Of a stretch of DNA of 64,000 nucleotides, positions 1 to 64,000 are shown in pieces. Origin of the DNA: Bordetella sp. 02P26C-1 (GTDB taxonomy: Bacteria > Pseudomonadota > Gammaproteobacteria > Burkholderiales > Burkholderiaceae_B). The translations under genes were made by a program, and so were the position numbers. Position 1 is the stretch's first letter. Every line of letters starts with the position of its first letter. The notes beneath the pieces were generated by a model. The model saw only the letters and a list, made by a program, of their open reading frames with translations, was not told the DNA's origin and did no database searches. The DNA lies in NCBI RefSeq assembly GCF_009763255.1, contig NZ_WSJB01000001.1, positions 1 to 64,000 on the forward strand, given 5' to 3'.

Positions 1-169
1 ATAGAATCGATTGGGGACATCAGCATTGTTTCCTTTAGACAGGTTCTTCGCAAAAACAAGTCTAATGAATGCTGGTCGTCCCCCGTTTATGATGTAGAGC
101 CTGGTTCTAGACGGCGCGTAACCGATGTTCGTATGACAGTACCGCGTCGAAACCAGGCGCAACCCGGTC
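1..169. other. Left-edge intergenic DNA, possibly start of a minus-strand gene
   Basis: No complete gene is visible here. On the minus strand an ATG at 26-24 follows an AAAGGAAACA stretch that could be a ribosome binding site and would read MLMSPIDS before leaving the window, so the 5' end of a leftward gene may lie at the edge. Frame 1 of the plus strand is also open to about 290, but it runs into the 3' end of the XRE regulator and has no start, so I do not call it. Confidence 0.2.
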
Positions 170-1024
170 CTACGCGCCCGCGGCGTGCTCACGGAACCAG
201 CGCGCCGTGCCATCGTCAGCCGGAAAGAACGATTCGATCCGTAGCTCGTGCACAGTCACATCGTGCGGCGTGCCCATGGTGGCAATGGAAGTGAACAAGT
301 TCAGCGCCACTCCATCCTTTCGAATCTGCATCGGTAAGAAGGGTAGCGCGCGCGCATCGAGGTTGGGCAAGCGGGTCGTTTCGCCGATCTCCGGCAATGC
401 GATCAGTTCATCAAGCAGGCTCGCCGCCTCGCTCCCGAGGCCGTCGCTCATCGCTTCACGCTGGATCCAATGCAGCAGGTCAGCGCAGACGTCTTTCCAG
501 TTCAGCAGGTGCTGGCGAACACCATTCGGATCGAGCATCAGTTTCAGCACATTGACACCCTCGCGTGGCAGCGGGGTGTCGTTCGGCATGTCGAGCAGCC
601 AGCGCATCATCATTGTCGCCGGCGCATTGGCCATCACGAGATTCCACAGCCGGTCGACCACCAACGCTGGATAGGGAGCGTGCTGGGTCAGCATGAAATC
701 CAAGGCCTGTTTCACGGCGGCCAGTTCCGGGTCCGACAGCCGGCCTTCCCGATAGGCTGGCGCGTAGCCTGCCGCCAACAGCATCACGTTGCGCTCGCGC
801 AGCGGGATGTCGAGGACGATTCCAAGTTTCAGAACCATCTCGCGGCTCGGCTGCGAGCGCCCGCTTTCGAGGAAGCTGATGTGACGCTGCGAGATACCGC
901 TCTCGCTCGACAACCGAAGCTGGGTATAGCCACGCTTGTCACGCCAGTAGCGCAATGCCGTGGCGAAATCGGCAAAGTGGCGGCTGCCGCGCGCACTCGG
1001 CCGGACCGGATCTTGTTGGTCCAT
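170..1024 (-). CDS. XRE-family transcriptional regulator with MmyB-like C-terminal domain
   Basis: A DNA-binding regulator of about 284 residues. Residues about 20-75 form a Cro/C1-type helix-turn-helix (LRYWRDKRGYTQLRLSSESG, then ISQRHISFLESGRSQPSREM). The remainder matches the MmyB-like ligand-binding domain common in actinobacterial and proteobacterial XRE regulators (AAGYAPAYRE, PALVVDRLWNLVMAN). The frame also opens at an ATG at 1051, but the ATG at 1024 has GGAGACAAC directly before it, so I place the start there. It is divergent from the DUF1330-like gene at 1347, the usual layout for a regulator and its target. The regulatory link is inferred; the ligand is unknown. Confidence 0.85.
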   Translation of the reverse strand: MDQQDPVRPSARGSRHFADFATALRYWRDKRGYTQLRLSSESGISQRHISFLESGRSQPSREMVLKLGIVLDIPLRERNVMLLAAGYAPAYREGRLSDPELAAVKQALDFMLTQHAPYPALVVDRLWNLVMANAPATMMMRWLLDMPNDTPLPREGVNVLKLMLDPNGVRQHLLNWKDVCADLLHWIQREAMSDGLGSEAASLLDELIALPEIGETTRLPNLDARALPFLPMQIRKDGVALNLFTSIATMGTPHDVTVHELRIESFFPADDGTARWFREHAAGA

Positions 1025-1067
1025 GTTGTCTCCATGCTGACTAACTGCCACGCGACACGTTTACCTT

Positions 1068-1082
1068 CAAGATAGCATCTTG
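1068..1082. promoter_or_regulatory. Short palindrome upstream of the XRE gene, candidate operator
   Basis: CAAGAT-AGC-ATCTTG is a perfect 6-bp inverted repeat with a 3-bp centre, lying 44-58 bp before the regulator start at 1024. It suits an autoregulatory XRE operator. The remaining divergent gap (1083-1346) is GC-rich; I see no credible gene in it. The open frames crossing it on both strands lack start signals and overlap real genes. Confidence 0.35.
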
Positions 1083-1346
1083 CCAAGGAGACCGCTGATC
1101 CGTTTGATGCGACCGCGCGGCGCCAGAAGGGTGTTCTCGGTGCCAGCCACCGGGGCACGGCGCCGGCGGGACCGGCAATGGGTATCCCGGTCACTGCGCG
1201 ATTGGAATTACGCCAGCGGATGACATACAACGCGATTACCTCCGACGTCATCGACGCAGAGGATCGCGCGGTCGACAATGGCATCACATCGCCGCAATGC
1301 ATCGCGCGTTGCGCACCTGTCAGTGCCGTTATCTCGGGAGTCTTTC

Positions 1347-1667
1347 ATGCCAGCTTATGCCGTCGCCATCCTTTCCGAAACGCACCTGAACAACGAGATC
1401 CGCGCCTATCTCGAGCGAATCGACTCGACACTACAACCGTATGCAGGGCAATTCATTATTCATGGGGGGCCATATATTTCGTTGGAGGGCGAGCCGACAG
1501 CAGACTTGATTGTCATCCAGTTTCCCGATATGGAGCATGCATCACGCTGGTATGACTCACCAGCCTACCAGGCGATAAAACCGTTAAGGACGGCAAGCAG
1601 CGATGGGATAGTGTTTCTTGTCCGGGGCGTGCCGACCGACCACCGCGCTATGGATATCCTTGCTTGA
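1347..1667 (+). CDS. DUF1330-like small protein
   Basis: Encodes 106 residues beginning MPAYAVAILSETHLNNEI. The frame extends upstream to 1278, but the ATG at 1347 follows CGGGAG with 6-bp spacing. The length, the ferredoxin-like alpha/beta pattern and the middle motif (DLIVIQFPDMEHASRWYDSP, then YQAIKPLR) are typical of DUF1330 (EthD/antibiotic-monooxygenase-like dimeric barrel fold). No biochemical role is established for the family in general. It sits divergently from the XRE regulator at 170-1024, which probably controls it. Confidence 0.8.
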   Translation: MPAYAVAILSETHLNNEIRAYLERIDSTLQPYAGQFIIHGGPYISLEGEPTADLIVIQFPDMEHASRWYDSPAYQAIKPLRTASSDGIVFLVRGVPTDHRAMDILA

Positions 1668-1740
1668 TCGCTGGAGCACGATGTGCCCCAGCTCATCCTC
1701 GCTCAGGGTCTTGATAAGTCAATGCCGGTTTGACGTGGGC

Positions 1741-4242
1741 TCAATCTCGGTAGAGTTCACGAGTCATCGCTGCGGCGGTTCTGGTGTCCTTGAGATCGAA
1801 GGCCCGTTGGAGCGCGGTATCGAATTTGGCTCCCATTAGTTCCAGGTTCGTTCGAATGTCGCTGGGCCGCTCATCATCGCTGAGCTGGTAGGTCAGCATC
1901 AGCGCCGTGTGAACGTCTACGTCCAACTGGATCAAACGCCCCGCCGCTTCGTAACGGTGTTCCGACAATAATGTCAGCAGTGCTTTGGGTCCGTTTGCTT
2001 TCATCTCGAGCAGCTTCATTAGCAAATCTTGATCGTTGCTTCGAGCCGCCTGAATCAATGCGCCTACGCCGTCCGTCACGGCGGGAATGAGCGCGCGTGC
2101 GGTTTCCTCATCGCGTTCGTCCGTGCTTTTGAGCAGATGCACGAGCGTCCGCGCGGAAGCGTCATCGTTGTTGGCTAACAAGCGGGCCAGGAGTCGATCC
2201 CCCGCCCTTACGCAATCTAGCAGTGCTTTGGGGACATCCAAGCCGGCGTTGATCAAGGTGCGCAGGCCTTCCTTCGCCTTTGATTGGCTGTGCAGCGATC
2301 TTAAAACGACAAGCGGGGTGACATTGGGGAGCATCGAGGCGACCTCAATCGCGTCCCCTTTAATCGCTGCCGTTAAGAGGGTCTGGAGGACCGAATGATC
2401 TGTTGAGAGAACCTGCCTGCTGGTGTTTTCCTCGGCTAGCTTGGCGCTTATCTCTTCGGGCAGCGTCGACGAATCCGCACCTGCCGCAATTAATAGCTTT
2501 AACGCAGCCAGTTCTGCATTGTGATCGCGGCCGTACAACTGGCTCAGGGTGGTGTCCAGCGCATATGAGGTGCGCACACCGGCCGCCATCAAAGTCTTCG
2601 CCGCCGCCAGATTACCGTTTTTGGCGCACCGGTATAGGAGTTGTTCCGCCTGTGACGGACTCGTAGAGATCAGTAATTTTATGGTGTCGATATAGCCTCT
2701 TGTTGCCAGCGTCTCCCAGCCGTCGTGCAAATGGTCTTTCTCGGCGCTTAGCGCGATTATTTCCTTCAGGCATGCCGTATCTTCCTTTTCGGCCAGTTTC
2801 AACAAAGCTGTCGTATCCGCAACCTCTCTAACAAAAATGTCAGCCGCGGTCATATCTTCGAAAAGTGTGAAGCGCGAATGCGTTCTAATGGTCGCTTCAC
2901 CGACGCTTTTCACTAAACTCAGCAACGCTGGCGTGATCTCCGCTCCCCGCATCACGACATCCAAAGGATGTTTTTTATGTATTTGTGCGGAAATCTCGGT
3001 AAATATTTCTGGAAAAGCATACGCCCTGTCTCTTTGAGCGCCCAGCAAAAGCAATGGCGCGAATGCAATGACTAAATCATCGGGATCAAATGCATCCGCT
3101 GCAAAACCGAGTGCGTCCGAAGCGTCGGCGTTTTGCGCCGTTATGAACTGCAGGGCTCGAGCTTTTAGCGATGGGTCGTCCTTGTATGCCGCGATGATTG
3201 CCAGCGTCCTGTAGGGGACGGCGCCGGCATCGATCAACAGCTTGGCAGTTTCCGTATGACGATGTATTACCGCCTCTCTTAGTGCCCTGGAGAGGCCTGT
3301 CGTCGCCTTGGCCTCGAGAAACACCTTGATTACGTTCGTATGACCGCCCTGGGCAGCGTACTCCAGGGCCCTAGGCAGGTAACCTGTTGCGCCGGCTTCG
3401 AGCAACGCTTTGACCACGTCCGCATGGCCGTTTGTTGCTGCCCCTATCACTGCTGGGGACAGGTCGGTTTTAGTACCGGTGCGAAGCAATGACTGAACTA
3501 TTTCCGCATGACCATGTGCTGCCGCGATGTCCAACGCTTTCGGTAGGTATGCCGTACCGCCTGCGTTGATCAACTTCTTGGCTATGTCTGTATGACCACA
3601 CTCCACCGCATAAGTCAGCGCTTCGGACTTGATCGCCTTGGTGCCGACCTTGATCAACGGTTCGATGATGTCGGCAGGGGTTGTTCTTATCAGTTTTTCC
3701 ACGGACGCGCCGGCCTCGAGCAACCGCTTGAATACTTCGAGATGCTGATCGCTTTTCGCGGTAAACCTTAGCGCTAGGGAAGGGTTATATTTCTTGTTAA
3801 GGTCGATCAATGCCTCGTATACCTCCTCCATTTGATCGAAGTCCGCTGCATGCGCTAGCGCCTCCGGCAGGCCCTCCCGGGCTCCGGCCTTGATCAAGGC
3901 ATCGAGCAAAATGAGGTTATTTTTTCGGGCTGCATCCATGATGAAGGTGTTGCCGCAGGAATCTCTGCGATCGAGTAGATCGCTGTCCCACTCATGATAG
4001 ACGAGAAGATCCAGGGCGATCCTATCGCTGCTTGTCAGAAAAGCCGTGCTGAGATAATCCAGGCCTACTTGGTCGAGGTGTTCCCGGCGCTTTTCCCTGG
4101 TCGCGGGCAACAGGTTCGTGAAGGCCTGCAAATTGTCGTCACGTATAGCCTGCGAGATATCGTCCGTGGCGGTCCTTGAATTGGCAGACAAACTGTCTGT
4201 TGGCGACGATGGCGACGAACGGGAATAGGGTTGGTTGTACAT
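1741..4242 (-). CDS. Large ankyrin-repeat protein (paralogue of the next gene)
   Basis: About 833 residues, nearly all ankyrin repeats. Clear units in the N-terminal half read AVECGHTDIAKKLINAGG, IAAAHGHAEIVQSLLRTG and AATNGHADVVKALLEAGA at about 33-residue spacing; later repeats are more degenerate. The N-terminus (MYNQPYSRSSPSSPTDSLS) is Ser-rich with no signal peptide or membrane segment. The frame opens at 4290, but the ATG at 4242 has TGAGGAAG 7 bp upstream. The C-terminal ~90 residues align with the other ankyrin protein (HRYEAAGRLI / GEYEAAGQLI; DVHTALMLTYQL / DVDTALMLSFRL). Codon use is visibly less GC-rich than the flanks, suggesting transfer. A cytoplasmic scaffold or a secreted effector are both possible; the sequence does not decide. 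Confidence 0.85.
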   Translation of the reverse strand: MYNQPYSRSSPSSPTDSLSANSRTATDDISQAIRDDNLQAFTNLLPATREKRREHLDQVGLDYLSTAFLTSSDRIALDLLVYHEWDSDLLDRRDSCGNTFIMDAARKNNLILLDALIKAGAREGLPEALAHAADFDQMEEVYEALIDLNKKYNPSLALRFTAKSDQHLEVFKRLLEAGASVEKLIRTTPADIIEPLIKVGTKAIKSEALTYAVECGHTDIAKKLINAGGTAYLPKALDIAAAHGHAEIVQSLLRTGTKTDLSPAVIGAATNGHADVVKALLEAGATGYLPRALEYAAQGGHTNVIKVFLEAKATTGLSRALREAVIHRHTETAKLLIDAGAVPYRTLAIIAAYKDDPSLKARALQFITAQNADASDALGFAADAFDPDDLVIAFAPLLLLGAQRDRAYAFPEIFTEISAQIHKKHPLDVVMRGAEITPALLSLVKSVGEATIRTHSRFTLFEDMTAADIFVREVADTTALLKLAEKEDTACLKEIIALSAEKDHLHDGWETLATRGYIDTIKLLISTSPSQAEQLLYRCAKNGNLAAAKTLMAAGVRTSYALDTTLSQLYGRDHNAELAALKLLIAAGADSSTLPEEISAKLAEENTSRQVLSTDHSVLQTLLTAAIKGDAIEVASMLPNVTPLVVLRSLHSQSKAKEGLRTLINAGLDVPKALLDCVRAGDRLLARLLANNDDASARTLVHLLKSTDERDEETARALIPAVTDGVGALIQAARSNDQDLLMKLLEMKANGPKALLTLLSEHRYEAAGRLIQLDVDVHTALMLTYQLSDDERPSDIRTNLELMGAKFDTALQRAFDLKDTRTAAAMTRELYRD

Positions 4243-4368
4243 AGACCGCTTCCTCAGGTAGGGTGGTAAACGCGCCGGCGCAGGGGGCAAACCTGCATTG
4301 AGTAACAGCCAGCCTACGAAAGTTCGATGAATTTCATAAGTTTCGGATTCAACTGGCGTATATAGACA

Positions 4369-4392
4369 AACACCGCGACTCCTCGCGGTGTT
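4369..4392 (-). terminator. Hairpin between the two ankyrin genes
   Basis: AACACCGCGA and TCGCGGTGTT form a perfect 10-bp stem around a 4-base loop. It lies about 70 bp beyond the stop of the upstream ankyrin gene (4463) and before the start of the next (4242). On the minus strand it is followed by a T-enriched GTTTGTCTATAT stretch, so it may be an intrinsic terminator separating the two genes. Confidence 0.45.
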
Positions 4393-4462
4393 GTATTGAC
4401 GCGCGCATCGCCGCGCGCGACGGGGAAAGAAGACTGTCGTTCGGGTACGCCCCGAAGGCGAC

Positions 4463-6553
4463 TTAAGGCGTCACAACATGACCCGCCAGTGCTTCCTGTG
4501 CTTCAGTGACCCCCACATCGGCGAGTCTCTGGAGCCTACGCTTGCTGCTCACGGTCAAACCGTTGCGTATCAGATCGGCAATGACGGTTTTCGTATCGGC
4601 GCCAGACTGCACGACGACTCTGAGGCGCAATAACTTCACTACGTTACTATCGTCCCCGCTTAAGTCCATCAGGGCGGATCGGCCTATCTCGGGGTGACGG
4701 GCAATCAGGTTCTTTGCTGCATCGATACGCCATGATTCGGCCGCCCGCAACAGAGCGAGTGATAAGCGGCCACCGAGGGATTGCAAAATGCGCTGAACCG
4801 GAGCCTGGATCTGAGGCTGCTCCAAGCGGAAGCTCAGCATGAGTGCCGTATCCACATCTGCGTATCCCCATGAAATCAATTGGCCCGCAGCCTCGTATTC
4901 GCCGGTCGCTAATGCGTGGATCAGAGCGGCGGACCCGTTTACCCGGAGGTTGATCAGGGTCTGTGCCAATGGCACATGTTTCATCCGGGCAGCATAGACC
5001 AGTTCATTTGTCCCATTGCTCAACGTCGGGATAAACCACTGCATAAAGGCGTCATCCTTTTCCTGAATAAGATCTATGATGACCCTGGCGACGATAGGGT
5101 GCGAAACACATGGGGCGGCGCCCAAATGGCGTACGTAGCGTGCGTCTGCCTCAATCAGAGCGGTTGCCACAGCCATGAGCCGGTTTCTAACCGCATAACA
5201 AAGCGCTTGGGTGGCGTCTACGCCGGCATGAAGGAGTACCTGTACCCCAGTCATATCGCCGGAGTTCAGTGCCGTTAGTGCATTTTCCCATTTCGCTCCT
5301 CGGTCGATCAGCGTTTTGACTTGTGCGACCTCTTTCAGATTAATAACGTTGATGAGGGCCTTGTCTAGCTGCGCCGAGGGATGAGCACGGAGTGTGGCGA
5401 TTTCCCTCGATATCTTCTCGCGAACATGTTGAGGCATGTTGCTGATATCCGCTTCCACAGCATAGAGCAGCTTGTAATTTTGCCAGGCGGCCCTCAGCTG
5501 TGGGGTTCCCGGAAGCGCATTGGTGAAAAGCGCAAACAATTTTTCCTGGGTTTCGATAGGGACGGTTGCCCCTGCCGCGACCAGTGTCCGCATAGCCGCG
5601 AGGTTCCCGTCGCAGATTATTTTCTCTATTTTGAGGGCGAATAACGCCTTGGCTTCGGCCAATATTTTTATCGCATCAATATTGCCAAGCGCGGCAATTC
5701 GTGCGAACTCTGGGTACATTGTGGGTGTTATGCACTGCACGAGCTTCGCCATTGTGCCTGGCATTGTGGATGGAGCGTCCGACCTGAAGTCTTCGGCAAT
5801 ATGGCAAAACGCATGGGCTACTACTCGGGCATGCGCTGGTCCAATGTCGGGCGCGCAAAGAAGAGTCAAGCCGTCGGACTGGTTAGCGCTAGCTAGCTTG
5901 ACGAGGGCGGCCGCCACTATTGAAGGTTCAGAGGAGAGAGCCTGGACTTTTTTTCTATCGCCGGCGATGGCCGCTGCACTGAGCACTTCAGAGCTCGGGG
6001 CGCCTAGAACCGTCAGCAAACGTATCGCGGTACGCCATTGATGTTCGACCGCAACGTCAAGGGCTTGAGTAATATTGACGCCCGATTTGGTCAACCGCTG
6101 CACGGCGTGGCCTTTAATTTCCTCTGAGACGTCGTCTTGCTGCAGCACTCTGGCCAGGGCATAGCAATTTTGTGCTTCATCAAGCTGTAGCAGGGGAAGC
6201 AAGTCCGGGTCATTTTCGGGATTTAAAAGTGCGCACACTAGCGGTGTGCGCCCCGTGTCATCTCTGGCGTTGATCAGTTCTTTCACCGTATCCGGGTGTT
6301 CGCTGAGGAGATGCTTGGTGATCGAGTTGCTGCCGTGATCGGTCGCGACATGCAGTACGGTCAGGCCTCTTTCGTAGCGTATTTGAGCTAAGTCATCGGA
6401 GTGCCTTTCGATCAAGGCGGTCAAGTCAGGTACCTCGTCTCCGATAATAGCGGCCAGGATTAAGCCCTTGGTTGGACGGTGTTCCGGGTCGGCATTCACG
6501 TTGTCAAGGAAGGACGCGGCTTGGCTTGAGACATTAACGGCAGGGGCGCGCAT
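4463..6553 (-). CDS. Large ankyrin-repeat protein (second paralogue)
   Basis: About 696 residues from the ATG at 6553, which has CGGAG 6 bp upstream; longer starts at 6610 (ATG) and 6622 (GTG) are possible but have weaker ribosome-binding sequence. N-terminal ankyrin units are recognisable (RGLTVLHVATDHGSNSITKH, DDTGRTPLVCALLNPENDPD); most of the rest is degenerate helical repeat. There is no signal peptide. The C-terminal region is homologous to the protein at 1741-4242, with an added ~70-residue tail ending AGHVVTP. The two genes are co-oriented, 220 bp apart, and both are less GC-rich than their neighbours. The upstream end abuts a decayed transporter locus, so the pair may have arrived with the rearrangement that destroyed it. 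Confidence 0.85.
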   Translation of the reverse strand: MRAPAVNVSSQAASFLDNVNADPEHRPTKGLILAAIIGDEVPDLTALIERHSDDLAQIRYERGLTVLHVATDHGSNSITKHLLSEHPDTVKELINARDDTGRTPLVCALLNPENDPDLLPLLQLDEAQNCYALARVLQQDDVSEEIKGHAVQRLTKSGVNITQALDVAVEHQWRTAIRLLTVLGAPSSEVLSAAAIAGDRKKVQALSSEPSIVAAALVKLASANQSDGLTLLCAPDIGPAHARVVAHAFCHIAEDFRSDAPSTMPGTMAKLVQCITPTMYPEFARIAALGNIDAIKILAEAKALFALKIEKIICDGNLAAMRTLVAAGATVPIETQEKLFALFTNALPGTPQLRAAWQNYKLLYAVEADISNMPQHVREKISREIATLRAHPSAQLDKALINVINLKEVAQVKTLIDRGAKWENALTALNSGDMTGVQVLLHAGVDATQALCYAVRNRLMAVATALIEADARYVRHLGAAPCVSHPIVARVIIDLIQEKDDAFMQWFIPTLSNGTNELVYAARMKHVPLAQTLINLRVNGSAALIHALATGEYEAAGQLISWGYADVDTALMLSFRLEQPQIQAPVQRILQSLGGRLSLALLRAAESWRIDAAKNLIARHPEIGRSALMDLSGDDSNVVKLLRLRVVVQSGADTKTVIADLIRNGLTVSSKRRLQRLADVGVTEAQEALAGHVVTP

Positions 6554-6694
6554 ATGGGCTCCGCGGGAAAGGGTTGATTGGAGGTTCTTACCGGGCTCCA
6601 AATAAACCATGTTCAACGCCACCGAATGGCAACGCTTTGAGAAATCGGATCGATGAACACCTGTCGATGGATCTCTTCAGCCGCCCTTCAAAGT

Positions 6695-6980
6695 TTCCCG
6701 GGTCTGGGGCAGCTCTTGATTAGCTTGCTCTTCATTGCGGTGGTGATGGCATTCCCAAATGGGCTGGTTGGGCTGTATGATCAGTACATCAAGCCAAGGT
6801 TCTCGCGCAAGGCGCGAAGTTCTATGGATCGCGTCTCTACCGGCGATCTCCAGGCGCCTTGCGCTGGCCTTGATTCCAAGCCCGCCCCGGTGTTGGATGT
6901 CCCCCCGGCCAAACCCTCGGAACGAGAACTTGCGCGAGGACGTCGACGAAAAAACCATCAGTGCCTATCTGTCTGTTTGA
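6695..6980 (+). pseudogene. Remnant of an amide/urea-type ABC transporter
   Basis: In the frame open from 6653, residues encoded at about 6695-6820 read FPGLGQLLISLLFIAVVMAF followed by PNGLVGLYDQYIKPRF. This closely resembles the C-terminal membrane segment and tail of LivM/UrtC-type permeases. No start and no preceding permease sequence exist; the ankyrin gene ends the homology. In another frame, sequence ending at 6980 reads NENLREDVDEKTISAYLSV and stop, reminiscent of the C-terminus of LivF/UrtE-type ATPases. A Liv/Urt-type importer upstream of fmdA-fmdB is a known layout, so this looks like a deletion scar. The permease part is fairly clear; the ATPase part is tentative. Confidence 0.5.
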
Positions 6981-7020
6981 CCCACCTGTATTCGCATACC
7001 GCGACACCGAGGAGATCGTC

Positions 7021-8250
7021 ATGCCTAAGACCCTGATTGAAGTCGACCTGAAGCAATCGCCTTATGAGAACGAAAATATCCATAATCGTTGGCACCCCGA
7101 TATCCCCATCGCGGTATGGGTTAAGCCAGGCGACGATTTCGTGCTGGAAACTTATGACTGGACCGGTGGCGCAATCAAGAACGATGACAGCGCCGATGAT
7201 GTGCGTGATGTAGACCTGACGACAGTGCACTTTCTGTCTGGGCCGGTGGGCGTAGAGGGGGCCGAGCCCGGTGATCTGCTGGTGGTGGATTTCCTGGATA
7301 TAGGGGCCAAGCCGGACAGCTTGTGGGGGTTCAATGGCTTCTTCAGCAAAAAGAATGGCGGAGGTTTTCTAGACGAGCATTTCCCTCTGGCCCAGAAGTC
7401 GATCTGGGATTTCGAGGGTATGTTCACCCGGTCGCGCCACATTCCGGGCGTGCAGTTTGCCGGCCTCATCCACCCAGGCTTGATCGGATGTTTGCCGGAT
7501 CAGGCGATGCTGGATATGTGGAACAAGCGTGAGCAGGGTTTGATCGATACGAATCCCACCCGTGTGCCGCCGTTGGCGAATCCGCCCGCGCCCAAGACGG
7601 CGCATATGGGCCGTCTAAAAGGCGATGCGTTCGAGAAGGCCGCGGCCGAAGGGGCTCGTACGGTGCCGCCGCGCGAGCATGGGGGGAACTGCGATATCAA
7701 GGATTTGTCGCGGGGGTCCCGGGTGTTTTTTCCGGTCTACGTCAAGGGCGGTGGCTTGTCTGTGGGCGATCTGCATTTCTCGCAAGGCGACGGCGAGATT
7801 ACGTTTTGCGGCGCGATCGAGATGGCGGGCTGGATTCACATGCGAGTCAATGTGATCAAGGGAGGCATGGACAAGTATGGGATCAAGAACCCCATCTTTA
7901 AGCCCAGTCCGATTACGCCGAACTACAAGGACTATCTGATCTTCGAGGGAATTTCCGTCGATGAACAGGGCAACCAGAAATACTTGGATATGACGGTGGC
8001 ATATCGCCAGGCTTGCTTGAACGCGATCGAATACCTGAAAAAGTTCGGCTATTCCGGTGCGCAGGCTTATTCGATTCTGGGCACCGCGCCGGTGCAGGGG
8101 CATGTAAGCGGGGTGGTCGATATTCCCAATGCGTGCGCGACCTTGTGGTTGCCAACGGAGATTTTCGACTTCGACATCATGCCCTCGGCCAGTGGCCCGA
8201 CCAAGTTCATCAGCGGCGACGTTGATATGCCTGTTTCGCCAGATCTGTAA
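7021..8250 (+). CDS. fmdA: Formamidase (acetamidase/formamidase family)
   Basis: A 409-residue cytoplasmic amidohydrolase expected to hydrolyse formamide (possibly other short amides) to ammonia and the acid. It is the usual FmdA length and carries family sequence throughout: MPKTLIEVDLKQSPYENEN at the start, HNRWHPDIP, LSGPVGVEGAEPGDLLVVD, GGNCDIKDLSRGS and LHFSQGDGEITFCGAIEM. The start at 7021 follows GAGGAG with 6-bp spacing; the frame upstream to 6961 is not needed. fmdB follows 9 bp later. The transporter expected upstream is only a remnant, so the enzyme may now act on amide that enters by diffusion or is made inside the cell. Confidence 0.93.
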   Translation: MPKTLIEVDLKQSPYENENIHNRWHPDIPIAVWVKPGDDFVLETYDWTGGAIKNDDSADDVRDVDLTTVHFLSGPVGVEGAEPGDLLVVDFLDIGAKPDSLWGFNGFFSKKNGGGFLDEHFPLAQKSIWDFEGMFTRSRHIPGVQFAGLIHPGLIGCLPDQAMLDMWNKREQGLIDTNPTRVPPLANPPAPKTAHMGRLKGDAFEKAAAEGARTVPPREHGGNCDIKDLSRGSRVFFPVYVKGGGLSVGDLHFSQGDGEITFCGAIEMAGWIHMRVNVIKGGMDKYGIKNPIFKPSPITPNYKDYLIFEGISVDEQGNQKYLDMTVAYRQACLNAIEYLKKFGYSGAQAYSILGTAPVQGHVSGVVDIPNACATLWLPTEIFDFDIMPSASGPTKFISGDVDMPVSPDL

Positions 8251-8259
8251 GGAGACGTC

Positions 8260-8592
8260 ATGCCTACCTATGACTATGCCTGCCGCGCATGTGGTGAGTT
8301 TTCGGCGCTGCGCCCGCTCGCGCAGTGGCAAGCCCCCGCCGCCTGCCCGACGTGTGGCGAGGCGTCGCCGCGCATTTTGGGCGGTGCACCGGCGCTGGGT
8401 GCCTTGTCCTCGGCCATCAATCGCGCCAGGGCTCGCAATGAGGCCAGCGCCAACGAGCCGCGCAGTACCCGGTCTGGCCACGGCATGAACTGCGGCTGTT
8501 GTGGCGGCGCGAAGCGGTCTGGTAAGACACGGGTGGCCGCCGATGGCAGCAAGACATTCGCCAATAGCCGTCCGTGGATGATCAGCCATTAG
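8260..8592 (+). CDS. fmdB: FmdB-type zinc-ribbon protein
   Basis: A 110-residue protein starting MPTYDYACRACGEFSALRPL with a single zinc ribbon built from CRAC and CPTC pairs (residues about 7-35), the FmdB regulatory-domain signature. The C-terminal half has a small Gly/Cys-rich patch (NCGCCGGAKRSGKT). It starts 9 bp after fmdA behind AAGGAGACGTC, so the two are co-transcribed. In methylotrophs FmdB was proposed as a regulator of the amidase; the biochemical role is unsettled. Confidence 0.9.
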   Translation: MPTYDYACRACGEFSALRPLAQWQAPAACPTCGEASPRILGGAPALGALSSAINRARARNEASANEPRSTRSGHGMNCGCCGGAKRSGKTRVAADGSKTFANSRPWMISH

Positions 8593-8715
8593 CCGCGCTA
8601 TGTATCGCTGCGTGGCGAGTGCGATGAAGTCCAGTGCGGGCCTAAATCGTCTTGGCGATTTTATCGAGACGAGAGCCTTGTTGACGGTGTAGAGGCGCCC
8701 GCACTTTTTCCTCGG

Positions 8716-8740
8716 AGCGGGACCGGTTCGTGGTCCCGTT
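8716..8740. terminator. Hairpin downstream of fmdB
   Basis: AGCGGGACC and GGTCCCGTT can form a 9-bp stem with one G-T wobble, about 125 bp after the fmdB stop. It is not followed by a T run, so it may be a Rho-type pause or an unrelated structure. It is the only clear fold in this 270-bp gap before otnK. Confidence 0.3.
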
Positions 8741-8817
8741 CAAACAAGTGAGGCGGTCGGCGTAAAACTGTGCATCATGGCACCCAGGGTAATCCCTAGT
8801 TTCTAAATCATCATACG

Positions 8818-8827
8818 AATACGTATT
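8818..8827. promoter_or_regulatory. Palindrome in the otnK leader, candidate GntR operator
   Basis: AATACGTATT is a perfect 10-bp palindrome, 35 bp before the otnK start, within an AT-rich stretch (8801-8860) that is the likely promoter region of the tetronate operon. FadR-subfamily GntR regulators bind short palindromes of this kind, and the operon ends with such a regulator (15607-16341). The pairing of site and regulator is inferred. Confidence 0.35.
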
Positions 8828-8862
8828 ATCACTTCCTCAGAATTTCAATAATAGGGGACATA

Positions 8863-10146
8863 ATGCGACTCGGATGCATTGCCGATGACTTCACCGGCGC
8901 TACGGACGTGGCGAACAACCTCGTGCGCGCGGGTATGCGCGTGGTTCAGACGATAGGGGTGCCGAAAGACGCGGGCGAGGTCGATGCCGACGCTATCGTC
9001 GTGGCGCTGAAGTCGCGCACCACGCCGGCCACCGATGCGATCGCCGAGTCGGTGCGGGCGTGCGAATGGTTGCGTGGTCTGAACCCTACCGCGCAGATTT
9101 ATTTCAAATACTGTTCCACGTTCGATAGCACGCCCGAAGGCAACATCGGTCCCGTGACCGAGGCACTGATGGATGCCGTGGGATCGTCGTTCACCATCGC
9201 GACGCCCGCGTTTCCAGACAATGGGCGTTCGGTGTTCAAGGGCCACTTGTTCGTTGGAGACGTGCTGCTCAGCGACTCCAGCATGCGTCATCATCCCTTG
9301 ACGCCGATGACCGACGCGAATCTGGTGCGTGTGTTGCAAGCGCAGTCCCGCCGGCGCGTGGGCTTGGTGGACCATCGTGTTGTGCGCCAGGGCGCGCTCG
9401 CGATCAAGCAGCGTTTCCAGCAGCTTGAGCAAGAGGGCATCGGCATGGCGGTTGTCGATGCGATCGATAACGAGGATTTGTTGACACTGGGCGCGGCCAC
9501 GGCCGATATGGCTTTGGTCACAGCCGGGTCGGGATTGGCCATGGGTCTGCCGGCGCAGTGGGGTTTTGAACCCAACGCCAGCGCGCAGCGTTTGCCGCAA
9601 GCGGTGGGCGCGCAGGCGATATTGGCAGGCAGTTGTTCGGCGGCGACGCAGCGGCAGACGCGCGCGTTCATCGACGCGGGGGGCGCTGCGCTGCCATTAG
9701 ATCCCTTGCAACTCGCGCAGGCAGAGAACCCGGTTGCCGACATATTGGCCTGGGCGCAGCCGCGCGTGAACCAGGGCGAGCGCGTCATGGTGTATTCGAC
9801 CGCGGACGCGGAATCCGTCAAGGCCGTTCAAGCGCGTCTGGGCACACAAGAAGCCGGCGAATTGGTCGAGCGTACGTTGGGCGCCGTGGCGCAAGGCTTA
9901 GTCAGACTCGGCGTGCGTCAGCTGATTGTCGCGGGTGGCGAGACCTCTGGCGCCTGCGTGCAGGCGCTTGATATCGATCGGATGCAGATCGGGCCTCAGA
10001 TCGATCCCGGCGTGCCATGGTGCTACGCGCATAGCCCGGCGGCCTCGGGCGAAGGGCTGCATCTGACGCTGAAATCCGGCAATTTCGGCAGCGACGACTT
10101 TTTCATCAAGGCATTCAAGATGTTGAACAACGAGGCGGCGGTATGA
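8863..10146 (+). CDS. otnK: 3-oxo-tetronate kinase
   Basis: A 427-residue four-carbon acid sugar kinase (DUF1537 family). It is expected to phosphorylate 3-oxo-tetronate at C4 in the cytoplasm. The N-terminal substrate domain opens MRLGCIADDFTGATDVANNL, the family hallmark, and the C-terminal nucleotide domain carries IVAGGETSGACVQAL. The start is behind AATAGGGGACATA. The stop overlaps the start of otnC by 4 bp (ATGA), indicating translational coupling. With otnC, otnI and denD in the same operon the assignment to erythronate/threonate catabolism is strong. Confidence 0.92.
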   Translation: MRLGCIADDFTGATDVANNLVRAGMRVVQTIGVPKDAGEVDADAIVVALKSRTTPATDAIAESVRACEWLRGLNPTAQIYFKYCSTFDSTPEGNIGPVTEALMDAVGSSFTIATPAFPDNGRSVFKGHLFVGDVLLSDSSMRHHPLTPMTDANLVRVLQAQSRRRVGLVDHRVVRQGALAIKQRFQQLEQEGIGMAVVDAIDNEDLLTLGAATADMALVTAGSGLAMGLPAQWGFEPNASAQRLPQAVGAQAILAGSCSAATQRQTRAFIDAGGAALPLDPLQLAQAENPVADILAWAQPRVNQGERVMVYSTADAESVKAVQARLGTQEAGELVERTLGAVAQGLVRLGVRQLIVAGGETSGACVQALDIDRMQIGPQIDPGVPWCYAHSPAASGEGLHLTLKSGNFGSDDFFIKAFKMLNNEAAV

Positions 10147-10796
10147 GCGAGGCAGCCCTGCGCGAGGAAATCTGTTTTGTTGGGCGCTCGCTTTTCGAGC
10201 GCGGCTATGTGCACGCGACGGCGGGGAACATCAGCGCGCTACTCGAAGATGGCAGTGTGTTGATCACGCCCACCGACGCTTGTCTGGGACGCCTGAAGCC
10301 GGCTGATCTGGTGCGCGTGGATGCGGAGGGCAATGCTCCCGCAGGCGCGCGCCCGAGCAAGACGATCGTCCTGCACCGCAGGATTTATGCGGCCGAGCCG
10401 ACTGCGCGTTGCGTGATTCACACGCATAGCACGCACCTGGTGGCGCTGACCTTGAAAGGTGTGTGGCGGGAGTCGGATATCGTCCCGCCCATTACGCCTT
10501 ACTTCGTGATGAAGGTCGGTCATGTGCCTTTGATTCCGTATCGCCGCCCGGGTGACGCACAGGTGGGCGATCTGGTGGCCGATGCGATTGCCCAGGGGCA
10601 GCGCGCCGGTGCGCCGTTGCGCGCCGTGATGCTGGACCGATTGGGTCCCAATGTCTGGCACGACAGTCCTGCGGCCGCGATGGCCGTGCTCGAAGAGCTC
10701 GAGGAAACCGCACGTCTCTGGTTGATGACTGATGCCAGCGCGCTGTCGCAAGCACAGATCGACGAGCTGCGCACAGCGTTCGGTGCACGCTGGTAA
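10143..10796 (+). CDS. otnC: 3-oxo-tetronate 4-phosphate decarboxylase (class II aldolase family)
   Basis: A 217-residue member of the class II aldolase/adducin family, related to fuculose-phosphate aldolase. It should decarboxylate 3-oxo-tetronate 4-phosphate to dihydroxyacetone phosphate and CO2, using a divalent metal. Family features include the phosphate-binding HATAGNISALLEDGSVLITP segment, the acid base region PSKTIVLHRRIYAAEP, and the metal ligands in IHTHSTH. It is translationally coupled to otnK (4-bp overlap) and followed 41 bp later by otnI. Confidence 0.92.
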   Translation: MSEAALREEICFVGRSLFERGYVHATAGNISALLEDGSVLITPTDACLGRLKPADLVRVDAEGNAPAGARPSKTIVLHRRIYAAEPTARCVIHTHSTHLVALTLKGVWRESDIVPPITPYFVMKVGHVPLIPYRRPGDAQVGDLVADAIAQGQRAGAPLRAVMLDRLGPNVWHDSPAAAMAVLEELEETARLWLMTDASALSQAQIDELRTAFGARW

Positions 10797-10837
10797 ACGC
10801 GCGGCATCTCCCCCAATTCGCCCTTAGTCAGGACATC

Positions 10838-11626
10838 ATGCTGAAGTTTTCCGCAAACCTTTCGATCCTCTTTACTGAGCTTCCTTTTGCGCAACGATTT
10901 GCCGCCGCGAAACAAGCTGGCTTTGATGCGGTCGAGTGCTGGTTTCCCTACGAACACGGTTCCGCTGCCGAAATCAGCGCCTGGTTGACCGAGCATCGGT
11001 TGAAGATGGTCGGGATCAACACCCCGTGGGGCGAAGGCGCTCAATGGGGACTGGCGGCGTTGCCGGGCTTCGAGGATGCGTTTGAAAAATCCATGCGCGA
11101 TACGTTGGAGTTCGCGCATGCCGTAGGCGGCCCGGCCATTCATGTCATGGCCGGATTGGCCGGCCACGTGTCGCCGTCAGACGCGCGTCGTTGCTACCTC
11201 AACAATCTGCAGCGGGCGTTGCGTTGGGCCGAGGGCAGCGGATCCACTTTGGTGATCGAACCCCTGAATGGCCGCGACCGGCCGGGGTACTTCCTGCATA
11301 GCGTGGATCAGGCCGCGGACATCATCGATCATCAAGGCTTGAGCGATCTGCGCATCATGTTCGATTGCTATCACATCCAAGTTCAGGAAGGCGATGTGAT
11401 CATGCGCATGCGCCGTCATTTCGACAGGATCGGTCACGTACAGATCGCGGGCGCGCCGGCGCGCGGAGAGCCGGATCAGGGCGAACTGAACTACGTCGAG
11501 ATACTGCGCGAACTGGACCGTCTGGGCTGGCAAGGCTATGTCGGCGCCGAGTACAAGCCCACGGGCGCCTCGGCCGACAGCTTCGGTTGGCTGGCTGACT
11601 TGCGCCGGGCAGGTATTGCCGCCTGA
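10838..11626 (+). CDS. otnI: 2-oxo-tetronate isomerase (hydroxypyruvate-isomerase family)
   Basis: A 262-residue xylose-isomerase-like TIM barrel. It is predicted to interconvert 2-oxo-tetronate and 3-oxo-tetronate, between the DenD and OtnK steps. The N-terminus MLKFSANLSILFTELPFAQR and the metal-site segment TLVIEPLNGRDRPGYFL match the Hyi/OtnI family, as does FDCYHIQVQEGDV. The family also contains true hydroxypyruvate isomerases; the neighbouring otnK, otnC and denD genes favour OtnI. Confidence 0.9.
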   Translation: MLKFSANLSILFTELPFAQRFAAAKQAGFDAVECWFPYEHGSAAEISAWLTEHRLKMVGINTPWGEGAQWGLAALPGFEDAFEKSMRDTLEFAHAVGGPAIHVMAGLAGHVSPSDARRCYLNNLQRALRWAEGSGSTLVIEPLNGRDRPGYFLHSVDQAADIIDHQGLSDLRIMFDCYHIQVQEGDVIMRMRRHFDRIGHVQIAGAPARGEPDQGELNYVEILRELDRLGWQGYVGAEYKPTGASADSFGWLADLRRAGIAA

Positions 11627-11695
11627 TTCCGCGTCACCTGTTTTACCCCGCAGCACCTACGACATCACGAACCATAAGCACCTAGGAGACCCCAC

Positions 11696-12736
11696 ATGAA
11701 ATTCGCTATGTCCCGTCAAAAAATGAGCCGCTATACGCTGGGCTTGATCGCCGCATGTTTCGCCGCCGGCGCGATCGCTGCTGATTCGCCCGACTATAAG
11801 CAACGCACATTCAAGCTCGGCCACGTGATTGCTGACGATCACCCGGCCGCCCTGGGCGCCAAGCGCTGGCAGGAACTGTTGGCCGAACGCAGCGGCGGCA
11901 AGATCAAGGTGCGTATCCATGGCAACGGCAGCATCGGCGGTGATACGCAGATGACCTCCGCCGTACAAGGCGGTGTGCAGGAGCTGGGCATCATCACCTC
12001 GTCGCCGATCGCCAGCGTGGTCCGTGAAATCGGCCTGTTGGACCTGCCGTTCACCTTCAATACGGCACAAGAAGTCGATGCCGTTCTGGCGGGTAAAGTT
12101 GGCGATGCAATCGCCGAGAAGATGAACGCCAACGGCATGGTAGTCGTGGGCTGGATGGAAAACGGTTTCCGCAGCATCACCAACAGCCGTCGTCCGATCA
12201 CCAAGTTCGAAGACATGCAAGGCCTGAAGGTCCGCGTGTTGCAAAACCCGGTTTACATCGAGACGTTCAATACGCTGGGCGCCAATGCCGTGCCGATGCC
12301 GTTCCCCGAGGTCTACACCGCGCTGGAATCGCGCGCCGTGGATGGTCAGGAAAACCCGCTGGGCACGATCAACACGTCCAAGTTCAACGAGGTGCAAAAG
12401 TACCTGAGCCTGACCCGTCATACCTATACGCCGTATGTCGTGGTGGTCAGCAAGCGCGTGTGGGACAAGCTCACGCCCGACGAGCAAAAGCTGTTGAAGG
12501 AAACCGCTGCCGAAGCGTCCGAGTATCAACGCAAGATTTCGCGCGAAAGCGAAGCGCGCTTTCTGGCGGAGCTGAAGGAGCGCGGCATGGAAGTCAACGA
12601 GTTGTCGGCTGAAGAAGCCAAGCGCATGCGCGAGAAGCTGCAGCCGGTGATCGACAAGTTCTCCAAGGATCTGGGCGGCGACCTCGGTGCCGAGATGATG
12701 GTCGAGATCAACAAAGTTCGCGGTTCTTCCAACTAA
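11696..12736 (+). CDS. TRAP transporter substrate-binding protein (DctP family)
   Basis: A 346-residue periplasmic solute-binding protein. The signal peptide includes a basic MKFAMSRQKMSRYT start and a hydrophobic LGLIAACFAAGAIAA core, with cleavage likely near AIAADS. DctP features follow: FKLGHVIADDHPAALGAKRW, ENGFRSITNSRRPI and the conserved arginine segment GLKVRVLQNPVY that normally binds a carboxylate. The start lies behind CTAGGAGACCCCAC. The membrane partners are encoded downstream at 13747-15587, separated by denD. The operon context suggests a tetronate such as D-erythronate as ligand. Confidence 0.92.
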   Translation: MKFAMSRQKMSRYTLGLIAACFAAGAIAADSPDYKQRTFKLGHVIADDHPAALGAKRWQELLAERSGGKIKVRIHGNGSIGGDTQMTSAVQGGVQELGIITSSPIASVVREIGLLDLPFTFNTAQEVDAVLAGKVGDAIAEKMNANGMVVVGWMENGFRSITNSRRPITKFEDMQGLKVRVLQNPVYIETFNTLGANAVPMPFPEVYTALESRAVDGQENPLGTINTSKFNEVQKYLSLTRHTYTPYVVVVSKRVWDKLTPDEQKLLKETAAEASEYQRKISRESEARFLAELKERGMEVNELSAEEAKRMREKLQPVIDKFSKDLGGDLGAEMMVEINKVRGSSN

Positions 12737-12755
12737 GTCAGTATCGGAGTCAATT

Positions 12756-13736
12756 ATGCAGATCGCCATTACCGGCGGAGGTGGTTTCCTGGCATCGATG
12801 CTGGTGCGGCGCCTGCTCGAAAGCGGCGTGGCCGGGAAACCGGTCACCCGTATCGTCACCATTGACCTGGTGCCGTGTCCCGTTCAAGACCCACGTGTGG
12901 AAAGCATCGTTTCCGACGTGGCGGACCCGAATACGCTCGCCCGCGCGATTACCACCGATACGCACGCTATCGTCCATTTGGCCGCCGTGGTGAGCGGGCA
13001 GGCGGAGGCGGATTTCGATCTGGGCATGCGTGTGAACATCGATGCCACTCGGGCGCTGTTGGAACATGCGCGCGCGCTTGGCACCAAGCCGCGTTTTGTC
13101 TTTACCAGTTCGGTGGCTGCCTTTGGCGGCACGTTGCCCGAGCGGGTGCAAGACGACACGCGTACATTGCCTCAGAGTTCTTACGGCGTGCAGAAAGTCA
13201 TCGGCGAGTTGCTGGTGGGCGATTACACGCGCAAGGGCTATATCGATGGAATTACGCTGCGTGTACCGACGATCTCCGTGCGCCCGGGTGCGCCCAATAA
13301 GGCCGCGTCGAGTTTTGCCAGCGGCATTATTCGCGAGCCCTTGGCAGGCGTAGAGGCGGTGTGCCCGGTGTCGCCTGAACTGCGCATGTGGCTGCAATCG
13401 CCCGATCGTGCGATAGACAATCTGGCGCATGCGTTGGAAGTCGATGGCGCGCTGTTGGGCAATGACCGTACGGTAAACCTGCCGGGCTTGTCGGTGTCAG
13501 TGGGCAGCATGATCGAAGCGTTGCGTACGGCGGCCGGTGATGCCGTCACGAAGCTGATCCGTTACGAACCGGATCCTGCGGTCGAGCGTATCGTGGCCTC
13601 GTGGCCTAACGATTTCGAAACCGTGCGCGCACGTGCATTGGGGTTTGTCGCGGATGAGGACTATGTCTCGGTGGTACGTGCCCACATGGCGCGCATGGGC
13701 ATGACGTCCACGGCGGCGCAGAATCCGCCCACGTAA
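12756..13736 (+). CDS. denD: D-erythronate dehydrogenase (SDR, epimerase-like)
   Basis: A 326-residue extended short-chain dehydrogenase. It begins MQIAITGGGGFLASMLVRRL with the Gly-rich NAD(P)-binding loop, and has the catalytic serine in FTSSVAAFGG and the YxxxK motif in SYGVQKVIGELL. DenD enzymes oxidise D-erythronate to 2-oxo-tetronate. The position between TRAP genes in an operon with otnI, otnK and otnC matches known denD clusters. Against D-erythronate, an L-threonate-type dehydrogenase would belong to a different fold (LtnD), which is absent here. Confidence 0.85.
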   Translation: MQIAITGGGGFLASMLVRRLLESGVAGKPVTRIVTIDLVPCPVQDPRVESIVSDVADPNTLARAITTDTHAIVHLAAVVSGQAEADFDLGMRVNIDATRALLEHARALGTKPRFVFTSSVAAFGGTLPERVQDDTRTLPQSSYGVQKVIGELLVGDYTRKGYIDGITLRVPTISVRPGAPNKAASSFASGIIREPLAGVEAVCPVSPELRMWLQSPDRAIDNLAHALEVDGALLGNDRTVNLPGLSVSVGSMIEALRTAAGDAVTKLIRYEPDPAVERIVASWPNDFETVRARALGFVADEDYVSVVRAHMARMGMTSTAAQNPPT

Positions 13737-13746
13737 AGGAGCGCAC

Positions 13747-14310
13747 ATGAAAAAGCTGATTGACGGCTATTTCCGAATGCTGAGCCTGCTGATGGTGTTG
13801 TGCCTTGTGGGCATGGTTGTGCTGGTGTTTGGCAATGTGGTGTTGAGGTATGGCTTGAACTCGGGGATCACGAGTTCAGAGGAGGTGTCGCGCTGGCTGT
13901 TCGTCTGGCTGGTGTTCCTGGGCGCGCTGGTGGCGCTGCGCGAACGTCAGCACCTGGGCGTGGAAATTCTGGTGCGCCGCTTGCCGGTCGCGGGGCAGAA
14001 AGTCTGTTTGATTGTAAGTCAGCTCTTGATGCTCGCCACGCTCTGGTTGTTTTTGTCGGGCAGTTGGGAGCAGACGCTGATCAACTTGCATGTCGAGGCA
14101 CCGGCGACAGGATGGTCGATGGCGATCGTCTACATGGTAGGCATTGTGTTTAGCGTGTCGGCAGGCGCCATGGTGCTGTGGGACTTATACCGGGTGCTGT
14201 CTGGCCGTATGCGCGACGACGAGCTGGTCATGGTGACCGAATCCGAAGAAAAAGCCGAACTGGATAATTTGAAGCGCGAACTCGCCGAGGCAGAGGGGAA
14301 ACAGCCATGA
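13747..14310 (+). CDS. TRAP transporter small permease (DctQ family)
   Basis: A 187-residue inner-membrane protein with four hydrophobic segments (from about MLSLLMVLCLVGMVVLVFGN to MAIVYMVGIVFSVSAGAMVL) and the DctQ-typical SSEEVSRWLFVWLVFLGA stretch. A charged C-terminal tail of about 35 residues (EKAELDNLKRELAEAEGKQP) may form a short coiled coil. The start follows AAAGGAGCGCAC, 10 bp after denD. The stop overlaps the dctM start by 4 bp. Confidence 0.92.
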   Translation: MKKLIDGYFRMLSLLMVLCLVGMVVLVFGNVVLRYGLNSGITSSEEVSRWLFVWLVFLGALVALRERQHLGVEILVRRLPVAGQKVCLIVSQLLMLATLWLFLSGSWEQTLINLHVEAPATGWSMAIVYMVGIVFSVSAGAMVLWDLYRVLSGRMRDDELVMVTESEEKAELDNLKRELAEAEGKQP

Positions 14311-15587
14311 CCGTGCTCGTATTTATCGGGGCACTGCTGGGCGCGATGGCGCTGGGTATGCCCATCGCCTTTGCGCTATTGGTATCGTCCGTAGCGCTGA
14401 TGTGGCATCTGGACATTTTCGATGCCCAGATCATCGCGCAGAACTTTATCGCGGGGGCGGATAACTTCCCCCTACTGGCAATTCCGTTCTTTATGCTGGC
14501 CGGCGAGGTCATGAACGTCGGTGGTTTGTCGCGCCGGATTGTCGATATGGCAATGGTCGTTGTCGGCCATATTAAAGGCGGTTTGGGCTACGTCACGATT
14601 GTCGCGGCATGTTTGTTGTCGGCATTGTCGGGCTCGGCAGTGGCGGACGCGGCGGCACTCTCGGCGCTGCTGGTTCCCATGATGGTCAAGGCCGGCCATG
14701 CCAAGACGCGGTCGGCCGGTTTGGTGGCGGCGTCGGGGATTATCGGGCCGGTGATTCCCCCAAGTATCGGCTTCGTGATCTTCGGGGTCGCGGCCAACGT
14801 ATCGATCACCAAGCTATTTCTGGCCGGCATCATGCCCGGAATTTATATCGGCGCGGCGCTCTGGTTGACGTGGTGGCTCTGCGTACGCAAAGAAGATCTG
14901 GAGCCCGGCCCCCGCGCGAGTGCGCGTGAACTCTGGCGTGCCACTTTGGATGCTGGCTGGGCGCTGATGTTGCCGGTCATTATCATCGTGGGGCTGCGTA
15001 TGGGTGTATTCACGCCTACGGAGGCCGCCGTCGTGGCTGCTGTCTACGCGCTGTTCGTGTCCACGGTGATCTATCGCGAACTCAAGCTCTCGCAGCTATA
15101 CGCTGTGTTCATGACGGCGGCGCGCACGACCGCGGTGATCATGTTGCTGGTCGCGGCGGCCTCGATCGCGGGCTGGTTGGTAACTGTGGCGGACTTGCCC
15201 GGTGCAATTACCGACATGATGGAGCCGTTCCTGGATAACCCCACGATGTTGCTTATCGCGATCATGTTGCTGGTGATCGTGGTGGGGATGGCGATGGACA
15301 TGACGCCGACAATCCTGATCCTCACGCCGGTGCTTATGCCCCTGGTGCGGCAGGCGGGGATTGATCCCGTATACTTTGGCGTTCTGTTCATTATTAATAT
15401 GTCCATCAGCCTCATCACGCCGCCGGTGGGCACCGTGCTCAGCGTCGTGGCAGGGGTGACCAGGCAGCGTATCGATCAAGTGATGCGCGGCGTATGGCCA
15501 TTTCTGATCGCCGAGCTGATCGTGCTGTTCCTGCTCGTGTTTTTCCCGGCGCTGGTCATTATTCCGGCGCGCTGGTTCAGTGGCTGA
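14307..15587 (+). CDS. TRAP transporter large permease (DctM family)
   Basis: A 426-residue multi-spanning protein forming the transport channel of the TRAP system together with the preceding DctQ and the DctP at 11696. Hallmark segments are ALGMPIAFALLVSSVALM, the NFPLLAIPFFMLAGEVMNVG loop, SGSAVADAAALSALLVPMM and the GPVIPPSIGFVIFG re-entrant motif. The length is standard. It overlaps dctQ by 4 bp; the GntR regulator follows at once. Confidence 0.95.
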   Translation: MTVLVFIGALLGAMALGMPIAFALLVSSVALMWHLDIFDAQIIAQNFIAGADNFPLLAIPFFMLAGEVMNVGGLSRRIVDMAMVVVGHIKGGLGYVTIVAACLLSALSGSAVADAAALSALLVPMMVKAGHAKTRSAGLVAASGIIGPVIPPSIGFVIFGVAANVSITKLFLAGIMPGIYIGAALWLTWWLCVRKEDLEPGPRASARELWRATLDAGWALMLPVIIIVGLRMGVFTPTEAAVVAAVYALFVSTVIYRELKLSQLYAVFMTAARTTAVIMLLVAAASIAGWLVTVADLPGAITDMMEPFLDNPTMLLIAIMLLVIVVGMAMDMTPTILILTPVLMPLVRQAGIDPVYFGVLFIINMSISLITPPVGTVLSVVAGVTRQRIDQVMRGVWPFLIAELIVLFLLVFFPALVIIPARWFSG

Positions 15588-15606
15588 TATCGTCAGGAGC
15601 CAGTCT

Positions 15607-16341
15607 ATGTGCGCACGCCCAGTGGGGGAAGTCAGTAAGCCGGTGGGCGGTACATTGGCGGATCGGGTGACGGCAGAGTTGATGCAGCTCGTGCGGGGCG
15701 GGGCCTATCCCGTCAATTCGCGGCTGCCGACCGAGCCTCAGCTCGCCGAGCGCTTTGGCGTGAGTCGGACGGTGGTGCGTGAAGCCATTTCCCGCCTGAA
15801 GTCCGAAGGCATGGTGGAAACGCGCCAGGGCAGCGGCACCGTGGTGCTCGATCCCAAGCGCAATACGTTTCGCATCGATGCGCTAGGTGGCGAGCTGGAA
15901 GCGCGGGCCGTGCAAGAGGTGCGCTGCGGTCTGGAGAGCGAAATGGCGGCGCTTGCCGCCGCGCGCTGCACGGATGAGCAAATCGCGCGGATTCAACGCG
16001 CCCTGCGGCGGATTGACGATGCAGTGGCCGATGGCGGCGATGGCGTGGCCGAGGATATGGCCTTTCACGCGGCGATTGCCGAGGCTGCCCAGAACCCGTT
16101 GTTGACCTCGCTGCTGGAGTTTATCGGGCACGCGCTGCGTGATGTGATCACGATCACGCGTACGCATGAAGCGCGTCGCGAGGATTTCTTTCAGCAGGTG
16201 AATGAAGAACACGCGGCAATTGCGCAAGCGATCGCCCGCAGGGACATAGAGGGTGCGCGTCGGGCAGCGCTGCACCATATGCAGAGTTCGATTCAGCGTT
16301 TGATCGCAGCAGAATCCGACGAGCAAGGTCCCGCACTCTGA
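15607..16341 (+). CDS. GntR-family regulator, FadR subfamily
   Basis: About 244 residues. The N-terminal winged helix (LADRVTAELMQLVRGGAYPV, LPTEPQLAERFGVSRTVVRE) is followed by an all-helical FCD ligand-binding domain with metal-type His positions (DMAFHAAIAEAAQNPLL, HAAIAQAIARRD). A GTG at 15580 also opens the frame and would overlap dctM, but the ATG at 15607 has AGGAG 7 bp upstream. As the last gene of the tetronate operon it probably represses the operon until the substrate or a pathway intermediate binds; the likely site is the palindrome near 8818. Confidence 0.88.
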   Translation: MCARPVGEVSKPVGGTLADRVTAELMQLVRGGAYPVNSRLPTEPQLAERFGVSRTVVREAISRLKSEGMVETRQGSGTVVLDPKRNTFRIDALGGELEARAVQEVRCGLESEMAALAAARCTDEQIARIQRALRRIDDAVADGGDGVAEDMAFHAAIAEAAQNPLLTSLLEFIGHALRDVITITRTHEARREDFFQQVNEEHAAIAQAIARRDIEGARRAALHHMQSSIQRLIAAESDEQGPAL

Positions 16342-16408
16342 TCGCGGGGGCGCTGTGCGCGCGTCCACGCCTGCCTGCCACGGCGCCACGCCGCGCAGGC
16401 AGGGCGAT

Positions 16409-17191
16409 TTACCGGCGTTTTCCCGACGAACGCGACTCCCAGAACACCACGCGCCGATGGATCGCGCGCATGATCATGGAGCCGGTCAGACCGATCGCGG
16501 CCAGGAGCAACACGCCCGAGAACATCGTTGCCAGGCTCATGCTTACTGAGGCGGAAGCAATCAAGTAGCCCAGCCCCTCTTGTGCCGAAAGGAATTCGCC
16601 CACCACGGCGCCAATCAGGGCCAATGACACACCGATCTGCAAGCCCGAGAAGATCTCCCCCGATGCGGCCGGTAGCTTGACGTGCAGCAACATGTACAGG
16701 CGCGATGCCGAGAACGCGCGGCAGGCGTCTAACAATTCCGGGTCCGTGCGTTTGATCCCATTGATCGTGTTGACGAACAGAGGGAAAAAGCAGACTAGCG
16801 CGACGAGCACGACCTTCGACGCCATGCCAAAGCCAAACCACACCAGAATGATCGGGCCCAGCGCCACCTTTGGCATCGCTTGAATACCGATGAACAAGGG
16901 ATAGAGAAACCGTTCAAACGTACGCGATTCCGCCAGCAATGCCCCCATCACGATAGCCAGGCTGCAGCCTATTGCGTAGCCGCTGAGCGTTTCGGACAGG
17001 GTGGCCCAGATGTGTGGCCACAGTGAGCCGGTGGCAAAGCCTTGATAAAGGGCAGAGAACACCGCCGAGGGAGGCGGCAGAAGATAGTCGGGAATGGCAA
17101 ACAGCTGGATCGCGAAATGCCACACCAACACCAGCACCGACAGGCTGATCAACGGGTAGACAAGCGCGGTGATATCAAAACGTTTATTCAT
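16409..17191 (-). CDS. ABC transporter permease, NitT/TauT (SsuC) type
   Basis: A 260-residue inner-membrane permease with six or so hydrophobic segments and the EAA-type cytoplasmic loop (DACRAFSASRLYMLLHVKLP AASGEIF region) that docks the ATPase. The LVWFGFGMASKVVLVALVCF stretch is typical of the nitrate/sulfonate/taurine permease family. It is the last gene of the minus-strand operon and overlaps the ATPase gene by 8 bp. It pairs with the ATPase at 17184 and the binding protein at 19264. The substrate is unknown. Confidence 0.92.
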   Translation of the reverse strand: MNKRFDITALVYPLISLSVLVLVWHFAIQLFAIPDYLLPPPSAVFSALYQGFATGSLWPHIWATLSETLSGYAIGCSLAIVMGALLAESRTFERFLYPLFIGIQAMPKVALGPIILVWFGFGMASKVVLVALVCFFPLFVNTINGIKRTDPELLDACRAFSASRLYMLLHVKLPAASGEIFSGLQIGVSLALIGAVVGEFLSAQEGLGYLIASASVSMSLATMFSGVLLLAAIGLTGSMIMRAIHRRVVFWESRSSGKRR

Positions 17192-17942
17192 GAGTGAAAT
17201 GGCGGCGCAGATGATGGCAGGCCGCGGTGAAGTCCGCGTCGTTCAGCGTTTCCAGGGTACGAGGACGCGGCAGGTCTGGGCGATAGTCCTCGATGATGCG
17301 ACCCGGGCGGGGCGACATCACCAACACGCGATCGGCCAGAAAGACCGCTTCGGGAATGCTATGCGTGATGAAGAGAACGGACTTTTTCTGCGTGCTCCAA
17401 ATACGTTGCAACTCCAGGGTGAGAGCTTCACGGCTCAGTGCATCGAGGGCGGCGAAGGGTTCGTCCATCAAGAGCAAGTCGGGATCGGGTAGCAGCATGC
17501 GGGCAATCCCAACACGTTGCTGCATCCCGCCCGACAGTTCATAGGGATAGTTCTTGGCAAAGCCTTCGAGTCCGACCAGCTCGAGCAGGGCGCGCGCGCG
17601 TTCTCGCGCGGGGCCTGTTGGAAGCTTTAACGTCGTCGCCGGCAGCAAGACATTGTCCAGCACCGTTTTCCAGGGCAAAAGGTTGGGCTTTTGAAACACA
17701 ACACCGGTGCGGCGGCTCGGGCGGGTGATGCGTTCGCCGCCCAGATCGATCGTGCCCGACGTCGCCGGCAGCAAACCCGCTGCGAGCTTGAGCATGGTGG
17801 ACTTGCCGCAGCCGGAAGGCCCGAGCACGGCGACGAACTCGCCGTCTTCAATCTTCAAATCAATATCGCGCAATGCCTCGATCACGCCACTACGGGTGGG
17901 GTAGGTCAACCCCACGCCTTGCAGGTTCAAACTGGCGCTCAT
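17184..17942 (-). CDS. ABC transporter ATPase, NitT/TauT (SsuB) type
   Basis: A 252-residue ATPase with Walker A GPSGCGKST (about residue 40), Q-loop VVFQKPNLLPW, signature LSGGMQQRV, Walker B LLLMDEPFAALD and the switch histidine in VLFITHSIPEAV. The family and neighbours indicate energising uptake by the permease encoded immediately downstream. Its stop/start with the hydrolase gene at 17942 share one base (TAATG), so translation is coupled. Confidence 0.95.
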   Translation of the reverse strand: MSASLNLQGVGLTYPTRSGVIEALRDIDLKIEDGEFVAVLGPSGCGKSTMLKLAAGLLPATSGTIDLGGERITRPSRRTGVVFQKPNLLPWKTVLDNVLLPATTLKLPTGPARERARALLELVGLEGFAKNYPYELSGGMQQRVGIARMLLPDPDLLLMDEPFAALDALSREALTLELQRIWSTQKKSVLFITHSIPEAVFLADRVLVMSPRPGRIIEDYRPDLPRPRTLETLNDADFTAACHHLRRHFTHE

Positions 17943-19267
17943 TACTGTCCCTTGTTGCCGCTTGCTTCGTGGCGAGCTTGCCGCGCCTGGGCGAGGAATT
18001 CATGCACGCGGGCCCACGAGACACGGTTGGCCGTGGCGTTAGCCGCGGCGGTTCCCCCGCCACTTAATACGACCTTGCCTACCGGGTGCGGTTTGGCGAT
18101 CAGCGTGGCCGGCAGGTTCGGTACGCCGATGGCGTGGCCCGCACCCTCGCAACGCACATGTTCGACCGGCCAGGCATGCTGGTGCTCGCGCAAGGTCTGC
18201 TCGATTTGCTCGCTATACCAGCTGGACGGCCAGAATCCATCATCCGTGCCCGAGATCAGCATGACCGGGCCGCGGATCTGCTCAACCGGAATGCGCGCGG
18301 CGGCCACGGCGGCGGCGTTGCGCATGGGCGTATGGAAAGCAGGCTCCTGACGTACCGGGCGACCATCTTCCGGCCGCTGATCAAAAGCGCTCCAGTCCAC
18401 ATCGGGATTGTTCTGCCAGACGTTGGGCAAGGGCTTGCCTTGCCATGTCCAGACGGAGGAGTCCGGCGCTTGACCGGCAAAGCCCGCGCGCAGCGTGCCG
18501 TGTATAACCGAGCTGGGCACATAAGCGATGGTGGCGCTGATTTTTTCGGGAAAGCGCGAAGCAAGCAATAACGATAGTTCACCACCGCGCGATTGACCCG
18601 TGATGGCAACGAAGCCATCGGCGGGTTTCAACTCCCGGTGCACCCAATCGAGCGCGCGTTCGAAATATTCCAGCGGCATATCGCCGATAGTGTCCGGCAG
18701 CCCCGGGGCTTTGAAATAGCCCAGCGCCAGCGCTTGATAGCCCCGAGCGGCATACAGTGCCGCGCGTTGGCGTGGAATCCCGCCGCCGGAGCCATTCATC
18801 ACGATGATGGCAGGGTGCGGGCCCGGCGTGGCCGGCGTGAACAAGGTTCCCACGATCTGCGCTTCGGCGATCTCGCGGCGCGTCACGCCATCGACGATAA
18901 AGCGTTGGATGAATTGCGTCTGTGCCTTTTCACCGCGATCATTGCTGGCCGACAGCTGTATCGTCAGCGCGTTGGTTTCCTCGGAGAGTTCCAGTTCGGT
19001 GGGCAGCGACTGGCGACGCATTGCCCACACGGTAGCCATCGCGTCCGGGGTGTCCCAGTCGCCTTGTTGCGGCGCCTGAATATCCAGATCGACAATGCCA
19101 GTCTCGTCGAGGACAAACTGAGCGGTGCTGTGCCATGTACTGCCATCGGGATGCGACAACGTCGCAACGAGCGTCACAGGGCCCGCGGTAAATCCGCTCA
19201 GGCGCACGCTGCGGCGGACGTCAACTGCGGCATCGACGGGGGTGACCTCAATGTTCGGCTGACTCAT
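17942..19267 (-). CDS. Acyl-CoA thioesterase/BAAT-like alpha/beta hydrolase
   Basis: A 441-residue protein with an N-terminal beta-rich domain like that of bile-acid-CoA:amino-acid acyltransferases and acyl-CoA thioesterases (VRRSVRLSGFTAGPVTLVAT...), then an alpha/beta hydrolase. The nucleophile is serine in ITGQSRGGELSLLLAS, as in the thioesterases, not the cysteine of true BAAT. The acid is probably in ISGTDDGFWPSSW and the base in CEGAGHAIGVP. No signal peptide is seen. It lies inside the operon between the ATPase (1-bp overlap) and binding-protein (4-bp overlap) genes, next to an acyl-CoA ligase gene, so a role in acyl-CoA or ester cleavage of the imported compound is inferred. Confidence 0.8.
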   Translation of the reverse strand: MSQPNIEVTPVDAAVDVRRSVRLSGFTAGPVTLVATLSHPDGSTWHSTAQFVLDETGIVDLDIQAPQQGDWDTPDAMATVWAMRRQSLPTELELSEETNALTIQLSASNDRGEKAQTQFIQRFIVDGVTRREIAEAQIVGTLFTPATPGPHPAIIVMNGSGGGIPRQRAALYAARGYQALALGYFKAPGLPDTIGDMPLEYFERALDWVHRELKPADGFVAITGQSRGGELSLLLASRFPEKISATIAYVPSSVIHGTLRAGFAGQAPDSSVWTWQGKPLPNVWQNNPDVDWSAFDQRPEDGRPVRQEPAFHTPMRNAAAVAAARIPVEQIRGPVMLISGTDDGFWPSSWYSEQIEQTLREHQHAWPVEHVRCEGAGHAIGVPNLPATLIAKPHPVGKVVLSGGGTAAANATANRVSWARVHEFLAQARQARHEASGNKGQ

Positions 19268-20340
19268 TTAGCACTCCGGGCCTTTTCGCGCACGGCGTTG
19301 GCGTCGAAATTGTTGATCTGCTCGATCAGCGAATTGGAGAAAATGTCTTCGACGGGCACATTGGCCGAAGGGTACTCACCGGCATCGGCCATTGCCTGAA
19401 TGCCCGCCTTGATCGAGGTCAAATCGTATTGGCCCGGTACGCGCGGCGTGCCATCACGCTTGTTCAGCACCCGGTCCAGACGGCGCGACAGCAGGGTTGC
19501 GGCATCGGCCAGTGCCTTTTCCGGCGCGACATCGGCGGGTTTGGCCTGCGGGTTGGCGCGCCAGAAGGCTTGCACGCAATATTCCGGGTTCGCCTGGCAG
19601 GCGATCTGAGCCTTGGTGTAGGCCCGGCCAAAGCGGGCCAGCAAATCCGGGTTGTCGCGGAAGTTGTCGACGTGCGTGATAAAGCCGTTGCCGGCCGTCT
19701 CGCTGAAGACCTCGGGATACGCGACGCGGCGGATCTTGGTGCCCGACATTTCGAGCATATCGTTCCAGCTGCTGTTGAAGTTCAGCGCATCGACGCGGCC
19801 AGCCTTGAGGGCTTGAAAACCGGCTGCCAGGGCGCCCACAGCCACATAGTCCACGTCTTTACCGGGGGTCAGTCCCGCCGTGCGCAGCGCGGCGCGGCCA
19901 CCCGGGATGGTGCCCCAGGTCAGGGCGCCCACGCCGATCTGTTTGTTTTTCAGATCGGTGATGGTCTTGATCGGCGATTCCTCCAAGACGGCGAATTCCA
20001 TGGTGTTGGTGGGCACGCCGTTATAGAAGTAGCGCAGCGGCAGCACGTCCTTGCCGCTGAAATAGCTGGAGATTACGGGTTCCGAGGTCGGATAGCCGAT
20101 GGTCACGCGTTTGCTGGCGACTTGTGGCAGCAACGCGCCCGCGCCTTGAAACACGATCGTTTTCACGCTCAGATTTTCGTCTTTGAAGAATCCGAGCTCT
20201 TCGGCCGCCGCGTAGGGTGCGCCGTCATGCACGGCCGGTGGGATGGCCAGGGCGACCGTAACTTCGTCCAGGGCGTGCGCGGCCGTCAAGGGGGCGAGCG
20301 CGGCCAGCGCGGAGGTCAGAGTAAGCAGCGTAAAGCGCAT
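19264..20340 (-). CDS. ABC transporter substrate-binding protein (NMT1/SsuA-like)
   Basis: A 358-residue periplasmic binding protein. The signal peptide MRFTLLTLTSALAALAPLTA is followed by a probable cleavage near AHALDE. The mature part has the type II fold pattern of NMT1/SsuA proteins: VTVALAIPPAVHDGAPYAAA, LGFFKDENLSVKTIVFQGAG, KTITDLKNKQIGVGALTWGT. It shares the operon and coupled translation with the hydrolase and ABC genes downstream and should supply the importer at 16409-17942. The ligand is unknown; it is distinct in sequence from the second binding protein at 23528. Confidence 0.9.
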   Translation of the reverse strand: MRFTLLTLTSALAALAPLTAAHALDEVTVALAIPPAVHDGAPYAAAEELGFFKDENLSVKTIVFQGAGALLPQVASKRVTIGYPTSEPVISSYFSGKDVLPLRYFYNGVPTNTMEFAVLEESPIKTITDLKNKQIGVGALTWGTIPGGRAALRTAGLTPGKDVDYVAVGALAAGFQALKAGRVDALNFNSSWNDMLEMSGTKIRRVAYPEVFSETAGNGFITHVDNFRDNPDLLARFGRAYTKAQIACQANPEYCVQAFWRANPQAKPADVAPEKALADAATLLSRRLDRVLNKRDGTPRVPGQYDLTSIKAGIQAMADAGEYPSANVPVEDIFSNSLIEQINNFDANAVREKARSAK

Positions 20341-20407
20341 GATGATTCCTTCTCAGTCCTGTGAGTAGGGTGCGAGGCTGTTGTGAATGGACGCCTCGCA
20401 CCAATTT

Positions 20408-21934
20408 TTAACTTTTGCTCTGTGCTTCTTGGGCCAGCCGACGCGCGGCGTCGGCTAACAGTTGATGGCGATCGATTTTGTTGGTGGATGCCAGTGGCAG
20501 AGCATCGACGAACCAAACGCGCCGCGGATGTTGATATGCGGGCGCATTGGCCAGTGCGTGCTGTTTGATTTCTTCTGCATCGACTTGATGTCCGGAGCGC
20601 ACGACCACGAACGCCACCGGCTTGGTTCCTTTGATGTCGTCATCGACCGGGACCACCGCCGCTTGCTGAATCGCGGGATGTTGCTCCAGCATCTTCTCCA
20701 CTTCACCGGGGTAGATGTTTTCGCCGCCGCTGACGAACATATCGTCGCGCCGGCCGACGAAGGTGTAAAAGCCATTGGTATCGCGACGGAATACGTCGCC
20801 AGTGATGTAGTGCCCGTCTTCGGTAAAGGGCGCGGCCAGATCCGGCCGTTGGTGATAGCCTTGCATCAGTCCGGGGCTGCGTACAGCCAGGATGCCTTGA
20901 TCGGGGCCGTCTTGCGGGCCGGGGATGAGTTTGACGCTGACCAGCGGATGCGGATAACCGACCGACATGGTGGGCGCCGGCAGACCGTCCGGGTGCGGGC
21001 CGAACACAACGGGTCCGCCTTCGGTGGTGCCATACGCGTTGATGACACGTGCGGCGGGGAAGATCTGATGGATCTGCTTGAGCAGGCTCGCGCTCACGGG
21101 GGCAGAGCCCATGCGGATCACTTTGACTGACGACAAGTCCGTACGCGAAAGCAGTTCGCGTTCGCGCAGCATCATCGCGATCATCGGCGGTACGGCGGTC
21201 AGCCAGGTGCAGCGATACGTACCAATGGCATCGATGTAGGCGGCCGCTGTGAATTGCGGCAGCAGCACTGTGGTGGCGTGGCTGGCCAGGGATAGAAAGG
21301 CCAGCGCAAGCGCATTCATGTGATAGAGCGGCGCGGCAATCAGCGCGCGTTCCGCATTGAGCGGCGTGGCTTGCACGCGCGTCTGCACGGTCCACCACTG
21401 TCCTGCGTGCGACAAACGCACGCCTTTGGGCTTGCCGGTCGAGCCGGAGGTGTACAGAAATAGGGCAGTATCGTCGGCGCTGGGCGCATACGACGGGGCG
21501 CTGCCTTCGGCACGCCAGACATCAAACGCTGCCGTATCGAGCGCCAGGCTGGGAATGCCAGCCGGCACCGCGCCGGCACGTGCCATGTCATGCAGTACCA
21601 AGCGCGCACCCGAGTCTTTCAACACATACTCGATGGTGGGGGGCGGAAATTTGTAGTTCACCGGCACGGCAATCAACCCCGCGCGCATGATGCCCAGCAC
21701 GGTGGCGATATACGGCACGGAGTTGGCCGCCAGCACGGCGATGCGATCACCGGGCTGATAACCCTGTTGCCGCAGCGCCTGGGCCACACCGCGAGCCATG
21801 TCGTCCACATCGGCGTAGGTGTAGGTGCGCGGCACAGCCGCGGCGCCCACGCGCCCATCTAGCCCAATGAGGGCGATTTGTTGCGGGTCGGCTTGCGGAT
21901 CGATCAGATCGCCCAGATTTTTCAGAGTTGTCAT
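20408..21934 (-). CDS. AMP-forming acyl-CoA ligase
   Basis: A 508-residue member of the ANL superfamily that activates a carboxylic acid with ATP and CoA. Motifs: P-loop FLYTSGSTGKPKGVRLSH, the adenine motif NAYGTTEGGP, the hinge region DVFRRDTNGFYTFVGRRDDM and VSGGENIYPGEVEKML, and the catalytic C-terminal lysine in LASTNKIDRHQL. The open frame reaches 22207, but homology starts at MTTLKNLGDLIDPQ (21934); upstream codons are a shadow of the thioesterase gene. The upstream ribosome site is weak. Context suggests it acts on the acid imported by one or both ABC systems. Confidence 0.92.
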   Translation of the reverse strand: MTTLKNLGDLIDPQADPQQIALIGLDGRVGAAAVPRTYTYADVDDMARGVAQALRQQGYQPGDRIAVLAANSVPYIATVLGIMRAGLIAVPVNYKFPPPTIEYVLKDSGARLVLHDMARAGAVPAGIPSLALDTAAFDVWRAEGSAPSYAPSADDTALFLYTSGSTGKPKGVRLSHAGQWWTVQTRVQATPLNAERALIAAPLYHMNALALAFLSLASHATTVLLPQFTAAAYIDAIGTYRCTWLTAVPPMIAMMLRERELLSRTDLSSVKVIRMGSAPVSASLLKQIHQIFPAARVINAYGTTEGGPVVFGPHPDGLPAPTMSVGYPHPLVSVKLIPGPQDGPDQGILAVRSPGLMQGYHQRPDLAAPFTEDGHYITGDVFRRDTNGFYTFVGRRDDMFVSGGENIYPGEVEKMLEQHPAIQQAAVVPVDDDIKGTKPVAFVVVRSGHQVDAEEIKQHALANAPAYQHPRRVWFVDALPLASTNKIDRHQLLADAARRLAQEAQSKS

Positions 21935-22019
21935 GATGCGGGACTGCGTGACAGTGAACCGGAATGAAGAGCTTGCCTGAAGCGGCGCGTCCCCCGCGCG
22001 AGCAGGGGACACAGGTGCT

Positions 22020-22442
22020 TTATGCCTTGGGTTTCGGCGTGGAGTAAGCGCCGCGGCCGCTGGCCAACAGCTTGCCTTCCGAGTCATACACGTAGGCTTC
22101 GGCGATGGAGATGGAGCCAGCCTTGATGACTTTGCCCTTGGCACGCAGATCACCGCGCATGGCGGGGCGGTGGTAGTCCACGCGCAGGTCGATGGTGGGC
22201 ACACCACGACCCGTTTGCGATACCAGTGCCCAGTCGGCGGTCAGGTCAACCAATGCGGCCAGGATGCCGCCATGGGTGTAGCCGCCTTCGGGGTTCACGA
22301 CCCATTCTTCACGCCATTTGGCCGACAGCTCGATTTCGCCTTCGCCGACCGACAGGACTTCGATGCCCAGCCATTGGTGATAGGGGCCGCGACGCAGGCG
22401 CGCCTGGACGTCTTCTTTGCTGGGGAGAGTGTTTTCGCTCAT
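22020..22442 (-). CDS. PaaI-family hotdog thioesterase
   Basis: About 140 residues with the single hotdog domain of the PaaI/YdiI group. The signature is VNPEGGYTHGGILAALVDLT, in which the HGG segment begins the active-site helix. These enzymes hydrolyse aromatic or medium-chain acyl-CoA thioesters, often relieving CoA sequestration. The ATG at 22442 follows GAGAAGCAAC; an ATG 12 bp earlier is possible. It lies between the ligase and the MDR gene in the same operon, so it probably edits or releases the CoA ester made by the ligase. Confidence 0.88.
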   Translation of the reverse strand: MSENTLPSKEDVQARLRRGPYHQWLGIEVLSVGEGEIELSAKWREEWVVNPEGGYTHGGILAALVDLTADWALVSQTGRGVPTIDLRVDYHRPAMRGDLRAKGKVIKAGSISIAEAYVYDSEGKLLASGRGAYSTPKPKA

Positions 22443-22487
22443 GTTGCTTCTCAAAAATAGTTTGGACGATACGAACGCCGTGTCAGC

Positions 22488-23504
22488 TCAGGGGGTGACA
22501 ATGACCTTGCCCAGCACTTCGCGGTCGCGGATCAGCGCGAGACCTTCGGCGGCTTGCTCCAGCGGCACGACGCGGTCGATGACGGGCTTGACGCTGCCAT
22601 CGGCAACCATATCCAGCAGTGCCTTCAGGTTGTCGTCGTAGAAGCTGTTCGAACCCTTGATGTTGATCTCGAAGCTCCACACATAGCGCAGATCTTCCTT
22701 CGGATCGTGGCCGGCCGTCGCGCCGCAAACGAGCAGCGTACCGCCGCGCTTAATGCACTTGAGCGAAGGCACCCAGGTGTCGCCACCGGTAAAGTTGATC
22801 ACCACGTCCACACCGCCTTCGTCGGTGCGACGTTGCGGTTTGCCGTATTGCGCGATGGCCCACTTGGAGAAGTCGGTTTCGCGGTAGTTGATGACGTGGT
22901 CGGCGCCCACTTTGCGCAGCTGCTCGCCCTTGGCGTCGCTGCCTGCGCAAGCGATGACTTCGGCGCCCAGCAACTTGGCCAGTATGACGCAGGCAGTACC
23001 CACGCCGCCGCTGGCGCCCAGGATCAGCACGCGGTCGCCGGCCTTGACGGTGTTGTGCGTGATCAGCATGCGGTGCGCGGTACCGTAGGCCACCGGCAAG
23101 GCGGCTGCGTCTTCGTAGCTGACGGCGTCCGGCAGGGCGATAAGCTGAGGTGCGGACACCAGGCAATATTGCGCCATGCCGCCGTCGAGCATTTCGCCCA
23201 TCAGGCCCTTGGAGCGGTTCAGCGGGTTGACCAGCACGCGGTCGCCGACTTTCCAGCCTTCGACGCCCGCTCCGACCTCGACGATCTCGCCGGCCATGTC
23301 CAGACCGATCACCACGGGCAGCGGCACTTTGATGCCGGGCATGCCGCGCACGGTGAACACGTCGTGATAGTTAAAGGAGGACGCACCCACACGAATCACC
23401 ACGTGGCCTTCCGTCGCCGTGGGCACGGGTTTGTCGGTGACGACATGCAATTTGTCCAGGTCACCGTGTTCGCTCAATAGCAGGGCTTTCATCGTTTTGC
23501 TCAT
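22488..23504 (-). CDS. Zinc-free MDR-type alcohol dehydrogenase/quinone oxidoreductase
   Basis: A 338-residue medium-chain dehydrogenase/reductase. The N-terminal GroES-like domain starts MSKTMKALLLSEHGDLDKLH, and the Rossmann fold carries LILGASGGVGTACVILAKLL. The cluster of four structural-zinc cysteines is missing, which points to the quinone-oxidoreductase/enoyl-reductase side of the family. The cofactor is probably NADPH. In the operon it may reduce an unsaturated acyl-CoA or carbonyl intermediate; this is inference. Confidence 0.88.
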   Translation of the reverse strand: MSKTMKALLLSEHGDLDKLHVVTDKPVPTATEGHVVIRVGASSFNYHDVFTVRGMPGIKVPLPVVIGLDMAGEIVEVGAGVEGWKVGDRVLVNPLNRSKGLMGEMLDGGMAQYCLVSAPQLIALPDAVSYEDAAALPVAYGTAHRMLITHNTVKAGDRVLILGASGGVGTACVILAKLLGAEVIACAGSDAKGEQLRKVGADHVINYRETDFSKWAIAQYGKPQRRTDEGGVDVVINFTGGDTWVPSLKCIKRGGTLLVCGATAGHDPKEDLRYVWSFEINIKGSNSFYDDNLKALLDMVADGSVKPVIDRVVPLEQAAEGLALIRDREVLGKVIVTP

Positions 23505-23527
23505 GGTTACTCTCTCTTCGGTAGTCG

Positions 23528-24514
23528 TTATTGAATGGACTTGGATTTTTCGTACGGGCCGGTGACAAACAGGTCAGCCGGCAGCTCGCCCTTGATCATG
23601 CCGCTGGCCTTAAAGACTTCGTGCTCGCGCTTGAGCGTGTCGATATCGGCTGGCTCGAAAGCCACGCGGTTCATCTGCGACCATTGCCCGGCATAGACGC
23701 GCGCGTCCGCCTCCGGCAGGTTGGCCGATTTCTGCAGAATCGTTGCGACTTCATCGCGATTTTTATCGCCCCAGGCCAGCGTGTTGCGCAGACCCGCCAG
23801 AACGCGGGCGACGACCTCGGGGTGCTTTTCCAAGAACTCGCTGCGCACGGTGCCGATACCGATATAGGGCACCGAGTCCGTCTTGGTCAGCTTTTTCCAT
23901 TCGTCGGCGAATGATCCGAGTGGCGTGACCTTCAGGTCTTTGAGTTGGGCAATGGTGACAGAGCGCAAAGCAGAAGCGTCGACCTGTTTTTGCGCCAGAA
24001 ACTGCGCCAGACGAGCTTCATTGCCACCCACCAACGAGAAGTCGTTGGCTTTAATGCCGTAGTTGCCATCGAGCACTGCGCCAGCGATCACGGCCACTGA
24101 GCTGCCTGCGGGCGACATGCCGACTTTTTTGCCTCGCAGTTGTTCCAGCGAGGTGATGGGGGAGCCTTCGGGCACGACGAATTGCACATCGGCGGGCTGC
24201 GTGGCGGCAACCACCTTGACGGGCACGCCTTCCGCGGCGCTGCTAAAGACCCCTGCGGCGGGCGCGCCAAACGCGAAGTCAATCGAGTTCGAGGCCAGCG
24301 CGCGCAGCGGTGCATTCACGTCCGGAAAGCGCACGAACTCGACATCGAGGTCCTGGTTTTTCAGAAAGTCAGTGGCTTCCAGCACCGAGCCATAGCCCAG
24401 GCTCACGCCGCTGCTCCAATAACCAATACGCACCTTGTCGGCGGCGAACGCCGACGCACTGGTCAGCAAGGCCGCCGCAGCGAGCCCGGCCGAAAGCAAT
24501 TTTTTTCCGTTCAT
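23528..24514 (-). CDS. ABC transporter substrate-binding protein (SsuA-like), second system
   Basis: A 328-residue periplasmic protein with signal peptide MNGKKLLSAGLAAAALLTSA (cleavage near AFAADK). The mature start VRIGYWSSGVSLGYGSVLEA and the motif SIDFAFGAPAAGVFSSAAEG are typical of aliphatic-sulfonate/NitT-TauT binding proteins. It is 15 bp upstream-linked to its permease at 24530-25300 (same operon). Its ligand is not evident; the linked ligase makes a carboxylate more likely than a sulfonate. Confidence 0.9.
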   Translation of the reverse strand: MNGKKLLSAGLAAAALLTSASAFAADKVRIGYWSSGVSLGYGSVLEATDFLKNQDLDVEFVRFPDVNAPLRALASNSIDFAFGAPAAGVFSSAAEGVPVKVVAATQPADVQFVVPEGSPITSLEQLRGKKVGMSPAGSSVAVIAGAVLDGNYGIKANDFSLVGGNEARLAQFLAQKQVDASALRSVTIAQLKDLKVTPLGSFADEWKKLTKTDSVPYIGIGTVRSEFLEKHPEVVARVLAGLRNTLAWGDKNRDEVATILQKSANLPEADARVYAGQWSQMNRVAFEPADIDTLKREHEVFKASGMIKGELPADLFVTGPYEKSKSIQ

Positions 24515-24529
24515 GTCGAACTCCTTGAT

Positions 24530-25300
24530 TTAGAGCGGTTTCCAGCGGAACAGGCGTCTTTCCAGAGGCTTTAATATGCCGCCTTCGAGCGCCAGCATGA
24601 GCAAGACCAGCATTAAGGTCCAGGCGAACACTTGGTCTGTCTGTACCAGATCGGCGGCCTGCCGCAGGCGATAACCGATGCCATCGGATGAGCCCAACGT
24701 TTCGGCCACCAACGATACGCGCCAGCCAAAGCCAAACGCCAGGCGCGCACCGGAAAAGAAATACGGCAAGATGGTGGGCAGATAGATCTTTCGTAGAATC
24801 TGCGTGCGCGTCATGCGGAAACTGCGCGCCAGATCGATGTGCTGTTTATCGACGTTCTTCGAGCCCTGCCATACGTTGGTCAAGATCAGCGGCATGGCCG
24901 TCATGAACACCACGAAGATCGTGGTCGCATTCGAGATACCGAACCAGATGATGGCGAACACGGCCCAGATGGCCGACGATACGGTATTGGTGACCGACAG
25001 GAGCGGTTCGAAAAAGCTGGCTAGCGTACGATTCGACCCGAGCAACAGCCCCAACGGCGTACCTACGACCGTGGCCAGCAGAAAGCCCATCACTACGCGA
25101 TATAGCGTCATGCCCACATCATGGGCAAAGGTGGCGGTGCCGAACAAGGACTGCATCGCATGCCAGACTTTTAGCGGACCGGGCAACACGAACGCAGGCA
25201 TACGCGAGGCAGCCAAGGCCCAGATGGCCACGAAGATCGCCGCCAGCGCGACACGTTGAGCCACGACGACCCAGATGGAACGTTGGGAGCCGTTGCTCAT
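24530..25300 (-). CDS. ABC transporter permease, second NitT/TauT system
   Basis: A 256-residue six-helix permease with the EAA-type loop (DLARSFRMTRTQILRKIYLP) and family segments GMTLYRVVMGFLLATVVGTP and AIWAVFAIIWFGISNATTIF. It overlaps the ATPase gene by 4 bp and precedes its binding-protein gene by 15 bp. It forms the second, separate importer of the operon. Confidence 0.93.
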   Translation of the reverse strand: MSNGSQRSIWVVVAQRVALAAIFVAIWALAASRMPAFVLPGPLKVWHAMQSLFGTATFAHDVGMTLYRVVMGFLLATVVGTPLGLLLGSNRTLASFFEPLLSVTNTVSSAIWAVFAIIWFGISNATTIFVVFMTAMPLILTNVWQGSKNVDKQHIDLARSFRMTRTQILRKIYLPTILPYFFSGARLAFGFGWRVSLVAETLGSSDGIGYRLRQAADLVQTDQVFAWTLMLVLLMLALEGGILKPLERRLFRWKPL

Positions 25301-26091
25301 GGTGTGACCTGCAGACGGAGTTGACGGGTAAGCTCGGCGGTATCGCGGTCCGTCGGTACGCGCGGACGCGACAGGTCGACCTCAACGATCTGTTTGACGC
25401 GGCCGGGTCGCGGTTCGAGCAGCACAATGCGATCGGCCAATACGACAGCTTCTTCTACATCGTGCGTGACAAACAGGATCGTCGCGCCAGTTTCGCCCTG
25501 AATACGTAGCAGCTCCTGATGCATTTGGCTGCGGGTATGCGGGTCCAGTTTGGAAAACGGCTCGTCCATCAGCAAAATCGAAGGTTCCACGACCAGACTG
25601 CGTGCCAAGGCCACGCGGCTACGCATGCCGCCCGATAATTGATGCGGCCACGAGCGCGCGAATTCTCCCAACCCCACGACCTGCAATGCGCGTTCGGCGC
25701 GTGCATGACGTTCTTGTTTGGACAGATGCATGGCTTCCAGACCGAACTCGACGTTTTCTTTGACGGTGCGCCACGGCAGCAGGCGGTCTTCCTGGAACAT
25801 GTAGGCGAGTTGATGCCATTGCTGAAACTGCGCCGCGGGCACGCCCTGGATCTCCAGCGTGCCGCTATCGAAGGTATCCAGCCCCGCCACGATGTTTAGC
25901 AGCGTGCTTTTGCCGCAGCCCGATGCGCCCAACAGCGCCACGACCTCACCGCGCCGCACATCGAAGGACACGTCCCGCAGCGCCTGCAAGCTGCCGTAGT
26001 ATTTGTTCAGCGCCCGCACGTCCAGCACGGTGGGCGCATTGCTGCGCGCGCGGCTGTCAGACGTCAGGGCGTCGGGGCTCAACACATTCAT
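25297..26091 (-). CDS. ABC transporter ATPase, second NitT/TauT system
   Basis: A 264-residue ATPase with Walker A LLGASGCGKSTLLNIVAGL, Q-loop YMFQEDRLLPW, signature QLSGGMRSRVALARS, Walker B ILLMDEPFSKLDPH and the switch His in TILFVTHDVEEAV. A ~20-residue N-terminal extension precedes the domain. It overlaps both the GntR gene upstream and the permease downstream by 4 bp, so the first three cistrons are tightly coupled. Confidence 0.95.
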   Translation of the reverse strand: MNVLSPDALTSDSRARSNAPTVLDVRALNKYYGSLQALRDVSFDVRRGEVVALLGASGCGKSTLLNIVAGLDTFDSGTLEIQGVPAAQFQQWHQLAYMFQEDRLLPWRTVKENVEFGLEAMHLSKQERHARAERALQVVGLGEFARSWPHQLSGGMRSRVALARSLVVEPSILLMDEPFSKLDPHTRSQMHQELLRIQGETGATILFVTHDVEEAVVLADRIVLLEPRPGRVKQIVEVDLSRPRVPTDRDTAELTRQLRLQVTP

Positions 26092-26828
26092 CGCCAGTTC
26101 CCCGCACCCGTAAACGGGATAGCTGCACCGGTTTGCGCCAGGCTTGCATATAGCTTTTCCATCGTCATGCTTTGAAAGGTTTCGATGTGCCGGCGGGCGA
26201 TGGTTTCGGCTCGCTTGGCGTCCTGTTCTTCGAACGCGTCAATCAACGCGTTGTGATCGTGCTTGATTTCGGGCTTGGTCTTTTGCACGCCAAATCCCAA
26301 CGCTACCAGGCGCGACATTTCGTCCAGCAAGGATTCCAGCGTGCGATGCAGACGTTCATTGCCAGAGGCGGCCGAGATCGCCAGATGGAATGCTTTATTC
26401 GCATGCATGAACGACTGGATGTGTTCGCTCAACGGCAGCGCCGGGTCATGGTGGCGGCATGCGGCTTCCAGTTCGCGCAAATGCGCGGTGTCGACGCGGC
26501 CCACGGCCAATCGAGCCGCCAGCGGCTCGAGTTGCACGCGCAGCGTGAAAACTTCCTCGACGTCGCGCAGGGTGATCGGCGTGATCTGGTATCCCTTGCG
26601 AGGGCGCGATTGCATATAGCCTTCGTGGGCCAGTCGCACCAGTGCAACGCGCACGCTGGCTTTACGAATCCCGTAGCGCTGCATCAGCTCGGGCTCGGTC
26701 ACGAACGCGCCGGGCGGCAGGCGGCAAGAAATAATGTCGCTGCGCAGGCGCGAGTATGCGTCGTCACCGAAGCTGATCGGGGCGTTTCCTTCTATTGCCG
26801 AGGCAGAGAGTGCAGTGGGAATGATCAT
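26088..26828 (-). CDS. GntR-family regulator (FCD domain) heading the operon
   Basis: A 246-residue regulator: winged helix at about 25-85 (AYSRLRSDIISCRLPPGAFV, RYGIRKASVRVALVRLAHEG) and an FCD-type helical effector domain (ANKAFHLAISAASGNERLHR). It is the first gene of the eleven-gene minus-strand operon and lies 20 bp from a strong palindrome (26849-26869). Autoregulation and control of the operon by an acid or acyl-CoA are therefore likely. The upstream sequence has no good ribosome site for the ATG at 26828, so initiation may be weak. Confidence 0.9.
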   Translation of the reverse strand: MIIPTALSASAIEGNAPISFGDDAYSRLRSDIISCRLPPGAFVTEPELMQRYGIRKASVRVALVRLAHEGYMQSRPRKGYQITPITLRDVEEVFTLRVQLEPLAARLAVGRVDTAHLRELEAACRHHDPALPLSEHIQSFMHANKAFHLAISAASGNERLHRTLESLLDEMSRLVALGFGVQKTKPEIKHDHNALIDAFEEQDAKRAETIARRHIETFQSMTMEKLYASLAQTGAAIPFTGAGNWR

Positions 26829-26848
26829 GGAAGCCGCGTCTAAAAATG

Positions 26849-26890
26849 TTGTGTGAGCAGCTCACACAATGGTGTAAGTGCTGCCTACAC
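26849..26890. promoter_or_regulatory. Double palindromic operator for the GntR-led operon
   Basis: At 26849-26869 the arms TTGTGTGAGC and GCTCACACAA form a perfect 10-bp inverted repeat around one base. Directly beside it, 26872-26890 holds a weaker copy: GTGTAAG and CCTACAC with matching GTGTA/TACAC ends. Two adjacent sites 20-65 bp before the regulator's start suggest cooperative binding over the promoter. Confidence 0.6.
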
Positions 26891-27284
26891 AAAGCCATTC
26901 TAGGTGCCTACAAACTTGCCGTGAAACACTGATATGCGCTTTACATATAAGTAAAAGCTATATAGATGGTCATGCATAAGCGGCCCGGCGGATCTATCGA
27001 GGGGGCGGCTTCCCCGGCAGCCGGATCGCGGAGCCCCGTCGTCAGGCGTGGATCAGTCCTGTTTACAACCACTGGCGGGCTTAGCGCGAGCAGACATGAG
27101 GGCGTGTATAGCCCGCGTTATTGAGGGATTTGCCCGCAGCAGAGGTCCGTGCCGCCACGCTTGTAATGGGAGTTAACCCCCAATTTTCACTAGCCTGCAG
27201 GCTCTCTGGGCATGGCAAGACGGCCGGCCCGGAGAATCCAACGTGCCGGCGAGTGTCGGTTGTACTTACTAGAGAGAGTGCGTT
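26891..27284. other. Intergenic region between the GntR operon and a small secreted-protein gene
   Basis: About 390 bp without a supported gene. The first 70 bp (to about 26960) are AT-rich (ACATATAAGT, GCTATATAGATG) and probably contain the leftward operon promoter. The rest is GC-rich and I recognise no gene, RNA or repeat in it. Confidence 0.4.
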
Positions 27285-27518
27285 ATGACTTATTTACCTC
27301 TATTCCTGCGTTGCAAAGTTTCGCGCCTGGCTTGCGTTGTGGCGGCCGCCATCGCTGTGGCCACGCCTATCTCTGCACAGGCGGCGTCCCTGATTTCGGG
27401 GCCGCTGCTCGACAATGCGCGCCGCAACATCCTTGGCGTGCGCGGCAGCCTCGCGCAGGTGCCAGCGGACGAGTCCGCGCAGGGAACATACGTGCCGGAA
27501 GGGTACGCCGAGCGATGA
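27285..27518 (+). CDS. Small predicted secreted protein of unknown function
   Basis: A 77-residue product with a signal peptide (about MTYLPLFLRCKVSRLACVVA, hydrophobic core AAAIAVATPIS, cleavage near AQAAS). The mature part has only about 40 residues, SLISGPLLDNARRNILGVRG onward, ending VPEGYAER. The ATG follows AGAGAGAGTGCGTT. I do not recognise the family. It stands alone, with non-coding DNA on both sides (27519-27808 shows no credible gene). Confidence 0.55.
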   Translation: MTYLPLFLRCKVSRLACVVAAAIAVATPISAQAASLISGPLLDNARRNILGVRGSLAQVPADESAQGTYVPEGYAER

Positions 27519-27808
27519 TGTAAGGCAGACCCGGCTCTCCGGTCTTTTGCTAGCAGGAACGGCGTGGACACGGAGGGCCCATCGTATGCATTTGGCCTCT
27601 AGCGCCGCGCAAACCGAAATTGCATTGGCGTTGGAATGGTTACAAACAGTCGTAACAGTGGGTCTCTCACTTGCTAGGATTTCGCGGTCTACTTCTGCTT
27701 AACCCGCGCGACGTTGGCGCTTCGGGAGTCACAGGGTAGATATCAGGCTGTTATTCGCGCATCTATCGCAGCCGCCTGATTTACTGAATCCCGCGAGTGG
27801 AGATCGTT

Positions 27809-28453
27809 ATGAAAATACAAACAAACCTTCCCCGAATCACCGCCATTGCGCTTGCGGCCATGCTGGTCACGGGCTGCGCCACGCAACAAGGCACGAACAC
27901 CGCGATTGGCACCGGTGTGGGCGCCGCGGCTGGCGCGGGTATTGGGGCGCTGATTGGACACGGCAAGGGAGCAGCCATCGGCGCGGGCCTCGGCGCCGTC
28001 GCGGGTGGTCTGGTTGGCTACAACTGGTCCGGCGTCAAGCAAGACGTCCAGCAATCCGGCGCGTCGTCCTTGGGGATTGATGTGGTGGAAATGCCCGATG
28101 GCAGCCTGAAGGTCAATATTCCGAGTAACGTCTCGTTCGACACGGACAAAGCCGTGCTGAAACCCGAGTTGCTGCCCGTACTCGATAGTGTCGCGCGTTC
28201 GCTCGCGCAGCATCCCGAATTGCGCACCAAGGTGGTGGGCCATACGGATAGCACCGGCTCGGAAGCACACAATCAGAAGCTTTCCGACAGCCGTGCGCGT
28301 AGTGTGACGACGTACTTGGCGAGCAAAGGTATCGCGCAAGACCGCATGACCATAGAGGGCCGCGCCGCGCGCGACCCGATCGCGGACAATTCGACAGCCG
28401 AGGGTCGGGCTCAGAACCGGCGCGTGGAAGTCTATCTGTACGCGGTGCAGTAA
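27809..28453 (+). CDS. OmpA-family outer-membrane lipoprotein
   Basis: A 214-residue lipoprotein. The signal ends in the lipobox LVTGC; the ATG at 27809 follows GGAGATCGTT (the frame opens 12 bp earlier). Next comes a Gly-rich glycine-zipper segment (TGVGAAAGAGIGALIGHGKG, repeated as AAIGAGLGAVAGGLVGYNW), then a C-terminal OmpA peptidoglycan-binding domain with SFDTDKAVLKPELLPVLDSV, VVGHTDSTGSEAHNQKLSDS and the NRRVEVYL end. It matches the YiaD/OmpA-like class that anchors the outer membrane to the cell wall. Confidence 0.92.
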   Translation: MKIQTNLPRITAIALAAMLVTGCATQQGTNTAIGTGVGAAAGAGIGALIGHGKGAAIGAGLGAVAGGLVGYNWSGVKQDVQQSGASSLGIDVVEMPDGSLKVNIPSNVSFDTDKAVLKPELLPVLDSVARSLAQHPELRTKVVGHTDSTGSEAHNQKLSDSRARSVTTYLASKGIAQDRMTIEGRAARDPIADNSTAEGRAQNRRVEVYLYAVQ

Positions 28454-28491
28454 AGCGGATTCGGCTGACTCGACGTCGGCCGTACACTTCT

Positions 28492-28551
28492 ACGCGATGA
28501 TGTGCGTCGCGCGCCAACCTGAGGGTCGGCGGGCGACGCACATCATCGCGT
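28492..28551. terminator. Long bidirectional hairpin between convergent genes
   Basis: A perfect 19-bp inverted repeat (left arm 28492-28510, right arm 28533-28551; core GATGATGTGCGTCG) surrounds a loop that can itself fold through GCCAACC and GGTCGGC. It sits between the stop of the OmpA lipoprotein (28453) and the stop of the DUF6776-like gene (28558), exactly where a terminator for both is needed. There is no long T run. Confidence 0.7.
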
Positions 28552-28557
28552 TATCGG

Positions 28558-29259
28558 TCAGCCGCGTACGTAGTACAGGCGCATGGCCTGCTGACGGTCG
28601 GAGGGGTCCACCACCTGGATGCGTACGGCGTTCGGCGTAAAGCCCTCTGGCATTTCCGCCGTGCCTTGCGCGACCTGGTAGCGCCCCAAGGTCACCTCGA
28701 TCGGGTCGAGTTCCACGGTGCCCGAGCGCCCATTGCGGTAAGTGCCTTGCACCGCCAGTTTCAAGCTGCCCTTGAATTCATTGCCCTTACTGTCTTTCAT
28801 CAGCAGGACTTGATAGCTCAGCTTGCCCGGCGCGCGGCTAAACGATCCGGCGCGTACCCCGATGTCAGTGCCGCGGGGGTCTGGCGGGATCAGGTTCTGG
28901 AAAATGGCCAGCGCTTGCTCGGCTCGCTGCAGACGCGTCCGCGCCTCATTCAGCTCGGTGGTGGCTTTGTCGCGCGTGGACTCGATGGCGTCGCGCTGTG
29001 CGGTCGCTTCGCTCAATTGCGTCTGCAAACGCTGCCGGTCCACATTGGCGGCGTTCAGTTCAGATTGCAATTGCTCGGATTGTTCCGCCGTCAGGCGGGT
29101 CGGGCCGTAATTGGCCTGCAGGAAGAGCACGCCGCCCGCGCCCAGGCCCATTCCCACCAACAGCACGCCCAGCCAGCGCGGCATGCGTCGCTGGCGCTTG
29201 CCCGGTTGGTAGACCGATGGTTTGAATACAGCTCGTTGTGAGCGTCCGAACATCCCCAT
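28558..29259 (-). CDS. Single-pass membrane coiled-coil protein (DUF6776-like)
   Basis: A 233-residue protein: a basic cytoplasmic head (GKRQRRMPR), one membrane helix (WLGVLLVGMGLGAGGVLFLQ), a periplasmic coiled coil at about 60-120 (QSEQLQSELNAANVDRQRLQ, EARTRLQRAEQALAIFQNL) and a beta-rich C-terminal domain (KLSYQVLLMKDSKGNEFKGS). The layout fits the betaproteobacterial DUF6776 family; that name is from memory of the family, not a search. Function is unknown; an envelope role is likely from topology. A short gap follows before murU, in the same orientation. Confidence 0.75.
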   Translation of the reverse strand: MGMFGRSQRAVFKPSVYQPGKRQRRMPRWLGVLLVGMGLGAGGVLFLQANYGPTRLTAEQSEQLQSELNAANVDRQRLQTQLSEATAQRDAIESTRDKATTELNEARTRLQRAEQALAIFQNLIPPDPRGTDIGVRAGSFSRAPGKLSYQVLLMKDSKGNEFKGSLKLAVQGTYRNGRSGTVELDPIEVTLGRYQVAQGTAEMPEGFTPNAVRIQVVDPSDRQQAMRLYYVRG

Positions 29260-29367
29260 TCTGAAAAACCTTGTGTGCGTGAGTAACCGGCCAGGTGCCG
29301 ATTCAAAACCCTAGAGGATAACGGTTGTAGCGCGAGACGGGCATTTTAGACAAATCTAGTTGCGACT

Positions 29368-31142
<1,775 letters not shown>

Positions 31143-31220
31143 GAGGGCCGTCTCTCAGTGCGGTAGAGTTTCTGTTTCAATGCCGACGCGAGCCTTCGGT
31201 AGGTTCGCGTCCGCCTTCTC

Positions 31221-31226
31221 TATAAT
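31221..31226 (+). promoter_or_regulatory. Candidate -10 element for lptD
   Basis: TATAAT, an exact consensus -10 hexamer, lies in the amgK-lptD gap about 120 bp before the lptD start. No good -35 is seen at the right distance, so this is only a candidate promoter element. Confidence 0.3.
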
Positions 31227-31347
31227 ACCGGGTCGTTCCCCCTGGCAGGCATGATCGCGTGCGTGTCGTGGCCGGGCCCTGTTCGCCGTTGATGACGGTC
31301 TCATCGCGGTGGGCGTTTTCGTCGAAAGGTATGCGTTTACGGTGCGT

Positions 31348-33711
31348 ATGGTCCGGTGGTTGATCCTCTCTGCTGTCACCCTGGCGGGGGCCGTGCATGC
31401 CCAGGGTACCGTGTCGTCTTCCGGCACCACCCCTGGGACGGCGGCGACGCAAGGCTCGCTGCAGTTGCGCAGCTCGACGGGGTTGAGGGTACGCAACGTG
31501 CCCCAGGACGATGCGGCGTCGTACCTGCAGGCCGATCAGATCCAGGGTGATCCCGATTCCAATCTCACGTTGAGCGGCGCGGCCGAGGTGCGTCGTATCG
31601 ATGGCGTGGTCAAGGGCGAGCGGATCGACTATCGCAGCGATACCGGGCAGACCGATTTGCAGGGCAATGTGCGCATGATGCGCGACGGGACGCTGATTAC
31701 CGGGCCGTCCGCGCAATACAACATCGATACGGATAGCGGCGAAATCGAGTCGCCGAATTTCTGGATCGGCGCCAGTGGCGGCTCGGCGCGCGCGGATCGT
31801 GCAGAGATCTTCAGCCGATCGCAGCTGCGTCTGACACAGGTGCGATATACCGGCTGCCCTTGTCCGGAACCCTCCTGGTATATCGATGCGGACCGGGTGG
31901 ATCTGGACTTCGACGAGAACGAAGGCGTCGCGCGTAACGGCGTGCTGTATTTCAAGGGCGTGCCGTTGTTGGCGTCGCCTTATCTGACGTTCCCGGTCAA
32001 AAAAGAACGTAAGTCTGGCTTTTTGATCCCGACGTATGGGGTCAGCAGCAAAAGTGGTTTGGATCTGTCGGTCCCTTACTACTTCAACCTTGCTCCGAAC
32101 TACGACGCGACCTTGCAGCCGCGCTACCTGAGCAAGCGTGGCATGCAGCTCGGTGGCGAGTTCCGTTATCTGGGCGAGAGTTATTCCGGTAGCCTGCTCG
32201 GTACCTATCTGGGCGACGATTGGGAGACCGGCGAGAAACGCTGGCTATTCCGTTCGCGTCACCAGCAGACGCTGGGTGGCGGCTTCTACGCGGACTGGGA
32301 TTACGCCCGGGTGTCCGACGACAATTACTTCCGCGATTTTTCGTCGATGGGGCTCAACGATGCGTCGACCACGTATCTGCCTCAACGCGGCCTCGTCGGC
32401 TGGGGCAACAAATACTGGCAGGCCACCGCGCAAGTCTATAAGTATCAGACGCTGCAGGATCCGGATGCGCCGGTCACGCCGCCGTATAACAAGATGCCCG
32501 AATTGACCTTAAAGGGCGCGCGCTACGATCTGAACAATCTGGAGTTGGAGTGGACATCTTCGGCTGTGCGCTTTCAGCGCCCCGTTTACAAGGGAGACCG
32601 GGTGGGTCAGGATGGCGATCGCTTGCAGTCATATCTGACGGCGGCGATGCCTATTCGCCGTGCGGGCTGGTACGTCGTGCCCAAGGTCGGCTTCCATTAC
32701 ACGCAGTACAACACTGACTGGTACGACGTGCAGAACCGGTCGCGCGATATGTCGCGCGCCCTGCCCATCATGTCGGTGGATGCCGGGATGGTGTTCGAGC
32801 GCGATACCAAGCTGTTCGGCAATGATTCCATCCAGACTCTGGAGCCGCGTCTGTACTACCTGCGCGTGCCGTATCGCGACCAGAGCAAACTGCCGGTTTA
32901 TGACACCACGCTGGCGGATTTCAGCTTTGAACAAGCGTTCTCGGAAAACATCTATGTGGGCGGCTGGGATCGTATCGCGAATGCGAACCAGCTGACGGCC
33001 GCGTTGACGACGCGATGGCTGGATGCGGATACCGGGTTCGAGCGCATCTCGCTGTCTGGCGGGCAGCGGCTTTATTTCGAAGACCAGCGCGTGACCTTGC
33101 CGGACGAAACGCCGCGCAAGGATCGTAACGTCCGGTCCGATTTTCTGGTTGCCGCCAGCGCCGCGTTGACCGACACGCTGAGCACCGAGGTGGCCGCGCA
33201 ATACGACCCGTACGACAACAATTGGTCGCGCGGGCTTGTCAGTGCGCGCTGGCGTCCTCAGCGCCTGACGTCGGTCGCGCTGTCGTATCGTTATCAACGT
33301 GATCCCTCGCCGGTGGGTGCGCTCTATCAGCCGCGCGGACAAAACCAAATCAGTCTCGCGTTTCAGTGGCCGTTCACGGATCGTCTCTATGGCGTGGGCC
33401 GGATCGATTATTCCTTGCGCTCCGTGCCTCAATCGACGATCGCGGATTCGACCAATGAGTCCCCGCGTGTGACCCAGGCCATCGCGGGACTTGAGTACAA
33501 AGGCGATTGCTGCTGGACGGGCCGTGTGGTATTTCAGCGCTATGCCGTCTCGGCGACCGAGTCGAACTCCACGGTGTTCTTCCAGTTGGAACTAAGTGGG
33601 CTGGGATCGCTCGGAACGAATCCGATGGACCTGTTGAACAAGAGCATCCCTGGCTATCAGGCTGTGTCGCCACAGCCCGCACAGGGATCGAAATTTGAAA
33701 GGTATGAATAA
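31348..33711 (+). CDS. lptD: LPS-assembly outer-membrane protein LptD
   Basis: About 787 residues. The signal peptide is MVRWLILSAVTLAGAVHAQG. An OstA-like periplasmic domain follows (LQADQIQGDPDSNLTLSGAA, NVRMMRDGTLITGPSAQY), then the large LptD beta barrel (YFNLAPNYDATLQPRYLSKR). LptD receives LPS from the Lpt bridge and inserts it in the outer leaflet. Cysteines at about 170 and 172 (GCPCPEP) and the adjacent pair at 721-722 (DCCW) can form the essential disulfides; the first pair is C-x-C rather than well separated as in E. coli. GTG starts at 31309 and 31342 are alternatives. The stop overlaps surA (TAATG). Confidence 0.95.
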   Translation: MVRWLILSAVTLAGAVHAQGTVSSSGTTPGTAATQGSLQLRSSTGLRVRNVPQDDAASYLQADQIQGDPDSNLTLSGAAEVRRIDGVVKGERIDYRSDTGQTDLQGNVRMMRDGTLITGPSAQYNIDTDSGEIESPNFWIGASGGSARADRAEIFSRSQLRLTQVRYTGCPCPEPSWYIDADRVDLDFDENEGVARNGVLYFKGVPLLASPYLTFPVKKERKSGFLIPTYGVSSKSGLDLSVPYYFNLAPNYDATLQPRYLSKRGMQLGGEFRYLGESYSGSLLGTYLGDDWETGEKRWLFRSRHQQTLGGGFYADWDYARVSDDNYFRDFSSMGLNDASTTYLPQRGLVGWGNKYWQATAQVYKYQTLQDPDAPVTPPYNKMPELTLKGARYDLNNLELEWTSSAVRFQRPVYKGDRVGQDGDRLQSYLTAAMPIRRAGWYVVPKVGFHYTQYNTDWYDVQNRSRDMSRALPIMSVDAGMVFERDTKLFGNDSIQTLEPRLYYLRVPYRDQSKLPVYDTTLADFSFEQAFSENIYVGGWDRIANANQLTAALTTRWLDADTGFERISLSGGQRLYFEDQRVTLPDETPRKDRNVRSDFLVAASAALTDTLSTEVAAQYDPYDNNWSRGLVSARWRPQRLTSVALSYRYQRDPSPVGALYQPRGQNQISLAFQWPFTDRLYGVGRIDYSLRSVPQSTIADSTNESPRVTQAIAGLEYKGDCCWTGRVVFQRYAVSATESNSTVFFQLELSGLGSLGTNPMDLLNKSIPGYQAVSPQPAQGSKFERYE

Positions 33712-35246
33712 TGCGTCGCTTGCATACTATGCGCCGGCTCTCCGGTAATCTGCTGGTTCTGACGGCGTGCGCGGTTGCGTCTGCGGCTTATGCCCAGCCA
33801 CGCGCGACACCGGCCAAGACCGGCGCCGCCGCACAGCCTGCCGCCAAGGGCGAACAGATGGTCGATGGCATCGCGGCGGTAGTCAACAAGGACGTCATCA
33901 CGCTGCGAGAAGTCGACGCGGCCGCCAAAAGCGCCATGGCGGAGCTCAAACAGCGGGGCATCCAAGTGCCGCCGCAGGATATTCTGCGCCGCCAGGTGCT
34001 GCAGAACTTGATTCTCGAGCGCGTGCAGTCGCAAGAGGCAGACCGACTTGGCATCCGCATCAACGATGCGCAAGTGGATCAGGCGATTGAATCGATCGCC
34101 GCGCGCAACCGCATCACGGTGCCGGCCATGCGCGCTGAAATCGAAAAAGGCGGTGTCAGTTGGGCGGAATATCGCAAATCTCTGGCTGGTGATTTGCGCC
34201 TGAATCGCTTGCGTCAGCGCGCGGTCGATTCCAATATCGTGATCAGCGATGCCGAGATCGATGCGTTCCTGCGCGATCAGCAGAATAATCCTGCCGCTCG
34301 TGCTGGCGGTAACGTCATGCAAGGTCAGCCGGCCGCGCGGCCTCAAGCTCAGACTCAGGCGGGGCCCGAGCAGATCGCGCTGGGTCAAATCCTCGTGCGT
34401 GTGCCCGAGGGTTCGAGCCCCGAGCAGGTGGCCGCGCTGCGTAAAAAGGCCGAAGGCCTCTTGCAACGCCTGAAACAAGGCGCGGATTTCGCGAGTTTGG
34501 CGGCCGAGGCTTCTGACGGACCTGAGGCTCTGCAGGGTGGCGTGATGGGCGCGCGGCCGATCGATGGCTGGCCCGATCTGTTTGTGCAGGCCGTGTCGTC
34601 GTTGCAGCCCGGTCAGGTCAGTGAGGTGATTCAGAGCGGCAACGGTTTTCACATTCTCGCCGTGCTCGACCGTACCGGTGGCAGATCGGCACCCGCGCAG
34701 CCGGCGGCCCCGCAGCAGGCGCCGATGATGCAGCAGCCGGGCGCGGGCATGCCTGCCCAGCAGGGGCCGGTGCAGGTGACGCAGACGCGCGCGCGCCATA
34801 TCCTGATCAAGACTTCCGCCGTGATGAGCGACGATCAGGCCCGTCAGCGCTTGCAGCAGATTCGCCAGCGTGTCGTCAATGGCGGTGCGAAATTCGCTGA
34901 CATGGCACGACAGTATTCCGAAGACAGTAGCGCACCGCAGGGCGGCGATCTAGGCTGGGTAAATCCGGGCGAAATGGTGCCCGCGTTCGAACAAGCCATG
35001 AATGCGTTGCCGGTCGGAGGCATCAGCGAGCCGGTGCTGTCACCCTTTGGCTGGCACCTGATCCAGGTCGAAGAGCGTCGCGAACACGATGTCAGCGATG
35101 AACTGCAGCGCATGCAGGCGCGTCAGATCTTGTTCGAGCGTCGCGCGGAGCCCGCGTTCGAAGACTGGCTCGAACAGCTGCGCAATGGTGCTTACATCGA
35201 TAACCGTCTGGAGAAGCAGTCGGAAATCGAGCAGAACAACCGCTAA
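33711..35246 (+). CDS. surA: Periplasmic chaperone and peptidyl-prolyl isomerase SurA
   Basis: A 511-residue protein with signal peptide ([15 protein letters not shown]), SurA N-terminal chaperone domain (about 45-195, [20 protein letters not shown]), and two parvulin domains (from about 223, [17 protein letters not shown]; and from about 360, [18 protein letters not shown]). A Gln/Pro-rich linker (residues about 325-355, [19 protein letters not shown]) separates them and helps make it longer than the 428-residue E. coli protein. It assists outer-membrane protein folding, including LptD encoded just upstream with a 1-bp overlap. Confidence 0.95.
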
Positions 35247-35263
35247 GCGTATCGAGTGCATTC

Positions 35264-36052
35264 ATGAGCAAGCACCAGGCGCGCAAGCGTTTCGGACAAC
35301 ACTTTCTGACCGACGATAGCGTGATCGAAGGGATCGTGCGGGGCATTGCGCCCGCCGCCGATGATCACATCGTCGAGATCGGCCCGGGTTTGTCGGCGCT
35401 GACGCAGCCCTTGCTGCGCAGCCTCAAGCACCTGACCGTGGTCGAGATCGACCGCGATCTGGCGGCGCGGCTGCGTCGCCAACATCCCGCCGAGCGCCTG
35501 ACCGTGATCGAGGCCGATGCCTTGACGGTGGATTTCGGGGCGCTGGGCGAGGGTCTGCGGGTGGTGGGCAATCTGCCCTACAACATCTCCAGTCCGTTGC
35601 TATTCCATCTGATGGGCGCGGCCGATACCGTGCGCGATCAGCATTTCATGCTCCAGCGTGAGGTGATCGATCGCATGGTGGCGCAGCCGGGAACCGCCGA
35701 CTATGGCCGGCTGTCGGTCATGCTGCAGTCGCGCTACCGCATGGAGAAGCTGTTCGACGTGCCGCCGGAAGCCTTCGATCCACCGCCGCGCGTGGTGTCG
35801 GCGGTCGTGCGTATGGTGCCATTGCCCGCTGACCGTCTGCGACCGGTCAGCGATTCGGCACTGGAGACTGTGGTTGCGCGCGCGTTCGCGCAGCGGCGCA
35901 AGATGCTGCGACGGGCCTTGGGCGATTGGGCCGCGCAGGTTCCCTGGGAAGTGCTGGATATCGCGCCTACCGCGCGAGCCGAGGAAGTCTCTGTCGAGAA
36001 GTTCATCGGCATGACCGATGCGTTGGTGGAAGCGGGAGTGGTTGCAGCGTAA
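35264..36052 (+). CDS. rsmA: 16S rRNA dimethyladenosine transferase
   Basis: A 262-residue SAM-dependent methyltransferase (KsgA) that dimethylates two adenines near the 3' end of 16S rRNA during 30S maturation. Motifs: [18 protein letters not shown], the SAM loop [15 protein letters not shown], and the catalytic [14 protein letters not shown]. The start is 17 bp after surA, so it belongs to the lptD operon. The pdxA gene that often lies between surA and rsmA is absent. Confidence 0.95.
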
Positions 36053-36124
36053 CGGTTGGGATCAGCCTCGTCGTGGACGATATTCAGCGGCCTATCACCC
36101 GCGATAGCCCGCCAGGCATTGACA

Positions 36125-36140
36125 GCCGGCTCGTGCCGGC
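36125..36140. terminator. Hairpin between convergent rsmA and glycerate kinase genes
   Basis: GCCGGC-TCGT-GCCGGC forms a 6-bp GC-rich stem in the 110-bp gap between two convergent genes. No T run follows, so only a weak or Rho-assisted terminator is implied. Confidence 0.35.
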
Positions 36141-36146
36141 CAGCCC

Positions 36147-36174
36147 TTTACAGCCTGCGCGTTTACAGCCTGCG
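36147..36174. repeat. 13-bp tandem duplication at the glycerate-kinase stop
   Basis: TTTACAGCCTGCG occurs at 36147-36159 and again at 36162-36174 (15-bp period). On the minus strand it duplicates the last codons and stop of the glycerate kinase gene, so a second in-frame-looking Arg-Leu-stop follows the real stop. It looks like slippage or a local duplication without coding effect. Confidence 0.6.
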
Positions 36175-37305
36175 TTTCCCAGCGGCCAGCCACAGCTGCA
36201 TCACGTCGCGAGCACGATCGCATAAGTACTGGGCAGCGTTTTCGCAGGCGTGTTCCAGCGTCACGGGCCCGGGCGCCAGGCTGAACGCGGCCGTGATGCC
36301 GCCGGCATGCAGTTCCTCGTAACCCGCCCCTAACGAACCTGCCAGCGCGACCACCGGGACGCCTGCACGTTCGGCGATACGCGCTACACCGGCGGGCGTT
36401 TTGCCCCGCAAGGTCTGCGCATCCATGCGGCCTTCGCCGGTGAAGGCGAGCGCCGCGCCCGCCATGGCTTGCGCCAGATTTCCGAGTTCGGCCACTACCT
36501 CGACGCCGGGGCGAAAGCGCGCGTTTAGAAATGCATGCGCGGCAAACCCCAGACCGCCCGCCGCACCCGCGCCGGGCGCATCGCGCAGATCTCGCCCGAG
36601 GTCGCGCGCGCAGACATCGGCAAACCGCCGCAAGCTGTCGTCCAACAGTTTGACCTGCTCGGCTGTGGCGCCCTTCTGGGGGCCAAAAATCGCCGATGCA
36701 CCTTGCGAGCCGCACAGCGGATTATCGACATCGGAGGCAATCTCGATCCGGGTTTGCGCCAACCGCGCATCCAGCTTCGACATATCCAGCCGGTCGAGGT
36801 TTGCCAGCGCGGCACCGCCGCAGGGCAGGGTGCTGCCATTGCTATCCAAGAAACGTACGCCTAATGCGGCAAGCAGGCCCGCGCCGCCATCATTTGTGCT
36901 CGAACCCCCCAAGCCCAGGATAATGCGCTGCGCCCCGGCATCGAGCGCCGCGAGGATGAGCTCCCCTACGCCACCGCTGCTGGCGCGCATGGGATCGCGT
37001 TTGTCGGGCGGTGTTTGCTCCAGACCCGCCGCCGCGGCCATTTCGATCACGGCCGTGGCGTCATCGAGCCAACCCCAGGAGGCTTCGATGGGTTCGCCCA
37101 ACGCGCCGCGTACGCGGGTCGTGCGCCATTGGCCGCCGGTTGCCGCCAGCACCGCGGCTACCGTGCCTTCGCCACCGTCGGCCATCGGGATGCATATCGT
37201 CTCCGCATCCGGGTACGCTTGCTTGACACCCCGCGCGATGGCAGCGGCTGCGTCGGGGGCAGAGAGGCTTTCTTTAAACGAGTCGGGAGCGATGACGATT
37301 TTCAC
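36163..37305 (-). CDS. Glycerate 2-kinase (GarK/GlxK family)
   Basis: A 380-residue kinase that phosphorylates D-glycerate with ATP. It starts from a GTG as MKIVIAPDSFKESLSAPDAA and carries IPMADGGEGTVAAVLAATGG and the nucleotide/substrate motif LGLGGSSTNDGGAGLLAALG. C-terminal GEGRMDAQTLRGKTPAGVA is also typical. The adjacent divergent pyruvate kinase fits glycerate use through lower glycolysis. I cannot tell GarK from GlxK by sequence alone, so no symbol is given. Confidence 0.93.
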   Translation of the reverse strand: MKIVIAPDSFKESLSAPDAAAAIARGVKQAYPDAETICIPMADGGEGTVAAVLAATGGQWRTTRVRGALGEPIEASWGWLDDATAVIEMAAAAGLEQTPPDKRDPMRASSGGVGELILAALDAGAQRIILGLGGSSTNDGGAGLLAALGVRFLDSNGSTLPCGGAALANLDRLDMSKLDARLAQTRIEIASDVDNPLCGSQGASAIFGPQKGATAEQVKLLDDSLRRFADVCARDLGRDLRDAPGAGAAGGLGFAAHAFLNARFRPGVEVVAELGNLAQAMAGAALAFTGEGRMDAQTLRGKTPAGVARIAERAGVPVVALAGSLGAGYEELHAGGITAAFSLAPGPVTLEHACENAAQYLCDRARDVMQLWLAAGKRRL

Positions 37306-37468
37306 GTTGATCGTTGAGAGTCAGATAAAAGGAGTTGGGATCGCGCGCAGTCAATGAAACGCGTTAATAATACCCGCAGAGCCCGCCGGGTTTGTACGCC
37401 ATATCTCATCAATCATGCGAGGGTGTCGTACCATAGGTCGTTCGTTGTCAATGTCAGAGAGGTGATTC

Positions 37469-38911
37469 ATGTCAGTATTGCGTCGCACCAAAATTGTCGC
37501 CACGCTAGGGCCCGCGACGTCCACGCCCGAGCAGTTGGAAGCCCTGGTGCGTGCGGGCATCGACGTCGCGCGATTGAACTTCTCGCATGGCACGGCCGAC
37601 GATCACCGCGAGCGCGCGCGCCTCGTGCGCGAAGCCGCCGAGAAGCAAGGTCGCTATGTCGCCATCATGGGTGACTTGCAAGGGCCAAAGATCCGTATCG
37701 CGCGCTTTACCGATAAGCAGATCGAGTTGCATGTCGGAGATAAGTTCGTGCTGTCGAATAGTCACCCCAAAGACCAGGGCACGAAAGAGATTGTCGGAAT
37801 CGACTATCCCGAACTGGTGCAGGACTGCAAGCCTGGCGATGAGCTGTTGCTCGACGACGGCCGCGTGGTGCTGGTTGTGGATCGCATTGTCGATGATGCC
37901 GTGCATACGACGGTGACGGTCGGTGGCCCGTTATCGAACAACAAGGGTATTAATCGTCGTGGTGGGGGCTTGTCCGCGCCGAGCCTGACGGATAAGGACC
38001 GCGCCGATATTCTGGTGGCGGCCGAACTTGAATTGGAATATGTGGCCGTCTCGTTCCCGCGTTATGGCAGTGACATCGACGAAGCGCGCCAATTGCTGCG
38101 CGCCGCCGGCAGCGACGCGTGGATTGTCGCCAAGATTGAGCGCGCCGAAGCGGTCGTCGATGACGAAGCCCTGGACGCATTGATCCGCGCCAGCGATGGC
38201 GTCATGGTCGCGCGTGGCGACCTGGGGGTCGAAGTGGGCGACGCGGAACTGGTGGGCATCCAGAAACGCATCATTCAGCACGCGCGCACGCTGAACAAAG
38301 TGGTCATCACCGCCACGCAGATGATGGAATCGATGATCTCCAGTCCATTACCCACGCGTGCAGAGGTATCCGACGTTGCCAATGCGGTGCTGGATTACAC
38401 CGACGCGGTCATGTTGTCCGCTGAAAGCGCATCGGGTAAATATCCCGTCGAAGCGGTGCAGGCGATGGCACGCGTGTGCCTGGGCGCGGAAAAGCATCCC
38501 ACCAGCATGAAGTCGCATCATCGCCTGGGCGAAACGTTTACGCGCTGCGATGAGACGATCGCACTCGCGGCCATGTATGCGGCCAACCATTTCCCCGGTG
38601 TCAAAGCCATCATCGCCTTGACCGAAAGCGGCCATACGCCGCTCATTATGTCGCGCATCCGTTCGGCGGTGCCGATCTATTGCTATAGCCCGCATCACCA
38701 CACGCAACATCGCGCGGCGATGTTCAGGGGGGTATATACGGTGCCGTTCGACCCATCGGCATATGACCCGTCGGAACTGAGCGACGCGGCGATCGGCGAA
38801 CTGAAAAAACGTGGCCGTGTGCAGCCGGGCGACTGGGTGATCCTGACCAAGGGCGATTCCTACCGCGATAGCGGTGGGACCAACGGGATGAAAATCCTGG
38901 TTGTGGAATAA
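37469..38911 (+). CDS. pyk: Pyruvate kinase
   Basis: A 480-residue enzyme converting phosphoenolpyruvate and ADP to pyruvate and ATP. Domain A begins LRRTKIVATLGPATSTPEQL; NFSHGTADDHRERARLV, the MGDLQGPKIRIARF loop, the active-site motif IVAKIERAEAV and ITATQMMESMISSPLPTRAE are all intact. The C-terminal regulatory domain is present. The start follows AGAGAGGTGATTC. It is monocistronic, ending at a clear hairpin. Confidence 0.96.
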   Translation: MSVLRRTKIVATLGPATSTPEQLEALVRAGIDVARLNFSHGTADDHRERARLVREAAEKQGRYVAIMGDLQGPKIRIARFTDKQIELHVGDKFVLSNSHPKDQGTKEIVGIDYPELVQDCKPGDELLLDDGRVVLVVDRIVDDAVHTTVTVGGPLSNNKGINRRGGGLSAPSLTDKDRADILVAAELELEYVAVSFPRYGSDIDEARQLLRAAGSDAWIVAKIERAEAVVDDEALDALIRASDGVMVARGDLGVEVGDAELVGIQKRIIQHARTLNKVVITATQMMESMISSPLPTRAEVSDVANAVLDYTDAVMLSAESASGKYPVEAVQAMARVCLGAEKHPTSMKSHHRLGETFTRCDETIALAAMYAANHFPGVKAIIALTESGHTPLIMSRIRSAVPIYCYSPHHHTQHRAAMFRGVYTVPFDPSAYDPSELSDAAIGELKKRGRVQPGDWVILTKGDSYRDSGGTNGMKILVVE

Positions 38912-38917
38912 GGCGGG

Positions 38918-38972
38918 ATTACGCGTTTCGCATAGCGTAATGACTGCGCATAGCCTTCGCGCAGTCTGGTTT
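38918..38972 (+). terminator. Two stem-loops after pyk
   Basis: ATTACGC (38918) pairs with GCGTAAT (38935-38941), and right behind it GACTGCGC (38942-38949) pairs perfectly with GCGCAGTC (38959-38966), followed by TGGTTTCTC. The second stem with its T-rich tail is the better intrinsic terminator candidate for pyk. Confidence 0.65.
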
Positions 38973-39126
38973 CTCGCATCAACCGCGAACTCCGAACTTG
39001 GGCTGAACTGACACAACTATAAAGCCGGTGATGCGGTGCCTCCAGCGTCGAATTGGCGTGGCGGGACACCGCATTGTTAGCAAGATAAGTTCGCAAGCCC
39101 GTACAACATCAAGGTTGGAGTTAACG

Positions 39127-39486
39127 ATGCATGAAATCTCTTTATGTCATTTGGAGCGTGCTTCGGGGGGGATCGACCGCATGTCCCTCGTTCTATTCGG
39201 TAGTTTTGGCGCCCCAATCGGCTATGTGCTCGGATCGCAGCTTCTGGGGGGCTGCTCGCCCGCGGGGGTGATTCAGCAAGTCTGCACAGGATGGGTCGTA
39301 CCCACCATTGCCAGCTACGTCCCTGGCGTCCCGAGCAGCCTCATGTCCCCGGGGCACGCTGTCGCTGCCAGCGCACTGGCTGGCGCTTTGCATAGCGCCA
39401 TCGATTTCGGCTTTTCAAGCGCGCCGGTGGTACATAACGACACCTCAGCCACCAACGCTCCCAGCATGTCGATTGTCAGGGCGTGA
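39127..39486 (+). CDS. Bacteriocin-like peptide with double-glycine leader (A)
   Basis: Encodes 119 residues. The ATG at 39127 follows TTGGAG with good spacing; the open frame upstream to 39028 has no such signal. The N-terminus MHEISLCHLERASGG has the pattern of Gly-Gly leaders (short, polar/hydrophobic heptad, ending GG) removed by C39-peptidase ABC exporters. The presumed mature part (about 104 residues) is Gly/Ala-rich and hydrophobic: LFGSFGAPIGYVLGSQLLGG with GxxxG spacing, two cysteines (GGCSPAG, QQVCTG), then VAASALAGALHSAID. It parallels the next gene in leader, glycine pattern and cysteine position. No exporter or obvious immunity gene is adjacent. A class II bacteriocin/microcin is the best guess; a small membrane protein is the alternative. 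Confidence 0.6.
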   Translation: MHEISLCHLERASGGIDRMSLVLFGSFGAPIGYVLGSQLLGGCSPAGVIQQVCTGWVVPTIASYVPGVPSSLMSPGHAVAASALAGALHSAIDFGFSSAPVVHNDTSATNAPSMSIVRA

Positions 39487-39547
39487 GCGCTACCGAAGAC
39501 GGCGACTCGATTCGCCAACCTAACCATTAACCATTTGGAGAAACACG

Positions 39548-39883
39548 ATGCAAACAATTTCTTTACACGACGCTTCGCGCGTCGGCGGTGGTATGGAAGA
39601 GGCATATTTGGCGATGTTAGGAGGTATAGGCGGCTTTCTCGGCCATACCACCGGCTCCATGATGCAAGGGAAGTGCGACTGGGGCGCGTTACCTGCAGCC
39701 GCTGTAGGTGCGGGTCTGGCGTTCGCAACGGCGCGCTTTAGTCCACATGGCCCTGCGTATACGCCTCCCGTGGCCGCCGCATTTGTCGGAACAATCTATG
39801 GACTGATGACAACCCTCGACGAACTCAGATTGGGCAACATCGCAGTGGAATTGCCACGATTGAGTTACGCGAAAAACCAATAA
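39548..39883 (+). CDS. Bacteriocin-like peptide with double-glycine leader (B)
   Basis: Encodes 111 residues behind TTGGAGAAACACG. The leader MQTISLHDASRVGGG shares the xxISL...GG pattern of the upstream peptide. The mature region begins MEEAYLAMLGGIGGFLGHTT, has one cysteine (QGKCDWG), and then small-residue-rich hydrophobic stretches (ALPAAAVGAGLAFATA, PPVAAAFVGTIYGLMT). It lies 61 bp after peptide A, so the pair could be a two-component bacteriocin. Its last 19 bp overlap the 3' end of the convergent membrane-protein gene at 39865. I do not recognise a close named relative. Confidence 0.6.
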   Translation: MQTISLHDASRVGGGMEEAYLAMLGGIGGFLGHTTGSMMQGKCDWGALPAAAVGAGLAFATARFSPHGPAYTPPVAAAFVGTIYGLMTTLDELRLGNIAVELPRLSYAKNQ

Positions 39884-41094
39884 CACACCGCGATCGACGC
39901 CAGTACGCCGGCGAGATCGGCCAACAACGCGCACCCCACTGCATGGCGCGCGCGCAGGATGCCGACCGACCCGAAGTACACGGCGAGCACGTAGAACGTC
40001 GTTTCGGTGCTGCCCTGCATGACGGAAGCCAGCAGCGCGGGAAAGCTGTCCACACCGAAATGGCTCATGGTCTCTAGCATCATGGCGCGTGCGGCGCTGC
40101 CGGAAAACGGCTTCACCAGGGCCGTCGGCAGCGCATCCACCCACCGTGTATCCCAGCCAATGGCGTGCGCGAGCCAACGGATGCCGTCCAGCGCGATATC
40201 GAGCGCGCCCGAGGCGCGCAGCACGCCTACCGCGCAGAGCATGGCCACGAGATAGGGCAGCAGACTCTTGGCCACATCGAAACCATCCTTCGCGCCCGCG
40301 ATAAAGGTTTCGTAGACGGGGACACGCTTGTAGGCGCCGATAATCAGAAAGGCCAGCAGAATGCCGAACAGCATCAGGTTGCCCATCAAGGACGATAGCG
40401 TGGCGATGGCCACGGCAGACATCCCGGCCAGCATCGCCATGAACCCGCCCAGCAGCAGCGCGGCACCACCCAGCCAGGCTAACACCACGGGGTCGTAGAG
40501 TTTCAGGCGCTGGCATAGCGCGACAGACAGCAAGCCCGCGACCGTGGACGCGCTGGTGGCTAGCAAGATAGGCAGGAACACCATGGTGGGATCGGCAGCG
40601 CCCTGCTGCGCGCGAAACATAAACACCGTGATCGGCAATAGCGTCAGTGAAGATGCGTTCAACACCAGAAACAGGATTTGCGCGTTGCTGGCGGTTTCCG
40701 GGCTGGGGTTCAGCGTCTGCAATTCGCGCATCGCGCGCAACCCGATCGGCGTCGCGGCATTATCCAGGCCTAAACCGTTGGCGGCGAAATTCAGGGTAAT
40801 CAGCCCAATGGCGGGATGGCCACGCGGGACCTCGGGCATCAGGCGCGCGAATAAAGGTCCCAGCAGCACCGCGAGTTTTTCCACGAGACCCGCGGCCTCG
40901 GCGATACGCAGAAAGCCTAGCCACAGTGTCAAGGTGCCAAACAGCAGCACCATGACCTCGACCGAGATGCGCGCCATGTCAAACAGGCTGCCGACGATCT
41001 GGCGGAACACTTCGGGATCACCGATATAGAGCCAGCGATGCAGCGCGGCGGCGGCGGCCGCGAGAAAAAATCCCAACCAGAGTTTATTGAGCAT
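39865..41094 (-). CDS. SpmA/SpmB-type nucleoside-recognition membrane protein
   Basis: About 409 residues, polytopic. The N-terminal half resembles SpmA (NFAANGLGLDNAATPIGLRA, ELQTLNPSPETASNAQILFL) and the C-terminal half SpmB (FIAGAKDGFDVAKSLLPYLV, MLETMSHFGVDSFPALLASV, GSTETTFYVLAVYFG), that is, two Gate/nucleoside-recognition domains fused. These proteins are named from Bacillus spore maturation, but non-sporulating bacteria carry them too; a transport role is suspected. The frame opens at 41160, but MLNKLWLGFFLAA (41094) begins the first helix; no good ribosome site is seen for either. The gene is convergent with and overlaps peptide B by 19 bp. Confidence 0.8.
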   Translation of the reverse strand: MLNKLWLGFFLAAAAAALHRWLYIGDPEVFRQIVGSLFDMARISVEVMVLLFGTLTLWLGFLRIAEAAGLVEKLAVLLGPLFARLMPEVPRGHPAIGLITLNFAANGLGLDNAATPIGLRAMRELQTLNPSPETASNAQILFLVLNASSLTLLPITVFMFRAQQGAADPTMVFLPILLATSASTVAGLLSVALCQRLKLYDPVVLAWLGGAALLLGGFMAMLAGMSAVAIATLSSLMGNLMLFGILLAFLIIGAYKRVPVYETFIAGAKDGFDVAKSLLPYLVAMLCAVGVLRASGALDIALDGIRWLAHAIGWDTRWVDALPTALVKPFSGSAARAMMLETMSHFGVDSFPALLASVMQGSTETTFYVLAVYFGSVGILRARHAVGCALLADLAGVLASIAVCYWFFA

Positions 41095-41316
41095 GACGAA
41101 GACGAAGACAGCGTTAACGTGCCGTGCATGGCGACGCTCATTGTCGCAGACTTGCCCCAACGCGCACCGATTTCTGTTCTGCCCGCCTGTAACTCGGGTG
41201 CGAGCCGGGCAGACGGTGCGTTTTGGCCGGATATAGGGGATTCATCCCATGTGCAGGGAGCGTCAATTCGGTATGCTTGATAGGGATACGCGGAGACTGT
41301 GAATAAAAGGTTGCAT

Positions 41317-43530
41317 ATGGACTTCAACGCATGGCGTCGTCGGCGCATTTCGGAGCCTGCCTTTCGCTGGGCGCGCAAGGCAATGCCAGGATTGTCGGAC
41401 ACGGAGCGCGAGGCCATCGACGCGGGCGATGTGTGGTGGGACGCCGATTTGTTCACCGGAGATCCGGACTGGAATAAATTGCTCGCCGTACCTCGCGCCA
41501 CGCTGACGGAGGCCGAGCAGCAGTTTCTGGATGGGCCGGTCACGCAGCTGTGCGCGATGCTGGACGAGTGGGATATCACCTGGCGTCGCGGCGATCTGCC
41601 CGAGGCCGTGTGGCAGTTCCTGCGCGAACACCGCTTTTTCGGGATGATTATTCCGACCTCCTACGGCGGCCTGGGTTTTTCGCCGTATGCGCATTCGGAG
41701 ATCGTGCGCCGGATTTCCGCGTATTCGGTCACGGCCGGCGTGACGGTGATGGTGCCTAACTCGCTCGGCCCAGGCGAGCTGCTGCTGCAGTTCGGCACGC
41801 CCGAACAGCGGGATTACTGGCTACCGCGTCTGGCCGACGGCACGGAGATCCCGTGTTTTGGCCTGACGAGCCCCGAGGCGGGTTCGGACGCGGCCTCCAT
41901 GACGGATACCGGCGTGGTGTGCCGCCAGGTCGTCGATGGGCAAGAAGTGCTGGGGATTCGCCTCAATTGGCGCAAGCGCTATATCACGCTCGGTCCGATT
42001 GCCACCGTGCTCGGTCTGGCGTTCAAACTCCAGGACCCCGATGGTCTGCTAGGTGGCAAGACCGACATCGGGATCTCTGTCGCGTTGGTGCAGACCAATT
42101 CCGCTGGCGTCACGATCGGCCGTCGGCATTTGCCGTCTATGCAGGTATTTCAGAACGGCCCAACCGAAGGCAAAGACGTCTTTGTACCGTTGGATGCGCT
42201 GATCGGCGGGCCAGGCAAAGCCGGCCACGGCTGGCAAATGCTGATGAGCGCACTGGCGGCAGGGCGCGGGATCTCTTTGCCTTCGCTATCGGCCGCTGCC
42301 GCCGTCTATAGCGCCCATGTGACCGGCATGTATGCGCGGGTGCGTCAGCAGTTTGGCATCGCGGTCGGGCGCTTTGAAGGCGTGCAGGAAAAGCTGGGCC
42401 GACTGGCGGGTAATGCCTATATGGTCGAGGCGGCGCGCCGATTGACTTGCGCGGCGTTGAACCAGGGGCATAAACCCGCTGTGGTGTCAGCGATCATGAA
42501 GTATCACGCGACCGAGCGTATGCGCGAGTCGGTCAATGATGCGATGGACGTGCACGCCGGCAAGGCGGTGATAGACGGGCCATCGAATTATCTGGGGTCC
42601 TTGTATCGCGCGTTGCCCATAGCCATCACGGTAGAGGGCGCGAACATTCTGACGCGTTGCCTGATCATTTTCGGGCAGGGCGCCATCCGCGCGCATCCAT
42701 ATCTGATGCGCGAAATCCTGGCGTTGGGGGACAAGGATGAAGCGCGCGGTCTGCAGACCTTTCACGATGTGTTCTGGACGCATCTGACGCATAGCGTCAA
42801 GAACGGTTTTCGTGCCTGGGGGCGGGCATGGACCGGCGGGCTGCTGACTCGCGCGCCCTCTAGCGGCCCGATCGCGCGGCAGTATCGGCGGTTGAGCCGC
42901 TATGCGTCGGCGTTCGCGTTGGTGGCGGATGTCGCCATGGGTGTGTTGGGCGGTGCGCTCAAACGGCGCGAGATGCTGTCGGGGCGTCTGGGCGATATCC
43001 TGGCTGAGCTGTACCTATTGTCGGCGGTGCTCAAGCGATGGGAAGACGATGGTCGCTGTCAGGCGGACTTGCCCCTGGTGCAATGGTGCATGGACGACGG
43101 CTGCGCGCGCCTGGAGACCCGATTCGATCAGGTCCTGGCGAATCTGCCGCAACGTCCCCTGGCATGGGCGCTGCGCGCGATCGTCTTGCCGGTACGTTTG
43201 AACAGGGGCCCGAGCGATGCGTTGACGCGAGAGTGTGCCGAGCTGTTGTTGTCGCCATCGCCCACGCGTGCCCGTGTCGTGGCCGATCTGCAGCGGGGCC
43301 GGGGCGATGATGCGGTCGCACAACTCGAGCGCGCCTTCGCGTTGGTGCATGCGGTGCAACCGCTGCTCGACCGGTTAAAGCGCGAGGGCGTGCGGGATTG
43401 GCGGCTGGCGTATCAGGCGGGGGCGATTACTGATGAACAGGCTCGCGAAATCGAAGCCGCGCAAGACGCGGTCAGCCAGGTGGTCGCGGTGGATGACTTT
43501 ATGCCGGGCGAGTTTGAACGCGACTCATAA
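41317..43530 (+). CDS. FadE-type acyl-CoA dehydrogenase
   Basis: About 737 residues from the ATG at 41317 (AAAAGG 6 bp upstream); a GTG at 41299 is an alternative. It has the acyl-CoA dehydrogenase core (RFFGMIIPTSYGGLGFSPYA, FGLTSPEAGSDAASMTDTGV, NWRKRYITLGPIATVLGLAF) plus the long C-terminal extension of the FadE family that oxidises long-chain acyl-CoAs. FAD-dependent, first step of beta-oxidation. Other beta-oxidation genes are not adjacent. The divergent promoter region with the SpmAB-like gene (41095-41316) shows no strong motif. Confidence 0.9.
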   Translation: MDFNAWRRRRISEPAFRWARKAMPGLSDTEREAIDAGDVWWDADLFTGDPDWNKLLAVPRATLTEAEQQFLDGPVTQLCAMLDEWDITWRRGDLPEAVWQFLREHRFFGMIIPTSYGGLGFSPYAHSEIVRRISAYSVTAGVTVMVPNSLGPGELLLQFGTPEQRDYWLPRLADGTEIPCFGLTSPEAGSDAASMTDTGVVCRQVVDGQEVLGIRLNWRKRYITLGPIATVLGLAFKLQDPDGLLGGKTDIGISVALVQTNSAGVTIGRRHLPSMQVFQNGPTEGKDVFVPLDALIGGPGKAGHGWQMLMSALAAGRGISLPSLSAAAAVYSAHVTGMYARVRQQFGIAVGRFEGVQEKLGRLAGNAYMVEAARRLTCAALNQGHKPAVVSAIMKYHATERMRESVNDAMDVHAGKAVIDGPSNYLGSLYRALPIAITVEGANILTRCLIIFGQGAIRAHPYLMREILALGDKDEARGLQTFHDVFWTHLTHSVKNGFRAWGRAWTGGLLTRAPSSGPIARQYRRLSRYASAFALVADVAMGVLGGALKRREMLSGRLGDILAELYLLSAVLKRWEDDGRCQADLPLVQWCMDDGCARLETRFDQVLANLPQRPLAWALRAIVLPVRLNRGPSDALTRECAELLLSPSPTRARVVADLQRGRGDDAVAQLERAFALVHAVQPLLDRLKREGVRDWRLAYQAGAITDEQAREIEAAQDAVSQVVAVDDFMPGEFERDS

Positions 43531-43553
43531 GCCCGTCCCATGGGTGTGAGGGG

Positions 43554-44507
43554 CTAAGTGCTGGCGGCGGTCGCGCGCATCACCTGGGCTTGAGGCAGGG
43601 AGTCTTTAAGAGACACGGCCGTCTTTTTTAGCGCCGCGACAAAGAGTTGCGCTTGTCGCGATAGCGGCGTGTTATTCGGTAAAAGCAGCTGAGCCTTGAC
43701 CGGCATGCGCGGTTCATAACGGACGGTGGCGACACCCTGATTGCGGCCGGTGAGCAAGTAGAAGGGATCAATGATCGCCACGCCAGCTCCCGATCTGGCC
43801 AGGGAGTACGCGACGGCGGTTAAGGTGACCTCCAGGGCGATTTTTCTTTTGACGCCGGCGATGCGGTAGCTTTCTTCGATCAAAGCGCCCAGCGGCAGAT
43901 TCTTGTCAAACGATATGAGGGGATAGTCCACCAGGTCATGCGGGGTGATCACAGGCAGTTTGGCCAGCGGACAGTTTTCGGGCACGACACATACCAGCTC
44001 GGCTTCGCACAAATCGATGAGGCGTCCCTCGATCATGCGTCCATCCTGGCTCAGCGGTGACAGGACGATGCCAAAGTCCGCGCGCTCTTGGAACACGCTA
44101 TCGGAAACGCTGACATTGTCCGTGGCGATGACCGATATCTGAATCTGCGGCCAGTCTTCGCGAAACCGAACACTGGTCGGGGCCAAGAGGTTTTCGGCAA
44201 TCGTCGGGACGGTGGAGATGTGTATGGCCCCTTCGGTCAGCTCCCGCATATCCTCGACCTGTCGGTTGACGCGCGAGATGCCGTCGAAGATGCGGTTCAG
44301 CTCCCCCATGATCTCCATCGTTTCGCGGGTCGCCTGTAGTCGTCCGCGCTTGCGCACAAAAAAGGGAAATCCGGCGTGCAGCGCGCACTCTCGTAACAGC
44401 AGGCTGACGGCCGGTTGAGAAATGCCTAGCGCGGCGGCAGCTTCGGCCACACTGCCGTGGCGACTGACGGCGCGAATGACTTCCATCTGACGAACAGTCA
44501 AGTGCAT
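43554..44507 (-). CDS. LysR-family transcriptional regulator
   Basis: A 317-residue regulator with an N-terminal winged HTH (MHLTVRQMEVIRAVSRHGSV, AAAALGISQPAVSLLLREC) and a LysR substrate domain (GAIHISTVPTIAENLLAPTS, ADFGIVLSPLSQDGRMIEG). It is divergent from the enolase-superfamily/Liv operon starting at 44765, the classic LysR arrangement, and probably activates it with a sugar acid or lactone as inducer. Confidence 0.93.
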   Translation of the reverse strand: MHLTVRQMEVIRAVSRHGSVAEAAAALGISQPAVSLLLRECALHAGFPFFVRKRGRLQATRETMEIMGELNRIFDGISRVNRQVEDMRELTEGAIHISTVPTIAENLLAPTSVRFREDWPQIQISVIATDNVSVSDSVFQERADFGIVLSPLSQDGRMIEGRLIDLCEAELVCVVPENCPLAKLPVITPHDLVDYPLISFDKNLPLGALIEESYRIAGVKRKIALEVTLTAVAYSLARSGAGVAIIDPFYLLTGRNQGVATVRYEPRMPVKAQLLLPNNTPLSRQAQLFVAALKKTAVSLKDSLPQAQVMRATAAST

Positions 44508-44610
44508 TGTGTCTTCTCCGGGGTGCCGTCGTTATGTGAGCCGCGCGCGTGTCAGTCGGCTCGTGCTGCCGGTCGTCGAGACTGTCGCTACATCAGCGCG
44601 GCACTTATGC

Positions 44611-44650
44611 GACTTAAGTCTAGCTTATCTTTGAATTAGTCTGCTTAGAT
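44611..44650. promoter_or_regulatory. Palindrome and direct repeat, candidate LysR site
   Basis: GACTTAAGTC (44611-44620) is a perfect 10-bp palindrome. The stretch TTAAGTCTAGCTTA starting at 44614 is echoed as TTAGTCTGCTTAGA at about 44636-44649. The cluster lies about 120 bp before the dehydratase gene and about 105 bp before the LysR start, in the only AT-rich part of the divergent gap. The spacing suits LysR recognition and activation sites. Confidence 0.4.
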
Positions 44651-44764
44651 TGTTTTTGTACGGCCCGGCTTATACAGTCATTGCACTTAGCGGCGCCAAT
44701 CAACACGACAGAACCGAGATCCTTCGGCGCCCACGCCACCAGAAATAAGAAGAGGAGCGCATGC

Positions 44765-45895
44765 ATGAGGATAGTGTCGGTCGAGTCGTCAGTGGTGTCT
44801 TTGCCATTCGATATGGGCGGCCCCTATGCCCGGTTTGCCGGGAAGTTATGGGACCGATTGGAGATATTGCTGGTCCGGGTGGAGACAGAGGACGGGTTGG
44901 TCGGTTGGGGCGAGGCGTTTGGGCACGCCGCGATACCCGCCACGCGCGCGGCGTTGGACACCATCGTGGCGCCGCTGGTGATCGGCAAACATGCCGGGGA
45001 CATCGCGGCGCTGACACGCAGCACGCTGCATAGCACCCACCTGCTGGGCCGCAATGGTTGTTATGTCTACGCCTGGTCGGGCATCGAGATTGCGTTGTGG
45101 GATTTGCTGGGCAAGCGGGCCGGACTGCCGGTGCATCGATTGCTGGGCAACGGCAGCCGCGCGCAGCTGGAGGCTTACTCCAGCTTGCTGGCTTACGGCG
45201 ACGCCGATATTGCGGCGCGCAATACGCGGGCGGCCGCGGACCGGGGATTTCGCTACGTCAAACTGCATGAAACAACGCGCGAGGCGCTGTTGCGATCCCA
45301 AGAGGCCGTGCAGGGGCGTGACGTACAGATCATGATGGACGTCAATTGTGCGTGGGACGTGCCCGATGCGCTGGAGATGGCGCGCAGTATGCAGGGCGAC
45401 AAGATGTATTGGTTTGAAGAGCCTGTCTGGCCGCCCGAGGATGCGCGCGGACTGGCGAGGGTGCGTGACTGCGGCATTCCGATTGCCGCCGGCGAAAACG
45501 TGGCCGGACTGCAGGGCTTTCGCGCCTTGTTGGAGGCTCGGGCGATTGATATCGCTCAACCCAGCGTCACCAAGATAGGCGGGATTGGCGAGACGATGCG
45601 GGTGGCGGCATTGTGCGATGCCCACGGGGTGCGTGTGATTCCCCATTCACCGTATTTCGGCCCGGGATTTATTGCGACGCTGCATATTGGCGCCGCGCTC
45701 GTGCACTCGCCGTTGATCGAAGTGCTGTGGATGGACATGGAGGCTAACCCCTTTGCTCCCTATGTACATGCTGTCGATGGCATGTTGCGCGTGCCCCAAG
45801 GTCCAGGCTTGGGCTGTGACCCCCATCCCGAGCTGATGTCGCGGTATCGCGTCGGGGACGTTAACCGGATTACCGAAGCCGAGGTGCACGTATGA
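44765..45895 (+). CDS. Enolase-superfamily (mandelate racemase/muconate lactonizing) enzyme A
   Basis: A 376-residue enzyme with the capping domain (MRIVSVESSVVSLPFDMGGP, DGLVGWGEAFGHAAIPATRA) and a TIM barrel. Barrel-end residues: Lys in RYVKLHE, Asp/Asn in MMDVNCAWD, Glu in YWFEEPVWP, and Glu in AAGENVAGL. The second base of the usual KxK is replaced by His (KLH), and SPYFGPG ends the site. These enzymes abstract the proton alpha to a carboxylate in dehydration, racemisation or cycloisomerisation; the exact reaction cannot be read. The start follows GAGGAGCGCATGC. It overlaps enzyme B by 4 bp (ATGA). Confidence 0.88.
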   Translation: MRIVSVESSVVSLPFDMGGPYARFAGKLWDRLEILLVRVETEDGLVGWGEAFGHAAIPATRAALDTIVAPLVIGKHAGDIAALTRSTLHSTHLLGRNGCYVYAWSGIEIALWDLLGKRAGLPVHRLLGNGSRAQLEAYSSLLAYGDADIAARNTRAAADRGFRYVKLHETTREALLRSQEAVQGRDVQIMMDVNCAWDVPDALEMARSMQGDKMYWFEEPVWPPEDARGLARVRDCGIPIAAGENVAGLQGFRALLEARAIDIAQPSVTKIGGIGETMRVAALCDAHGVRVIPHSPYFGPGFIATLHIGAALVHSPLIEVLWMDMEANPFAPYVHAVDGMLRVPQGPGLGCDPHPELMSRYRVGDVNRITEAEVHV

Positions 45896-46983
45896 AAGTC
45901 GTCAAACTGGAAACGCGACCGATAGAGGTCGCTTTGCAAGAGCCCATCATCAGCGCGCTGGGGCCGATCGAGACTTGTGGCGTCGTGGTGGTGAGGCTGC
46001 ACACCAGCGAAGGCGTGATCGGTGAAAACCTTGTGTTCACCTTGAATAACCGGCGCACCGCCGTACTGCATCGGATGGTGGATGAATTGGCTGATCTGGT
46101 GGTCGGACAGGATGCGGGTCATATCGGGGCATTCTGGGCTCGCGCTTGGAAGGATATGAATTTCTTCGGCCAGAAAGGCATCCCGGTCATGGGGATGTCG
46201 GCGATCGATGGCGCATTATGGGACGCCGCGGCAAAAGCGGCGGGTCTGCCCTTGTACCGGATGCTAGGCGGCGCGCAGGATCGGGTGCCGGCCTATCATA
46301 GCGGCGGATTGTGGCTGCATCGCAGCATTGACCAGCTGGCGCGCGATGCGCAAACGATGGTCGAGCAAGGATTCCGCGCCGTAAAAATGCGCTTGGGCTC
46401 TTCCGATCCCATGGTGGATATCCGACGGGTGCGCGCCGTGCGCGAGGCGATCGGTCCCGATGTCAAACTGATGGCCGATGCCAATCAAGGCCTTAACGAG
46501 GCGCAGGCAATCCGACTGGGTCGGATGCTGGAAGAGTATCAGCTCGCCTGGTTCGAGGAGCCCCTGCCCGCGTGGGACCTGGAGGGGGTGGCGCGCGTCG
46601 CCGCTGCCCTGGATACGCCTATTGCCAGTGGTGAAACCGAATACGCGCGTTATGGATTCCGGCGCATGATTGAACTGCGTAGCGCCGATGTTCTGATGCC
46701 TGATCTGCAACGCTCCGGCGGGGTGTCGGAGTTTGTGCGCATCGCCAATATGGCCGCCGCCTACGATATCCCGGTGTCGAGCCATTTGTTTCCGGAACTG
46801 AGCATTCAAGTGCTGGGTGGGCTCTCGAACGCGACGTTTCTGGAGTACATGCCTTGGTTCTCCGATTTGTATCAGGAGCGTCTCGAATTCGAGGATGGCA
46901 TGGCGATCGTGCCGCAGCGTCCCGGGTGGGGATTCACGTTCGATATGGAACGTATCGCGCATCTCGAGGCGCGAAGTCGTTAA
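45892..46983 (+). CDS. Enolase-superfamily (mandelate racemase type) enzyme B
   Basis: A 363-residue paralogue-class enzyme: MKVVKLETRPIEVALQEPII, Lys/Arg in AVKMRLGSSDP, Asp in LMADANQGL, Glu in WFEEPLPAWD, Glu in ASGETEY, and the His motif VSSHLFPELS on the opposite side. That Lys/His pair is the mandelate-racemase arrangement. It is coupled to enzyme A and followed by the Liv-type transporter genes. Acid-sugar dehydratase or racemase are the leading options; substrate unknown. Confidence 0.88.
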   Translation: MKVVKLETRPIEVALQEPIISALGPIETCGVVVVRLHTSEGVIGENLVFTLNNRRTAVLHRMVDELADLVVGQDAGHIGAFWARAWKDMNFFGQKGIPVMGMSAIDGALWDAAAKAAGLPLYRMLGGAQDRVPAYHSGGLWLHRSIDQLARDAQTMVEQGFRAVKMRLGSSDPMVDIRRVRAVREAIGPDVKLMADANQGLNEAQAIRLGRMLEEYQLAWFEEPLPAWDLEGVARVAAALDTPIASGETEYARYGFRRMIELRSADVLMPDLQRSGGVSEFVRIANMAAAYDIPVSSHLFPELSIQVLGGLSNATFLEYMPWFSDLYQERLEFEDGMAIVPQRPGWGFTFDMERIAHLEARSR

Positions 46984-47065
46984 GTCTGGCCGTGGTTAAC
47001 GAACGGGACCGCAGACAGGGGTAACCCGCGCGGCTCCCGATAGACACTTCTTAGGAGACAGGAAG

Positions 47066-48259
47066 ATGACCGTTTCTCGCCGTAACTTTATCGTGGGCGC
47101 CGCAGGCGTATGGGGCGCTTCGGCGCTGGGTTTACCAAAACTGGCATTGGCCGCTAATGAGGACCTCAAGATTGGCTGGCTTGCCGCATTGACCGGGCCG
47201 AGTTCGGCGCCAGGCGTGGGCTTTAACCGAGGGGTGGAACTCGCCGCGCAAACGATTAATGCGGCGGGCGGTGTGAACGGTCGCAAGATTGTGATCGTGA
47301 CGCGCGACACGCAGGGCGATCCCACCAAGGCCGTGAATGCAGCACAGGAGATGATCAACTCTGCCAAAGTGCATGCGATCTGGGGGCCCACCAACTCCGG
47401 TGAATCGCTGGCGGTCACCCCCATCATGGCGCGTGCCAAGATCGCGAACATTCATCCTTGCGTGATCGATAGCCTGGTGAACACCGAGAAATACCCCAAC
47501 GCCTTTCGTATCGCGCCGTCGAACAGCCAGTGGGATGACGCGGTGCGGAACTACTGCCTGAAAGTGCGCAAGTATTCCAAGATCGCCGTCATTGGTGATA
47601 CCACGGGCTATGGAGTGAGCGCCACCAAGGCATGTGTGGCGAATTTTAAGAAGGACGGTGCCCAGGTTGTTTATTCCGCCAATATCGATGCTACGCAAAC
47701 CGATATGTCGCCGGATATGACGCGCGCTCGCGACGCGGGCGCTGAAGTGATTGTGGTCTGGAGCGTATCGACCGGAATGGAGGCGCGGCTGTTCAACACG
47801 CGCGCCCATATGGGTTGGGACGTCGCCTTCGTCGGGCATCCCTCATTGGCATCGGGCGAGTTGCGCACCCTGATCGAGAAGCCAGAGAACTGGGACAAGG
47901 TATATGCCGTGGGTTACCGAAGCGCCAGCTATGACGCGCAAGGCAAACTGCCCGCACACTCGCAAGAGTTTATTGACATGGTCAAGGGCAAGGTTAGCCT
48001 GGAGGACACGCTTTACTGGTGGGTATCGGCCGGGTATGACGCGATTGAGCTGGTGGCCAAGGCGGTGCGCGCCACGGGTTCCTCGAAATCCGAGGACATC
48101 ATCGCCTACTGGAACACGCTGAAGGCGTACCCCGGGTTTTTCGGCACCTACACCTACTCGCCGACGGAGCACAACGGTTATCCCACTGACGAAGTCGTCA
48201 TGTCGGAAGCCAAGTCCGCGCGCGATGGCACTTTTGCGTTGGCGCCGGGTTATATCTAA
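47066..48259 (+). CDS. Liv-type ABC substrate-binding protein with Tat signal
   Basis: A 397-residue periplasmic binding protein of the branched-chain amino-acid/amide family. The N-terminus MTVSRRNFIVGAAGVWGASA has a twin-arginine motif, so it is probably exported folded. Mature features: DLKIGWLAALTGPSSAPGVG, GVELAAQTINAAGGVNGRKI, TRDTQGDPTKAVNAAQEMI. It begins the transporter block LivK-LivH-LivMG-LivF. The ligand should be the substrate of the co-transcribed enolase-superfamily enzymes or lactonase. Confidence 0.92.
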   Translation: MTVSRRNFIVGAAGVWGASALGLPKLALAANEDLKIGWLAALTGPSSAPGVGFNRGVELAAQTINAAGGVNGRKIVIVTRDTQGDPTKAVNAAQEMINSAKVHAIWGPTNSGESLAVTPIMARAKIANIHPCVIDSLVNTEKYPNAFRIAPSNSQWDDAVRNYCLKVRKYSKIAVIGDTTGYGVSATKACVANFKKDGAQVVYSANIDATQTDMSPDMTRARDAGAEVIVVWSVSTGMEARLFNTRAHMGWDVAFVGHPSLASGELRTLIEKPENWDKVYAVGYRSASYDAQGKLPAHSQEFIDMVKGKVSLEDTLYWWVSAGYDAIELVAKAVRATGSSKSEDIIAYWNTLKAYPGFFGTYTYSPTEHNGYPTDEVVMSEAKSARDGTFALAPGYI

Positions 48260-48277
48260 GACCGAGAGGGTGTTGTT

Positions 48278-49135
48278 ATGCTGGCTTCAATTATCAGCTC
48301 CGGCCTGGCGGTCGGAGCGGTGTATGCCCTGATCGGAATTACGTACAACACCATGTACTCAACGTCCCGCGTGATGAGCTTCACGGCGGGGCAGTTGGGT
48401 ATGTTGGGTGGCGTGTTCGGTTCGCTGTTCATGCTGCGCCTCGGGATGCCGGGACCCGTCGCATTCGTCCTCACGCTCGCGCTGTGCGCATTGGTGGGTG
48501 TGATAACCGAGTTTGTCGCGGTGCGTCCGGTGCTCAAGAGTCTCGATCAGCACTTGTACGTGTTGTCGACGCTGGCGTTGGCGCTGATGATCCAACAGGT
48601 GACCGCGATCGAGTGGGGCACCGAGCCGCAGCCGTTTCCGCGTTTACTTGCATGGGGATCGGGACCAATGGATGAACGGTTCTGGTTGCCGGTGGTGGCC
48701 TGTGTGCTTGTCGTATTGGGCCTGGAGTATTTATATCGACGCACCCTCATTGGGCTGGCGTTCCTCGCGGTGGCGGAAGACAACTTCGCGGCGCGCTCCA
48801 TCGGCCTGCCCGAACGCCGGCTGCGTGTCATCAGCTACGCGTTGGCGGGCGTCATCGGCGGTGTCGCTGGGTTCGCGGCGGGGCAGTTGATGCTGGCGTT
48901 TTTTGCCAACGGGCCGCTGTTGAACTTCTATGGCTTTGTGCCTGTGGCGTTAGGCGGGTTGGGAAATAATCGTGGTGCGCTATTGGGCGGACTGGCGCTG
49001 GGCTTATTCCAGCAGACCGCGAACTTTACCGTGGGCGGAATTTTTTCTTCGGTCGCGGTGTTTGTGGTCTTTATCGTGGTCTTGATGGCGGTGCCACAAG
49101 GGATCTTTGGCTCTAGCTCGGCACGGAGGGTCTGA
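48278..49135 (+). CDS. Liv-type ABC permease (LivH family)
   Basis: A 285-residue permease with about eight membrane segments, beginning MLASIISSGLAVGAVYALIG, with the LivH motif (AVAEDNFAARSIGLPERRLR) that docks the ATPases. It is translationally coupled to the following gene (TGATG at 49133-49137). Confidence 0.93.
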   Translation: MLASIISSGLAVGAVYALIGITYNTMYSTSRVMSFTAGQLGMLGGVFGSLFMLRLGMPGPVAFVLTLALCALVGVITEFVAVRPVLKSLDQHLYVLSTLALALMIQQVTAIEWGTEPQPFPRLLAWGSGPMDERFWLPVVACVLVVLGLEYLYRRTLIGLAFLAVAEDNFAARSIGLPERRLRVISYALAGVIGGVAGFAAGQLMLAFFANGPLLNFYGFVPVALGGLGNNRGALLGGLALGLFQQTANFTVGGIFSSVAVFVVFIVVLMAVPQGIFGSSSARRV

Positions 49136-50952
49136 TGAGCGCACACGCTAAAACCTATGACAGTGCCCCGGCGGTCTTGCCGAGCTCGAAGGCGGGCACA
49201 GGGCACAACTTCAAGCGTTTGTTGCCGTTCCTGGTGCTCTTGGCGCTCGCCGTCGCGTTACCCGCGTTGGGTAATACCTACTGGACCGTCATCGCCACAC
49301 GCGCGGCGATTTACTGGGTTCTGGTATCTGGCCTGAATCTGATCGTCGGCTATGCAGGGCAACTCGCAATTGGTTATGTTGCCCTGCTAACCGTGGGCGC
49401 CTATACGGCCAGCGTGTTGGTCAACGGTAATGTGTCCGAACCGTGGGAGCCCTATGCCGCGTTGACGGCCGCGGGTGCTTTGGGTGGTGTGGTCGGATTG
49501 GTGGTGGGACTGCCCGCGCTTCGGTTGCGGACGTTCTATTTCGCCATGACCACGCTGGGGTTCGCGACCATCGTGACGCAGATCGCGTTGGCCTGGGAAT
49601 CCGTGACGGGCGGCGGCATCGGCGTGCCGGGGCCGGCGATGCCGGCACCCTTCGATTCGGACCAAGGGCTGTATTACTTATGCTTAGGTTTTGCGGCGCT
49701 GGCGACATTGTTAACGGCCAACATCGCGCATAGCCGCTTCGGGCGCGGGCTGATCACCATACGGGATGCGGAGGTCGCGGCAGAGGCCTTTGGTATATCA
49801 AAAGCCAAGTTACTGGCGGCGGTATTCGTCTTTGCGGGTGTGCTCGCGGGCATCGCCGGCGGGCTCTTCAGTTCGCTACAGACCTATATCACGCCCGAAG
49901 CTTTCACCTTTGAATTGTCCGTACTGTTCTTTATCTCCATCCTCATTGGAGGGCGCAGTTCGATTTTGGGACCCTTGCTGGGTACCGTGATTTTGACCAT
50001 CCTGCCCGAGGTCGCGGCGCCATTGGCTGCGTGGTCCAACTTCTTGTATGCGTTGTTGCTGCTCGTGATCGTGTTGGCGATACCCGGCGGCATCGCCTCG
50101 ATGTTGGATTTCGAGGGGCGCAGGCCGCTACCCGGGAATCGTCGCATCCAGCCGGACTTGAATGCGGTGCGTGAAATCCTGGCGGAGGTCCCGCGTGATG
50201 GGCAGATTTCATTGGATAACCTGCATCTGTCATTTGGCGGCGTGAAGGCGATCGATGGGCTGAGTATGCGCATCAATGGGGGCGAGGTGCATGGCCTCAT
50301 CGGACCCAACGGTAGTGGCAAGACGACGACACTTAACGTGATTTCGGGCTATTACCAGCCCCAGCAGGGCAGCATCACTGAACATGGCGAGCGGCTGCCG
50401 CTGGGACGCCCGCTGGATCGTGCGGCGCGGGGCTTTGCCCGGACTTATCAAACGCCTCGTATTGTCGGGGATACCTCAGTGCTGAAGAACGTCATGGCCG
50501 GTGGCTATGCCAGCGCCCAGGGCTCCTTCATGGAAGCCTTATTCCGATTGGGGCGCCATCATGCCGACGAGCGCAGGCTGCATGATCTGGCATTCGCGGC
50601 AGTCCGGGCGGTCGGACTGGCGCAAGTGGCGCATGTGCGTGCCGATCGCCTGCAGCACAGCGAGTTGCGCTTTCTCGAACTGGCACGTGCGCTGATGCTG
50701 CAGCCCAAATACCTCCTGTTGGACGAGCCGGCGGCGGGCTTGACGGGCGACGAGATCAAGCGGTTGGGCGAGATCATCAAGGAGATCAGCCGCTGCGGGA
50801 CTGCTGTGCTATTGGTGGAGCACCATGCCGATTTGATTTTTGATATCTGTGACCATGTCACGGTCCTGAACCTTGGGGCGGTGCTGGCCAGCGGAACACC
50901 ACAAGAAATTCGAACGCATAAGGAGGTGGTCAGTGCATACCTCGGCGCATGA
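49135..50952 (+). CDS. Fused Liv-type permease and ATPase (LivM-LivG)
   Basis: A 605-residue fusion. Residues about 20-325 form the LivM permease (IVGYAGQLAIGYVALLTVGA, LTIRDAEVAAEAFGISKAKL-like EAA loop, LPEVAAPLAAWSNFLYALLL). Residues about 360-605 form the LivG ATPase: GLIGPNGSGKTTTLNVISG, Q-loop RTYQTPRIVG, signature-like LQHSELRFLELARALM, Walker B YLLLDEPAAGL. The signature LSGGQ is changed to LQHSE, though the helix after it is intact. Such fusions occur in proteobacterial Liv systems. It works with LivH, LivF and the binding protein. Confidence 0.92.
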   Translation: MSAHAKTYDSAPAVLPSSKAGTGHNFKRLLPFLVLLALAVALPALGNTYWTVIATRAAIYWVLVSGLNLIVGYAGQLAIGYVALLTVGAYTASVLVNGNVSEPWEPYAALTAAGALGGVVGLVVGLPALRLRTFYFAMTTLGFATIVTQIALAWESVTGGGIGVPGPAMPAPFDSDQGLYYLCLGFAALATLLTANIAHSRFGRGLITIRDAEVAAEAFGISKAKLLAAVFVFAGVLAGIAGGLFSSLQTYITPEAFTFELSVLFFISILIGGRSSILGPLLGTVILTILPEVAAPLAAWSNFLYALLLLVIVLAIPGGIASMLDFEGRRPLPGNRRIQPDLNAVREILAEVPRDGQISLDNLHLSFGGVKAIDGLSMRINGGEVHGLIGPNGSGKTTTLNVISGYYQPQQGSITEHGERLPLGRPLDRAARGFARTYQTPRIVGDTSVLKNVMAGGYASAQGSFMEALFRLGRHHADERRLHDLAFAAVRAVGLAQVAHVRADRLQHSELRFLELARALMLQPKYLLLDEPAAGLTGDEIKRLGEIIKEISRCGTAVLLVEHHADLIFDICDHVTVLNLGAVLASGTPQEIRTHKEVVSAYLGA

Positions 50953-51670
50953 TGGTTTGCTGCGGGTGCAGGGCCTGAATGCCGGCTACGGCAAGATTCA
51001 GATCCTGCATGATATTGATATGGTCGTCGGGCCAGGGGAGATTGTCGCGCTGCTGGGACCCAATGGCGCGGGGAAAAGCACCCTGATGCGGGCGTTGTCC
51101 GGCCTGCTGCCCTGGATGTCGGGTGATGTGTGGTTTGACGGGAAAAGCCTCAGGGGCTCGACGCCACGAGATGCGGCGCAGGCCGGGCTGGTACACGTGA
51201 TCGAAGGGCATCATGTTTTCACGCAGCTGTCGGTACATGACAACCTAGCCTTGGCCGGATATGACATTGGCGGGTCCGAGCGCCAGGCGCGTATTCGGGA
51301 TGCGTTGGCATTCTTTCCCGAGATCGCCGCAAAGATCAAAGAACGCGCCGGTGCCTTGAGCGGTGGGCAGCAGCAAATGCTGGTGGTGGCTCAGGGCTTG
51401 GTAAAACGGCCGCGCTTGCTGATTCTGGATGAGCCCTCTGCAGGCTTGTCGCCCGTCCTGGTCGATCGTGTATTCGAAGTGGCGGCGCGTTTGCGAGACA
51501 GCGGCACCTCGGTGTTGTTGGTCGAACAGTTGGTGGAAAAGTCCTTGGCCTTGGCGGATCGGGTATATGCCATGGCGCATGGGGAAATCGTACTGCAGGC
51601 CAATGCTCGGGAAGCGGATCTGCAGACTCGTCTTGAAGAGGCCTATTTTGGCCACCATGTGGCAGCATGA
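50933..51670 (+). CDS. Liv-type ABC ATPase (LivF family)
   Basis: About 245 residues: LLRVQGLNAGYGKIQILHDI, Walker A LLGPNGAGKSTLMRALSG, signature LSGGQQQMLVVAQG, Walker B LLILDEPSAGLSP, switch VLLVEQLVEKSLALAD. The frame opens at 50873, but a perfect AAGGAGG (50920-50926) stands 6 bp before the GTG at 50933, which I take as the start; it overlaps the LivMG end by 20 bp. It ends with a 4-bp overlap with the lactonase gene. Confidence 0.93.
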   Translation: MHTSAHDGLLRVQGLNAGYGKIQILHDIDMVVGPGEIVALLGPNGAGKSTLMRALSGLLPWMSGDVWFDGKSLRGSTPRDAAQAGLVHVIEGHHVFTQLSVHDNLALAGYDIGGSERQARIRDALAFFPEIAAKIKERAGALSGGQQQMLVVAQGLVKRPRLLILDEPSAGLSPVLVDRVFEVAARLRDSGTSVLLVEQLVEKSLALADRVYAMAHGEIVLQANAREADLQTRLEEAYFGHHVAA

Positions 51671-52632
51671 CCGTGCATCTCATTCATCCCTTGTTCGCGC
51701 CTGACCCTTCATGGCAGGTGAGTGGCCGGTATCCGGACCCGCGCATTCAATCCCTGGATGCGCGCTTTGATAAGTACCGTTTGTTTCATGCGGCCGTGGA
51801 AATGTTGGGCGCGGGCACGCGCTGGGCCGAGGGGCCGGTATGGTTTGGCGATGGCCGGTATTTGTTATACAGCGATATTCCGAACAATCGCATCCTGCGC
51901 TATGACGACACATCGGGCCATATATCCGTATTCAGGGAGCCATCGGGCAATGCCAATGGCAATACGCGTGATCGCCAAGGCAGGCTGATCAGTTGTGAAC
52001 ACGAGACGCGCCGCGTCACGCGTACCGAATATGACGGACGCATCACGGTGCTGGCCGACCGGTACGAGGGCAAACGCTTGAATTCACCCAACGATGTGGT
52101 GGTGAAATCGGATGGTTCGATCTGGTTCACCGATCCGCCCTTTGGTCTGAACAGTGATTACGAAGGCAACCGCACGCAATCGGAGTTGCCCGAGCGTGTG
52201 TATCGTATTGATCCTTCTGGAGCCGTCCGTATGGTGGCCGATGATATCGCCGGCCCCAACGGATTGTGTTTCAGCCCGGACGAAAGCCTGTTGTATGTAG
52301 TGGCTTCCCGGGCGGTACCGAATCGCACCATCAGAGTGTATCGAGTGACGGGCGACACCTTATCCGATGGGCATGATCTGATCGACTGCGGCCCTGGTAC
52401 CGCCGACGGCATGCGCTGCGATGTTGACGGCAATCTATGGTGCGGGTGGGGGATGGGAGATGAATCGCTGGATGGCGTACGGGTATTCTCGCCCGACGGG
52501 ACCCCTATCGGCCATATTCACTTGCCCGAGCGCTGTGCGAATTTATGCTTTGGCGGCGCCAAAGGCAATCGGTTGTTCATGGCGGCCGGGAAAGGACTCT
52601 ATAGCTTGTATGTGAATACGCGAGGTTGCTGA
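51667..52632 (+). CDS. SMP-30/gluconolactonase-family lactonase
   Basis: A 321-residue six-bladed beta-propeller of the SMP-30/LRE family, cytoplasmic (no signal peptide). Metal-site residues: Glu in AEGPVWFGDG, Asn in NSPNDVVVKSDG, Asp in TADGMRCDVDGNLWCGW; also FTDPPFGLNSDY, typical of gluconolactonases. It probably opens a sugar lactone to its acid, feeding or following the enolase-superfamily enzymes upstream. It is the last gene of the operon and is convergent with nicR. Confidence 0.9.
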   Translation: MTVHLIHPLFAPDPSWQVSGRYPDPRIQSLDARFDKYRLFHAAVEMLGAGTRWAEGPVWFGDGRYLLYSDIPNNRILRYDDTSGHISVFREPSGNANGNTRDRQGRLISCEHETRRVTRTEYDGRITVLADRYEGKRLNSPNDVVVKSDGSIWFTDPPFGLNSDYEGNRTQSELPERVYRIDPSGAVRMVADDIAGPNGLCFSPDESLLYVVASRAVPNRTIRVYRVTGDTLSDGHDLIDCGPGTADGMRCDVDGNLWCGWGMGDESLDGVRVFSPDGTPIGHIHLPERCANLCFGGAKGNRLFMAAGKGLYSLYVNTRGC

Positions 52633-52682
52633 TCGAGCGTGGTCTTGTCCTGCGGATTGCGCGGCCTGGTGTCGGTGCTGTT

Positions 52683-53234
52683 TCAGCCGTGATGCGTTGT
52701 GGGCGCCACGAGGTCCGCACCGGAGGCGATGGACGCCGGCTGCTTCTCGTTGCCGTCCGCGTCAATCATTTTTCTCAGCAGATACAGCAAAGCCACGCGT
52801 TCGGCCTCGTTCAGCGGGCCGAAGGTTTCTTCAGTGATCGCTTGAGCGAACGGCCGCATTTCGGTGACGAGCTGAACCCCCGCGTCTGTCAAGGTCACCA
52901 TCACCTTGCGCCGGTCGGCGGGATCCGCCTGCAGGCTGATGAGATCCCGGTTCTTGAGTCGGTCCACCACCCCGCGGATGGTGGCCTGATCAATGACGGT
53001 CGATTTAACGAGACTGGCGATCGAGGCTGGACCATCGTCTTGCAGCGCGCACATGACCACGAACTGCGCGACGGTCAACTTGGAGTCTGGGATGAACTGC
53101 TGGAACAGCGCGGTGTGCCGCTGATAAGCCCTGCGCAACAAGTGGCCGACCTGAGAAGAAAACCGATATGACGCCACGTTGCTGTCCGAGCGGCTTGCCG
53201 TAGGTTCATTCGATCGAGGCGGGGTGGTCGGCAT
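52683..53234 (-). CDS. nicR: MarR-family regulator of nicotinate catabolism (NicR/BpsR type)
   Basis: A 183-residue MarR protein with the winged helix at about 55-130 (LTVAQFVVMCALQDDGPASI, TVIDQATIRGVVDRLKNRDL) and wing DPADRRKVMVTLTDAG. Located at the end of the nic cluster, it corresponds to Pseudomonas NicR and Bordetella BpsR, which repress nic genes and respond to 6-hydroxynicotinate. Basis: family plus position; BpsR is also reported to affect Bps exopolysaccharide genes. No clear ribosome site precedes the ATG. The Moco-subunit gene ends 106 bp upstream, so read-through from the nicD operon is possible. Confidence 0.85.
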   Translation of the reverse strand: MPTTPPRSNEPTASRSDSNVASYRFSSQVGHLLRRAYQRHTALFQQFIPDSKLTVAQFVVMCALQDDGPASIASLVKSTVIDQATIRGVVDRLKNRDLISLQADPADRRKVMVTLTDAGVQLVTEMRPFAQAITEETFGPLNEAERVALLYLLRKMIDADGNEKQPASIASGADLVAPTTHHG

Positions 53235-53339
53235 AGGCGCGTGATAAGTCGGATCAGTCAGTGGGTTAGGTTGTTACAGCAACGATCGATATTAAAGCAG
53301 GATTATTCACCGAACGGCGCCGCGTTATGACGACGCAGG

Positions 53340-55649
53340 CTACGTGACCGGATGAGGTTCTCTGTGCAATGCTTGCAAAGCCTGGCGGAGTTTTTCAGCC
53401 GTATAGGGAGGGGCGCACAGCCTCAGTCCGGTTGCATCGAAAATGGCATTCGCGATAGCAGGCGCGCAAGGCAATGATGCCGATTCACCCACACCGAGCG
53501 GCGGTTCATCCTGTCGTGGCATCAGCAATACATCGACCTCGGGTATGTCGGTGAAGTTGATAATCGGGTAGGCGCCCCATTCGCGGCTGGTGACACCTTG
53601 CGGGCCGAAGGTGACCTGCTCGAGCAGAGTGCGGCTCAAGGCCTGGATGATGTTGCCATGCACTTGATGGCGCACGCCCGCGGGATTGACCATCATGCCG
53701 GCATCCTGGGCCACGGTGATACGGTCCACGCGTAGACGACCGGTGAGCGGGTCGATGTTGATGTCCACCACCCAGGCGGCCCATGCCGCGCCAAAGCCGG
53801 GGAATTTGCTATGGATATAGCGCGCATAGGCCAGGCCGCGTCCGCGCAACAAGCCATCCACGCCGGCAACGCCCCGACTACCGTGTGTATGTGGGCGCCA
53901 TTGCGCGCGTTCGCCGACGGCGGCAATCAGGTCACGCGCGCGCGTGTCGTCCAGATGCCGCAACCGATATTCAAGCGGATCGGCGCCGCTCAGATGCGCC
54001 AGTTCGTCGATCATGCTTTCGTGCGCGAACACATTAGGCAGTGCCGACACGCCGCGCAGCCATGATGCGCGCACCAACGGCGGCGTGTCATGGCAAACGA
54101 TGTTCATATTAGGGTAACGATAGGGCGGCATCGCGGTGCGATCACCCATTTGCAAGGTGCGCGGCTGATTGGAGATCGTGCCGGTCAACAATAGCGCGAG
54201 CAGGGGCGCATCGTTCGACGGATATCGTACGCCGAGGTCATAGGCGAGCAGATTGCCGTCTGCGTCTGTGGCGGCTTGCAAGTCGATCAGCTGGGCGGTG
54301 CCTTTAGGCTCCCATTGATGTTCCTGTTCGCGCGTCAGTTGCACGCGCACGGGCGCGCCCACGGCCATGGCGAGCAGCGCGGCATCGCCACACACATCGT
54401 CGGCGCAATTGCGGCCATAACAGCCAGACGCCTCGTACCGGATGATCTCGATATTGCCTTCGCCCAGCTGCAGCAACCGGTCCAGATCGGTGCGCAGCAT
54501 ATGCGGATTCTGCGTACCGGACCATATGATCAAACGGTCATCTCGATAGTCGGCCACCGCGCATGACGGGCCGATCGAGCCATGCATGTGATAGGGCCAG
54601 ACGTAGCTGCGGCGCACGACGTGGCGCGCGTGCGCAGGCGGCGTCGCGCCTAGCACTTCATCGGGCTGGCCTTGTCGATGGAGCGGGCGCGGCTCGGAGG
54701 GGTTCGCGCGTAGCGCGGTCTCCAGATCACTCAAATCTGGTGCGGGTGGTACAGGTTTCCACTGGATCTTCAGAGCCCGCATGGCGGCGATGGCTTGTTC
54801 CTCGCGGTCCGCCACCACACCGACGAAGTCGCCTTTGACCACGACCTGTACATTGCCCGGCAGATGCGCGACAGACGACTCATCGACAGCGATCAAGCTA
54901 TGCCCGATGAAGTCCCCGCCATCGCGTCCCGGATAAGGGGGGCGAATGACACGGCCATGCCGCATGCCGGGCACGCGCACGTCATGAACAAAGGTGAGTT
55001 CCCCGGTCGCCTTGGCCGGGATGTCGACGCGGTTGGCCGCCTTGCCCACGATCTCGTAGGATGACGCAGGCTTGAGAGGCACATCTTCGGCAAGCGTCAG
55101 TCGGTCATGCCGGCCGCGTACCAATTTTCCGTAGTGCAAGCTGCGTGTGTCCGACGCATCCTTGAATACGATGGCCCCCGCGCGCGCTTGTAACGCATGC
55201 ACAGGCACCTGCCAATGTTCGGCCGCGAGCTTTATCAAATGCTCGCGCGCTTGCGCGGCCGCGCGCCTCAGTGGTACTGCCGAGATCTGTATTGTGGCGC
55301 TGGCTATCGTGGGGCCTTGGTTTGGCGCGGCCTCGGTATGGCCGAGCACCATGTCCAGCCGCTCGAACGGGACCTCGATTTCCTCGGCCGCAATCTGCGC
55401 GAGGGAAGTGCGTATGCCCGTGCCCAGATCCACATGCCCGTTAAAGGCTTGCACCCGCCAACCACCAGGCGCTTCGGGTGCATCGAGCACTGCGATGAAT
55501 ATCTCCGGCGTTTTCGGCACATAATCCGTGGGCGCCCCGGGTTGCCCGGGCGCGGGCTTGGGTGGGGCAACTGGGTCACGGACAATCAACAGGACGCCCT
55601 GTTGATTCAACAACCCATCGTGCAGGGATTTGGGCGAGGGCAGACTCAT
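53340..55649 (-). CDS. Molybdopterin-binding subunit of a nicotinate dehydrogenase-like hydroxylase
   Basis: About 769 residues of the xanthine-dehydrogenase/aldehyde-oxidase Moco family. The start at 55649 (MSLPSPKSLHDGLLNQQGVL) lies 14 bp after nicF; the open frame further upstream shadows nicF. Moco features include NGHVDLGTGIRTSLAQIAAE, SGCYGRNCADDVCGDAALLA, and the catalytic-glutamate loop PPLGVGESASLPCAPAIANA. No signal peptide or heme motif. The canonical glutamate is here, not in NicB, so this is probably the catalytic subunit that hydroxylates nicotinate to 6-hydroxynicotinate, passing electrons to NicA and the NicB hemes. That division of labour is inferred. Confidence 0.85.
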   Translation of the reverse strand: MSLPSPKSLHDGLLNQQGVLLIVRDPVAPPKPAPGQPGAPTDYVPKTPEIFIAVLDAPEAPGGWRVQAFNGHVDLGTGIRTSLAQIAAEEIEVPFERLDMVLGHTEAAPNQGPTIASATIQISAVPLRRAAAQAREHLIKLAAEHWQVPVHALQARAGAIVFKDASDTRSLHYGKLVRGRHDRLTLAEDVPLKPASSYEIVGKAANRVDIPAKATGELTFVHDVRVPGMRHGRVIRPPYPGRDGGDFIGHSLIAVDESSVAHLPGNVQVVVKGDFVGVVADREEQAIAAMRALKIQWKPVPPAPDLSDLETALRANPSEPRPLHRQGQPDEVLGATPPAHARHVVRRSYVWPYHMHGSIGPSCAVADYRDDRLIIWSGTQNPHMLRTDLDRLLQLGEGNIEIIRYEASGCYGRNCADDVCGDAALLAMAVGAPVRVQLTREQEHQWEPKGTAQLIDLQAATDADGNLLAYDLGVRYPSNDAPLLALLLTGTISNQPRTLQMGDRTAMPPYRYPNMNIVCHDTPPLVRASWLRGVSALPNVFAHESMIDELAHLSGADPLEYRLRHLDDTRARDLIAAVGERAQWRPHTHGSRGVAGVDGLLRGRGLAYARYIHSKFPGFGAAWAAWVVDINIDPLTGRLRVDRITVAQDAGMMVNPAGVRHQVHGNIIQALSRTLLEQVTFGPQGVTSREWGAYPIINFTDIPEVDVLLMPRQDEPPLGVGESASLPCAPAIANAIFDATGLRLCAPPYTAEKLRQALQALHREPHPVT

Positions 55650-55663
55650 GGCAACGCGATTGC

Positions 55664-56332
55664 TTAACGCGAGACAGCCTGCGTGTCCGCGATGGCCTGC
55701 GCCAGCGGCATGACCGCGGCGTATTTCTGCGCCATGTCGAACAAGTTGGCGTCGTGCGGGCCAATGGCTCGGTCGCCCACGCAATCGGACACCACTAAGG
55801 GGCGGAAACCGGATTGCATGGCGTCGACCACACTGGCGCGCACGCACCCGCTGGTCACACAACCGGCAACCAGCAAGGTCTGCACGCCGCGTTGTGCCAG
55901 CCAGGGGGCAAGCATGGTGCCAAAGAACGCCGAAGGCGTGCTCTTGCGTACCACGTATTCGCCCGGCGCGGGCGCGAGCTGCGGGACGATTTGGCTCGCG
56001 GGGCTGTCTTCTTTCAAGGTCAGCATGCCGGGCACTTTCAGGCAGAAGATGTTCGTGTCCGCATCGTCGTCGGCGAACACGATACGGCTATGCGCCACTG
56101 GCCAGCCCTGCGCGCGTGCATGCGCGAGCAGGTGTTCGGTCTGCGCCATGGCTTCGGGGATATTGCCGCCACCAAACACCGCCGGATCGGCGAATCCATT
56201 GACGAAGTCGATGATCAACAGGCCAAAGGGCGCTTTCAAAGGCAGCGGGGTGCCAAAGCCCTGGCGGGCATAGGCGGAGACGTCGCCCTTGACGCCGTCG
56301 GTGGGAATGGTTTGAGTCGAGACGGTGTTCAT
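55664..56332 (-). CDS. nicF: Maleamate amidohydrolase
   Basis: A 222-residue isochorismatase-fold hydrolase releasing ammonia from maleamate to give maleate. The triad is visible: Asp in GLLIIDFVNGFADP, Lys in YVVRKSTPSAFFGT, Cys in LLVAGCVTSGCVRASVVDAM. It overlaps nicX by 4 bp. The next enzyme, maleate isomerase NicE, is not in the window and may lie past the right edge or elsewhere. Confidence 0.93.
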   Translation of the reverse strand: MNTVSTQTIPTDGVKGDVSAYARQGFGTPLPLKAPFGLLIIDFVNGFADPAVFGGGNIPEAMAQTEHLLAHARAQGWPVAHSRIVFADDDADTNIFCLKVPGMLTLKEDSPASQIVPQLAPAPGEYVVRKSTPSAFFGTMLAPWLAQRGVQTLLVAGCVTSGCVRASVVDAMQSGFRPLVVSDCVGDRAIGPHDANLFDMAQKYAAVMPLAQAIADTQAVSR

Positions 56333-57414
56333 TGCACGATTCCAACGAGTTGTTTGCGGCGCTCGGCGCGCGCGAGGCCTTCTTTATCCTGAACCACGCC
56401 ATCGATCACGGTAGCCTGGCCGTCGAGGCGAACCGAGCAGTTACGCATCGGGATATCGATGTGGCAAGCGGTAGTGCGATTGCCGCCGGCTTCGTTATTG
56501 GGACCCATGGACCACAGGAAGTTGCCTTCGAACGCGCGGGCATCCATGCCGATATGCGATTCTTTATCGTAGTGAGCCAGCATCGACCAATGCGCGCGCG
56601 GCTGCAGGCCCCAGCCCACGTGCGACACCGCGTAGGCTTCAGGGTCCTCGTACGAAGCCATGTATTCGCGCAGAATCTCGGCTTGCAAGCCGCCCTCGAT
56701 CGCGCGGACATAGCCGTCGCGGATCGTGAGCTTGATCGGGTCGTTGACGTATTCCTTGAGCGGCAGCAGGATGTCGCCACGATCCAGCACGACGACACCC
56801 TGGCTTTGGCCTTCGTTAGGCCAGGTCAGCACAAAGCCGCTGGGCCAGTGGTCCCAGCGTCCTGGCTCATCCACAAAGCCATATTCGCAGATGGCGGGGA
56901 ATTCGCCGAGCTGGCAGCGCAGATCCGTGCCAGCCTCGGACGTGATGTGCATTTCCTTGGCGGCTTTGATGTGCTCGGACGCGGCGATGACGCGTGCGCG
57001 ATCGGCCTCGGTGGGCACGAGCCGGCACAGGACCTCGGGCGGCTCGACGGCCAGCAGGATCTTGGTGCCGCTGCTCAGGATGTCGTGTTGTTCGGGCGAG
57101 AACAACAGCGTCATCAGGTCCAGCACCAGATCGCTGGCCTTCAGCGCGGCGATGGCGGCGGGATTGCCGGTCAGTGGCGTGGTGCCCAGATAGGCCAATG
57201 AATCACGAGACAGCGACTTCTCGGCATTGACGGGGGGCAAATCCAGGCGATTGACGCGCGCGCCCATGTCGCTGGCCGCGGCGATTGCGCAGCGCAAGGT
57301 CTGAGGATGCGTATCGGCGCCGGTGAGCACGGTGACGGTTTGACCGGCTTCCAGTTTGGACAGTTTAAGTACCTGTTTCCAGGCGTGGATCAGATCGATA
57401 TCGCTGACGGACAT
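56329..57414 (-). CDS. nicX: 2,5-dihydroxypyridine 5,6-dioxygenase
   Basis: A 361-residue extradiol-type, iron-dependent dioxygenase with an aminopeptidase-like fold (M29-related), cleaving 2,5-dihydroxypyridine to N-formylmaleamate. The ATG at 57414 follows TTGGAG with 7-bp spacing; upstream codons in the frame are shadow. Likely iron ligands are the His of AVSHVGWG and the His/Asp of TACHIDIPMRN. It is followed by nicF with a 4-bp overlap. Confidence 0.93.
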   Translation of the reverse strand: MSVSDIDLIHAWKQVLKLSKLEAGQTVTVLTGADTHPQTLRCAIAAASDMGARVNRLDLPPVNAEKSLSRDSLAYLGTTPLTGNPAAIAALKASDLVLDLMTLLFSPEQHDILSSGTKILLAVEPPEVLCRLVPTEADRARVIAASEHIKAAKEMHITSEAGTDLRCQLGEFPAICEYGFVDEPGRWDHWPSGFVLTWPNEGQSQGVVVLDRGDILLPLKEYVNDPIKLTIRDGYVRAIEGGLQAEILREYMASYEDPEAYAVSHVGWGLQPRAHWSMLAHYDKESHIGMDARAFEGNFLWSMGPNNEAGGNRTTACHIDIPMRNCSVRLDGQATVIDGVVQDKEGLARAERRKQLVGIVQ

Positions 57415-57475
57415 GGCGGGCTCCAAATAGCGAGAGAGGGGGGGCTGGCCCCCGCAAGCAACGTGAGGCGATGCG

Positions 57476-58330
57476 TTAACGTACAGCGTCCAGGCGCTGA
57501 CCCAGAAAATCACCGAACGCGGCGTAGAAACCTTCCTCGTTATCCCACGGAATCATATGCCCGGCATCCGGCACGCGCACATGCTGAGTCTGGCCGGCGA
57601 GCTTCTGCCATTCCGCCACGTCCTCGTCGCGCACGACATCGCCGCGTTCAGCGGTCATGAGCAGCATGGGCGTCTGGATTTTCGGCAGATCCGCATGAAT
57701 ATCGTCGCGGCCAAAATCCTCGAAACTCTGCACGATGGCCGGTTCATAGCAGGTGTGCAACCATTGTGCCCGCAGACGCAGCTGCGCCTCGGTCCAGGTC
57801 GGGCAGAACGCGCGCATCGCCTCGGCATCCATGCCGTGCGTGGCCTGGCGGATCGAATCTACATACCAGGGCAACTTGGCCGGGTAGGGGCGACGGCCGG
57901 GGCCGGATACCGGAGGATCGACGGCCACCAGGTGCGTCAGGCCGGCCGGTTGCGTGCGCGCAGCACGTACCGCGATACGCGCGCCCATTGAGTGGCCCAC
58001 GTAGGCGTAGCGCGTCAGACCCAGCGCCTCGGTCAGGGCGAGTACGTCAGCGGCTTGCGCATCCAGGCCATAGTCCAGACCAGGACCCGACGACGACAGA
58101 CCGCGGCCGCGCACGTCCAGCACATAGGTATCGAAATGCTGACCCAGCCGTTCGGCGACAAAGCCCCAGGTGACAGCCGGGCTGGTGATCCCTGGGATCA
58201 GCACGATGGCGGGACGATTCGCGCGCGCGCCGTCTTGGCCGCCGTAGCGCAGGTAGTGTTGACGGATGCCATTGGCATGCACGTTGGCGCCGTAGAGAAA
58301 GGTGGAGGGGGACGCTTGCGTCGTGGGCAC
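57476..58330 (-). CDS. nicD: N-formylmaleamate deformylase
   Basis: A 284-residue alpha/beta hydrolase converting N-formylmaleamate to maleamate and formate. The nucleophile is in YVGHSMGARIAVRAAR and the base in PDAGHMIPWDNEEGFY. The start is a GTG at 58330 with CTGGAG 6 bp upstream. It is the first gene of the leftward nic operon (nicD-nicX-nicF-Moco subunit), with a 61-bp gap before nicX. Confidence 0.92.
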   Translation of the reverse strand: MPTTQASPSTFLYGANVHANGIRQHYLRYGGQDGARANRPAIVLIPGITSPAVTWGFVAERLGQHFDTYVLDVRGRGLSSSGPGLDYGLDAQAADVLALTEALGLTRYAYVGHSMGARIAVRAARTQPAGLTHLVAVDPPVSGPGRRPYPAKLPWYVDSIRQATHGMDAEAMRAFCPTWTEAQLRLRAQWLHTCYEPAIVQSFEDFGRDDIHADLPKIQTPMLLMTAERGDVVRDEDVAEWQKLAGQTQHVRVPDAGHMIPWDNEEGFYAAFGDFLGQRLDAVR

Positions 58331-58406
58331 TTGAGTCTCCAGAGGAAAGAGGTCGGCACGGAGCGTCCCGGTCTCCGGGCGGCATCCATGTGGGCGTATT
58401 CAAAAA

Positions 58407-58423
58407 ATACAGCGTAGACGCTC
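58407..58423. promoter_or_regulatory. Candidate NicR/BpsR box 1 (nicD side)
   Basis: ATACAGCGTAGACGCTC includes the near-palindrome AGCGT-AG-ACGCT (58411-58422). The same 17-bp sequence, with one centre change and inverted, occurs at 58551-58567. It lies about 77-93 bp before nicD. A TATATATTG run immediately to its right (58424-58432, read leftward) could be the -10 of the nicD promoter, which the bound regulator would cover. Confidence 0.6.
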
Positions 58424-58550
58424 AATATATAGAAATTGCCAGCGCGCCGCAATGCGCTGTAGCGGCCAGAAAACTCTAGGGAAAACACCTAGATAGATTG
58501 TGCATTGAATTCTTGTGTTTCATTCTGGGTGCCGGTAAATTTTAAAAAAA

Positions 58551-58567
58551 GAGCGTATACGCTGTAT
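58551..58567. promoter_or_regulatory. Candidate NicR/BpsR box 2 (nicC side)
   Basis: GAGCGTATACGCTGTAT is the inverted match of box 1 and contains a perfect 12-bp palindrome AGCGTATACGCT (58552-58563). It lies about 72 bp before nicC, between an AT-rich stretch (AAATTTTAAAAAAA) and the nicC leader. The central TATACG may also serve as a -10 element. The two box centres are 141 bp apart. The remainder of this 308-bp divergent gap shows no gene. Confidence 0.62.
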
Positions 58568-58620
58568 TGATAATCCTCAAACCGACCCCTGACATTGCGG
58601 TCGTCGGCGCGAATTTTTGA

Positions 58621-59793
<1,173 letters not shown>

Positions 59794-59823
59794 GCTCTCA
59801 CCTTTTTATCCAGGGCCCTCGTC

Positions 59824-60366
59824 ATGAACCGCCACGCCGTCGCTTCAAGCGCTGCAGATCACCCGGACACGATTTCGTTATCGGTCAACGGTCAGGCGTG
59901 TGCGGTTGTGGCGGACGCGGCCACGCCGCTATTGCTGGTGCTACGCAACGACTTGGGCCTGAACGGTCCGAAGTACGGCTGCGGTCTCGGGGAATGCGGG
60001 GCGTGCACCGTGCTGATCGATGGCGTAGCCGCGCGATCATGTGTCATCCCGGTCAAGGGCGCTGTAGGCCGCGAGGTCACGACCTTGGAGGGGCTGGGCG
60101 ACAGCCGTTGCCCCGGACCGACGCAACAAGCCTTCATCTCTTGTCAGGCTGCGCAGTGCGGCTATTGTCTCAATGGCATGATCATGACGGTTGAGGCCTT
60201 GTTGCGGCGTCATCCCAATCCCTCCGAAACGATGATCCGGCAAGAGCTGCGTCATAACCTGTGCCGTTGTGGCACGCATCTGGAAATTCTGGAGGCCGCG
60301 CGTGAAGCCGCCGTGCTGCGTGCGCAAGCTTCTATCGCGTCTCCTTCCAAGGATAAAGAGCTGTGA
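59824..60366 (+). CDS. nicA: Nicotinate dehydrogenase [2Fe-2S] subunit
   Basis: A 180-residue subunit with two iron-sulfur clusters: plant-type cysteines at 53, 58, 61 and 73 (YGCGLGECGACTVLID) and a second cluster from SCQAAQCGYCLNG with LCRCGTHLEI. It passes electrons from the Moco centre. The stop shares bases with the GTG start of nicB (GTGA), so the two are coupled. Confidence 0.94.
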   Translation: MNRHAVASSAADHPDTISLSVNGQACAVVADAATPLLLVLRNDLGLNGPKYGCGLGECGACTVLIDGVAARSCVIPVKGAVGREVTTLEGLGDSRCPGPTQQAFISCQAAQCGYCLNGMIMTVEALLRRHPNPSETMIRQELRHNLCRCGTHLEILEAAREAAVLRAQASIASPSKDKEL

Positions 60367-63353
60367 GCGGCGCCGATCTCATCGACGTCAGCAAGGCGCA
60401 GCCGGTAGCTGTGCCTGAGGGCGTTCTGCATGGCGCGCTGGTGCGTCCGGCCAAAATGCGCTGGGATGGCCAGCGTTATCTGGGCACGCAGCTCATTGAT
60501 ATCGATATCGACGCGGGATCGTCGCAATCCGGCGTCGTGCAGGTGGTGCGCTTGGCGAACTACGTGGGGGTGGTGGCCGTCTCGGCCGTCCAGGCCCGCC
60601 AGGCCGCCGAAGCCTTGCGGGTGCACTGGCAATCGCGCGACATCGCGGCCAATCGCGCTTCGGTTGAAGCGACCGCTGGCGATGCACCCGCCTATACCTG
60701 GCACACAATGCCGCAAGCTGGGCAAGATAACCCGTCGGTAACGGCGTGGTCTTCGTCCAGCCATGCAACGGTGTGGCTATCCTGCCCCCCGTCATATCAA
60801 GAAATCGTGCGCGCTGAACTCGGCGCGCTTTTAGGGCTGGCGCCTGAACGCATCACGCTGGTTGAGTCGGGTGTGGCACACCGCTCGCATCCGCTGGATG
60901 TACTGGATGCTGCGGCCGATGCGAGCCTGCTGTCGCGCGCGGTCGGTCGGCCGGTACGCTTGCCGGTACGCAGCGTGGGCCAGGGCGCCGAAATCCGATT
61001 GCATCGTAGGGCGACGGCGCCATCTCGCCAACATGCGGATACCACCGGTGGAGCAACCTCGCCGTCGGTGTCCGCCACGGACGCCGCATGGATATCTGAA
61101 ACGCCCTGGGCGCTACGCCCAAGTCTCGCGCGTCTGCTCAGCCAGCCCATGCATGCCGATCCCGTGGCCTGGCCGCAAGTCATGGATTCGCCGGTGCAGG
61201 CGCCGGCTGGCTTGGATTCGGGCGGACCCCTAACGCACGCCTCGCTCGCCGAGCTTGAGGCCTTGCAGGTGTTCGCGCAAGAAACCTGGTTGGATGAGCA
61301 GGCGGCACAATCCAAAGCGGATCCGGTGGCGTATCGGCTGGCGCAGTTACCGCCCGGGCCCGCCCGGACCCTCACGCAGCGTGTGGCCGAGCAAGCGAAC
61401 TGGGCTGCGTTGGGCGCGCCGCGCGAGGCGTCACGGCTGCCGCATGAAGAAACCAGTAAGCCGGAGGCCGGGGCAGCCGATTCGGCATTGACGGTCCGTA
61501 GGCATGACGATGGCGCCACGTCAGTACTGCGCGGACGAGGCTTTGCCGCCGCGCATGTACGTGACGCTGAAACGACCGAGAACGGCAGTGAGACCTGGGC
61601 AGCTTGGGTCGTCGAAGTGGAAGTCGAACCCAAAACGGGACGCGTCGATGTGACGCGCCTGGTGGTTGGCCACGACAGCCAGTCCCTGCAAACTGCCCAG
61701 CAAGCAACGGTTCGCGAACAGGACCCGCTGCTATTAAACGCCGCGCGGCGCTTGTTGCAGGCTCCCGCGTCCTTTGATGATTGGGGCGCAGCCGGCGCGG
61801 GCGCGAGTTTCGCACAAACAGATTTTGATGTGGCGTCGTCCTCGCTGCAGGTGGCAGGCGAGACGGCGATAGATAGGCCTATCGATAGCGGTCAACTCGC
61901 GCTCGATGGCGTGATGACCTTGCCCGCCGCTGCCGCGATTGGCAATGCGATTTTCAACGCCACGGGTGTGCGCCTGCGCGAAGTGCCGTTCAATGCGGCG
62001 AAACTGCGCGACGAGCTCGCTGGCACCTCGCCGCTCGCAAAGGATGCAGCGTCACTCGGCTGGCTACGGCGCGGTGGCGTATGGCTCGCCGCCGGGGCAA
62101 GCGCCGTGGCGGGGTTGGTGACCATGGCGTGGCCGCTCAAGCCGGCTATCGCCCCTACCGCAGGCCCCGATGTCTCTTTATATTCCGCCGCAGCGATCGA
62201 GCGCGGCAGGCTGGTGGCCGCCGCCGGCGACTGCGTGGTCTGCCATACCGCGCCCAACGGGAAGCAGAATGCTGGCGGTCTGGCGCTGGACACGCCGTTT
62301 GGCACCATCTACACCACCAACATCACGCCGGATAACGAGACCGGCATCGGACAGTGGTCGTATCGCGCGTTCGAACGCGCCATGCGCGAGGGCGTGCACC
62401 GCGACGGGCGGCAGCTTTACCCCGCCTTTCCCTACACGGCATTCGCCAAAATGACGGATGCCGATATGCAGGCCTTGTACGCCTATCTGATGGTGCAGCC
62501 GCCCGTGCGCAGCGAACCGCCCAAGACCGAGCTGGCGTTCCCGTACAACATGCGCGGGCTGCTGGCGGGATGGAATGTGCTTTTCCATGACTCGGGTGTG
62601 TATCAGCCGGACCCCACGCAGTCGCTCGCCTGGAATCGTGGCGCTTATCTTGTGCAGGGTGCGGGTCACTGCGCGGCTTGCCACTCGCCGCGCAACGCGT
62701 TGGGGGCCGAGAAGACCGGAATAGAGAATTATCTGGCCGGCGGTGAGGCCGAGGGCTGGGAGGCCCCGGCATTGAATCGTCTGGCCACGGGCGCGCGCCC
62801 TTGGACCGAAGATTCGCTGGTGCAATACCTGCGCACCGGTTATTCCGCCAACCATGGCGTGGCCGCGGGGCCGATGGCACCGGTGATACATGGGTTGGCC
62901 GAAATGCCCGAATCGGACGTGCGCGCCATCGCGACGTATTTGCTGAATCTGCCTGGCAGCCCCAAGCCTGCCGCAGCCTCTGAGACGCTGACCGCCGACG
63001 CGAGCGCGCGCGTGTTCGCGGGCCGGGCCAATGGCGAACGTATTTATCAAAACGCTTGCGCGGTCTGCCATGAGGCCTCTTCCGGGCCCACGCTCTTCGG
63101 CGTCAAGCCTTTGTTGTCGACGAACACGAACCTGTACGCTGCAACACCAGACAATCTTGTGCAGGTGATTCTGCATGGAATTCAAAATCCGGCCAATGAC
63201 GAGCTGGGCTACATGCCTGGATTCAAGGATAGTCTGGACGATGATCAAGTGCAGGATCTGTTGAGTTATTTAAGGGCGCGTTTTGCGCCGCAAGAACCTG
63301 AGTGGACCGATAGCCGCGCGTTGATCGGTCGAATACGGGATCAAGCCCATTGA
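60363..63353 (+). CDS. nicB: Nicotinate dehydrogenase large subunit, degenerate Moco half fused to three cytochrome c domains
   Basis: A 996-residue protein from a GTG start. Residues about 1-560 keep scattered homology to Moco subunits (EGVLHGALVRPAKMRWDGQR, LRGRGFAAAHVRDAE, TLPAAAAIGNAIFNATGVRL) but lack the GVGE glutamate; the aligned region reads IDSGQLALDGVM. A membrane helix (about 570-590, VWLAAGASAVAGLVTMAWPL) follows. Three c-type heme motifs are at 624 (CVVCH), 770 (CAACH) and 899 (CAVCH). It probably anchors the complex and carries electrons to the respiratory chain; Pseudomonas NicB combines a full Moco domain with cytochromes. The missing catalytic residue suggests the gene at 53340 supplies the active site. 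Confidence 0.88.
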   Translation: MSGADLIDVSKAQPVAVPEGVLHGALVRPAKMRWDGQRYLGTQLIDIDIDAGSSQSGVVQVVRLANYVGVVAVSAVQARQAAEALRVHWQSRDIAANRASVEATAGDAPAYTWHTMPQAGQDNPSVTAWSSSSHATVWLSCPPSYQEIVRAELGALLGLAPERITLVESGVAHRSHPLDVLDAAADASLLSRAVGRPVRLPVRSVGQGAEIRLHRRATAPSRQHADTTGGATSPSVSATDAAWISETPWALRPSLARLLSQPMHADPVAWPQVMDSPVQAPAGLDSGGPLTHASLAELEALQVFAQETWLDEQAAQSKADPVAYRLAQLPPGPARTLTQRVAEQANWAALGAPREASRLPHEETSKPEAGAADSALTVRRHDDGATSVLRGRGFAAAHVRDAETTENGSETWAAWVVEVEVEPKTGRVDVTRLVVGHDSQSLQTAQQATVREQDPLLLNAARRLLQAPASFDDWGAAGAGASFAQTDFDVASSSLQVAGETAIDRPIDSGQLALDGVMTLPAAAAIGNAIFNATGVRLREVPFNAAKLRDELAGTSPLAKDAASLGWLRRGGVWLAAGASAVAGLVTMAWPLKPAIAPTAGPDVSLYSAAAIERGRLVAAAGDCVVCHTAPNGKQNAGGLALDTPFGTIYTTNITPDNETGIGQWSYRAFERAMREGVHRDGRQLYPAFPYTAFAKMTDADMQALYAYLMVQPPVRSEPPKTELAFPYNMRGLLAGWNVLFHDSGVYQPDPTQSLAWNRGAYLVQGAGHCAACHSPRNALGAEKTGIENYLAGGEAEGWEAPALNRLATGARPWTEDSLVQYLRTGYSANHGVAAGPMAPVIHGLAEMPESDVRAIATYLLNLPGSPKPAAASETLTADASARVFAGRANGERIYQNACAVCHEASSGPTLFGVKPLLSTNTNLYAATPDNLVQVILHGIQNPANDELGYMPGFKDSLDDDQVQDLLSYLRARFAPQEPEWTDSRALIGRIRDQAH

Positions 63354-63440
63354 TGCGGCATGCCACTGCATTACTGAGCCTGATTATTTAACTGCGCGAA
63401 AGCGCGAGACGAGCAACGGCCAAACCGCGTAGGAGTAGCC

Positions 63441-64000
63441 ATGGCAGGATCAACAATAACGATTGAACAAGGGTTGAATAGCGTAGGGGTCGGGAAATTC
63501 CAGTACCGGCTGTTTGTGATTTTCGGGTTGGTCTGGATGGCCGACGCGATGCAGGTGTTGTCGATCGGATTCAGTGCGCCATCGATTGCCAAGACCTTCG
63601 GTCTGACCATTCCTCAAGCGCTGCAAACCGGCACGATGTTTTTTGTTGGCATGCTGATCGGGGCATTCGTCTTCGGGCGGCTGGCTGACCGTATCGGCCG
63701 GCGTCCCGTGCTGATGCTCGCTGTCATTATCGATGCCTGCGCGGGTGTGGCGTCGGCATTCGCGCCGGATTTCACCTGGCTGCTGGTCTTGCGCTTTATC
63801 ACCGGTATCGGGGTGGGTGGCACGCTGCCTGTGGACTACACGATGATGGCGGAATTCCTGCCGGCGCAACGTCGTGGCCGTTGGTTGGTGTGGCTGGAGT
63901 CGTTCTGGGCCGTGGGCACCATCCTGCTGGCGATCCTCGCGTTGTTCGCCGCGTCCTATGGTGACGATGCGTGGCGCGTGATCTTCTTTGTCACCGGCAT
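63441..64000 (+). CDS. nicT: MFS transporter, probable nicotinate uptake protein (5' part)
   Basis: The first 186 codons of a major-facilitator transporter, cut by the window edge. The ATG at 63441 follows TAGGAGTAGCC. Visible: helix 1 (FVIFGLVWMADAMQVLSIGF), the loop 2-3 motif GRLADRIGRRPVLML, and the MFS helix 4/5 region GIGVGGTLPVDYTMMAEFLP. The sugar/aromatic-acid-type MFS signature and its position after nicB support NicT, which imports nicotinate or 6-hydroxynicotinate. No stop is visible; it would extend beyond 64000. Confidence 0.85.
   Translation, partial: MAGSTITIEQGLNSVGVGKFQYRLFVIFGLVWMADAMQVLSIGFSAPSIAKTFGLTIPQALQTGTMFFVGMLIGAFVFGRLADRIGRRPVLMLAVIIDACAGVASAFAPDFTWLLVLRFITGIGVGGTLPVDYTMMAEFLPAQRRGRWLVWLESFWAVGTILLAILALFAASYGDDAWRVIFFVTG

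Follow-up and report, generated by a model that had tools for sequence, protein, structure and literature searches.

A tandem pair of double-glycine-leader proteins in a Bordetella genome, its dispersed relatives and a C39-peptidase exporter on another contig

Two small leader genes between pyk and an SpmA/B-like gene

The window, which is the whole stretch of 64,000 nucleotides analyzed, carries two adjacent small genes on the forward strand, A1 (39127-39486, +) and A2 (39548-39883, +), encoding double-glycine-leader proteins of 119 and 111 aa. Both start with ATG, a gap of 61 bp separates them, and a GGAG ribosome-binding site precedes each (39117..39120, + for A1 and 39537..39540, + for A2) at a distance of 6 or 7 bases from the ATG, which bears out the two neighboring genes with good ribosome sites described in an earlier note made from the sequence alone. 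The leader codons are MHEISLCHLERASGG in A1 (39127..39171, +) and MQTISLHDASRVGGG in A2 (39548..39592, +); C39 cleavage would be expected after this 15-residue leader, leaving predicted mature parts of residues 16 to 119 and 16 to 111. Upstream lies pyk (37469-38911, +), which we take to encode pyruvate kinase, and downstream, convergent to A2, an ORF for what is presumably an SpmA/B-like membrane protein (39865-41160, −), both flanks having been named by sequence recognition without a family search. The end of A2 overlaps the end of the latter ORF by 19 bp. As the earlier note had stated, no exporter gene lies beside the pair and no immunity gene was seen there: the flanks are these two genes, and the ORF list at the pair holds only overlapping antisense or nested ORFs. 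A 137-aa ORF with a TTG start on the minus strand (39315-39728), which overlaps the pair, was taken as spurious.

A leader weight matrix was constructed from 13 leaders encoded near C39 exporters, six from the genome under study (G000), four from a second genome of the same genus (G002) and three from other genera; A1, A2, and every dispersed gene described below were left out of its training. Among 3193 ORF starts in the window, A2 ranked first (11.1) and A1 second (9.7), followed by a start scoring 7.5, and in both proteins the GG-type leader stands directly after the start. The proposal that these leaders are of the C39-exported type thus agrees with a matrix derived from exporter-adjacent leaders. 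As background, 393,590 bases with 19,097 starts were scored, among them the remainder of the window, and six of these starts reach 9.7: four training leaders, one other good leader (L091 6322-6603) and one false start. A1 and A2 could instead be small inner-membrane proteins that are not exported and have a GG-like N terminus by chance, which would suit their hydrophobic segments and the lack of a Pfam bacteriocin match above cut-off; this is very improbable given the top two ranks with an independent matrix, the single false start in the background, and the co-occurrence of the family with an exporter. The training leaders scored 15.4 to 27.2 when each was left out in turn, so the A1 and A2 leaders look real but divergent, ranking at the top of the window yet below that range. 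Ranked among the nine dispersed leaders of G000, they stand with C2 (9.3) and B0 (10.8) as the four lowest, the others scoring 12.9 to 22.6.

A1 and A2 share 35% identity in an alignment of residues 1 to 43, which takes in the leader (E 2e-6 within 22 proteins compared), in keeping with the earlier description of related peptides; the similarity of the mature parts is weak (E 0.0016 in the same set of 22), and much of the likeness is due to the leader. By eye, both proteins have Cys43 and Gly at positions 25, 28, 32, 36, and 41. The matching Cys to which the earlier note drew attention is therefore present in the pair but is not kept across the family, and we rejected it as a key feature, the proteins of gene C1 and of g1 in G002 having no Cys in the mature part. 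The GxxxG-like runs survived in part: small-xxx-small spacing modestly exceeds the expectation from composition (p 0.016 for A1 and 0.04 for A2), but the longer glycine-zipper pattern does not, with counts of 1 in A1 and 3 in A2 where composition predicts 1.6 and 1.5. A long glycine zipper was also rejected as a family hallmark, since its content is not above composition in nearly all of the 22 members.

Homology to a known membrane-protein family, which the earlier note had set against its own reading, was not found: no convincing family for A1 or A2 emerged from Pfam, NCBIfam, PADLOC, or PHROGs, the best match having E 0.042 and a score of 14.1 bits where the cut-off is 108. The best PHROGs match had E 0.068, PADLOC gave none, and in Pfam neither MccV (PF17508) nor Bacteriocin_IIc (PF10439) matched above cut-off. 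Searches of the pair proteins, P0001 against phages and P0002 against plasmids, gave no match. The AlphaFold2 model of A1 is all-helical, with low confidence (pLDDT 62.1, pTM 0.33).

The only C39 exporter of the genome and the dispersed relatives

A single match to Peptidase_C39 (PF03412) was found in the 4.1 Mb genome, on contig C1 (111910-112296), and A1 and A2 are on contig C8. The expectation that a transporter would have to be encoded elsewhere was thus supported by the genome search. The exporter is an intact protein of 727 aa with Peptidase_C39, ABC_membrane, and ABC_tran domains, and its neighbors on the same strand encode a 422-aa HlyD protein (HlyD_3) and a 506-aa outer-membrane efflux protein (OEP, TolC-like). 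Its Cys45, His118, and Asp134 have the spacing of the catalytic residues Cys32, His105, and Asp121 given for CvaB in excerpts from PMC9746304, and all three are kept in the exporter of G002, which is 84% identical to that of G000. ABC-type bacteriocin transporters of the PDB match the exporter, 8vp3 over residues 34-718 and 4ry2 over 36-718.

Six small leader proteins (p1-p6) follow the exporter genes on the same strand in G000, and four leader proteins follow the exporter in G002. The proteins p2, p4, p5, and p6 (L002 6467-8287) form a separate subfamily, in which three of the leaders end in GA or GC rather than GG; a match of p4 to the RebB "killing trait" family was dismissed as chance (E 0.14). 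The protein p3 resembles ga, its counterpart in G002 (E 6e-8 in the set of 22), and each of the two is encoded close to the channel gene. An acidic mature part with one strong C-terminal hydrophobic peak marks related leader proteins encoded by the channel gene of either genome, at L002 7660-7902 and at L036 5252-5551; they are candidates for an immunity or accessory protein.

Relatives of the pair were found by a search with A1 and then with a six-row profile, bringing the leader genes found in G000 to nine dispersed and six exporter-linked. The dispersed genes comprise four tandem pairs and one orphan. Contig C24 carries the orphan B0 (L027 8830-9141) and the pairs B1/B2 (L027 9346-9690 and 9713-10036) and B3/B4 (L027 12613-12927 and 12976-13308), and between the two pairs lies a gene for a 700-aa autotransporter (PF03797; L027 10179-12281, −), possibly a surface partner of the leader proteins. 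On contig C12 is the pair C1/C2 (L035 7825-8136 and 8277-8639), of which C1 was new by profile (E 1.2e-8) and C2 was taken from the ORF list; it sits between genes that we take, from their sequence, to be tilS and lysC, and no immunity gene was seen beside it. The second gene of each pair lies 22-140 bp behind the first, and the two are presumably co-transcribed. The dispersed loci share only short nucleotide similarities, the strongest being 53 bp at 85% between g1 and g2 of G002, which covers the ribosome site, start, and leader codons. In 11 of 11 paralog pairs tested, codon position 3 differs most, an outcome that the protein-based alignment favors.

Proteins of the family have about 100-120 aa, with the 15-residue leader followed by up to three hydrophobic segments. 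In the aligned members, segment 1 is rich in small residues, segment 2 often contains GWxxPxxxD, and segment 3 has a GxxxG-like motif, near the end of the protein; the number of hydropathy peaks per member ranges from 0 to 3. The AlphaFold2 model of the C1 protein is all-helical, with moderate confidence (pLDDT 69.5, pTM 0.55), and Foldseek gave no match to solved structures at E 0.001, the best matches (E 3.1) being regarded as chance. A 14-row family profile had no match in the PDB at E up to 1. Two of the 14 members match MccV (PF17508) at E up to 1, all below cut-off, the best being g1 (E 0.0013, 19.7 bits against 27); the best NCBIfam match of the 14 members, C2 against a sugar-phosphate isomerase family (E 5.5e-4, 19.9 bits against 88.3), was rejected as chance.

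Four tandem pairs in one genome might suggest, in line with the two-component bacteriocin proposed in the earlier note, a two-peptide bacteriocin of the classic class IIb type whose immunity function is encoded elsewhere, perhaps in the leader-plus-one-helix protein by the exporter, and the relatedness of p3 and ga, both near the channel gene, would fit such an arrangement. However, the dispersed relatives found in G002 (g1-g3) are singles, and the mature parts are of about 100 aa, which is long for class IIb. The single genes in G002 argue against a classic bacteriocin, as does the fact that no immunity gene was seen next to pair A or pair C, and we consider the class IIb explanation unlikely. 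Pairing as such does not look obligatory, since the G002 relatives stand alone.

Distribution of the family and its common upstream element

Within the genus, a C39 match is present in two of nine genomes, G000 and G002, and the family profile finds members in these same two only; the seven others have neither. Conservation of the pair in relatives had been named as a check in the earlier note; the dispersed family members found in G002 stand singly. Profile matches that were themselves profile members numbered eight in G000 and three in G002, and g1 (5e-12), g2 (3.6e-9), and g3 (1.8e-4) of G002 were found though absent from the profile. Among 268 genomes of the taxonomic family, with up to 18 candidates per genome scored, matches were convincing in G000 and G002 only; one in G127 (E 8.6e-4) lies inside a 629-aa frame and was judged unconvincing. 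C39 matches, strong or weak, were obtained in 122 of these 268 genomes. A C39 exporter alone is therefore no predictor of the protein family; the type shared by G000 and G002 is one, on two genomes.

The surroundings of 17 further C39 exporters were read. The nearest eight of these exporters are 49-53% identical to that of G000 and the others 30-47%, and in four of the 17 surroundings (L088, L090, L091, and L096) a good leader protein was seen that is of a different kind. At L090, a common start region is found in two leader ORFs near a C39 exporter (5151-5528 and 6156-6332); the second is much the shorter of the two and looks like a duplicated copy with a changed frame. The good leader at L091 (6322-6603), from another genus, belongs to a 93-aa Ser-rich protein near a C39 exporter. 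A sample of 399 genomes of the order, with up to 12 candidates per genome scored, gave G000 and three weak profile matches (E 1.7e-4 to 8.3e-4). At the L146 match site an 89-aa leader protein was seen, and none at those of L145 and L147. At L146 1501-2021, in another family of the order, this Gly-rich protein has the leader MKVLTDQDLENIQGG, and the end of its gene is overlapped by an 88-aa hydrophobic ORF that could encode its immunity protein.

The intervals that hold the pairs A and C are expanded. The interval that separates pyk from the convergent SpmA/B-like gene (38912..39864), which contains the pair minus the last 19 bp of A2, was compared with that of five other species, pyk being out of reach in three more: it is 959 bp here as measured, 548 bp in G002, and 85, 102, 169, and 175 bp in four others, in which no family match was found. 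The tilS-lysC interval is 1151 bp here, 468 bp in G002, and 103-253 bp in the other seven genomes. The longer intervals could reflect either gain here or loss elsewhere, and no mobile-element boundary was noticed at the loci in passing.

A common element, GTCYKATTTT, was found in a set of 10 upstream regions, from which second genes of pairs were left out: those of A1, B0, B1, B3, C1, the exporter operons of G000 and G002, and g1-g3. The motif scored 171.8; in 40 control sets, each made up of ten real upstream regions of other genes and searched with the same number of restarts, the highest score was 139.9; the ten regions are not all independent, since the two exporter operons are orthologous. 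No copy within two mismatches was found upstream of C2 or p6. In nine of the ten regions a −10-like hexamer (TA-N3-T; TATAAA for A1), in some cases chosen by eye, lies 53-57 bp after the start of the element, a count that uses the −165 copy of two candidates at B1, chosen after the spacing was known, where the motif search had taken the copy at −130; at g1 the hexamer, by eye, lies at 44 bp. Consensus sigma-70 promoters were sought and rejected, none being found. The arrangement suggests co-regulation of the exporter operon with the dispersed genes through this element.

In front of A1 the element takes the degenerate form GTCTGGTTTC (38964..38973, +), 163 bp before the gene, and the hexamer of the putative promoter is at 39018..39023 (+), 54 bp after the element start. 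This is the weakest copy of the set and is not significant alone, 14 of 113 control upstream regions scoring as well. In a bipartite scan trained without A1, element and hexamer together ranked sixth of 127,842 window positions, with a score of 12.6, compared with 20-26 for most other sites, whose scores are partly circular because the training hexamers had been picked by eye. An inverted repeat, ATGCGGTG / CACCGCAT (39031-39074), lies between the hexamer and A1 and could form a hairpin or serve as an operator.

With the weakest element at A1 and low leader scores within the set, export or expression of A1 and A2 could be poor, and the window pair might even consist of decaying or silent paralogs that drift and are no longer exported or expressed. 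The third-position GC of A2 could be taken in the same sense, its value of 0.55 being the lowest of 12 genes tabulated; it is 0.68 in A1 and 0.73 in pyk, and overall GC is 0.61 in A1, 0.56 in A2, and 0.61 in the window. Yet both frames are intact, the ribosome sites are good, GG is kept at the cleavage point, and the codon-position pattern is as in the other pairs, which makes decay quite improbable.

Known systems and possible roles

Among the closest described counterparts are the contact-dependent CdzC/CdzD proteins of Caulobacter. According to excerpts from PMC5380434, these are likewise two adjacent small, hydrophobic, Gly-containing proteins whose leaders end in G[GAS], and type I secretion genes are present in the genome; A1 and A2 differ in size (119 and 111 aa against 86 and 84), in having the exporter on another contig and further dispersed paralogs, in showing no adjacent small membrane immunity gene (CdzI), and in glycine zippers no more frequent than composition predicts. 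Both proteins fall within the length and leader range used for Cdz-like candidates (60-151 aa, leader ending in G[G/A/S]), with 119 and 111 aa and GG; the search for such proteins within about 10 kb of CdzAB-like genes has no counterpart here, the exporter being on contig C1 and the pair on C8. Among other Cdz-like systems, immunity genes were found only sometimes, as the same excerpts put it (PMC5380434). Cdz-like proteins are further characterized by one or two uninterrupted glycine zippers, by surface aggregates, and by contact-dependent killing; the zipper counts in A1 and A2 are 1 and 3, with a modest excess of the looser small-xxx-small spacing. Class II microcins, as portrayed in the available part of PMC9746304, share the leader type, a C39-ABC exporter with the catalytic triad, a membrane fusion protein, and a TolC-like channel, and the pair departs from them in the tandem arrangement, the exporter on another contig, and the lack of a cognate immunity gene in view. 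For a Moraxella GG bacteriocin, the exporter and immunity genes are given as adjacent in the text available of PMC2761928.

Cyanobacteria offer parallels of another kind. In Synechococcus elongatus, several GG-leader proteins (EbfG1-4) are served by one C39 exporter, PteB, and ebfG1-4 are reported in extracts of PMC4997328 to be co-transcribed, whereas the cargo here is scattered. The cyanobacterial double-glycine precursors covered in passages of PMC3140520 use one machinery, with some precursors encoded elsewhere, and have a similar leader consensus, M(R/K)ELX3E(I/L)X2(I/V)XG(G/A), quoted there; they belong to another phylum and have other mature proteins. A1 and A2 fit this consensus in part only, and other members of the family fit it better. 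Leader and exporter are of known kinds, and the mature proteins, the scattered tandem pairs, and the common element are without precedent in the literature searched. No report of such a scattered GG-leader set in Bordetella-like bacteria was found in that literature, subscription sources being largely outside the search.

We think it rather probable that A1 and A2 are members of a scattered set of double-glycine proteins with three hydrophobic segments, which would be regulated in common, secreted by a type I route in the microcin or Cdz manner, and probably active on cell envelopes. The single C39-peptidase type I system of the genome would export them, with cargo genes scattered singly or as tandem pairs and with exporter, adaptor, and channel in one gene run that has its own leader proteins. 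From what is known of C39 systems, the common element may turn on the exporter at the same time as its cargo. Cutting off the leader after Gly-Gly would fall to the C39 domain, and the ABC/HlyD/TolC-like channel would then carry the helical mature proteins out of the cell. There, being hydrophobic, they would most likely hit the envelopes of neighbors or stay on the producer surface, as class II microcins and CdzC/CdzD do, and the two partners of a pair may act together. Killing by the mature proteins is speculative, with chances that we put at about even. The leader and exporter type, the hydrophobic helical build, the divergence, and the patchy distribution favor an envelope-active role.

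Strong divergence combined with patchy distribution is more typical of weapons. Both are seen here, in the strongly divergent mature parts and in the presence of the family in two of nine genus genomes, and together with microcin-type leaders and exporter they speak against what we regard as a serious alternative, although one less likely to be correct than not by a clear measure: that the C39-exported proteins are not toxins and serve in biofilm formation, surface assembly, self-lysis, or signaling. Such a role would be consistent with the observation that pairs A and C have no immunity gene in view next to them, with several related genes sharing an element, and with the autotransporter gene between two pairs on contig C24. 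Precedents, as far as excerpts of the sources go, are EbfG1-4 in Synechococcus biofilm development (PMC4997328) and Nap in gonococcal autolysis (PMC11798529).

Returning to an envelope-active, co-regulated set, it may also represent a new architecture of type I secretion in a proteobacterium, an expandable set, scattered over the chromosome, of paired three-helix proteins with one trans-acting exporter, one promoter element, and no dedicated immunity genes, a possibility toward which we remain somewhat doubtful. If it were true, new cargo pairs could be added at any site between housekeeping genes. Bacteriocin searches often look for precursors near the exporter, so scattered cargo is easily missed, and the set may be a hidden group of competition or surface proteins. 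If one regulon unites the lone exporter with the pairs, the element and the leader would offer a way to hidden cargo, and the system would allow a test of how a cell could harbor numerous envelope-active proteins when individual immunity genes are not in evidence. A search of G000 and G002 for MRE-type starts with a GGAG site gave 15 places in G000 and 11 in G002, of which six and three are known leader genes; the pattern is blind to leaders such as MHEI or MQTI, so that known members such as gene C1 are missed. The same search also yielded an 85-aa frame at L135 with GG at positions 14-15.
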